Assembly (NCBI GenBank): GCA_937904325.1
Contig: CALGTK010000394.1
Coordinates: 1 to 36,649, forward strand
Direction of reading: 5' to 3'
DNA from: an uncultured Planctomyces sp.
GTDB lineage: Bacteria > Planctomycetota > Planctomycetia > Planctomycetales > Planctomycetaceae
DNA: 36,649 nucleotides
Shown here: in pieces, positions 1 to 36,649 of the stretch
How positions within the stretch are numbered: position 1 is the first letter of the stretch
Layout: each line of letters opens with the position of its first letter
Made by a program: the position numbers and the translations under genes
Notes under the pieces: model-generated
Told to the model about the DNA's origin: nothing
The model's database searches: none
The model's input: the letters and a program-made list of their open reading frames with translations, nothing else

Positions 1-3
1 TCG

Positions 4-1380
4 CTACCCGAATAATGGCTGTATGACGTTGCCACTGTTCAGCCGGGACGGCCGACCGAGACGGTCGTGGACTTCAGCATTCGGTGGGATTCCCAGGAGC
101 CTGTAGACGGTCGCGCCGACATCATCGGGCGAGTACGCCGTGGTCACGGGGTAGGCGCCGATGTCGTCGGAACGGCCGATCATCTGCCCGCCTTGTACGC
201 CCCCGCCTGCGAAGAACCCAAAGAAGCACGGCCCCCAGTGATCGCGTCCCTGCTTGTCGTTGATTTTCGGAGTCCGACCGAACTCGCCGAGCATCATGAC
301 CAGTGTGTCGTCCAGTCGGCCGCTTTCGTGGAGATCTTCAAGCAGCGCTGCAACTCCCATATCCACAGGTGGCAAAAGACGGTCCTTTAGCGTCGGGAAA
401 ATATTTCCGTGGTTGTCCCACGTCTGAGCACCTCCGACATTGACCTGCACAACTGGCACTCCGACTTCAATCAGGCGACGCGCCACCAGTAATGACTGCC
501 CTGTCGTATTCCGACCGAATCGGTCTCGGACGGAGTCGGCCTCGTGGTTCAGTTCGAAGGCCTTTGCGAGTCGGCTCGAAGTTAGAATTGAAAACGCCAG
601 TTGCTGATCGTCGGTCAACCGAGTCGCTTCAGCGGCTCGATCAAGTTGTTGCTGCTGAATGTTGATTTCATTCAGCAGCGTCTCCCGGCGATCCAAACGC
701 GAGACGTCAAGCCCCGGTGACAACGTCAGACTGTCAACTTTGAAGTCCGGTTTCTGCGGATCGCCTTTAATCTGCCAGGGATCAAATTTCGGTCCCAGAA
801 ATCCAGCATGCTGCCCCGGCCAGGTTAATGGTCCCTGTAAAAGGAAAGTAGGCAGGTTAACGCCACTGGGAATCCCGTCGTTTCGGGGTCGCAGGAAACC
901 TAACCCCGACGAGTAACATGGCCAGTCGTCACGCGAAGCTACTTTGTCAAAGAATGCTCCTGGCTGGAGATGTCCGGTCAGTACATGGTGTGTCGACATC
1001 AGATGGTTGTTGTCTTTGTGGGACAACGTTCGGATTACGGCGTACTTATCGGCCTGTTTTGCAAGATGCGGCAGGTGCTCGCAAATCTGCATTCCGGCGA
1101 CGGAGGTCGAGACCGGATTGAACTCGCCGCGAATCTCTGCTGGAGAGTCCGGTTTCATATCGAAAGTTTCATGGTGACTGGCTGCACCGGTCAGCCACAC
1201 TATCACAATCTGTTTTGCGCTGTCGCTCGACGAGTTTGCTGCCTCAGCAGCGGCCGCCTTCGCACGGCCTGCAAGGGCTGACATCAGGCCAACTCCAGCT
1301 AAGCTTGAAGTACCTGCCTGAATCACTGCTCTACGGCTGAAACCAACTGGCCTCGTCCGCTGATAATCACTTGTCGGCAC
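4..1380 (-). CDS. DUF1501 domain-containing exported protein
   Basis: This 458-residue protein belongs to the DUF1501 family, abundant in planctomycetes and related to the alkaline-phosphatase/sulfatase fold. The enzymatic role of the family is not established. The N-terminus has a twin-arginine motif (SRRAVIQ, residues 15-21), a hydrophobic stretch and an Ala-rich cleavage region ending near AKA, so Tat export is likely. Family blocks are visible: IVIVWLTGAASHHETFD after the leader, and GEFGRTP (365-371) followed by DHWGP. The length is normal and the protein is complete, ending at the TAG read from bases 4-6. The start is GTG, preceded by an AAGGGAAG stretch. Family members usually follow a DUF1549/DUF1553 gene. 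None lies upstream here; the preceding 800 bases are noncoding or decayed. The family call is firm and the function unknown. Confidence 0.93.
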   Translation of the reverse strand: MPTSDYQRTRPVGFSRRAVIQAGTSSLAGVGLMSALAGRAKAAAAEAANSSSDSAKQIVIVWLTGAASHHETFDMKPDSPAEIRGEFNPVSTSVAGMQICEHLPHLAKQADKYAVIRTLSHKDNNHLMSTHHVLTGHLQPGAFFDKVASRDDWPCYSSGLGFLRPRNDGIPSGVNLPTFLLQGPLTWPGQHAGFLGPKFDPWQIKGDPQKPDFKVDSLTLSPGLDVSRLDRRETLLNEINIQQQQLDRAAEATRLTDDQQLAFSILTSSRLAKAFELNHEADSVRDRFGRNTTGQSLLVARRLIEVGVPVVQVNVGGAQTWDNHGNIFPTLKDRLLPPVDMGVAALLEDLHESGRLDDTLVMMLGEFGRTPKINDKQGRDHWGPCFFGFFAGGGVQGGQMIGRSDDIGAYPVTTAYSPDDVGATVYRLLGIPPNAEVHDRLGRPSRLNSGNVIQPLFG

Positions 1381-2181
1381 TTTGCGACTTCCCTTGCTGA
1401 AACAAAGATCAGAAACAATGTTTCAGTTTACGAGCCAGATAGAATTGAGGAAATGCCTCGAGACCGGTCCTGGTGAAAAAGCCGTACCTTTCTGCCATTA
1501 GTTTCGGCGCATTCGTATTCGGCAGAATCTGTGTCTGCAATTCAAGCCGACTGTCAGTCGCACTGGGGATGTAACTAAGGAATGAAACAAGTGGTCTCAA
1601 AATCGTCTGCTTTGCAGCAGTAAGTTCGATGCATTTCAGAACTCGTGAAAAACCAATCTTTTCGAAGCACGCTGAGCAGCTTGATCTGAAGTCCTCAGAC
1701 AAGTCAGTGACTTCACTACCGATAACTAGAAATCAATTGGCAATACTGACGATACCAGGAAGGCTTAAGACGGTTCCGGCGGTCAAATCTTTTGAAACAG
1801 CAACCACAAATGAGGACTTCCATATCGAGAGCATTTACAAGACGGTAATCGCGAGGGATCGGTTACGTTTTCAATTGAATGTCCAGCAAGCATGAACGCA
1901 GCGTTCATGGAATTGCAGACACAGTCTCGTCGTCGGCCAGGAGTACTTTTATGTGCGACATCCAATCCCTGGATTACTTTCGAGTATACAAACAAGTCCG
2001 CCTGGTGCAGACCAAATATCGGGTTTCGAACCTGGTGCAGCGCCGCCGCAAATGGCCTTTGAACCTGGTTTGAGTCGACAGACACTTTACCAGCGGTTGG
2101 AAGAACACGACATCGACCCCTGGCGATTAACGAGGCCAACTTGCCGTAAGACGTTCCTGGCCGTGCAACAGTATTGTTCGA
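1381..2181. other. Gene-poor intergenic stretch
   Basis: About 800 bases between two minus-strand genes. Frames on both strands are short and have no family resemblance. The only recognisable coding trace is the HTH-like fragment at 2067-2138. I see no tRNA, clear terminator or CRISPR-like repeat. Confidence 0.5.
2067..2138 (+). pseudogene. Remnant of a Fis-type HTH (HTH_8) segment
   Basis: Frame 2067-2138 encodes GLSRQTLYQRLEEHDID and a few more residues. This matches the second and third helices of the Fis-type HTH that ends sigma-54-dependent activators and some response regulators (usual form: LGLSRQTLYRRLKEHGI). The upstream frame is unrelated and interrupted, so neither the first helix nor any AAA+ or receiver domain precedes it. 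It is most simply a decayed C-terminal end. At about 17 residues, chance resemblance is possible. Confidence 0.4.
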
Positions 2182-3585
2182 TCATTTCTTTCCTTTTACC
2201 TCATTGTGCGTTTCGGAAGCGATGTCGACCTTGCCCGAAAACGAGTTTCCGTTGAGTGTGATTCCCCGGTTCGATTTGTCGATATTCAAGTCGGTTCCGG
2301 CCGTGCCTGCCACTCTACAATTTGCGACGGTTGTGCCAGAGGTCCCCTTCAAAACGATACCGGAATCACAGTTAGTCAGAAGTAGCCCGGTCAGCAAGAA
2401 GCCTGAACATCGATCGAGAATGACGGCGCCTTCCTGAGTGGCGAACTTGTGGATCGTCGAATTCGCAAAAATGCAGTCGGCACAATTGACGAATCGAATT
2501 GTCCCCGGTCGCGTGAATTGCCGAGGGTTGAAGGTGTTTCCGGTAACGACCACCCGCTGGCTATTGGCAACAATCAGATTGTTCGGCTTCGGAGCGAAGA
2601 ACGTGTTCGAGCTGACCGTCACGTCATGCGAATGGCTGATGTCGACGTTCGTTGTTGTGTCGCTGAGTACGTTGCCAGAGATCGTCACTGAGTTGATCGG
2701 GTAGATTTTCTTTCCGGCAAGCCGAATGTTTGCTCCACCGAGTGCCTGAGTTTTCTCTTCGGAACCGGAATAATTGGCCGAGTGCTGAATTGTGCAACCG
2801 GTGATTGCGATCTCGGCGATCGATTTGGTCTTATCGTCTGCCGAGCCACTGACATCGATCAGGATGTTGGCCGTCCTTGTCGGAGTTTCGTCGGCTGGCA
2901 TGTTGCCTTCGATATCGCACCCCGTCACCTGTAGATTTCGAACGTTTCCATCTCGAACAACAATGCCCCCCGCTCGGTTGTACGAGATGTGCGAATTCGA
3001 AACGTTGATCTGATGCAGATTCACGTCGTCCAGGAAAATTCCGACGCCGGAGTTTTCATACAGGTGGCAATCGGAAATTACTACGTTGCGGTTTCTGTTT
3101 GAAAGGTAGATCGCGTGTCTGCACCATCGAACGGATACTCGATTCACAATAGGTGCGACGGTCTGTCGAAGTTCGACACCGTCTGCTTCTGGATGAGCCC
3201 CCAGAATTTCGATACCCGTCACGATCGGCATTCGTTCATTCCAGGTCACGGGTTTGAACGATTTTGGCGACGCCGTGCCCTCGTGAGTGCCTGTGAATCG
3301 AATCGCCGGCCCGGCGCCATCCATGATGATGGTCGCACCTCCGATAGATTTGACCGCTGCGGCACCGAGTTTCTTCAGGTCAAATTCCAGCGTGCTGGTG
3401 ATTCTATAATTCTTCTCGATCAATAGCAGTCGGCCACCGTTGTTATCAATCTGTGCCTGCAGCTCCGAAGTCATGTCCGGCAGCGATTGCAGATCTGGAA
3501 TCTGCTCGGTCGTCCGTTCCCATTGCGCGAGGCACGGAGAAATTGAAATGAAGACCAGGCAAAGCAAAGTGACGGTGAGGCGCAT
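2182..3585 (-). CDS. Secreted right-handed parallel beta-helix protein
   Basis: A 467-residue protein with a clear Sec signal peptide (MRLTVTLLCLVFISISPCLAQ, cleavage after about residue 20). The body has many short repeats of the form ...I..C.I..N....I.L.., such as VVISDCHLYENSGVGIFL, INVSNSHISYNRAGGIVV and VTGCDIEGN. These are the rungs of a right-handed parallel beta-helix, as in pectate-lyase and NosD-like folds. Such proteins often bind or cleave polysaccharides, but I see no catalytic motif that would assign a reaction. The start has a GGAAAG ribosome-binding sequence about 8 bases upstream. The gene stands alone, 800 bases from DUF1501 and divergent from the nitrilase-family gene. The fold call is good and the substrate unknown. 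Confidence 0.8.
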   Translation of the reverse strand: MRLTVTLLCLVFISISPCLAQWERTTEQIPDLQSLPDMTSELQAQIDNNGGRLLLIEKNYRITSTLEFDLKKLGAAAVKSIGGATIIMDGAGPAIRFTGTHEGTASPKSFKPVTWNERMPIVTGIEILGAHPEADGVELRQTVAPIVNRVSVRWCRHAIYLSNRNRNVVISDCHLYENSGVGIFLDDVNLHQINVSNSHISYNRAGGIVVRDGNVRNLQVTGCDIEGNMPADETPTRTANILIDVSGSADDKTKSIAEIAITGCTIQHSANYSGSEEKTQALGGANIRLAGKKIYPINSVTISGNVLSDTTTNVDISHSHDVTVSSNTFFAPKPNNLIVANSQRVVVTGNTFNPRQFTRPGTIRFVNCADCIFANSTIHKFATQEGAVILDRCSGFLLTGLLLTNCDSGIVLKGTSGTTVANCRVAGTAGTDLNIDKSNRGITLNGNSFSGKVDIASETHNEVKGKK

Positions 3586-3709
3586 TCTGATTCTTTCCGA
3601 GTTGATATTTTCGTTTCGACGAACAAGCAGTATCCAGGTTTAGCGGAGATTCAATCAATCGACCGGGCGGAAAAGAAGTCGGATAAAGGGAAACCCGTTA
3701 ACCCGAACA

Positions 3710-3844
3710 ATGCCGCGGATGGGCGTGTTTCGTATTCGGCAAGGTGCGGTGTGGTTTCCCAATGTTACTTTTCGTTCGGCGAGCCACTGGGCCGCTGGTA
3801 TCACGGAAGATCGCGTTTGGCTCGGCTTCAGATTTTCGAAATGC
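3710..3844 (+). pseudogene. C-terminal remnant of a formylglycine-generating-enzyme (SUMF1) domain
   Basis: This frame contains RIRQGAVWFPNVTFRSA (from residue 8 of the frame) and later RVWLGFR. The spacing matches the end of FGE-sulfatase/SUMF1 domains, whose consensus is RV.RGG.W......RSA.R followed by LGFR. The usual RGG is altered to RQGA, and no upstream part of the domain is present. The frame stays open to 3970, but residues after LGFRFSK resemble nothing. I read it as a decayed gene end. It lies in the spacer between the divergent beta-helix and amidohydrolase genes, which is otherwise empty. Confidence 0.5.
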
Positions 3845-3980
3845 ACGGACGAACTTCAGAGCAAGAATTTGATGGCCGAAAATGAGAAGAGCCCGCCGCG
3901 AGTTCTACGCGCGAAGGCGTCGGTGTTGAACTCACGGCGGACAGATGACACAACACCTGTCTTCCGGGCGTGACACCTCT

Positions 3981-4889
3981 ATGGAGAATATGATGGAATC
4001 TTTCAAAATTGCGGCCGTCAGCATGAACAGCCCGTTCGATGAACTCGATTGGGTGTTCGGTCAGATGGACGATTACTGTCGTGAGGCAGCGAATTCAGCA
4101 GCTCGTCTTGTCCTTTTTCCAGAATTACTGATCCATTCACACTGCAATCCGAGAACCTGGGAATTGGCTGAATCTGTCCCCGACGGTCCAAGTGTTCAAC
4201 GATGTATCGAGATGGCAAAAAAGTACGGACTCGTTTTGTCTGTTGGGATTTCTGAAAAACCACGAGACGTCGTCTTCAACACTCAGTTTCTGGTTGGCCC
4301 AGACGGCTATATTGGGAAGCAACGCAAGATGCACATGTCTCGGGATGAAACTCTCTATTACAAAGGTGGACGTGAGATCGAGGTGCACGATCTTGGCTTC
4401 TGCAAAGTCGGGACGATCATCTGCTACGACAATCAGTTTCCAGAAGTTGCCAGAATTCTCGCGTTGAAGGGAGCGGACGTCCTGCTGATGCCACATGCTG
4501 CTCGCCTTCAAAATTGGGATGAATCACCCGGCTCCATGGCCGCCGCACGGCACCACTCGATCGATTTCTTTACATCGTGCTATGCGATGAGGGGGCGAGA
4601 GAATGCCTGCTTCGCCGTACTGGCGAATATGGCTGGCAGGGCAGGGCAACTTGATACTTATCCAGCGGACTCACCAGCGCAGCCGCATCACTGTGGTGGT
4701 GGGCTCGTGTTTGCACCGGATGGAGAAGTGCTTGCATCTACGCAGTGCGACGAAATTCGTGACGAGATGATCGTTTGCCACCTGGATTTCAGCCGGCTCG
4801 CCGCAGAACGAAGCCTTCCGAATTACACCGTAAAAACTCGCAGACCTGAGTTGTACGGCGAACTTATCCGCCTCAGCGATGACTCGTGA
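3981..4889 (+). CDS. Carbon-nitrogen hydrolase (nitrilase superfamily)
   Basis: An amidohydrolase of about 302 residues in the nitrilase superfamily, which hydrolyses C-N bonds with a Glu-Lys-Cys triad. All three are visible, numbered from the ATG at 3981: Glu48 in LVLFPELL, Lys116 in KQRKMHMS, and Cys148 in VGTIICYDNQFPE, followed by ADVLLMPHAAR. No signal peptide is seen, so it should be cytoplasmic. The frame opens earlier (3945) with residues unlike the family. I chose 3981 because the family starts just before the first strand (FKIAAVSMNS); 3990 and 3993 are also possible, and no start has a convincing ribosome-binding site. It converges on the RTX gene with a 27-base gap. Substrate not predictable: carbamoylputrescine, omega-amide and other amides are all possible. 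Confidence 0.88.
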   Translation: MENMMESFKIAAVSMNSPFDELDWVFGQMDDYCREAANSAARLVLFPELLIHSHCNPRTWELAESVPDGPSVQRCIEMAKKYGLVLSVGISEKPRDVVFNTQFLVGPDGYIGKQRKMHMSRDETLYYKGGREIEVHDLGFCKVGTIICYDNQFPEVARILALKGADVLLMPHAARLQNWDESPGSMAAARHHSIDFFTSCYAMRGRENACFAVLANMAGRAGQLDTYPADSPAQPHHCGGGLVFAPDGEVLASTQCDEIRDEMIVCHLDFSRLAAERSLPNYTVKTRRPELYGELIRLSDDS

Positions 4890-4916
4890 GGATAGCGCGA
4901 GCGGCAAACGTCCAGG

Positions 4917-7900
4917 TCAGGACTCTTTGACCCAGTTCGGGACAGGTGTCAGTTGGAAGGCCTCGTCGATCTCTTCGGCCAGTCCTGTAACGACGTCGCC
5001 TGCGTCTGCTGATCCTTCGCCGCTTCCGCCAGCAACCTGGTCTGTGTCCACGCCGCCGTCGACATTGTCAGAGTCGGCTCCGCCAAATATTGTGTCTGAG
5101 CCGGCCTCGCCTCGAATCGAATCGTCTCCTGATCCGCCGTAGGCGATGTCGTCGCCGAGTTGACCGAAGAGTGTGTCATCGCCACCTCCGCCTGACAGGC
5201 CGTCAGCACCATCTCCACCAAGGAGCTGGTCATTGCCGGCTCCACCTTGCAGAAAGTCGTTGCCGCCGCCTCCGGTCAACGTATCGTTTCCGTCCTGGCC
5301 ACGGAGCAGGTCCATGAAGTTGGAGCCTGTTAATTGGTCGTTTCCAGCGCCTCCATCAAGAGTTGGTGGGTAGGTTGGAACAAAGCCGCTGATATCGATG
5401 GTATTGTCGCCGTCACCGCCAATCAGGTGAGCAGTTTCAATACGGATGATGGTGTCAGTTCCTCGGCCAGTCAGCGAACTGGCTGTGAGTGTGAAATCGA
5501 CGTTTCCGGATTCCATCACGAGGTCCGTGCCCGCTCCGCCATCGAGTGTGTCGTCGCCCAGACCTCCGATCAGCGTGTCGAATGATGATCCCTGTCCACG
5601 CAGTCGATCATTCCCGTCGCCTCCGATCAGAATGTCGCGACCGGCGGCGCCGGAAAGATTGTCATTGCCTGCTCGGCCGTCGATGGTGTCGTTGCCGGCG
5701 TCGCCGAGCAGTGCATCGTTGATGTCACTACCGATCAATGTGTCGTTACCGCTGTGTCCTCGGAGAGTGACGCTGGTCTGTCCTGCGGAAAAGAAAGCTG
5801 ATGTATCGATTCGGTTGTCGGATGCTCCGCCGAACAGGATGGCTCGTTCGACTGAAACGAGAGTGTCGTTGCCGTTACCAGTCATCGAAGTGTTTGTCAG
5901 GACGAAGTCGGCATCGGCTTCGTCGAAGATGACATCGTCCCCCGCGCCTCCGTTGATCAGGTCATCGCCTTCGCCACCGTATAACGTGTCACCGGATGAG
6001 CCCTGTCCAAAGAGTCGGTCGCTGCCACTGCCACCTCGCAGGCTGTCTCGTCCGCTGCCACCAGCGAGATTGTCGTCGCCGGTTCCTCCACTCAGTGTGT
6101 CGCGTCCGGCACCGCCGTTCAACGTGTCTGCATCTTCGCCGCCGTCAACGAGGTCGTCACCGGCTCCGGACAGCAGGATGTCATTGCCGGACCCGCCTGC
6201 CATCACGTCATCAGTCACTGTGCCGGTCAGTGTGTCATCGCCGCCGTTGCCGCGGAGAGTGACGCTGTTCGAGAAGTCGGAGGCGTCGATTTGATTATTC
6301 GACGAGTCGCCATGGAGTTCCGCATTTTCAAGTGAGACGAGTGTGTCGGTGCCGTTTCCGTCGTAAGTTCCGTCAAGAAGCGTTTGCTGGCTGGCAACGG
6401 CGTCATCGAGAAAGAGGTCCGTGCCTCCGTTTCCGTTGAGCGAATCGTCGCCGGCACCACCTGTTAGCGTGTCGTCGTCCATGCCTCCAGCGATCGTATC
6501 GTTACCCTGACCTCCGTTTACGGCAACGCCCAATGAGCCCCCGTCGAGGTTTTGAATGGTGATGTCATCGTTGCCGCCGAGTGAATTGATTGTCAGCGAG
6601 GCCGTCGGGTCGGCGAATACGATCGGAAGGCTGATGCCGTTGCTGGTGACTTGTGAGAGTCCGTTAGATACGCTTCCGTCGTCACCAACAACGATCTGTT
6701 CGTCGGCGTCCGTCAAACTGAATTCGCGGTTTGTAGCAATAAGACGATCGATGATTCCCTCGACACCGGTATACAGGTTCGAGATGCCGTCGATGGAAAC
6801 GGAACCTGTGCCCGCAACAGTTAACGAGGACGTATGAATAACCGAAGATACAGTCCCGGCGTGCACGTCGATTCGGTCTCCATCAACAGACGTCTCACCG
6901 CCGGCGTTGAATGTGAATCCGTCTGCTGGCAGTGGGTTTCCATCTGTGCCGTCAAAAATCAGGATGTCGTCGTCACCTGAGCCGTTGATGACGAGGTTAG
7001 TGACGGATGCTGATTCGGCCTGGGCTGTCAATATCCCGTTGACGTAGACCTCAAGCCGCGTGCCATTTCGCTTGACTCGGAACACGTCCGCGGAACCGTC
7101 GTCCGCTTCGTTGCCGTTCGGATGATCATCGGTCTCGACGGTCCATATGCTGGCGGTGGCGACGATTTCGATTGGAACCAGCTGGTAGTCGATCGCACTG
7201 GGAAACTCGCCGACGCCAGTCGTGATGCTATGCGTTCCTGCCAGTCCATTGACCGGCGTGATTGTTGTCGTGCCGGTACTCGGATTGACGACGTAGTTGA
7301 GATTGGCGTTGGAAAGTTCCGGGATGAAAAGGTTGTTTGCCGCGAGCAGGGCCTCGTCAAGAAATGTGACAGGATTGCCTTCAAGATCGATCTGAGTCAG
7401 TTGCAGCTCTGTTGGCATGTCGACGAGTGTTCGGACTGACGGGATGTCAGTCAGGAACGGCTGATTGTTCACCGTGTCTGCCTGAATGGTTACCTCAAAG
7501 GTCTGCTGAGCCTGATTGCCATCGGGATCCGAAACGGTCACAGTGATCGTGGCTGACCCAGTGACACCTTCCGGAGCACTCAGCATAAGCACGCCGTTTT
7601 CGATGTCGGTGAAAACGTTGAACATCGTGACAACAACGGACGTATCGGGAGCCGAGTTTGTTACCGGTGTTTCGCTGATTGCTTCGCGGACGGATTCTCC
7701 AGTGGTGAGCAGTCCGAAGACGGTGTGTTGAGAGTCAAGATGCCGTTGTACGCCTTCGGTGATGAAAAATTGTGAATCGTTCGTGTCGTCCTCGGATTTG
7801 GCCATGGACAGCACGCCAGTCGTGTTGTGCTGCAGGTCCGGATGGAACTGATCGTCGAAGTCACCGAGTGACGATCCACCTGTTCCGACCGGGTCGCCAT

Positions 7901-8366
7901 TTGGATCGCCACCCTGCAGAACAAAGTTGTTGATGACACGGTGAAATATCGAGCCGTCATAGAAGTTGCTTTCTGCTAACTCGATAATCTGCTCGGTCGC
8001 GCGCGGCGCCTTGTCTTCGTACAGCTCGAACGTCATCACGCCGAAATCCTGGACGTCGATTTCAATGCTGCGGTTGCCTTGAGGGACGGATGTCGTGACA
8101 TCAGAGTTGCTGCTGCTCGCGGAAAATGACAACGTCTGATCGTCGGCGTCGGAGCCGTTCAATGGGATGTGCAGCGGCGAACCTGACAGCAGTGTCACAT
8201 CTGTTATCGGAGCGAGGACCGGTGTCGCGGTCAGGAGCGAGCGGACTTCGAGCGGCTCGGTAAATGCAGGACGAGAGGTATGGTTCGCTCGACGGCGGTA
8301 CTTGAGTGACGACAGTGAGAGCACGCGGATCGACGATGGTCTCTTCAGCCAGGCGAAAGTGTTCAT
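4917..8366 (-). CDS. Secreted cyclophilin-type peptidyl-prolyl isomerase fused to RTX-like Ca-binding repeats
   Basis: A 1149-residue multidomain surface or secreted protein. Residues 1-47 carry a basic leader ending in PLEVRSLLTA, the planctomycete extracellular LEPR-type motif. Residues 108-255 are a cyclophilin domain: FHRV (141-144), QGGDPNGDPVGTGG (151-164), SQFFIT (198-203), LDSQHTVFG (210-218). Cadherin/Ig-like segments lie around 265-300. From about 595 to 1115 are glycine-aspartate nonapeptides (GGxGxDxLx) of hemolysin type, expected to bind calcium. Three longer segments (about 650-705, 815-875 and 955-1005) are homologous and divide the repeat region. The frame extends to 8504, but those 46 residues lack the leader character and the ATG at 8366 starts a typical one, so I chose that. 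It follows the actin gene on the same strand after 193 bases. Domain calls are firm; the role is inferred to be extracellular folding or adhesion. Confidence 0.88.
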   Translation of the reverse strand: MNTFAWLKRPSSIRVLSLSSLKYRRRANHTSRPAFTEPLEVRSLLTATPVLAPITDVTLLSGSPLHIPLNGSDADDQTLSFSASSSNSDVTTSVPQGNRSIEIDVQDFGVMTFELYEDKAPRATEQIIELAESNFYDGSIFHRVINNFVLQGGDPNGDPVGTGGSSLGDFDDQFHPDLQHNTTGVLSMAKSEDDTNDSQFFITEGVQRHLDSQHTVFGLLTTGESVREAISETPVTNSAPDTSVVVTMFNVFTDIENGVLMLSAPEGVTGSATITVTVSDPDGNQAQQTFEVTIQADTVNNQPFLTDIPSVRTLVDMPTELQLTQIDLEGNPVTFLDEALLAANNLFIPELSNANLNYVVNPSTGTTTITPVNGLAGTHSITTGVGEFPSAIDYQLVPIEIVATASIWTVETDDHPNGNEADDGSADVFRVKRNGTRLEVYVNGILTAQAESASVTNLVINGSGDDDILIFDGTDGNPLPADGFTFNAGGETSVDGDRIDVHAGTVSSVIHTSSLTVAGTGSVSIDGISNLYTGVEGIIDRLIATNREFSLTDADEQIVVGDDGSVSNGLSQVTSNGISLPIVFADPTASLTINSLGGNDDITIQNLDGGSLGVAVNGGQGNDTIAGGMDDDTLTGGAGDDSLNGNGGTDLFLDDAVASQQTLLDGTYDGNGTDTLVSLENAELHGDSSNNQIDASDFSNSVTLRGNGGDDTLTGTVTDDVMAGGSGNDILLSGAGDDLVDGGEDADTLNGGAGRDTLSGGTGDDNLAGGSGRDSLRGGSGSDRLFGQGSSGDTLYGGEGDDLINGGAGDDVIFDEADADFVLTNTSMTGNGNDTLVSVERAILFGGASDNRIDTSAFFSAGQTSVTLRGHSGNDTLIGSDINDALLGDAGNDTIDGRAGNDNLSGAAGRDILIGGDGNDRLRGQGSSFDTLIGGLGDDTLDGGAGTDLVMESGNVDFTLTASSLTGRGTDTIIRIETAHLIGGDGDNTIDISGFVPTYPPTLDGGAGNDQLTGSNFMDLLRGQDGNDTLTGGGGNDFLQGGAGNDQLLGGDGADGLSGGGGDDTLFGQLGDDIAYGGSGDDSIRGEAGSDTIFGGADSDNVDGGVDTDQVAGGSGEGSADAGDVVTGLAEEIDEAFQLTPVPNWVKES

Positions 8367-8559
8367 GATGACGTTGTCCGATGGGGACTGTTCGCGACAA
8401 GGTGGGAAGATGACGCAGAGAGATGTGAGGTGTGAAAATGAGGTCGGCGTCTGGTGTCGCAGTTTGCTGTGATCGGGCCGGCGACAGGCAGAGTCTCCTG
8501 TCACCCACTGTTCCGATCGCCGCCCGTCTTCAGTTGTTTTTCGAGTTCCGTTAGCTGAA

Positions 8560-9669
8560 TCAAGCGGCGCGATTCAGGGGAACGCACGCCGTTGGGATTT
8601 TGCTTGGTTTTACGCTGCCTGTCGGGGCGACGATTTGCTGCCAGTATTCCGCTGGCATGTTTGTTGCCAGTTTCAGGGATCCAGTCGCACCGGCAAAAAC
8701 CGCGTCATGCACCTGGGTAACTTTGGCTATGCCGTATGGTTTCAGAGCTTTTACGATCTGAAGATCCAGCCCCTTGAGTTGACCGCCGCCACCGCCTGCA
8801 AGAATGTTGTTGAACAGTGACTTCTGGACGTTACGATCAAACTTTGCAAGCAGTTCCAGGAGTGCCTCTGCGATACCAGGTACGATTGTTCGACATGCGG
8901 CGTTCAACTGCTGGGTTACGTCAAGCTGAGTCGGTTCGCCCGCAATCGACACAGTTGCAATCGCCCTTTCTTTGCCATCGCAAACGAAACCGAATTCTTC
9001 TTTGATTTCTCGAGACTGATTCAGCGTGAATTCGGCGCGCGGCTGGCTTTGCATGACCAGTCGCTGAAACTCGTCGTCGATCAGGTTGCCGCCGATGGGC
9101 AGTGTGATTTGATCCTCATCTTTCGGGTGAGGACCGTACATCGGGCAGATGTCGATTGTGCCGGCACCAATGTCGATGACCAGCGCATTGGACAACTGGC
9201 TGATGCCATACGCGATGCTAAACGGGTCGGCAACAACCATTACGGCGTCAAGTGTTCGTTTCGCGGAATTGATGATCAACTGCTTGTTGAGAACTGTGGC
9301 ACGGGACGGGACGCCAATGACGCTGTAGGTCGGGCGTCCGGCTGGCACTTCCAGTTTAGACACTACGTGCTGGACGAGAAGTAGAGCGGCTTCTTTGTGT
9401 TTGGCGATGTCTTCCGGTCCGATACCGACGTCGGCTCCGTCTACGTACTTCAATGCGCCGCGTCGGAACGGGCGAATGAGGTTCAGATTCGATTGGTTCT
9501 GCAACGCTTCTTCACCGAAAATCAAGTCACGCCCGAGCAAGGATCGAGCGACGCGATTTTTGGGCCAGCCAACCACGCTGGGGACTACGAGCCGTTTTCT
9601 GTCGGATGAAGTGATTGCCGTTTTGAACGTTCCAAGGTCCAAACCAACGTAAGTGACGGGTTGTTTCAC
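8560..9669 (-). CDS. MamK-like bacterial actin
   Basis: A 369-residue actin-fold ATPase. Phosphate-1 motif GLDLGTFKT is at 9-17, phosphate-2 motif VIDIGAGTIDI at 164-174, and the adenosine motif ILAGGGGGQLKGL at 289-301. The pattern is closer to MamK, which organises magnetosome chains, than to MreB: PSVVGWPK near 30, VIGVPSRA near 117, DQITLPIGGN near 186, EIKEEFGFV near 221, and the closing PAEYWQQI (339-346) all have MamK counterparts. A 23-residue Pro-rich tail follows. The acidic residue after phosphate-linked strand 3 is Asp148 (ADPF) where MamK and MreB have Glu. The start is GTG with a strong AGGAGAG site 5-7 bases upstream. A bitopic membrane protein gene lies 120 bases upstream on the same strand. 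No other magnetosome genes are visible, so magnetosome positioning is not implied. Confidence 0.88.
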   Translation of the reverse strand: MKQPVTYVGLDLGTFKTAITSSDRKRLVVPSVVGWPKNRVARSLLGRDLIFGEEALQNQSNLNLIRPFRRGALKYVDGADVGIGPEDIAKHKEAALLLVQHVVSKLEVPAGRPTYSVIGVPSRATVLNKQLIINSAKRTLDAVMVVADPFSIAYGISQLSNALVIDIGAGTIDICPMYGPHPKDEDQITLPIGGNLIDDEFQRLVMQSQPRAEFTLNQSREIKEEFGFVCDGKERAIATVSIAGEPTQLDVTQQLNAACRTIVPGIAEALLELLAKFDRNVQKSLFNNILAGGGGGQLKGLDLQIVKALKPYGIAKVTQVHDAVFAGATGSLKLATNMPAEYWQQIVAPTGSVKPSKIPTACVPLNRAA

Positions 9670-9789
9670 GGTACTCTCCTGTCAGTTACGCTGGCAACTG
9701 TGGTGCGCAATGTTGAGACTCTTGTATGAGTGCTTCAGGTGGGCTGCGGATTCGGCGGTTGGAAGGGGCTGATTCTCTTCAGGTGACGA

Positions 9790-10923
9790 TCATGCGGCAG
9801 ATTCGTTTTGTTGGTCGAGTTCCTGCATGAGGTTCAGGTTTTGTTCAAAGATCGACTTGAGGATGCCGGCCTCGTTTTCCAGGTTAACGCTGCCTTCTGA
9901 AGATGGGGCGTCGTCTCCGTGGTCGCTGCCGATGACTCGGAAGTTAAAGTCTGCCGTATCGGCGACGTTCCGCCGGTTTTCGGATTCGGTCAGTTCTTTT
10001 GCCAATGCTTCAGATGGTGACGTCTGCGTTCCGAACGGGACAACGTCTGCCGAGTCGTTCTCCGTGATTGTTTCAGCGGTTGCCTTGCTGATCGCTCCGA
10101 GTCGGAATGTGATTCCGAGGTTAACCCCAAAGAACTTCATGGTGGCGACACGAATGAGCAGAAAGAGGCCGACTGCAAGTAGAACACCGAGGAAAGTCGA
10201 AATGAGCTGTGCCATGGCGAGAGTCCTCACACTTGCCTGGGGGGCATTAAGTATGTTTGTGACTGCCGTTGGTGACTCATCTGAATGCGTCAGTAGTTGC
10301 GGTGCGGCATCGTAAGCGTCGACTTGTGAATTCAGGTCGTTCTCAGGCGAAGGTGATCCCTTGTCGCTGGCTGAATTGTTGGCTTGACGGCTTGCGACGA
10401 GTTCTCCGGCGTTCGGAACGACGGGGATCGTCATCGTACCGCCTTCCCGCGATGAGTCCTGGATGGTCTCATGTGGCTGAGTTGGGATGGGGCCAACATT
10501 CTGATCTTCAATGCCGTCCGGGTGGTCAATCAAACGCGGAATGATCAGGGGCCGTGACAGCTCGACATTTTGATCAGCGTCACTTTTTATCGTTGTTTTG
10601 CCGGTACGGATATCGGGATTGGTTGCAGCCACTGGCTCAATGGCCGTCCACGTTCCGAAAGACTTGAACTGCAGGTTCAGCAAACCAGCTTCATCTCCAG
10701 CGTTAGTCAATTCGCCGACGTCAGACGCATCCTGTTGGAACTTTTCGGCACTGCTCAACGGCTTGCGGGGCCGCGCATCATCGGCGTCGGCAACGGATAC
10801 CGTTCCGACAACGAGTACCGTCACACAGCATCTGAATGCGACGGCTAACACTAGTCCGGTCGATGTCGACGCGGAGCCGTTCATCAAACTGAACTCGATA
10901 TGCTTGCGAATAGGTGCCAACAT
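9790..10923 (-). CDS. Bitopic membrane protein, probable partner of the MamK-like actin
   Basis: A 377-residue protein of no family I recognise. It has a signal-peptide-like segment (residues 23-45, ending SVADA), a disordered Ser/Asp/Pro-rich region of about 190 residues, one strong transmembrane helix (236-259, LAMAQLISTFLGVLLAVGLFLLI) and a 118-residue acidic tail. The topology should put the N-terminal part outside and the tail in the cytoplasm. The last 25 residues include ILKSIFEQNLNLMQEL, a likely amphipathic helix. The frame extends to 11016, but the ATG at 10923 has an AGGA site 7 bases upstream and gives a sensible leader; 10884 is the alternative. The actin gene follows after 120 bases. 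A filament-anchoring role is inferred from topology and position only. Confidence 0.72.
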   Translation of the reverse strand: MLAPIRKHIEFSLMNGSASTSTGLVLAVAFRCCVTVLVVGTVSVADADDARPRKPLSSAEKFQQDASDVGELTNAGDEAGLLNLQFKSFGTWTAIEPVAATNPDIRTGKTTIKSDADQNVELSRPLIIPRLIDHPDGIEDQNVGPIPTQPHETIQDSSREGGTMTIPVVPNAGELVASRQANNSASDKGSPSPENDLNSQVDAYDAAPQLLTHSDESPTAVTNILNAPQASVRTLAMAQLISTFLGVLLAVGLFLLIRVATMKFFGVNLGITFRLGAISKATAETITENDSADVVPFGTQTSPSEALAKELTESENRRNVADTADFNFRVIGSDHGDDAPSSEGSVNLENEAGILKSIFEQNLNLMQELDQQNESAA

Positions 10924-11016
10924 GAACCATTCCTGTCGCATGTGATTAGTTGGGAGCTTCCTCTGACGTATGAAGCAGAACCAACTATCCGTGCAGTCGA
11001 TAGCGCTTATCGGCAT

Positions 11017-11334
11017 TCGGGGGCGTTCAGATTAAGTAGAATTTAACGATTGAGTAGTTTTTGACGGAACGAGAATGTTGGAGGGCTACGTTGATTTGTT
11101 GATGAAGTATTTCGTGTCGGAATCTTAATCCCGTTTCATGGATGCTGAGATTCGTCCAGACCAGGCGAAGTGTTTTGAGGCGGTTTGTGGTTCTTTGATT
11201 TGGCTGAGTAGAATTGCTGGCCTTCTGGCAGATTGCGGCTTACTGTGCGGATTCGATTGTGTTGTTTTTTTAAAACACAAATTGGGAATTAAGATAATGC
11301 GATTTCGCTTAGGCATGGCCAGTCAGGTTGCCGC
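11017..11334. other. Divergent intergenic region
   Basis: About 320 to 410 bases between the divergently transcribed membrane-protein gene (minus) and the M50 protease gene (plus). It should hold promoters for both. I see no convincing -35/-10 pair and no supported small gene; the two overlapping 60-residue frames are mutual shadows. Confidence 0.4.
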
Positions 11335-12351
11335 ATGAATTCTGATCGGAGCGTTGCCTTCTGGTCTCTTCCTTTGGGGAGTTGGTTTGCCGTTCGTGTG
11401 AGGATGAGCATCTTCTTTCCATTGCTTGCGCTGGCGTTGTGCTATCGCCTGGGGACGCCAGCAGTCGGATTGTCATTTGCACTGGTGCTGTTTGTCAGTG
11501 TCGTGGCTCACGAGTTCGGGCACGTGCTGGCCGCTCGGGTGACAGGGGGAGACGGTGACGAGATTCTGCTGACTCCAATGGGAGGGCTCGCCTTCTGTTA
11601 TCCCGCTCCGACGTTTCAGTCAAAATTCTGGGCGATTGCCGGTGGGCCGTTAGTTAACGTTGGCCTTGGCCTGATTGGTCTGTTGCAGGTACTGAATTCA
11701 GCCAACACGGCACAGTGGTTTAACCCGTTTGGATTTCCAGAAGTGTCGATGGCTGGAGGACCATCAGTCGTTGTTCCGTCGTTGTGCTTGATGTTTTTTA
11801 AGGCGAACTGGTTGCTCCTGGTGATTAACCTGGTGCCGGTTCACCCGCTGGATGGCGGACGGATGCTGCAGCTTGTTCTGAGCGCAAAGCTTCGCTCCGA
11901 TGTTGCCAGGGTCTGGTATCTCAGAGCCGGTGCGACGGTTGGTGTGTCGATGGTTTTCGGCGGTTTGATGTTTGACAATACGTGGGTGATGGCTGCTGGT
12001 GCATTGGTCATTCCGCTGAATCTTGTTGAATCGTTTCAGATGCAGAGGCAGGAATACGGCGAAGAATCGTTCATGGGTTACGACTTTTCGCAGGGATATA
12101 CGAGTCTTGAGCAGTCTAATACGGACGAGTTTGAAGCAGATGACCAGCCGGGCGTCCTTGCTCGTTGGCGAGCTCAGCGGGAAGAAGAAAAGCGTCAGAA
12201 ACAGGAAGAAGAAGATCGCGACATGGAGCGGCAGCTTGATCTGCTTCTTGAAAAACTTCACACGCATGGCGACGGTTCAATGACCGCCACTGAAAAACGC
12301 CGCTTGCAGGATATAAGCGAGCGGCTGCGTCAGCGGGGCCGGCCATCCTGA
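11335..12351 (+). CDS. Site-2-protease-family (M50) membrane metalloprotease
   Basis: A 338-residue polytopic membrane protein. The zinc site is clear: HEFGH at 59-63 and the third-ligand motif NLVPVHPLDGGR at 165-176, with Asp173. The GGPLVNVGLGLIGL helix (103-116) is also typical. Members cleave substrates within the membrane, often in stress signalling. After the last helix (about 225-240) comes a cytoplasmic tail with a highly charged stretch (residues 275-300) and a closing LDLLLEKLHTHGDGSMTATEKRRLQDISERLR segment in two parts. That segment resembles the DUF6576-type tail found on many rhomboid-family proteins. The ATG has an AGG 7 bases upstream. It is single and divergent from the actin locus. 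Family call firm, substrate unknown. Confidence 0.9.
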   Translation: MNSDRSVAFWSLPLGSWFAVRVRMSIFFPLLALALCYRLGTPAVGLSFALVLFVSVVAHEFGHVLAARVTGGDGDEILLTPMGGLAFCYPAPTFQSKFWAIAGGPLVNVGLGLIGLLQVLNSANTAQWFNPFGFPEVSMAGGPSVVVPSLCLMFFKANWLLLVINLVPVHPLDGGRMLQLVLSAKLRSDVARVWYLRAGATVGVSMVFGGLMFDNTWVMAAGALVIPLNLVESFQMQRQEYGEESFMGYDFSQGYTSLEQSNTDEFEADDQPGVLARWRAQREEEKRQKQEEEDRDMERQLDLLLEKLHTHGDGSMTATEKRRLQDISERLRQRGRPS

Positions 12352-13214
12352 CGTTTATGTGGCGTTGCCGTGTTACGTGTTTCATGATCGTTTTCGATCA
12401 CGGAAAACCTGGGTAGCTGTTCTGCCATACCTGTTGTTTTTGTGGTCGAATTTACGACTGAAGTGTCAGTTGGTTGATGGCTTTAAGAGGCAGCTCGATC
12501 GTATAAATCAGGTCGGCTGCTGCGTTCTTCGAGCCCGACAACTGGCCATTTTGTTTTCAACTGTTGTTCGTGTTAGGGTCGGGTCGATTCGCAATCTCTG
12601 GACTTCGTTGAATTGAAGACATCAAACATTGGTTGTGGATCGCCAGTGCACCCGTGGCCCACATTGGAGACGCGGATATGAATACTGTCCCAGTTGGATT
12701 CTGTGGCGTCGTTTATAAAGCGGACTGCTTCTACATGTGAAAATTCCGCTGAAGGTTTTTCGCAGGTGTGGCACATGTGCTGAGCGCAGGCAGAGGCGTC
12801 ACGACAAAATATCCAGTTACGGCATTTGGTTTTGTTCGCAGAGCAGCGAAATGGGATGACGTTAGACTCGCGACGCGTAAGGCATTGCAGGCAGAATAAA
12901 ACCTGGTTCCATGATGTGAAAAACTGCTTAGACCGGCGCCGCGATCAGCAGCATCAGCACGGCCCTACACGTAATAAACGTGAAGCTTGTGTAGTCTGAT
13001 CCGATCTGGAAATGACGCTTCCTGGTCATGCGGCAGAAGATTCGGCACGCAGGAACGCATGGTTTTTGGCGAAACCACGGCATTCACATCGGTGATGCTG
13101 AGACTTGCGTAGTCGCTTTGCAGAGCCAATGTTGAGAAACCCGGTGGGGCGTCGCTGTCTGCCGCAAGGTTATTTGTGGGCGTCTCGATTCACGTCAACG
13201 TGGCGTTCGCACTG
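12352..13214. other. Gene-poor intergenic stretch
   Basis: About 860 bases between convergent genes (M50 protease, plus; beta-barrel protein, minus). No frame has family resemblance. One minus-strand frame (about 12573-12950) is open for roughly 120 codons and unusually Cys-rich but lacks an early start codon, so I have not called it. No clear terminator hairpin. Confidence 0.4.
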
Positions 13215-15173
13215 CTATTTGAAGTCGAACGGCCAATTGAGCGTCGCTCGAAATTCCCCGTCGGAACTGCTGCTGTTTCCGCCGACTCCGGTGCCGTAGC
13301 CAAATGAGAAATACTTGCCTTCGTGAAGGTCAAAAGTGACTCCGGCGAGGACGTTTGCAACGTCTCGATCCTGCGAGATGTCAAACAGACGATAGCTGTT
13401 TCCTCGCACCTGCGAGCCGTCGCTGAAGCCTTTGTCAAAATGGAATTCCATGACCGGAGCCCAGCGGCGAATCATGCTCTCGTCGTCGGTGTCGGACCAG
13501 TAGCCAGCGGAGACGTCCCACAGCAGGTGCGACGCGTCTCGGATTCGGCCAACCTGCTGAAGGCCCATTCCGTCGAGATTGAGTTCCGCTCCGTTGCGGC
13601 CGGCCGGCAGGTCGTACTCGATAAAGCTTTGCATGAAGAAGTGTTCATCAGGCACGAACGCCATCGCAAGAAACGGTTTCATATGAAGAGATTCGTTGAC
13701 GAGTCGTACAAGGCGGTTGCCGGCTTCCGAGTTAACCTCGACATCGCTGCCCGTTGGAAGTGACAGGCCGAGTCCGCCTGAAATTACCATGTGCTCGTTT
13801 GAGCCGAGTTCATGCTTGAGAATGACAAGGGCGTTCCCGGCTTCTGTCTGGGATGCTCCACGGCCATTTTCGAGGACGAGCTGATGGTCCATCGATGCTG
13901 CGAAAGGAAGTCTTACTTCGAGTGATAACTCGCCTTCACCAATCGTCTTTTCAATACCAATTGTATATCGGTCAAAATTTTCGGAGCGATTAAATGGCAC
14001 GCCATTTTTGACGAGCGAGTAATCAAAGTACAGCCGGTTGGTTGGCACGGCGCTGGTGTTGGCTCCGACGCTCGATCGACCGAGTAGTCCGTCAGCACTT
14101 GGGCTGGGGATTGGTAAATTGACGACGTAGTCAAAGGCGTAAAAAGCGTCGAGCATCTCGCCAGCGACTAACGGTTGATTCAACGGTGCAACAGATTCTG
14201 TACGACCGGATCGAATCACGCCGCTGGTTGTCGGGTCAAAGACTGTTTGCCCATTAATCGTGCTGGCTGCCTGGAAGGCTGTGTCGATAGCGGTGTTGTA
14301 GGTGCCCGGCGGCGGTTGAACTCCCACAATATCGTAAGGCTGAAGTGTTGCAGCGAAAGCTGCGTTGACTTCATCCAGTGTTTGCGTCGTTGTGAAAGTG
14401 GCGGTGTCAGTGATAGTGCCGACAACGTTCTGTGGTGGAAGGCTCAGTTGCTGCCGAAAAAGTGTCTGAAGGCCTCCAACTGTCGAGACGGTTCCGGGTC
14501 GATTGATGTTGACCGGACCGGCTCCGCTGAACGTGACAGGAACGCCGCCTGCTCCGAGTGCTCCCAGTGCGTTGTCTTGTGGGGCGACGATCAACCGGTC
14601 GATCGGAAACATCAGGCGTCCGTTGCCGGGGCCTCGTGAGAAGCTTCCAATCATCGGTGGGATTTCGAGATGATGATGCCCGCCACCGTGTGAATTGCCA
14701 TGCCCGCCACCGTGTGAATTGCCATGATCGCCACCGTGCGAATCGCCACCGTGCGAATCGCCACCGTGGGAATCGTCATGTGCTCCGCCGTGAGGGGCGA
14801 CGTGGAATTCGGCAGGAGAGTCGTCGTGCTCACTCAGTTGAAGGTGCCGTGCTGAGCGATCGCCGTGGGCCTTCAGGTGTTCCGGAGTATCGTGGTCTGT
14901 TTTGTTCGGATCTCTGGTGGGCTCATCAGGTGCCGGTGGAGCTGGAACGTTGTTTTGCTCTTCAATCGAAGATATCACCGGAACGAATGAGGCGGCCTGA
15001 TCCTGTTGCTGCTGGAAATCTATCGGAAGAAAGTAGCCGTCCTGAGCAATGGCCGTCGAGCAGTACAATGCCGCGACCATTATCCCGGACCAGGTGTGCG
15101 CAATTTGTAAGCGAGGTGGCGGTGATTTCTTTTTGACTGTTCTGGCGAAGTGTTTCAGCCATCTCACGGACAT
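13215..15173 (-). CDS. His-rich exported protein with C-terminal beta-barrel
   Basis: A 652-residue exported protein. The leader is long and basic, then hydrophobic (GIMVAALYCSTAIAQ, cleavage after AIA). The mature N-terminus has a linker rich in Asp, Pro and His, and a run of HGGxHGNS-type repeats ending in HHH (bases about 14675-14785), which probably binds metal or acts as a spacer. The last 270 residues alternate polar and hydrophobic residues with short turns and end in RATLNWPFDFK, as expected of an outer-membrane barrel. The frame opens at 15266, but the ATG at 15173 has a GGAGAG site 5 bases upstream and starts just before the leader. It is the last gene of the minus-strand run, 147 bases after the glycosyltransferase. 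No named family recognised. Confidence 0.7.
   Translation of the reverse strand: MSVRWLKHFARTVKKKSPPPRLQIAHTWSGIMVAALYCSTAIAQDGYFLPIDFQQQQDQAASFVPVISSIEEQNNVPAPPAPDEPTRDPNKTDHDTPEHLKAHGDRSARHLQLSEHDDSPAEFHVAPHGGAHDDSHGGDSHGGDSHGGDHGNSHGGGHGNSHGGGHHHLEIPPMIGSFSRGPGNGRLMFPIDRLIVAPQDNALGALGAGGVPVTFSGAGPVNINRPGTVSTVGGLQTLFRQQLSLPPQNVVGTITDTATFTTTQTLDEVNAAFAATLQPYDIVGVQPPPGTYNTAIDTAFQAASTINGQTVFDPTTSGVIRSGRTESVAPLNQPLVAGEMLDAFYAFDYVVNLPIPSPSADGLLGRSSVGANTSAVPTNRLYFDYSLVKNGVPFNRSENFDRYTIGIEKTIGEGELSLEVRLPFAASMDHQLVLENGRGASQTEAGNALVILKHELGSNEHMVISGGLGLSLPTGSDVEVNSEAGNRLVRLVNESLHMKPFLAMAFVPDEHFFMQSFIEYDLPAGRNGAELNLDGMGLQQVGRIRDASHLLWDVSAGYWSDTDDESMIRRWAPVMEFHFDKGFSDGSQVRGNSYRLFDISQDRDVANVLAGVTFDLHEGKYFSFGYGTGVGGNSSSSDGEFRATLNWPFDFK
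14678..14785. repeat. Short tandem repeats encoding the His-Gly run
   Basis: Two identical 24-base copies, 14678-14701 and 14702-14725, are followed by several shorter copies of a gccaccgtgcgaatc-type unit up to about 14785. They lie within the beta-barrel gene and keep its frame, encoding the HGGGHGNS and SHGGD units. Copy number is likely to vary between strains. Confidence 0.85.
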
Positions 15174-15320
15174 TGCATCTCTCCAGCGCCGGACCGACTT
15201 TTTGAGCTGTACCTGGTGCGCAAGCTTGGCCACTGAGGCAGCCTCAATTGAGATCGGCAGATTCACCAGTTGGAATAACCCCGAGATCCGGATCAGTCAA
15301 AAAAAACAGCAGAATCGGCA

Positions 15321-16022
15321 TTATTCGCGATGGACTTTCACCGGATTGCTGTGCGGTGCGTACAGATCTGCAAGCTGGTCTGGGGAGACACCAAGGTATT
15401 CAGCGGTGAGGAGACACCAGTTTCGAAGCGTCTGCCGGATCGCTCCGTGTTTCTGCCAGCGGCGAGCGCTGACGTGCAGTGGCCCTGGCAGCAGTGCCAG
15501 CCGCCCGACATCGCGCAGAGACTTCATGAGCTGCACATCTTCCATGAGTCGCACCGGGGGAAAGTGTCCAAGAGCCTCAAAGATGTCTCGCCTGAGAAAA
15601 ATCCCCTGATCTCCATACGCGATGCGAGTGCAGCAGACACGTAACGAATCTCCCGCTTCAACCAGCCGATAGAGCAACCCGTTCGCATCGATCCGGTGCT
15701 GAAATGCTCCGCCAGGTATTGTGGGCGACTTTAACGTCTGCTCGATTTGTGATCGTCCTTCGGGCACGAGCCATGAATCGGCATGCAGGAACAGCAGCAC
15801 ATCACCGGTTGCCGCGGCTGCTCCCGCGTTCTGCTGCAAAGCTCGCCCACGTGGAGAAGCGATGACCTGGCAGTCGAGTTTCTGTGCGATGGAGACGGTG
15901 TCGTCTGTACTGCCTCCGTCGGCGACAATTACCTCGTGCGGTGAAAGGGCGAGCGATGTTTCGATCGCCCGTTTAATCGACTCAGCCTCGTTCAGGGCCG
16001 GGATGATGACAGAAAGTTTCAC
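15321..16022 (-). CDS. TIGR04283-type family 2 glycosyltransferase
   Basis: A 233-residue GT2-family (GT-A fold) glycosyltransferase. It opens with LSVIIPALNEAESI, then VIVADGGSTDDTV (nucleotide-binding DGGS), GRALQQNAGAAAATGDVLLFLHADS (metal-binding H-A-D) and RLMEDVQLMKSL. This combination, with the short length and the IAYGDQGIFLRR block, fits the TIGR04283 family, which has been linked to arsenosugar biosynthesis in some clusters. No arsenic methyltransferase or radical-SAM ArsS partner is seen here, so that role is unproven. The start is GTG, 10 bases after the lipoate-ligase stop, so the genes are probably cotranscribed. No signal peptide; cytoplasmic. Confidence 0.85.
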   Translation of the reverse strand: MKLSVIIPALNEAESIKRAIETSLALSPHEVIVADGGSTDDTVSIAQKLDCQVIASPRGRALQQNAGAAAATGDVLLFLHADSWLVPEGRSQIEQTLKSPTIPGGAFQHRIDANGLLYRLVEAGDSLRVCCTRIAYGDQGIFLRRDIFEALGHFPPVRLMEDVQLMKSLRDVGRLALLPGPLHVSARRWQKHGAIRQTLRNWCLLTAEYLGVSPDQLADLYAPHSNPVKVHRE

Positions 16023-16032
16023 CTGGTGAGCA

Positions 16033-16821
16033 TCATCCTGATTTGTGGCATCGACCGATGGAGTCGTAATGAGCTGCTTGCAGTTCGGTGACGCGAGACG
16101 CTGCGTCCGCAGGCCAGTTAGAAATGCCTCGAACCGGTCCGAGCGATGCAGCGATGGCCTTTCCGAGCTTTATTTCGAGATCGTCAATCTGCGTCGACTT
16201 TGAGGTGTTGACCTGGAAGGCCTCGGCAAGATCGATCAGCCCGGGAATCGCTGGTGCATGCGTTGAGCGTTCCAGAATGATACTACCATGTTGAAGCACG
16301 GCCCCTTTGCGGCGCCGCTGAGCGCTGCCAACAACTTTGTGCCCGGCGCAGTGGATGTCATGCCGGTCACCTCGGACGAAGCAGAGGAAAGGCTCGTCAG
16401 CTTGCGCGTTGTCTTCGCCCCGCATGGCGCAGCCAGCTCCGAAGTGGCCGAGCACTTTGATAATGGCAGAGTGGACTCGCCCGTAAAGTTCGGTTGGAAT
16501 TTTCGTCAGCGAATCATCGGCTGGAAGAACTAGTGAGTAGGTCAGTTCATGATGATGCAGGATGGCGCCGCCGCCTGATAATCGTCGCACGGCTGCGATA
16601 TTTTTAAACTTCGTTCGCAGGACCTCAGCATCCGAATTCTGGAAGTAGCCGAGCGACACGGTCGGTTCGATCCATCGATACATCCGCACGGCCTTCAAGC
16701 CCTCTGCGAGAGCGGCTTCAAGCAGGTGCTCGTCCGTGGCCATGTTGCACGAACCCGTCCGCGGCTCTGCTTCAACGTGAAGGAGTACCTCGTTTTTGTG
16801 TTGGAACGACGACTCAGGCAT
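16033..16821 (-). CDS. Lipoate-protein ligase A family protein
   Basis: A 262-residue member of the biotin/lipoate A/B protein ligase family, which activates lipoate and attaches it to lysines of 2-oxoacid dehydrogenase and GcvH proteins. Visible motifs are YRWIEPTVSLGYFQ, RRLSGGGAILHHHELTYSLVLP (the RRxxGGG nucleotide/lipoate loop, given here as the family signature) and the lysine in GHKVVGSAQRR. I chose the ATG at 16821: it overlaps the end of the oxidoreductase by 8 bases and removes 24 residues with no family likeness. The overlap suggests translational coupling. It may instead be an octanoyltransferase of the LipM type; sequence alone does not decide. The next gene starts 10 bases downstream. 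Confidence 0.86.
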   Translation of the reverse strand: MPESSFQHKNEVLLHVEAEPRTGSCNMATDEHLLEAALAEGLKAVRMYRWIEPTVSLGYFQNSDAEVLRTKFKNIAAVRRLSGGGAILHHHELTYSLVLPADDSLTKIPTELYGRVHSAIIKVLGHFGAGCAMRGEDNAQADEPFLCFVRGDRHDIHCAGHKVVGSAQRRRKGAVLQHGSIILERSTHAPAIPGLIDLAEAFQVNTSKSTQIDDLEIKLGKAIAASLGPVRGISNWPADAASRVTELQAAHYDSIGRCHKSG

Positions 16822-18463
16822 TGAGTGATTCCAGGATTTCAGATGCGGCTCGGTTGCCGTGGTAGAAGGCTTCTTCGAACAATGGAATACCACTCAAAGC
16901 GCTATGTGCAAAGTGGACGTTTCGAAAAGGTTTTGAGCATTCGGTACGGGCTGGTCCGCTGATGAATCCGGGGGTCGGACGAATCATCGCGTGTCCCCAC
17001 CGCATGATGTCAAGCCGTTTGGTCAGCCTGCGGATTTCCGGGTGTGCGCGCTCAAGGTCGGTTAGCACGACGTCTGCCCAATCTTCCCACGAAAGTCTAA
17101 ACAGTCGCTCGCGGGCAGCTTTGGGTGAGGCGTCACAAAGCGGGAAGTAATAAGTCAGGATCGTTGGCCCACGATCGATGCCTCTCTGATGAGTCGCCGT
17201 GACGTAACCGAGCGACGGGCTGTCATAAATAACGTTGTCCCAGTTCATGACGAAGCTGTCGTTTGATGGTCGATCGTCAAGGTGCAGGTTTGCCACCAGC
17301 CAGCTACCGAATTCGAAGTCTTTGATGCTGGACGGTCCAAATTCGTGATAGTCGGCGATCAGGTGAGCCGTCAAAAACGGCGGTGCTGCTACGATGACAT
17401 GCCGAGCCTTCCAGCCGTGAACTTCAGGCGGCGAGTTGGCCAGGGGTGATGAGTTCGCCGTTTGGAACGCAATGATTTTCGTGGAGTTTTCATCGCCGGT
17501 TGCGGTATTTTCCGGCGGTACAATCTGAGATACGGCGTGTCCGGTCAGAATGTGATCAGCGACGTACTTTCGAAGATGAGCAACGAGGCGTCCGTTACCT
17601 TCCGGCCATGTGATGAAAGATTGCGAGGCGACACCGGGTTTGCTGATGCGAGCGGCGAAGTAGAAGATGCCCGCCCAGGCACTGGTTTGATCACTGTTGA
17701 GTCCGTAGTCGTCCCGGCAGGCGTAGTCGACGTACCACTTAAGGTGTCGTGACGTCCAGCCCTGATCGTTCATCCATTGCAGCATGGACAGCTTGTCGAG
17801 TGCCATGATTTCGTCATCGGTCGAACAATCGGCGACCGGGATCGAGAATGCTCTTTTTCCGTCTGAGTCTCTCCACGCTACCCAGCGGTCGATCGCTGTC
17901 TGAAATGATTTGAGCTGAGTGATGTCGTCGTCTGACGCCTGCGCCCAGGGAAACGGACCTTCCTGCCATTTTCCGTCGATGAACAATCGTTCCTGAGGAT
18001 CGCGACAAAGAAACTGCTCGGCAACGATCGGTGTCCCGTCAGCGCTGCGGCCTTCGAGCAGGTCCATTTCGTCCAGCAGGTTGATCAGTTCGGTGTTGTG
18101 CGGAAGTGGGACTGGCAGGTAGTGAGCGGCCCACGGGTAGGCGACGACGGGTGATTTGCCGCTGATCGCCGTGCCGCCGACTTCGGGTTCCAGTTCGAGC
18201 AGAACGAAATCGACGCCCGCCTGCTTAAGCTTGCGAGCGGCACTCAGACCAGCGACTCCGCCGCCAACGATGACGACGTCCGTTATCTTCCAGGCATCGT
18301 CCGACAGAGCAGGGCGGTAACCGTCGCGAAGTTTGTGGCCGGCGTGGTGCGATGTCCCGACGAAGCCGCCTTCGGCTGGAAGCTTCGGAGTCGAAAGGCT
18401 GCAGCCTGAAGACAGCACAAACGGCATGCCCAGGAATGACGCAAGTAGCTCGCGTCGGTTCAT
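16814..18463 (-). CDS. FAD-dependent oxidoreductase, probable Tat lipoprotein
   Basis: A 549-residue flavoprotein resembling flavin-containing amine oxidases. The dinucleotide-binding motif DVVIVGGGVAGLSAARKL is at 62-79, followed by LLELEPEVGGTAISG. A C-terminal FAD-contacting region ends with FAHSALSGIPLFEEAFYHG. The N-terminus, MNRRELLASFLGMPFVLSSGC, has a twin arginine and a lipobox (LSSG-C21), so export by Tat with lipid attachment is likely; that fits a protein folded around its cofactor. The substrate is unknown. The gene starts 41 bases after the VOC gene and overlaps the ligase gene by 8 bases, so it sits in the middle of an operon-like run. Confidence 0.85.
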   Translation of the reverse strand: MNRRELLASFLGMPFVLSSGCSLSTPKLPAEGGFVGTSHHAGHKLRDGYRPALSDDAWKITDVVIVGGGVAGLSAARKLKQAGVDFVLLELEPEVGGTAISGKSPVVAYPWAAHYLPVPLPHNTELINLLDEMDLLEGRSADGTPIVAEQFLCRDPQERLFIDGKWQEGPFPWAQASDDDITQLKSFQTAIDRWVAWRDSDGKRAFSIPVADCSTDDEIMALDKLSMLQWMNDQGWTSRHLKWYVDYACRDDYGLNSDQTSAWAGIFYFAARISKPGVASQSFITWPEGNGRLVAHLRKYVADHILTGHAVSQIVPPENTATGDENSTKIIAFQTANSSPLANSPPEVHGWKARHVIVAAPPFLTAHLIADYHEFGPSSIKDFEFGSWLVANLHLDDRPSNDSFVMNWDNVIYDSPSLGYVTATHQRGIDRGPTILTYYFPLCDASPKAARERLFRLSWEDWADVVLTDLERAHPEIRRLTKRLDIMRWGHAMIRPTPGFISGPARTECSKPFRNVHFAHSALSGIPLFEEAFYHGNRAASEILESLNA

Positions 18464-18504
18464 CGCGTCCTTCCAAATTAACTATAAGGCATATCAAACG
18501 TGAC

Positions 18505-19059
18505 CTATTTTCGCTTCGGGCCGACCAGTTCAACCAGATTGCCGTCTGGATCTCGGATCACCGCCAGAAACATACCGTTTGGTAGTGCGACCGGACCTTT
18601 GGCAATCGGCTTGACATTGCCGGCGGCGGCGCGGGTGAGCGAAGCGTCGATATCGGACACCCAGATCGTTGAATAGCTCATCCCGAGCGACGAGTGAATG
18701 AACGCGTGATCGACTTTCCTGCCAGGAGCCTCTTTGATCTGCATCAGTTTCAAGCGAGTTGCGTTGGACGATCCCTGAGTGACCAGAACGTGAACATGCA
18801 GGTCGTGGTTGTCGACGAGCCCTGCGTCTGCAGCAAGACTTGCTGGTACGTCGAAGCCGTCAATTTCTTTCATCCCGACGACGTCCTTGTAAAAGACAAC
18901 TGACTTGTCGACATCGCTGCAAACAATTCCAAAGTCGATGGTCCCACGAGAGAACTCGACAACCATCTTTTCTTCGGCATCGGTCGAACTATTTGTGAGA
19001 AGTACAGTCAGGCCTGACGTGGCTAGAAGCAGTGTTAAAACGGCAATGGAGTTTTTCAT
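18505..19059 (-). CDS. Exported VOC-family (glyoxalase-like) protein
   Basis: About 184 residues. A hydrophobic leader (MKNSIAVLTLLLATSGLTVLL) precedes one vicinal-oxygen-chelate domain with two beta-alpha-beta-beta-beta modules. The first begins TIDFGIVCSDVDKSVVFYKDVVGM and the second YSTIWVSDIDASL, ending in FLAVIRDPDGNLVELVG, the usual VOC close with a metal-site Glu. VOC proteins include glyoxalases, dioxygenases and binding proteins, so the reaction is open. Most lack a leader, so export or membrane anchoring is unusual. The frame opens at 19107; I chose the ATG at 19059 because it starts the leader. It lies 41 bases upstream of the oxidoreductase gene. Confidence 0.82.
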   Translation of the reverse strand: MKNSIAVLTLLLATSGLTVLLTNSSTDAEEKMVVEFSRGTIDFGIVCSDVDKSVVFYKDVVGMKEIDGFDVPASLAADAGLVDNHDLHVHVLVTQGSSNATRLKLMQIKEAPGRKVDHAFIHSSLGMSYSTIWVSDIDASLTRAAAGNVKPIAKGPVALPNGMFLAVIRDPDGNLVELVGPKRK

Positions 19060-19189
19060 GTTGTTGTCCGAATGTTTTACGTACCACGAATGGACAAGAA
19101 GAGACACGAATTTCAGAGCATCAAATGAGAGACGAAATCAGTGTTTCTTGGTGTCCAGTCGTGTGTTCTCAGAACTGCGATAGGATTAG

Positions 19190-19235
19190 GGTGGGCACTT
19201 CCCACCTGAAACGTTTTGGCGGGCAGTACCCACCT
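19190..19235. repeat. Paired GGTGGG/CCCACC hairpins (REP-like)
   Basis: A perfect hairpin (GGTGGG, 5-base loop, CCCACC) at 19190-19206 is followed about 13 bases on by a second, one-mismatch version (GGCGGG, 5-base loop, CCCACC). They lie just after the cysH stop on the minus strand. Two near-identical small hairpins in a spacer look like a REP-type element; neither has a T-tract, so a simple terminator is less likely. Confidence 0.5.
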
Positions 19236-19240
19236 TACGG

Positions 19241-20032
19241 TTAAATCATGTAGTCCGTCATGCGGCCAAGGATTCGGTCGACGAGTTCCTGGGGAAGGTC
19301 GATCGCCGGTGAGTAAGTTGGGTCGCGGTCGGTCGGGTTGATGCCGCAGTAGACTGACCATGGTCCGAGGTGTCGCCAGCGTCCAGCTCGCTTGGGTTCG
19401 CTGGGGAGGACGGGCGTCGTACAGCGATTGCAACCGATTGTTGTGAAGCCTTGCGAGTGCAGCGGGTTGACGATGACGTCGTTCTCTTTGATGTAAGCGT
19501 CCAGGTGATCGTCGTCAAATTCGGCCAGTGGGTTGATGCGGACGGTGTTTGTTTCGACGTCGATCGAGAGGATTGGGCAGACGGCTCGTTTGCCGCCGTC
19601 GCTGCGTCGGAGACTGCCGATGAAGGCGTCGTACTGGTCGCCGACCTTGCGCAGGGGTTCGACCTTACGAGTGTGACAGCATTGTTCCTGGCCTTCTGAT
19701 GTCAGATAGAGCACGCCGTGTTTTTCGGTCTGCTCTTCCATCGTCAGCTCGGGACGCAGCGTGATGACGTTGAGCCCGTATTCGTTGATGATGCGGTCGC
19801 GAGTGTCCAGCGTCTCCTGAAACATGACTCCCGTATCGACAAACAGCGTTGGAATGTCGGCTCCGCTGGACTTGATCATATGGCAGACGACCGTGCCTGA
19901 TTTCTGCATAGCGGAAATTGATGCCACGCGGTCGCTGAACGTCTGCTTCGCCCACTGCAGAAGTTCCTGCGGCGTACGTTGTTCGAATTTATGATTCAGA
20001 TCGACCAGATCTGCCTGTGAGAGGCGAGCCAT
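19241..20032 (-). CDS. cysH: Adenylyl-sulfate reductase (CysH family, APS type)
   Basis: A 263-residue assimilatory sulfonucleotide reductase, which reduces activated sulfate to sulfite using thioredoxin. The two cysteine pairs that hold a 4Fe-4S cluster are present: Cys118-Cys119 ([12 protein letters not shown]) and Cys201/Cys204 (GCNRCTTP). That marks the APS-using type rather than the cluster-free PAPS type. The catalytic cysteine is Cys229 (VYCGIN, replacing the common ECGLH), after [18 protein letters not shown] and [10 protein letters not shown] are substrate-binding blocks. The tail after Cys229 is longer than usual, about 34 residues. No other sulfate-assimilation gene is in the window. 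It is 179 bases downstream of deoA. Confidence 0.92.
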
Positions 20033-20211
20033 CTTATAAAACCTGTGAGATAAGGATTCGTTGATCGGCCCCTGTGGGCACAGCCGAAATTACGGAAATT
20101 AACCTGAATCGCTCCATTACATTGTACTGCGGACCTTTTATTGATTGGGCGTACTGAGGGTCAACCGTTTGTTTGGTTTGCGATTTCTGGTCGTTCGCGT
20201 TGATATTCTGA

Positions 20212-21510
20212 TCACCGGATACGTTCGACGATGAACTCGGGCCATTCTCCTTGAGAATCGCTGATCGTGATCGCGCTGGAAACTCGTGACATGATGGCTG
20301 GTACTTTTTGATCGGCAAAAACACGGGCAAGTGGATCACCCGCCGAGACTTCGTCGCCGATTTTTGCTCGCATGTCGATCCCGACGGAATGATCGACCGA
20401 ATCACCTATCTGACGCCTTCCGCCGCCGAGATCGATGACGGCCATGCCGAGAGCCTCCGTGTCCATTCTGGTGACGAATCCCGACCGTTCTGCGACAACG
20501 ACTTGTTCCCGCGCGACCTGGTAACCGATTTTCAGATCGCCGCCCTGAGCGACCACCATCTGTTCGAAGACTTCGCGTGCGGCCCCGGAATCCAGCCGGT
20601 CACTCAGTAGTGATTCGGCGGCCGTCGGGTCGGCACAACGCTCGGCCGAAACCAGCAGTTCGGCGCCCAGAGCCAGCGTGACGTAACGTAGATCGTCAGG
20701 GCCTTCTCCGGCCAGGCAGTCCAGAGTTTCGTCCAGTTCGACGGCGTTTCCGCACATTCGACCCAGCGGCTGATTCATATCAGTGACCAGGGCCGTCGTG
20801 CGGACCCCCATTCGCTGGCCCGCTCGGACCAGCGAATTTGCCAGTTCGACGCCCTGGTCGCGAGTTTTCATGAACGCTCCGCTGCCGCATTTGACATCCA
20901 GAACCAAGGCGTTCAATGACTCGGCCAGCTTCTTGCTCATGATGCTGGCGGTGATCAGCGGGATGGACGGCACCGTCGCCGTGACATCTCGCAGTCCGTA
21001 AAACTTGCGGTCTGCGGGGACAAGGTCTTCTGTCGCTCCAGTGATGACGCAGCCGACGCGTTCAACGATGGCCTGCATTTCTGTAATCGACAAGTCGGTG
21101 CGGAAGCCGGGAATCGATTCCAGCTTGTCGAGTGTCCCCCCGGTCGGGCCGAGGCCTCGCCCGGAAATCATCGGCACTCGCAACCCGCACGAAGCCAGCA
21201 GCGGAGCCAGCACCAGTGAGACCTTGTCGCCGACTCCACCAGTAGAATGCTTGTCTACAACAGCCGCTCCGGCCGGCCATTCCAGACGCACGCCCGACAG
21301 CAGCATTTCCTGAGTCAACGCGGCTGTTTCCTCGTCTTCCATTCCCTGGAAAAAAATGGCCATTGCCAGAGCCGACATCTGGTATTCCGGGATACTACTG
21401 TCTACAAATCCCCGAATAACAAACGCGATTTCGTCGCGTGTCAGCGTGTGTCCATCCCGTTTACGGGCGATGAGTTCTGCTGGCGTCACCGAGTCGTCCT
21501 CTAGCCGCAT
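20212..21510 (-). CDS. deoA: Thymidine / pyrimidine-nucleoside phosphorylase
   Basis: A 432-residue enzyme of pyrimidine salvage, cleaving thymidine or uridine with phosphate to the free base and (deoxy)ribose 1-phosphate. It has the helical N-terminal part (LIARKRDGHTLTRDEI), the phosphate loop DKHSTGGVGDKVSLVLAPLLA (87-107), the family signature SGRGLGPTGGTLDKLES (from about 116), and SIMSKKLAE and DVKCGSGAFMK of the active site. The length is normal. Base specificity (thymidine only, or also uridine) cannot be settled by eye, so the symbol could also be pdp. It heads the minus-strand run that continues with cysH, and is divergent from glyA. No Shine-Dalgarno is seen before the ATG. Confidence 0.92.
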   Translation of the reverse strand: MRLEDDSVTPAELIARKRDGHTLTRDEIAFVIRGFVDSSIPEYQMSALAMAIFFQGMEDEETAALTQEMLLSGVRLEWPAGAAVVDKHSTGGVGDKVSLVLAPLLASCGLRVPMISGRGLGPTGGTLDKLESIPGFRTDLSITEMQAIVERVGCVITGATEDLVPADRKFYGLRDVTATVPSIPLITASIMSKKLAESLNALVLDVKCGSGAFMKTRDQGVELANSLVRAGQRMGVRTTALVTDMNQPLGRMCGNAVELDETLDCLAGEGPDDLRYVTLALGAELLVSAERCADPTAAESLLSDRLDSGAAREVFEQMVVAQGGDLKIGYQVAREQVVVAERSGFVTRMDTEALGMAVIDLGGGRRQIGDSVDHSVGIDMRAKIGDEVSAGDPLARVFADQKVPAIMSRVSSAITISDSQGEWPEFIVERIR

Positions 21511-21585
21511 TTTGTGATGTGTAAATTGCTGATTTCACGCAGAAACCAGAGGGGCAGGACGCGTGTCTGTCTGAGTAGTCAGCGG

Positions 21586-21614
21586 CTGACTTCAACAGTG
21601 GTTTTTCGTATAAG
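21586..21614 (+). promoter_or_regulatory. Candidate sigma-70 promoter for glyA
   Basis: CTGACT (21586-21591) and TATAAG (21609-21614) are separated by 17 bases, about 75 bases before glyA in the deoA-glyA divergent spacer. The match is partial. A second TATAAG nearby (21622) is an alternative -10. Confidence 0.3.
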
Positions 21615-21688
21615 CAGCAACTATAAGGCCGCCGTCATGCCGCTCACCAGGCAACCCATGCTATATAACGCCGGAAGACAGTGAAATC

Positions 21689-22930
21689 ATGAGCAATCTT
21701 CAGCAAGCTGACCCCGATATCTGGGCCGCCATTCAGACCGAAGAAGTTCGTCAGAAAGAGGGCCTCGAGCTGATTGCGTCGGAAAATTACACCAGCGCCG
21801 CAGTCATGGAAGCAGCCGGTACGTGCCTGACCAACAAATATGCAGAAGGCTACCCGGAAAAACGATATTACGGCGGCTGCGAGAATGTCGATGTCATCGA
21901 ATCCATTGCTCGAGACCGTGCCTGCGAACTCTTCGGAGCTGACCACGCCAACGTTCAGCCACACGCCGGCTCGCAGGCCAATATGTCGGTTTACCTGACG
22001 GTGCTGAATCCGGGTGACACATACCTGGCGATGAGCCTCGACCATGGCGGGCATCTAACCCACGGATCGAAGGTCAACTTCTCTGGGAAAATCTACAACG
22101 CCATTCCGTACGGAGTCCGGGAAGACAACCACCAGATCGACTTCGATAACGTCGCGGCACTGGCTCGCGAGCACAAGCCGAAGCTCATCGTTGCTGGGGC
22201 CAGCGCTTACCCACGCGAAATCGATCACGGCAAGTTCGCCGAGATTGCCAGAGAAGTCGGCGCATTGTTCATGGTCGACATGGCTCACTACGCCGGCCTC
22301 GTTGCGGGTGGCGTTCATAACAACCCGGTCGAGTGTGCCGACTTCGTCACCTCGACGTCGCACAAGACGCTGCGAGGTCCACGGTCAGGCTTTGTTCTCT
22401 GCAAAGAAGAACGCGCCAAAGGCATCGACAAGACGGTCTTCCCTGGTATGCAGGGCGGGCCGCTGTGCCACGTCGTCGCTGCCAAGGCGATCTGCTTTGG
22501 AGAAGCTCTCAAGCCGGACTTCAAAGAGTACGCTCAGCAGGTTGTTGCCAACGCTAAAGTGTTGTCCGACGTTCTGATGACCGGGGGGATCTCAATCTCC
22601 TCCGGCGGAACCGACAACCACCTCATGCTGTGCGACGTTACAAAGATCGACCTGACCGGCAAGATCGCCGAACAGGCTCTTGACCGAGCGGGCATCACCG
22701 TTAACAAAAATATGATCCCCTTCGACCAGCGATCCCCGTTCGACCCCAGCGGCATCCGTATCGGCACGGCGGCACTGACGACGCGAGGCATGAAAGAAGA
22801 CGAAATGCGTAAGATCGGCGACTGGATCCTCGAAGTTCTTCGCAACGCCGACAACCACGACATCGTCAATCAGGTTCGCGAAGAAGTCCGCGACTTCGCC
22901 AAAGTCTTCGCCGTGCCGGGTGTCGTTTAG
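21689..22930 (+). CDS. glyA: Serine hydroxymethyltransferase
   Basis: A 413-residue PLP enzyme that interconverts serine and glycine with transfer of a one-carbon unit to tetrahydrofolate; cytoplasmic. Diagnostic stretches include [12 protein letters not shown] (26-37), [15 protein letters not shown] (49-63), [13 protein letters not shown] (196-208) and the PLP lysine Lys226 in [14 protein letters not shown]. The length is normal and the start matches family members. There is no evident riboswitch in the 178-base leader shared with deoA. The gene is single, with an IS remnant about 80 bases downstream. Confidence 0.97.
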
Positions 22931-22999
22931 AATTTGCTAAGCAGCGAAGTTACACGAAATATCTATCTCCGCTGTCGTCTCGAAGGTGTGGTAGCCCAC

Positions 23000-23655
23000 T
23001 TGCAATGGACACCTGATAATACGTTTTCAGACGGCTGGTTTTGTCTGATGCTGTTCTTCTAATTCGTCAGGTGTTCAGCATCCGAGCGTTTGATGGATCC
23101 TCGTGGAATTGCAGAAAGCGTCGATGTACGGGAAGACGTTGAGCCTTGCCCGGGTAATTAAGTTGTCGAAGGAACTCGAACATCGTCCTCTCGTGCTTGA
23201 GCGTTCAGCCATGACGGCATTGTCGTGGCAGCAACCCGTGCGACTCATTGAGCAGGTCACGTTGAGAGTTTTCAGAGTCTGCTGATAGTCGTCGCTGGTA
23301 TATTGCGAGTCGCGATCGCTGTGATGAAGCAGACCGTTCGTGTCAGGCTTCCGTAACTGGACAGCGTTACGAAGAGTCGAACTGACCAGTGGTGTGGCGA
23401 GACTGTCAGAGATCGCCCAGCCCACGAACTTACGGCTGAACAGGTCCAGAACAACAGTCAGATAAACCCAACCGTCAGCCGTCGGCAGGTACGTGATGTC
23501 GGTTACCCACTTTCTGTTTGGAGCGACTACTCGAAAGGACTGATCGAAAACGTTTGGTGCGGCCGCCTTTGCTGGATCAGAAACCGTTGTCGTCGGCGAG
23601 AACTTCTTTGAGACCTTAACGCCGATCGGCTCACTCGTACTGGTACCAAAGTCTG
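23000..23655 (-). mobile_element. Decayed IS3-family element, OrfB fragment
   Basis: The minus strand encodes the C-terminal part of an IS3-family DDE transposase. Visible blocks are NRKWVTDITYLPTADGWVYL (first Asp), LDLFSRKFVGWAISD, LHHSDRDSQYTS (second Asp), LNVTCSMSRTGCCHDNAVM and, after a frame disturbance, YIDAF.NSTRIHQTLG. The third acidic residue region reads AERSSTRG instead of ERFFSTLK, and a TGA follows LGC, so the gene is broken. OrfA and the first part of OrfB are missing. A likely end, TGGACACCTGATAA, lies near 23005. It cannot be active. Confidence 0.85.
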
Positions 23656-23771
23656 GGATTCAACTGAAATTCAACAGATGATCATCAGGCTTCTGTGTCG
23701 TCTTGCGGTCCGCCACTTTCCGTCGCCTGCTGAGTAATCTGGCCGCCGTATGGACGAGCGATCATGGCAAG

Positions 23772-23807
23772 CTTCCACTTGCCACAGTACTTCCACTTGC
23801 CACAGTA
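23772..23807. repeat. 18-base tandem duplication
   Basis: Two identical copies of an 18-base unit, 23772-23789 and 23790-23807, in noncoding DNA beside the IS remnant. Confidence 0.95.
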
Positions 23808-24436
23808 ATCGTGCAGGAGTGGAGGCTGGTGATTAAAGAACGCGATGGTAGCCAGAAAGCGTTTGAAACTCAGGCGAAGAGTATCATCTCCCGCAGTCAG
23901 GGTGTGCCCGGTGTTTTTTTTCAGTTTCGAGGGAGCAGTTCTGATTCGTCGATGGCCTGTTCGGGGAAGAGCTTGCAGATCAAAGGGGAATTGTTGGCAA
24001 ATGACCGCGTCCGCTGGCAGTTTCATGGTGCCGACGCCTGGACAGTCCGGATTCACGCTGATCGGCGCCCTCAAGACATGCAGAAACGCTGGTAAGCTTG
24101 CACCTCTTCGCAAGCAGGCAGACACCTCTGACGATGTGGATCTGGCTGCACGAAGTCGCAAGGTCCGCAGTCTGCTGAGGGCATCTGTGGATGGAAAATC
24201 GTCATTTTATTTGTCTGTAAGTCTCTGAAGAGAAGTTGGTTACGGAGGGCGATTTGCTTTGGTTGTACTATCGCTGATGAATGAATACGCACGTTCTAAT
24301 GTGTTCTTGCGTTCATTGAAAATAGACGTCGGCAATGTTACTGTGGAAAGCGCGTTTGCGCCTGTATTCTTCGGCTGAGAGGTACATCCTTTTAACTCGC
24401 CGGAAGACTTCGTTTTCGATTCATTAAGGAACTGAC

Positions 24437-25432
24437 ATGGCACGACCAGTGACACTGTTCACCGGCCAGTGGGCAGATTTGCCACTTGAAGAACTCTGCA
24501 GGAAGGCTCGAGATTTCGGCTACGACGGGCTGGAACTTGCTTGCTGGGGTGACCACTTCGAAGTCGACAAAGCCCTGTCAGACGACACGTACTGTGCGAA
24601 GAAGCGAGATCTGCTCGAAAAGCACGACCTCAAGCTGTTCGCCATTTCGAATCACCTCGTCGGCCAGGGTGTTCTGGACAATATCGATGAGCGCCACAAA
24701 GGAATTCTTCCGGAATACGTTTGGGGCGACGGCGATCCGACTGGTGTGAATGAACGCTCCGCCGAAGAAATGAAGAACACCGCTCGCGCCGCACAGAAGC
24801 TGGGTGTCAGTGTTGTGAACGGATTCACCGGATCGAGCATCTGGCATCTGATTTACGACTTCCCTCCGACGACTCGTGAGATGATTCAGGGTGGATTCGA
24901 TCTGCTCGCCGAACGTTGGAACCCGATCCTCGACGTCTTCCAGGAATGTGGCGTTAAGTTCGCTCTGGAAGTTCATCCAACAGAAATCGCGTTCGATATC
25001 TACTCGGCCGAGGCCGCTTTGAAGGCTCTCGATAACCGGGAAGAATTCGGATTCAATTTCGATCCGAGCCATCTGATCTGGCAGGGCATCGATCCTGTTG
25101 AGTTCATCCGGGCCTTCCCGGACCGCATGTATCATGTTCACATGAAGGACGCGTCGACGACTCTGAACGGTAAGACCGGCATTAACAGCAGCCACATGCC
25201 GTGGGGCGATGCTCGTCGCGGCTGGGATTTCCGCAGCGTTGGTCGCGGAGCCGTTCGGTTTGAGGAGATCATCCGAGCACTCAACATTGTCGGCTACGAC
25301 GGCCCGCTGTCGGTTGAATGGGAAGACATTGGGATGGACCGTGAGCATGGTGCTCGTGAATCCTGCCAGTTCTGCAAGAACGTCGACTTTGAACCGTCGA
25401 GCCACCGCTTCGACGATGCTTTCTCCGATTAG
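24437..25432 (+). CDS. Sugar phosphate isomerase/epimerase (xylose-isomerase-like TIM barrel)
   Basis: A 331-residue cytoplasmic protein of the AP-endonuclease-2/xylose-isomerase-like TIM-barrel family. Likely metal ligands sit at strand ends: the Glu in FALEVHPTE, the Asp/His in [14 protein letters not shown], the His in [10 protein letters not shown], and the Glu in [11 protein letters not shown]. Family members isomerise or epimerise sugars and inositols; the substrate here is not predictable. An AAGGA site lies 6 bases before the ATG. Transcribed alone, with a strong terminator 27 bases after the stop. No sugar transporter or kinase gene is adjacent. Confidence 0.9.
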
Positions 25433-25458
25433 TTCTCAATCGATAGATGCAATAAGCC

Positions 25459-25494
25459 AAAAAGGCCCGACAGTTTCAACTGCCGGGCCTTTTT
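25459..25494 (+). terminator. Rho-independent terminator after the sugar isomerase
   Basis: An 11-base arm AAAAAGGCCCG (25459-25469) pairs perfectly with CGGGCCTTTTT (25484-25494), with further near-pairing inside the loop. The T-tract follows on the plus strand. The symmetric A-tract could make it work in both directions. Confidence 0.92.
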
Positions 25495-25579
25495 GTTCGC
25501 CGCTGTTTGCCACTCGACCTTCGCTGTCACATTTTCTCCGGCCGATGGCTTAGCTCGTCTGTTTCGCCACGGCCGATTG

Positions 25580-25745
25580 TCAGTCGAGTTGCCGTACTTC
25601 TTCATTTGTGATCTTGCCGTCAACATTATAGCGATGGAAGTAGAGCGGCGGTTTATTGTCGGGCAGTGAAACTCCGGCACGCAGGAAGCTGCCCTGGACG
25701 TTGAGGTACTTGTGCATCGGCGAGCGGTACTCGTTCTTCCATTCA
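25580..25745 (-). pseudogene. C-terminal fragment of an unidentified protein
   Basis: The minus strand reads EWKNEYRSPMHKYLNV then SLPDNKPPLYFHRYNVDG and KITNEEVRQLD before a stop. The end resembles one EF-hand-like loop (NVDGKITNEE). The composition looks like real coding sequence, but upstream the frame runs into a short duplicated stretch and then noncoding DNA. I cannot name the family. It may be the surviving end of a longer secreted protein. Confidence 0.35.
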
Positions 25746-25779
25746 CCGCGTGTTTGTTGGATCCCGCGTGTTTGTTGGA
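25746..25779. repeat. Tandem duplication, 16 identical bases at 18-base period
   Basis: ccgcgtgtttgttgga occurs at 25746-25761 and again at 25764-25779, separated by two bases. It sits at the broken edge of the minus-strand C-terminal fragment. Confidence 0.93.
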
Positions 25780-26039
25780 GATTGGGCCACAGGCGTATGC
25801 TCGCCACCCAGTCTCAGAGGCTCCCGAGAAGTACACTGCCAGTGGCGATCTCCGCAGGGTACGTACCGGTTCTTCAGGGATACAGGAATGCTCGCGATGC
25901 GTCCCCTTCGTGAGTGAGTCCGGCGTTAGTGCGATTGTCGTTCTTTTCGTTCGTAGCCCGGGCCGCCGGCGACCGTAAAGCTGATTGATGCTGATGCGTC
26001 TGGCTTTGATGGCGTGACAAAAATTCTCCATGAGATTAA

Positions 26040-26357
26040 CGGTGGCTTCACAATTTGTTTCGGAGCGATCTCCATCCTGGACGGAGTGCGTTCTTCCGGG
26101 AAGAACGTCGAAAGGACGACTTCTCGTATATCGGATTGGCCCCGGGCTGGAATTTCGGCGGTGGTGCCGGTAGAGAAGAATAACTCCAGGTCGTTAAACG
26201 GGCTGATCCTGAAGTGCCCACGAACGAACAGTTTAGTCAGGCAATCGCTGAAGCGAACGGACCCGGAAGTAAAATGCCAATTGACGAGACGGGGTTGCGG
26301 ATTGGCCCTGATGTCGAGTCGTCAGTTGTAAAATTGCCGTGCAGAGTTGTGACTTGA
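26040..26357 (+). pseudogene. Possible decayed coding sequence, unidentified
   Basis: One plus-strand frame reads coding-like residues (for example RKDDFSYIGLAPGWNFGGG) to a TAA. It then continues as LQVVKRADPEVPTNEQF and PIDETGLRIGPDVESS to a TGA at 26355. The preceding bases in another frame read VKLIDADASGFDGVTKILHE. Residue composition suggests a former gene broken by a stop and a frameshift. No family recognised; this could be chance. Confidence 0.25.
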
Positions 26358-26374
26358 CGACTTGGTAAATGAAA

Positions 26375-26409
26375 AAAGCCTCTGCCAGATCGAATCTGAC
26401 AGAGGCTTT
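26375..26409 (-). terminator. Rho-independent terminator of the IscA/ErpA-like gene
   Basis: Arms 26375-26390 and 26394-26409 pair over 16 bases with one mismatch around a 3-base loop. Read on the minus strand, the stem is followed by TTTTTT. It lies 55 bases after the stop of the IscA-like gene. Confidence 0.93.
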
Positions 26410-26463
26410 GATTCTTGCTCTCGTAGAGGCCGCTGTTGTCGGCATTCGAGTATCGTTTAAAAG

Positions 26464-26985
26464 TCAGACTGAGAAACTGCTTCCGCAACCGCAGCTTCCA
26501 GTGGCGTTCGGGTTGTCGAATTTGAAGCCTCGCTTGTCGATGCCGTCCAGATAGTCAACGACGGTTCCCTGCATGAAGGGGGCGAACTTGCCGTCCATAA
26601 CGACTGGAACACCGTACTGCTCAGAGATCACATCGCTTTCTTCGTTGACCTTGGTATCGAAGCCCAGCGTGTGTTCGAATCCACTGCAGCCACCGGCCTG
26701 GACGACGATTCGCAGGACGGCTCCGTCTGGAACGTTCTTCTCGACGATGAATCGTTTGATCTCGGCGGATGCTTTTTCGGTTAGACGCACTGGTGCGTCA
26801 GCAGCGGCTGGATCGGTTACATACTGGGATGGCACTTCAAGCTGCTGAAGCGGTTGCGGTGGGGCTTGTGGGGCTGGGGCTTGTGGGGCTGCTCCGTGTG
26901 ATGAGCAACCGGATGGGTTCGATCCGCAGCAGCCACCTTGAGCGGCCTGGGCATCAGCCTGTTGAGTGGTCGTGTCTGTCGACAT
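26464..26985 (-). CDS. IscA/ErpA-family iron-sulfur carrier with N-terminal extension
   Basis: A 173-residue protein. The last 108 residues are an A-type Fe-S carrier domain (HesB/IscA/ErpA). The three conserved cysteines are Cys100 (QAGGCSGFEHTLGF), Cys165 and Cys167 (GSCGCGSSF). A-type carriers pass clusters from the assembly scaffold to apoproteins. The first 65 residues are unusual: a Gln/Ala stretch, a Cys-containing GGCCGSNPSGCSSH segment (17-30) and a Pro/Ala/Gln linker. The start has a GGAAGAGG stretch about 5 bases upstream. The gene is single with its own terminator; no isc or suf genes are adjacent. Confidence 0.9.
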   Translation of the reverse strand: MSTDTTTQQADAQAAQGGCCGSNPSGCSSHGAAPQAPAPQAPPQPLQQLEVPSQYVTDPAAADAPVRLTEKASAEIKRFIVEKNVPDGAVLRIVVQAGGCSGFEHTLGFDTKVNEESDVISEQYGVPVVMDGKFAPFMQGTVVDYLDGIDKRGFKFDNPNATGSCGCGSSFSV

Positions 26986-27032
26986 GGGAGCCTCTTCCTT
27001 CGAATCTGAAAATGGCGTCCGGAACGCTGAAT

Positions 27033-27068
27033 GTTCGGGACTATGGACGTTCGGGACTATGGACGTTC
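27033..27068. repeat. 16-base tandem repeat
   Basis: gttcgggactatggac occurs at 27033-27048 and 27049-27064, with four bases of a third copy. It lies just upstream of the IscA-like gene start. Confidence 0.93.
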
Positions 27069-27071
27069 TAA

Positions 27072-27127
27072 AAGGGGCTGCCCCCTTAACTTCACAAAAG
27101 GAAATTTGAGTATAGGCATTCAGCCTA
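27072..27127. repeat. Two small hairpins, REP-like
   Basis: AAGGGG/CCCCTT (27072-27087) and TAGGC-ATTCA-GCCTA (27113-27127) are perfect small stem-loops 25 bases apart, next to the 16-base tandem repeat. They resemble dispersed intergenic palindromes. Copies elsewhere in the genome cannot be seen from this window. Confidence 0.45.
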
Positions 27128-28222
27128 CGCTCAGCGAGAGATTATCGATGACGCGTTGGTTCGTGCAACCCGAATAGGGCATTCTGGACAGAAGCTGTCA
27201 CATCTGATCCGAACGGTGCAAGAGCTGCGAAAAAAAAGGAATTTTCGGATGGCGACGTTTGCGGAATCAATATCCAGTGAAGGTCACCGGGCGGTTGATG
27301 TAAAGCCAGCCCTGTGCGTGATTGAGGTCTGCCGGTCATGTCGGCTTCATCAATGCCCTGAATGACTTGCCCGAGATTGCTCCGTCAGTGTTTGAGTTGC
27401 AGCCGGGCAAGGGAGTGTCCGCGTCAGGGACGGTCGTGGATACATCAGACTGGACGGCCAGTATCAAAAGCCAGAATCCACATCAATCCGACTTCGAGGC
27501 CGACAAACAACTGAATTCCGAGGCTGTAATTAACTGAAACTCTCAGCTTTCCACGGTAGTTATTTGTCAGTCTCTTACTTTGCGGCGGTAAGAGTCTAAG
27601 CGAACATTACGCCGACGACTGACGCTCTTGGCGACTTCCGCTTTGATAAGCTGGAACCAATGACATTCGGCGTCCGGATTAAGATGCCATGCCGAAGGGA
27701 ACAGTGATTACCTGGCATGGTGGAGGATACTCATTTCGATATCCCAACGGAGTAACGCATGTATCACAGACTGGGGGCGACATGGCCCCTGCCGTCCCCC
27801 ACGCCCGTAATTCAGTGAAGTGGAGCTCTACCCCGGTGGCAGCCTGCGTTCCGCAGAGGAGCAATTATTAAAGGCTGGAAGAAGCACAGCGCCGCTTCGT
27901 CAGAACAAACAGGTTGATTGCGAACACTGAAGGCTCCGCTGCCGTTTCACGATTGAACACTCGCAAAATCATCAGGTTGAGCAAATGATCAGCGTGAGCA
28001 CAAGTTGCTTGCCTGATAAGATAGTCAGAATCGGGCACTGTGAAGGGATGTATATGGGCTGGCCGTTGAGGTCACATTGCCGGGCGAATCCTGCAAAACT
28101 ATGATCCCGGACAACCGCGGCACGGACGTCGCGTCTCGAATCTCGATACAAGCCGGCGTTATGTCGCGTTGTTGTTTGGGTTCGAGTGACTTTTTCGAGT
28201 TTCAACAGCTATTGCGATCAGG

Positions 28223-28762
28223 ATGAGACTCCCGCCACTGCGTATCGGACATGGTCACGACAGCCACCGCCTTGAAGAAGGTCGGCCGCTGATTCTTGGT
28301 GGTGTGACCGTACCTTTCGAGAAGGGGCTGGTTGGGCACAGCGACGCGGATGTGCTGCTGCACGCGGTGACGGACACCCTGCTGGGAGCACTCGCGCTGG
28401 GCGATATCGGCGACTGGTTTCCGAACACCGACTCGCAGTGGAAAGGGGCCGATTCGGCCGTTTTTCTTCGCGAAGCCGTTAGTGCCGTACACGAGCGAGG
28501 CTGGAGCATCGCCAATCTGGATTGCACGATTTTCGCAGAACGGCCAAAACTGGCACCTTGGCGAAAGCAGATTCAGGAGAACCTTGCGAGTTTGGTTGGC
28601 GTCTCGGCCGATCAGGTGAATCTTAAAGCAAAGACCGGCGAAAAGGTTGGACCGATCGGTCGCGGTGAGTCGATTTCAGCCGACGCCGTCGTTCTGCTTT
28701 TTCGCGATGAAACAACCGCCTGGCCGTGCGGCATTAGTGGCCCAAAGACGTTTTCAACCTGA
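28223..28762 (+). CDS. ispF: 2-C-methyl-D-erythritol 2,4-cyclodiphosphate synthase
   Basis: A 179-residue enzyme of the MEP isoprenoid pathway, making the cyclic diphosphate with loss of CMP. The metal-binding Asp and His are in RIGHGHDSHRL, followed by LILGGV and GHSDADVLLHAVTDTLLGALALGDIG, the family signature with the third ligand His. Close to the C-terminus is KAKTGEKVGPIGRGE, the CDP-contacting segment (commonly KATTTEKLGFTGRGE). The length is slightly above the usual 155-165 residues. cysS follows 27 bases later on the same strand, a neighbour also seen in other bacteria. Confidence 0.95.
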   Translation: MRLPPLRIGHGHDSHRLEEGRPLILGGVTVPFEKGLVGHSDADVLLHAVTDTLLGALALGDIGDWFPNTDSQWKGADSAVFLREAVSAVHERGWSIANLDCTIFAERPKLAPWRKQIQENLASLVGVSADQVNLKAKTGEKVGPIGRGESISADAVVLLFRDETTAWPCGISGPKTFST

Positions 28763-28789
28763 CAACACTCTCAACTCAACGAAGCAATC

Positions 28790-30349
28790 ATGACCCTTCG
28801 CATTTACAACACGCTGACTCGTGAAAAAGAAGATTTCGTCCCCGTAAACCCCGGAAAGGTCGGCATGTATCTGTGCGGGCCGACGGTTTACAAGCCGGCT
28901 CACATCGGGCACATGGTCGGGCCGGTCATCTTTGACACTATCAAGAAGTACCTGGCGTACCTCAGCTACGACGTGACCTGGATCGTCAACATCACCGACG
29001 TCGACGACAAGTTGATTAACAAAGCCAACGAACTGGGCGTCGAAGTCGGCGACCTGGCTAAACAGATGACGCAGGATTACTTCGAGAATCTTGAGACGAT
29101 GGGCGTCGACTCAATCGACCGCTTTCCGTACGCGACCGAGCATATTCCAGAAATGCTCGCAATGATCGGATCGCTGATTGAAAAGGGCCATGCCTATCCA
29201 CTTGACGGCGACGTCTACTTCCAGGCGGAGAACGACGACGACTACGGCAAACTCAGCCATCGCAACATTAACGAACTGGTTTCCGGCGAACGTGTCGAAG
29301 CTGCGGATCGAAAGAAACATCCGGCAGACTTCGCTCTGTGGAAAGCTTCGAAGCCTGGTGAACCTTCATGGGACAGTCCCTGGGGACCGGGGCGTCCAGG
29401 ATGGCATATTGAGTGCTCGGCGATGAGCATGAAGTATCTCGGTGAAACGCTGGACATTCATGGCGGGGGTCTGGACCTGCTGTTCCCGCATCACGAAAAT
29501 GAACTGGCTCAGTCGGAATGCTGCACGGGCAAGCCTTTTTCAAAGTACTGGCTTCATAACGGTCTGATGCAGGCCAGCGGGCAGGCAGGCAAAGTCGGCG
29601 GCCAGCACGACAAGCATGGCGACGTTCCCGACATGGACGCTCAGGTTGCCGGTAAGCTGGCCGGGTCGGCCGGCGCGGAATCAGTGAAGACGGCAGTCTT
29701 CGCTAAGCATCATCCGGAGACCGTTCGATTCTTCCTCCTCGCAACGCACTACCGCAGTCCGATTGACTTTGGTGACGAGCGCATCGAAGAAACAGGTCGA
29801 TCGCTCGAAGGCTTCTACCGTCTGATCGAGACTTTTGGACGCATAACCGGGCAGGACTTCTACGCTCTGAAGACATCTGCCACGCGCGAGCAAAGCTCGT
29901 CGCTCGATGGCGAACCGTCTGGATTCCTGAGCGAAATGAAATCACTCCGCGATCGCTACTACGAGTGCATGGACGATGACTTCAATACGGGCGGCGCAGT
30001 GGGCGTCCTGTTCGATATTCGAAAAGCCATCAACGGATTCGTTAACGAAGCGAAGCTTGACGGCGAAGGAAAGTCGGACGACCAGAATACGGCAGCCTTC
30101 GTCACCAGCGTCACATTGCTGAAGGAACTGGCGGGAGTCCTCGGTGTCTTCAATCGGCCCGTTGATTCAGGCGGCGGCGGAGCCAGCGACGAACTCGTCG
30201 ATGGCCTGATGCAACTGGTCATCAGCCTGCGAGGCAGTCTGCGAAGCGAAAAGAACTGGGCACTCGCGGACACAATTCGCGACAGCCTCAACGAACTGAA
30301 GATTACGCTCGAAGATCGCCCCGATGGAACTCTCTGGCGCCGTGAATAG
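28790..30349 (+). CDS. cysS: Cysteinyl-tRNA synthetase
   Basis: A 519-residue class I synthetase that charges tRNA-Cys. The zinc site is intact: Cys29 (YLCGPTVY), Cys in WHIECSAMS, and His/Glu in LLFPHHENELAQSE. The HIGH motif is at 38-41 (PAHIGHM). After YWLHNG, where KMSKSLGN normally stands, the sequence reads LMQASGQAGKVGGQHDKHGD and then AGKLAGSAGAESV before HPETVRFFLLATHYRSPIDF. No canonical KMSKS is present, and there is an insertion of about 30 residues. The rest of the fold, including the helical C-terminal domain, looks complete. It is probably cotranscribed with ispF. The only cysS in the window. Confidence 0.95.
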   Translation: MTLRIYNTLTREKEDFVPVNPGKVGMYLCGPTVYKPAHIGHMVGPVIFDTIKKYLAYLSYDVTWIVNITDVDDKLINKANELGVEVGDLAKQMTQDYFENLETMGVDSIDRFPYATEHIPEMLAMIGSLIEKGHAYPLDGDVYFQAENDDDYGKLSHRNINELVSGERVEAADRKKHPADFALWKASKPGEPSWDSPWGPGRPGWHIECSAMSMKYLGETLDIHGGGLDLLFPHHENELAQSECCTGKPFSKYWLHNGLMQASGQAGKVGGQHDKHGDVPDMDAQVAGKLAGSAGAESVKTAVFAKHHPETVRFFLLATHYRSPIDFGDERIEETGRSLEGFYRLIETFGRITGQDFYALKTSATREQSSSLDGEPSGFLSEMKSLRDRYYECMDDDFNTGGAVGVLFDIRKAINGFVNEAKLDGEGKSDDQNTAAFVTSVTLLKELAGVLGVFNRPVDSGGGGASDELVDGLMQLVISLRGSLRSEKNWALADTIRDSLNELKITLEDRPDGTLWRRE

Positions 30350-30388
30350 CCACCATCTACTGATGAGACCTGAAACCGGAGAGTCTTG

Positions 30389-30955
30389 ATGGAATTCCTT
30401 CAAAAGTCTTACTTGATGTTCCCGTCACCCGGTATCGGTCTTGATGAAGCAGGGGCTTTGCTGGAAAGGAGAGGGTGCCAGGTTAAGAAAGTTGATAACG
30501 ATGAGCTGCGTTGTGAATGCAATGACATCGTTTTCCTGCTGAGCCGGCACGAGGGATCGGAGATTCAACGCGAATTCGCGATGATTGGAGATCGGCTCAA
30601 TAACCCCACCGAGATCAAGCAGTGCGATTGTCGCTTTCAGATTGGTTTTTACGATCGAGAGACAGTGCTGGATGAAATCAATTCTCTGATTGAAATTCAG
30701 ACGACTTTGCAGGACGCAACAAATGCTTATCTGTTTAATGTTTGGAATGAGTGCGTCCAGCCGCCCGATAGCTTGAAACATCAGCAGGCGACGACTGAAT
30801 TTCCAATCAACTTGGTCCGTGAGATTGCCAAAGAAATCAACAAGGTAACGAAGACCTGGGGATTCAAGAGATCTGGCAATAACTTCCGTGGCATTGTTGG
30901 CGACGCTGCTGTGGTACTGAATCTTCAAAAGTTTACGGGAACGGACTGTTTCTGA
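30389..30955 (+). CDS. Protein with truncated DUF4304 domain
   Basis: About 188 residues. The first 130 resemble nothing I know: a small alpha/beta region followed by helical sequence. From about residue 140 (EIAKEINKVTKTWGFKRSGNNFRG, then VVLNLQKFTGTDCF) it matches the beginning of a DUF4304 domain, of unknown function. The domain then stops at a TGA just where the family continues with an N-G strand. The same frame after the TGA reads INTGVVGL, which fits that strand, before a second TGA at 31001. The gene therefore looks interrupted. The ATG at 30389 has a GGAGAG site 5 bases upstream. It starts 39 bases after cysS. Confidence 0.65.
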   Translation: MEFLQKSYLMFPSPGIGLDEAGALLERRGCQVKKVDNDELRCECNDIVFLLSRHEGSEIQREFAMIGDRLNNPTEIKQCDCRFQIGFYDRETVLDEINSLIEIQTTLQDATNAYLFNVWNECVQPPDSLKHQQATTEFPINLVREIAKEINKVTKTWGFKRSGNNFRGIVGDAAVVLNLQKFTGTDCF

Positions 30956-31061
30956 ATCAATACCGGAGTAGTAGGGTTGCGGGAGATGCAAGCTGATCAA
31001 TGACCGTTATACATTTTCAGTCTGAAGTCGCACTGTCTGCTTACGTCAGGTGTCTTTTTCG

Positions 31062-31607
31062 ATGATAGATGATGTGTGTTCAACAGTCGGACGACAGTCC
31101 GTGCGGGTGTTGGGAATTGATCCCGGGCTCAACCGGACTGGATATTCGATCATCGAGCGTACGGTGAAGGGGGCAGTGCTGCGCGAAGGGGGCGTTGTTC
31201 GCTCGACGAAAGACCTGCCTTTGTCAGAACGTGTGCATGAGCTGGCGATCGGACTGCGGGAAGTCATTGCCGAGATGAAACCTTCGGTGATGGCGATCGA
31301 GCAGGTATTCTCGCATGTCGCGCATCCAAAGACAGCGATTCTGATGGCTCACGCTCGGGGAGTGATTCTGCTGACGGCGGCTGAGGCGAAGCTACCAGTC
31401 GTTCATTACACGCCGACGCAGATTAAGAAGCTGCTGACCGGGAATGGCCAGGCGAATAAAGAGCAGATGCAGCATGCCGTTCAGCATGAATTGCGGTTGA
31501 AGACGCTGTTGGAACCTAACGACGTGGCGGACGCTTCGGCGGTTGCATTGTGCCATTACCACAGCGTCAAGCATATTCTCGCCGATGTGAAATCGCAGTC
31601 GCTCTAA
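31062..31607 (+). CDS. ruvC: Crossover junction endodeoxyribonuclease RuvC
   Basis: A 181-residue Holliday-junction resolvase acting with RuvAB in recombinational repair. Catalytic carboxylates are visible: Asp20 in VLGIDPGLNRTGY, Glu in MAIEQVFSHVAHPKTAILMAHARG, and the Asp pair in EPNDVADASAVALCHYH. LTGNGQANKEQM is the DNA-binding segment. The frame opens with GTG at 31050; I preferred the ATG at 31062, and both leave a short extension before the usual start at VRVLGID. No ruvA or ruvB gene is adjacent. Convergent with the sulfatase gene; a shared hairpin lies between. Confidence 0.95.
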   Translation: MIDDVCSTVGRQSVRVLGIDPGLNRTGYSIIERTVKGAVLREGGVVRSTKDLPLSERVHELAIGLREVIAEMKPSVMAIEQVFSHVAHPKTAILMAHARGVILLTAAEAKLPVVHYTPTQIKKLLTGNGQANKEQMQHAVQHELRLKTLLEPNDVADASAVALCHYHSVKHILADVKSQSL

Positions 31608-31646
31608 ACAGCAGAATTCGAGGGTGTACCGGCTGGAAACGAAAAA

Positions 31647-31673
31647 ACGGCCTGGCCACGTTGACCAGACCGT
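31647..31673 (-). terminator. Terminator hairpin between ruvC and the sulfatase
   Basis: ACGGCCTGG (31647-31655) pairs with CCAGACCGT (31665-31673) with one mismatch. On the minus strand the stem is followed by TTTTTT, giving a good terminator for the sulfatase gene. On the plus strand the T-tract is weaker, but it may also stop ruvC transcription. Confidence 0.88.
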
Positions 31674-31701
31674 AGTTGTTTTCAGCAGGCTATGACGGAA
31701 T

Positions 31702-33483
31702 CTATTTCAGAAGTTTCACGTACGCGTAATAGCCGCCGTATTGAGTCCCGTCAGCCGTGAAGAACAAGCTGCTGAGGCGAGTCTTTCCTGCCTTCAGCGA
31801 AACGTTGAACACGGTTTCAACGTCGCCGGATTTGATCCTGTCTGACTTCCAGGTTTCGTCACCGATTGTCAGTGTGGCTCGCACGGCCGGAACAGGCTTA
31901 CCCGGTTTGGCGCGGTATGGGGTAGCTCCGGGAACGTTCGCTCCTGGAGCGAGTTCTGCGTCAATCGCCGCTCCGGTTTCGACAGGCCACCGGCGAATGC
32001 GTACTTCGTAGTTTCCATCGGCGACGACGTTCACGTTCCAGAATCCGGTAACGGCTTTGGAGTTTTGAGCCATGCGGACGTGTGACTGATTCCACGGCGT
32101 GGAGCCAGTTGTGATCCAGTCGTGGCATGTCAGCGTCGCGGGATTTCCGCCGTCGGCTCCGAGGTGGATGCCGACATCCTGTTTGAATGTTGGCAGGAGT
32201 TCGGTCCACCAATCGTCATAGAACTTCGTGAGTCGCTTGACGACTTTCGGGTGTGCGGTCGCAACATTCGTCTCCTGACCGGGGTCAGAGCTCATGTCGT
32301 AAAGTTCTTTGCCATTGTTGAGACGCCAGCGAGATGTCATGACGGCACTCTTTCGCCACTTGATCGGGTCTTTCACACGCTGAGAATCAGTGACAAGAAT
32401 TCGGTCTGGCCAGGTTTCTTCTTCGACACCGTGCAGCAGCGACTTGATCGACGTTCCGTCAAACTTCACGCCTTTCGGAGCGGCGACATTGCACATGTCG
32501 ATCAACGTCGGAACGACGTCGACGTAGGCGGTAATCGGTTTAACGTCTCGTCCACCGCTAAGGTCTCCCTTCGGCCAGTAGACGAAGAATGGCACTCGGT
32601 GACCTCCGTCGTATTCACTGCCTTTCCGGCCTCGCATACCGGCGTTGAAAACGTTGGCACCGCTCGAAGTACCATTATCAGTCGTGAAAATGAAGATTGT
32701 GTTGTCAGTCAGACCTTCGTCGTCCAGGAAGGACCGCAGCAGTCCGACGTTGCGATCGATGTTTGCAATCATGCCGAAGAAGTTGGCGGTCCCGACTCCA
32801 AGTTTCTCGTACGGCTTCGAGAAACTCGGTGGAGCGTGCATCGGGCCGTGCGGGGCGTTCGTCGCGATGTACGTCAGGAATGGCTTACCAGCTTTCTTCT
32901 GAGACTTGATGAACTTCTTCGCGTAGTCAAACCAGACGTCTGTGCAGAATCCTTTGACGGCTTCAGGCTTCGAGTTGTGAAAGTAGCTGCCGTCGAAGTA
33001 AGCGTTGTCCCAGAAGTCGGGAGTCTGACCGACTCCGCCACCGCCGTGTCGCATGACTTCGTCGAAGCCTCGATCTTCAGGACGGAACGGGAAGTTATCG
33101 CCCAAGTGCCATTTGCCGAACATACCTGTCGAGTATCCGGCGTCTTTGAAGATTTGCCCCATCGTGACTTCGTTTTCGCGAAGCATGGACCGCCCCATAA
33201 TCGTGTGCCAGACGCCTGTTCGGTTGGTCCAGTGTCCGGTCAGGAATGCGGCCCTCGTTGGTGAGCAGGTTGGCGCGACGTGGTAGTCGAGCAGTCGCAC
33301 AGACTCTGAATGTAGTTTGTCGATGTTGGGCGTTTTCAGTATCGGATTGCCATGACAGCTCAAATCACCGTATCCCTGGTCGTCGGTAATGACGATCACG
33401 ACGTTCGGCATGTCGGCGGCATTAAGTTCAGCGAGTCCGGAAGCTGCGGTCAGTACCGCCAGAAAGCTCAGCATTAATCTCAT
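31702..33483 (-). CDS. Exported S1-family sulfatase
   Basis: A 593-residue sulfatase with a Sec signal peptide (MRLMLSFLAVLTAASGLAELNA). The metal-binding DDQGYGD is at 34-40. The modification motif Cys73-Ser-Pro-Thr-Arg (PTCSPTRAAFLTGHW) marks the cysteine converted to formylglycine by FGE. GKWHLGD and TTDNGTSSG are also typical. The catalytic part ends near residue 440; the last 150 residues form a beta-rich accessory domain containing WNVNVVADGNYEVRIRRWP. Likely target: sulfated polysaccharide or ester, as for the many sulfatases of marine planctomycetes. An AAGGA site lies 9 bases upstream of the ATG. Confidence 0.95.
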   Translation of the reverse strand: MRLMLSFLAVLTAASGLAELNAADMPNVVIVITDDQGYGDLSCHGNPILKTPNIDKLHSESVRLLDYHVAPTCSPTRAAFLTGHWTNRTGVWHTIMGRSMLRENEVTMGQIFKDAGYSTGMFGKWHLGDNFPFRPEDRGFDEVMRHGGGGVGQTPDFWDNAYFDGSYFHNSKPEAVKGFCTDVWFDYAKKFIKSQKKAGKPFLTYIATNAPHGPMHAPPSFSKPYEKLGVGTANFFGMIANIDRNVGLLRSFLDDEGLTDNTIFIFTTDNGTSSGANVFNAGMRGRKGSEYDGGHRVPFFVYWPKGDLSGGRDVKPITAYVDVVPTLIDMCNVAAPKGVKFDGTSIKSLLHGVEEETWPDRILVTDSQRVKDPIKWRKSAVMTSRWRLNNGKELYDMSSDPGQETNVATAHPKVVKRLTKFYDDWWTELLPTFKQDVGIHLGADGGNPATLTCHDWITTGSTPWNQSHVRMAQNSKAVTGFWNVNVVADGNYEVRIRRWPVETGAAIDAELAPGANVPGATPYRAKPGKPVPAVRATLTIGDETWKSDRIKSGDVETVFNVSLKAGKTRLSSLFFTADGTQYGGYYAYVKLLK

Positions 33484-33538
33484 CAGAAGTCATCCTTTTT
33501 AGTGTCAGTGAGAAACGTGTTCGTGACTCTTTCGAAGA

Positions 33539-33568
33539 GCCGGTTCTTATCGACTGGCAGGAACCGGC
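33539..33568. other. Stem-loop between sulfatase and pseudogene
   Basis: GCCGGTTC (33539-33546) pairs perfectly with GAACCGGC (33561-33568) across a 14-base loop. It lies after the stop of the minus-strand pseudogene and before the sulfatase start. There is no T-tract, so a terminator role is uncertain. Confidence 0.5.
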
Positions 33569-33589
33569 CCTGCGGATGGGGGATTTTTA

Positions 33590-34116
33590 TTACTTCGAAA
33601 GGAGCAGTTCAGACGTCGCTACGTATTCGATCAGCGATTTCATAGTGCGGCCGTTTGTGGGAAGGTGATCTATGGTCGCTTTGACGTGCAACTGAATGGG
33701 CGACACCCAGTTCGCGACCTGGTGCGTAAGTAAACAACTAACCCGCAAGGCGGCTCAAATGAGATCGTCTTGCTGTATGAGGGCTCGTAGCAGACCGTCG
33801 ACGCCGGCGAACTCCGTGCCGTCGCATTGATGACTTAATCGTTCTTCCTCATCCACGCTTTGTAGCCGAATTCTTCCTGGTTACGCCAATTATCGGTGGC
33901 GTTGAAGTTTACCAGAGTGAACCCGAGCGGGTCGATCTTGTTGTGGCAGCGGGCGCATTGTGGCAAGGAACGATGGTTTTCAAGTCACTGTCGAACCGTG
34001 GCTTTGTCGAGGCCGGGGACTTTCGGAGCGAGGTCTCCAGCGCGGGCTACCGGCAGTCCGGGATCCATGCGGAGCCGGTTTTTTATCACCCACGCTCCAC
34101 GTTTGACCGGCGACGT
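33590..34116 (-). pseudogene. C-terminal remnant of a DUF1592/DUF1588/DUF1585 planctomycete cytochrome-type protein
   Basis: Pieces of the family end can be read in order on the minus strand: TSPVKRGAWVIKNRL (DUF1588), then an in-frame TGA, then LENHRSLPQCARCHNKIDPLGF (haem-type CxxCH) and NFNATDNWRNQE. Further pieces appear in shifted frames: EFAGVDGLLRALIQQDDLI, FTYAPGRELGVA, and the ending GRTMKSLIEYVATSELLLSK (DUF1585) with its stop at 33590. At least two stops and several frameshifts separate the pieces, so it is nonfunctional. The N-terminal cytochrome, DUF1587 and DUF1592 parts are gone. Such genes commonly pair with DUF1552 genes; none is present. Confidence 0.9.
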
Positions 34117-34449
34117 TCAAGTTTCGTTCGAAGTGACTGAGAGAATCGAGGCCCGAGTGACGATGCCATCTCGGTGAACGCCTTTTGTAACGGCGACTCG
34201 TCGGAATGTAAGCTTGCTCTGTAAAATTTTCGGACGTCGGATTTTGCTCGAGCGTCTGTGAACAATTCGGAAGTGTGTGCGAGATTCGGGTGCTGGGATG
34301 TGGAACGAGATTTTTGCCGTTGACTGGAGTTGTGCTGCGAAGATTCTCGGCCAGTCGAGTGACTCGGGAAGAACTGTCTCGCTATAATCAGTCTCTGTTA
34401 GATTGCCAGCCACAGCTCATCCAGAAGCTGCCTCACCAGGAGCCACCCA
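34117..34449. other. Intergenic stretch upstream of thuA-like gene
   Basis: About 330 bases between the decayed cytochrome-type gene and the ThuA gene. It contains a promoter candidate near the right end (34359-34388) and no supported gene. Confidence 0.5.
34359..34388 (+). promoter_or_regulatory. Candidate sigma-70 promoter of the ThuA gene
   Basis: A perfect TATAAT at 34383-34388 lies 18 bases after GTGACT (34359-34364), which matches four of six bases of the -35 consensus. The start codon is about 60 bases further on. Confidence 0.5.
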
Positions 34450-35406
34450 ATGAAGTTCAGCGTTTGTAGTCTTGCGCTCGTAATGGCCGCCGTCGTCCAG
34501 TCAACAGTTGCCGCTGCCGACCCAGTGAAGGCGTTGATTATCGATGGCCAGAACAATCATGGCGCGTGGCCCAAAACCACATTCATGATGAAGAAATATC
34601 TGGAAGACACGAAGTTGTTTACGGTCGACATCGCCCGCACAGCCTTCACAACAAATGGTGAAAATCTTTTGAAAGATTTTCCTCTCGAAGGATTTGACTC
34701 GACTCCGACCAGGCCAGCGAAGACCGATCCGAACTTCCGACCAGAATTTGGGAAGTACGGTGTTGTCATTTCCAACTTCGGGCACGGAGCCGCTCCCTGG
34801 CCCAAAGAAACGCAGGAAGCCCTTGTTTCGTACATGAAAAACGGTGGAGGACTTGTCATCGTTCATGCTGCGGACAACTCGTTCGGTGACTGGCCAGAGT
34901 ACAACGAGATGATTGGGCTTGGCGGTTGGGGCGGACGAAACGAAAAGAGCGGCCCCTACGTCTACTACAACGACGCGGGAAAACTCGTCCGTGATAAGTC
35001 AATCGGCAGGGGCGGACATCATGGCCCGCAGCGACCATTCGCTATCCGGATTCGAGACCGTTCGCATCCGATTACAGATGGGATGCCTGCCGAGTGGCTG
35101 CACGGTAAGGATGAATTGTACGACAAGCTGCGAGGCCCAGCCGTCAATATGCAGGTTCTGGCAACAGCTTACGCTGACCCGAAGGCTGGTGGCAGCGGTC
35201 GTCACGAGCCAATGATCATGACACTGACTTATGGCAAAGGTCGAGTCTTCCATACGCCGATGGGGCATGCCGATTACTCGCAGGAATGTGTTGGTTTTAT
35301 CGTAAGCCTGCAGCGTGGAACCGAGTGGGCAGCCACCGGCAAAGTCACTCAGAAGATCCCGTCGGACTTCCCGACGGCGGATAAGGAGAGCAGTCGAAAG
35401 TTCTAA
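34450..35406 (+). CDS. Exported ThuA-domain protein
   Basis: A 318-residue ThuA-family protein, with a class-I-glutamine-amidotransferase-like fold often linked to sugar metabolism (trehalose utilisation), although the activity is not settled. The signal peptide is MKFSVCSLALVMAAVVQSTVAAA. Family blocks are KALIIDGQNNHGAWPKTT, YGVVISNFGHGAAPWP, FVSYMKNGGGLVIVHAADNSFGDW (first letters approximate), HPITDGMP and GKGRVFHTPMGH, with the His residues that line the putative site. An AGGAG site lies 7 bases before the ATG and a TATAAT-bearing promoter candidate upstream. Planctomycetes carry many exported copies, often near sulfatases as here. Confidence 0.93.
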   Translation: MKFSVCSLALVMAAVVQSTVAAADPVKALIIDGQNNHGAWPKTTFMMKKYLEDTKLFTVDIARTAFTTNGENLLKDFPLEGFDSTPTRPAKTDPNFRPEFGKYGVVISNFGHGAAPWPKETQEALVSYMKNGGGLVIVHAADNSFGDWPEYNEMIGLGGWGGRNEKSGPYVYYNDAGKLVRDKSIGRGGHHGPQRPFAIRIRDRSHPITDGMPAEWLHGKDELYDKLRGPAVNMQVLATAYADPKAGGSGRHEPMIMTLTYGKGRVFHTPMGHADYSQECVGFIVSLQRGTEWAATGKVTQKIPSDFPTADKESSRKF

Positions 35407-35536
35407 AGTGCTACTTTTGGTCGACTCGTGTAGTGGATTGGACTGGAGCCGATGCTCTATGACAGACCTGGATACTTCAGACAGTGAGGCAATTCACCGA
35501 TTGACCGGCCACCGCGATGCTGGTTAGGGTGAATTT

Positions 35537-35806
35537 ATGACTGATGAATATTCCACTCCAGATTCTGAGTCCGAGAAAGCCGGGCAGTCAAAGGTGCGAC
35601 AGCAGTGGTCGAAGTCGGTGCGGATAACTATCGGGCTGATTTTATACGTGTTCTCAATCGGGCCGATGTTCTGGTTCTGGTACGAGGCCGAGAATTTGGG
35701 TGGCAGCACACTCGTCCGTGTGATTTATGTGCCGCTGAGGCTTCTGTGCGTGATCCCTCAGGTCGAAGTTTGGCTGAACAGCTACATCAGCTGGTGGATT
35801 ACCTGA
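35537..35806 (+). CDS. Small membrane protein, unidentified
   Basis: An 89-residue protein with a polar, acidic N-terminus of about 27 residues, one clear transmembrane segment (ITIGLILYVFSIGPMFWFWY, from about residue 30) and a second, weaker hydrophobic stretch (LVRVIYVPLRLLCVI). An AGGG site lies 7 bases before the ATG, supporting a real gene. Single gene after ThuA with a 130-base gap. No family recognised. Confidence 0.55.
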   Translation: MTDEYSTPDSESEKAGQSKVRQQWSKSVRITIGLILYVFSIGPMFWFWYEAENLGGSTLVRVIYVPLRLLCVIPQVEVWLNSYISWWIT

Positions 35807-36012
35807 AGCCGAACGTAAGCTTTCTTTGTGATAAGCAGCGTTCGTTCAAGCGTTCAGTTGTATGTGAGTGTCCAGTTTGTGAGTCGTTCAGGCATGGTTG
35901 AGGTTCAACTTGTCAAGCGGGTCAGTTGGTATCACCGTTCAGGAAGAGTAAGCTGGTACCTTGAATAAAAACTGAGTACTCCGCGTTATCTGAAGAAGTA
36001 GCTTTCAACTTC

Positions 36013-36106
36013 GGGAGTGTTTGTAGATCTGGTGACTGCCCCGGGCTTCAAACCCGGCGAGACCCCTGAAAAGGGGTCTGGTGGGTTCGATTCCCATCCA
36101 CTCCCG
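36013..36106 (+). tRNA. selC: tRNA-Sec (UCA)
   Basis: A 94-base gene with selenocysteine-tRNA features. Acceptor strands GGGAGTG and CACTCCC pair, with G at the discriminator position. The anticodon stem CCGGG/CCCGG encloses the loop CTTCAAA, with anticodon TCA. A long variable arm, AGACCCC/GGGGTCT, folds with a 5-base loop. The T-arm reads TGGG-TTCGATT-CCCA. The 3' CCA is not encoded (CTG follows). Decoding UGA as selenocysteine also needs SelA, SelB and SelD, which are not in this window. An integrase gene runs into its 3' half from the right. Confidence 0.93.
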
Positions 36107-36649
36107 CTGAGCGGTCTTTTCCGCTCTTTCGTTTACCCTCGCACTGTGCCGTATCTCGCGGCACAGTCGAGGGTTCGAACGATTCTCGGCCCCGCTCCTG
36201 AAATCCGGTTTGCGAGCCCATACCACCCAATTCGGCACCGTACTGCGCCGGATTCTGCGCCGCTTTTTTGGTAGACCGTCCGGCAGCATTAATCAGGTCA
36301 TCGACGCTGGTCTGGAAGTAGTGTCGGTGAGCAACTGCCGGCGTGTTTCCCATGATCGCACAAACCACATGAGTCGGGTTGTCCCGTTCCAGTTCCGTCT
36401 GACGTGATGCCCGCAGGTTGTGAGTGATTCGTGGCCACCTCACCAGCCCCGCCTGCTCGACAAGCGCGTCGAGACGTTTGCGGATGCAGGCACCGCTCGG
36501 ACTCCGATACTGGCTGATTACAAATACCGCTCCCGGCTCAGCAAGTTCGAAACTCTCTTCAAGGAAGGGCCGGAGTTCGTCGAAGATCGGCACCAATCGT
36601 TTCGGCTTGCCTTGCTTCTTTGTCTTCGGACTCGTCACCGTCATCAGTC
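36048..36649 (-). CDS. Tyrosine recombinase/integrase, C-terminal part, cut by the window edge
   Basis: The C-terminal catalytic part of a tyrosine recombinase. Visible are LVRWPRITHNLRASRQTELE (the HxxR-type box with His and Arg) and MGNTPAVAHRHYFQTS, with the nucleophile Tyr in HRHYF. The frame is open to the right edge, so the methionine at 36644 is probably internal and the N-terminal half lies outside. The C-terminus after DLINAAGRS is a low-conservation tail whose last 20 residues (VDGNRTHQTPFQGSRRV) are read from the antisense of the tRNA-Sec gene. This arrangement is expected for an element integrated at the 3' end of that tRNA. Confidence 0.9.
   Translation of the reverse strand, partial: LMTVTSPKTKKQGKPKRLVPIFDELRPFLEESFELAEPGAVFVISQYRSPSGACIRKRLDALVEQAGLVRWPRITHNLRASRQTELERDNPTHVVCAIMGNTPAVAHRHYFQTSVDDLINAAGRSTKKAAQNPAQYGAELGGMGSQTGFQERGRESFEPSTVPRDTAQCEGKRKSGKDRSAGVDGNRTHQTPFQGSRRV

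Follow-up and report, generated by a model that had tools for sequence, protein, structure and literature searches.

Two neighbouring genes on the minus strand of the window, by which we mean the whole 36,649-nucleotide stretch of planctomycete DNA analysed here, probably encode a cognate actin-adaptor pair, presumably expressed from a single operon, in which MamK-family filaments would be anchored to the envelope by the C-terminal tail of the partner protein. The best reading, on sequence comparison and structure prediction, is that the pair works like MamK with its adaptor, in bacteria that have no magnetosomes. A membrane-anchored filament system had already been proposed in the initial annotation of this DNA, and it stands as the best reading since the two genes are neighbours in nearly all relatives that carry the actin and the actin is set apart from MreB; the jobs suggested for it there (organising internal membranes, organelles or the division plane), by contrast, found no direct support. 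Our analysis strengthens that annotation and adds to it a second actin-partner pair, a conserved C-terminal motif and a spread through the phylum.

Organisation of the actin-partner locus

The actin gene carries a Shine-Dalgarno-like AGGAG 7 nt upstream of its GTG start (Table 1), and no terminator-like site was found on the minus strand of the gap that separates it from the partner gene, an arrangement consistent with both genes lying on one transcript. For the partner, whose longest ORF spans 9790-11016 on the minus strand, we judged the ATG at 10941 (MRQEWFMLA) to be the probable start because it aligns with the starts of relatives; the position given in the initial annotation, 10923, is an in-frame ATG six codons further inside. 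According to the same annotation, the product of this upstream gene bears a signal, crosses the membrane once and has an acidic tail in the cytoplasm, and the protein does carry two hydrophobic segments (residues 55-73 and 270-288) and an acidic cytoplasmic region (20 D/E versus 9 K/R), with the predicted order signal segment, low-complexity outer region, span and acidic cytoplasmic tail. Searches of the partner against Pfam, NCBIfam and the PDB gave no match. Longer partners of relatives (L031-L033 and others, e.g. L027:1630-3048) share an extracytoplasmic helical hairpin-like stretch, approximately LLxxARxLExxGxxxxAxxLAxxA...WPxxExSP, which the window partner lacks and which we regard as lost. 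Beyond the actin gene, a 1195-aa protein (4917-8504) carries a cyclophilin domain and, after it, numerous RTX calcium-binding repeats; members of the genus and one further relative (L043) keep it in this position, immediately downstream of the actin.

Table 1. Coordinates of features at the actin-partner locus of the window.
Feature	Position	Strand	Basis
MamK-family actin-like protein, 369 aa, GTG start	8560..9669	-	ORF, NCBIfam, PDB, predicted fold, tree
Catalytic-loop stretch VADP of the actin; residue 148 = codon 9226-9228	9223..9234	-	Alignment with homologues
Intergenic gap, 120 nt, partner stop to actin start	9670..9789	-	Sequence
AGGAG, Shine-Dalgarno-like, of the actin gene	9676..9680	-	Sequence
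Bitopic partner (putative adaptor), probable start 10941; longest ORF to 11016	9790..10941	-	ORF and alignment with relatives
Conserved C-terminal helix motif EAGILKSIFEQNLNLMQEL, proposed actin-binding tail	9817..9873	-	Profiles, alignments, AF2
Transmembrane span, residues 270-288 of the longest ORF	10153..10209	-	Hydropathy 2.40
Low-complexity extracytoplasmic region, probably disordered	10210..10797	-	Sequence; no family recognised
N-terminal hydrophobic signal segment, residues 55-73 of the longest ORF	10798..10854	-	Hydropathy 2.42

The actin is nearest to MamK and separate from MreB

Profile and fold place the window actin nearest to MamK rather than MreB, and the tree, which sets it firmly apart from MreB, may do so too. 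It scored 355 bits on the NCBIfam MamK profile compared with 183 on BeeR and 48 on MreB, and against PDB sequences the order was the same (MamK 246 bits, E 4e-72; BeeR 127; MreB 27). The predicted structure is closest to the MamK filament 5ljv (Z 42.5, rmsd 1.7 over 325 residues), followed by BeeR (Z 38.5) and then MreB (Z 33.7). In a tree of 100 rows MreB was separated from all other rows with support 100, and a Planctomycetia clan that includes the window actin was split with the same support from MamK, BeeR, Parabeggiatoa and other planctomycete classes; the tree was built by a quick method with SH-aLRT support only, and it holds a single MamK sequence, a long outgroup and an uncertain root. 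The initial annotation had likewise put the actin closer to MamK than to MreB and noted the closing PAEYWQQI, which is indeed present. A match to the general MreB_Mbl model of Pfam is what might point to a second MreB-like elongation system, yet the two MreB profiles gave only 48 and 37 bits against cut-offs of 293 and 366, a true MreB (438 bits) is encoded elsewhere in the genome, and the tree holds the two apart with full support, so we regard this possibility as exceedingly improbable. Profiles, tree and fold together rule out membership of an MreB-like family.

Nor is the protein a plain MamK, since its 355 bits fall below the NCBI curated MamK cut-off of 400 bits and its catalytic Glu is replaced by Asp. 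A paralogue scores 363 bits, also under the cut-off, which is passed by some relatives (L083, 401 bits; L185, 432; L191, 422). The position that corresponds to MamK E143 is Glu in 107 of 113 aligned homologues but Asp (residue 148) only in the window actin and its two nearest relatives, whereas the equivalent of D161 is conserved; the roles of both MamK residues have been described (PMC5059902). ATP turnover by the window actin may therefore differ. BeeR proteins are defined by more than 530 bits together with an N-terminal extension of 30-50 aa (PMC11929497); the window actin stays far below this score, its domain begins at residue 7, and no extension of the BeeR type was found in it.

The paralogue lies on another contig (C214) of the 7.97-Mb genome, is 48% identical to the window actin, retains the catalytic Glu and also follows a gene for a single-span protein.

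A C-terminal tail is conserved in otherwise divergent partners

While most of the partner diverges almost past recognition, such that BLAST joins the partners into small groups only, its residues 382-400 form a conserved tail (window partner, EAGILKSIFEQNLNLMQELDQQNESAA; paralogue partner, ESAIMQQFIENNVSLHNEIGEGRAAA). The motif, approximately [AG][IM][LM]xx[IV]FExN[LV]xLxxxL, corresponds to one short helix whose Asn is invariant (28/28 aligned tails), and in the Planctomycetia clan a median of 8 residues separates it from the partner C-terminus. We trained a tail profile on Planctomycetia only and ran it on 46 loci of other clades, where 19 upstream genes but none of 364 other genes reached 6 bits (p ~1e-18), and shuffled upstream proteins gave 0.02 matches per replicate. 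A six-frame search of the 8-Mb genome for the tail (E<=10) returned two places, each directly before a MamK-like actin; since both tails or near relatives were in the search alignment, the weight of this result rests on the lack of a third place. Across all non-redundant loci with upstream room the strict profile threshold was passed at 70 of 111, and many of the loci below it show variants by eye, for example IFKLNVELR. It is chiefly the occurrence of various heads on one tail, described below, that leads us to see the tail as the part that would bind actin.

Both window proteins end in Ala-Ala (8563-8568 for the actin, 9793-9798 for the partner), as do 45 of 52 actins of the Planctomycetia clan (relatives L027-L099) and 19 of 48 partners, compared with 34 of 260 other ORFs. 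To judge from their sequence, such ends are possibly degron-like.

An AF2 prediction points, through its summary statistics, to docking of the tail on the actin. The input (59 rows) was the natural read-through of tail, linker and actin, in which the partner stop and the actin start are in frame and stops are read as Gly, and the resulting chain had a pTM of 0.84, with pLDDT 92-94 in the tail helix and 34-53 in the linker. By our own arithmetic on summary figures (~345 of 455 residues as confident actin, d0 7.6), pTM would have a ceiling of ~0.78 if the helix were unplaced; the observed value exceeds it, which argues that the helix is placed on the actin, in a run where tethering and paired rows may favour docking. 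The pLDDT of the tail was rejected as evidence of docking, as the tail alone, without actin, was predicted as an equally confident helix (pLDDT 97).

The pair is conserved within a patchily distributed family

The actin-partner pair is real and conserved: actin and partner are adjacent in almost all actin-bearing relatives, and at loci of the Planctomycetia clan with upstream room a tail-bearing gene precedes the actin in 48 of 50 cases, with a span before the tail in 47 (these loci are related by descent, so the counts are not independent events). Among the 59 relatives the actin was found in 14, and wherever flanking sequence was available the preceding gene encoded a single-span protein. 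Most genomes of the same family lack the actin, which therefore cannot be their general replacement for FtsZ. That many members of the lineage lack FtsZ, as the initial annotation had it, agrees with our results: FtsZ was not detected in the window genome or in 20 relatives by a search that recovered it from 13 of 14 control genomes.

About 140 genomes, out of the 392 sampled from Planctomycetota, gave strong MamK-like matches. Named carriers include Gemmataceae (Limnoglobus roseus) and MAGs of Pirellulales and Brocadiaceae, joined beyond the phylum by Parabeggiatoa and a Riflebacterium. This breadth, along with a partner that resembles no described Mam protein and the fully supported branch that separates the clan from MamK, makes it very unlikely that the window actin is the relic of a lost magnetosome cluster, a MamK kept without its organelle, even though MamK is its best profile match and some Planctomycetota are reported to contain magnetosome gene clusters, as cited in PMC12713370 and PMC12748827. 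The remark in the initial annotation that no other magnetosome gene is visible is true of the neighbouring genes tested beside the actin, none of which is a magnetosome gene. In the whole genome nothing scored above the cut-off for MamP, and MamI gave no match, a negative of little weight since no control genome carries MamI.

The tail motif also precedes MamK-like genes in other planctomycete classes, Parabeggiatoa and Riflebacteria, joined to different heads. In Planctomycetia the partners are bitopic; in the other planctomycete classes they are soluble, GGDEF-like or possibly coiled-coil, with a GGDEF match in 3 of 4 tail-bearing partners tested (2 above the Pfam cut-off); and in Parabeggiatoa and Riflebacteria they are small, with a span at the N-terminus and the tail as their extreme C-terminus. 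By eye, the GGDEF signature fused to the C-terminal tail looks degenerate in three of these proteins (L182, L185, L191). Divergent actins of other Planctomycetota (L199-L208) cluster with BeeR (support 100) and score higher on BeeR than on MamK, and several of their upstream genes end in another conserved motif, approximately [IV]P[IF]DDIxxIIDxL. The Riflebacteria pair (L097) adjoins genes that appear FHA-like, STAS-like and CheA-like by eye; we considered this locus as a magnetosome cluster and rejected it, as the surrounding ORFs include no mam genes recognisable by eye.

Because soluble partners elsewhere bear the same tail, membrane anchoring is not the constant role of the tail, and the partner could be a regulator of polymerisation, a nucleator or capper, rather than an adaptor, with the span serving just to hold it at the cell periphery. 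Other actins are regulated by short C-terminal helices (ParR on ParM, WH2 on actin), and by analogy the soluble tail-bearing proteins, several of which have a GGDEF-like domain, would fit such a function. However, in the window's own clan the span precedes the tail in nearly all tail-bearing partners, and anchoring and regulation are not exclusive, as MamJ does both (PMC5059902, PMC10653835); we thus consider it unlikely that the partner is a regulator instead of an adaptor.

Secretin genes lie near a subset of loci

A gene combining PF13629 with Secretin (PF00263) lies near 12 of 43 Planctomycetia loci with flanks, where about 0.3% would be expected per locus (proximity being within a few kilobases of flank, and the expectation derived from genome counts), although the secretin-bearing loci are related and not independent. 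Either the secretin or one of two companions, an uncharacterised family and a TPR protein, is present at 17 of the 43. In Gemmataceae the uncharacterised companion directly follows the actin; it resembles CpaD by eye, and Pfam gave no match to it even at E 10. Limnoglobus has adaptor, actin and this companion in one direction and the secretin and a TPR-like protein in the opposite one, and in two relatives a secretin lies 2-5 kb from the second actin-partner pair of the window's genus. Such arrangements would fit a fixed envelope-machine module, in which the bitopic adaptor ties the actin to an outer-membrane, pilus-type secretin complex that the actin positions or powers. Against this, no secretin flanks the pair in the window itself, over 8 kb in one direction and 26 kb in the other, and its conserved neighbours are an M50 peptidase and the RTX/cyclophilin protein; most planctomycetes with such secretins lack the actin, and no TadA-type ATPase was found near the actin in the genomes checked. 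We therefore hold the fixed module to be doubtful, if less so than the partner as a pure regulator, and take a nearby secretin, the one contextual clue to a cellular job, as a hint of an envelope role. Perhaps the secretin complex would correspond to the crateriform structures of planctomycetes, which in P. limnophila join the outer and cytoplasmic membranes (PMC5394234), but a link of the pair to these structures is speculation.

Discussion

In the actin-adaptor pair as we envisage it, the actin would be a MamK-family ATPase that forms polar filaments in the cytoplasm, and the partner would be exported N-terminus first and retained in the inner membrane by its one span. Its amphipathic C-terminal helix is predicted to dock on the actin and would hold the filament, such that filaments would be tied to the envelope and their dynamics could be tuned there. 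The fast-changing outer part of the adaptor would set what the filament connects to, in several relatives maybe a pilus-type secretin complex.

Planctomycetes divide without FtsZ and their cytoplasmic membranes are heavily invaginated, and we know of no filament system shown to organise these membranes. MamK-type actins are common in Planctomycetota without magnetosomes, and the conserved C-terminal helix of the neighbouring protein may be a short, testable handle on such actins; should the tail bind, genome sequence would be enough to identify the adaptor of each of them. As a tentative proposal, possible though not the outcome we would expect, this actin-binding tail (~hLxxhFExNhxLR) is previously undescribed and general, defining swappable MamK-type adaptors across Planctomycetota and beyond, and in Planctomycetia it connects filaments across the inner membrane with envelope structures built on secretins. 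MamK itself would be recast as a specialised offshoot within a broader set of adaptor-anchored actins, within the bounds of a tree that has one MamK and an uncertain root, and deep-branching magnetotactic bacteria may encode as yet unrecognised MamK adaptors immediately before mamK. Overlooked MamK adaptors elsewhere are also suspected by the authors of PMC10653835. The pair points to an unstudied but common means by which bacteria would attach actin filaments to their envelope. Our search of the open-licence literature found no description of the actin-adaptor pair or of the tail, and MamK-type actins of planctobacteria are mentioned in an evolutionary essay (PMC7203096).

Among known systems, BeeR (8r2n), from non-magnetotactic Verrucomicrobiota, is alike in being a MamK-related actin outside magnetotaxis and establishes that MamK relatives without magnetosomes exist (PMC11929497), but the window actin scores much lower on it than on MamK, and the BeeR-like actins of Planctomycetota are another group, with another upstream tail. 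McaA of AMB-1, a bitopic protein that interacts with MamK (PMC13170167), shares with the window partner the order of signal peptide, periplasmic part, one span and cytoplasmic part; it differs by a periplasmic VWA domain and a functional cytoplasmic region of 136 residues, neither of which was found in the window partner. MamJ of magnetospirilla and Mg-1g50 of MV-1 are hypervariable MamK adaptors encoded immediately upstream of mamK (PMC10653835). They resemble the partner in this position and in being hypervariable and acidic, and MamJ is likewise membrane-anchored by one helix, whereas its interaction domain is N-terminal and its membrane helix C-terminal, the reverse of the window partner (span 270-288, tail 382-400), which also lacks a central acidic repeat; going by the description of MamJ, these traits set the two apart.

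RodZ is the bitopic anchor of the bacterial actin MreB, and ParR binds ParM through its short C-terminal helix. The window pair recalls both, with a putative bitopic anchor as in RodZ and, as proposed for the partner, a short C-terminal actin-binding helix as in ParR, although no HTH or DNA-binding domain was found in the partner and no sequence relation was detected. Compared with MamK (5ljv, 5ljw, 5jyg), the window actin differs in the lack of magnetosome genes, the Asp in place of E143, its separate Planctomycetia clan and a profile score under the MamK cut-off, but it is alike in profile, fold, nucleotide motifs including D161 and the closing YW motif, and its putative adaptor gene lies directly upstream, as mamJ does.
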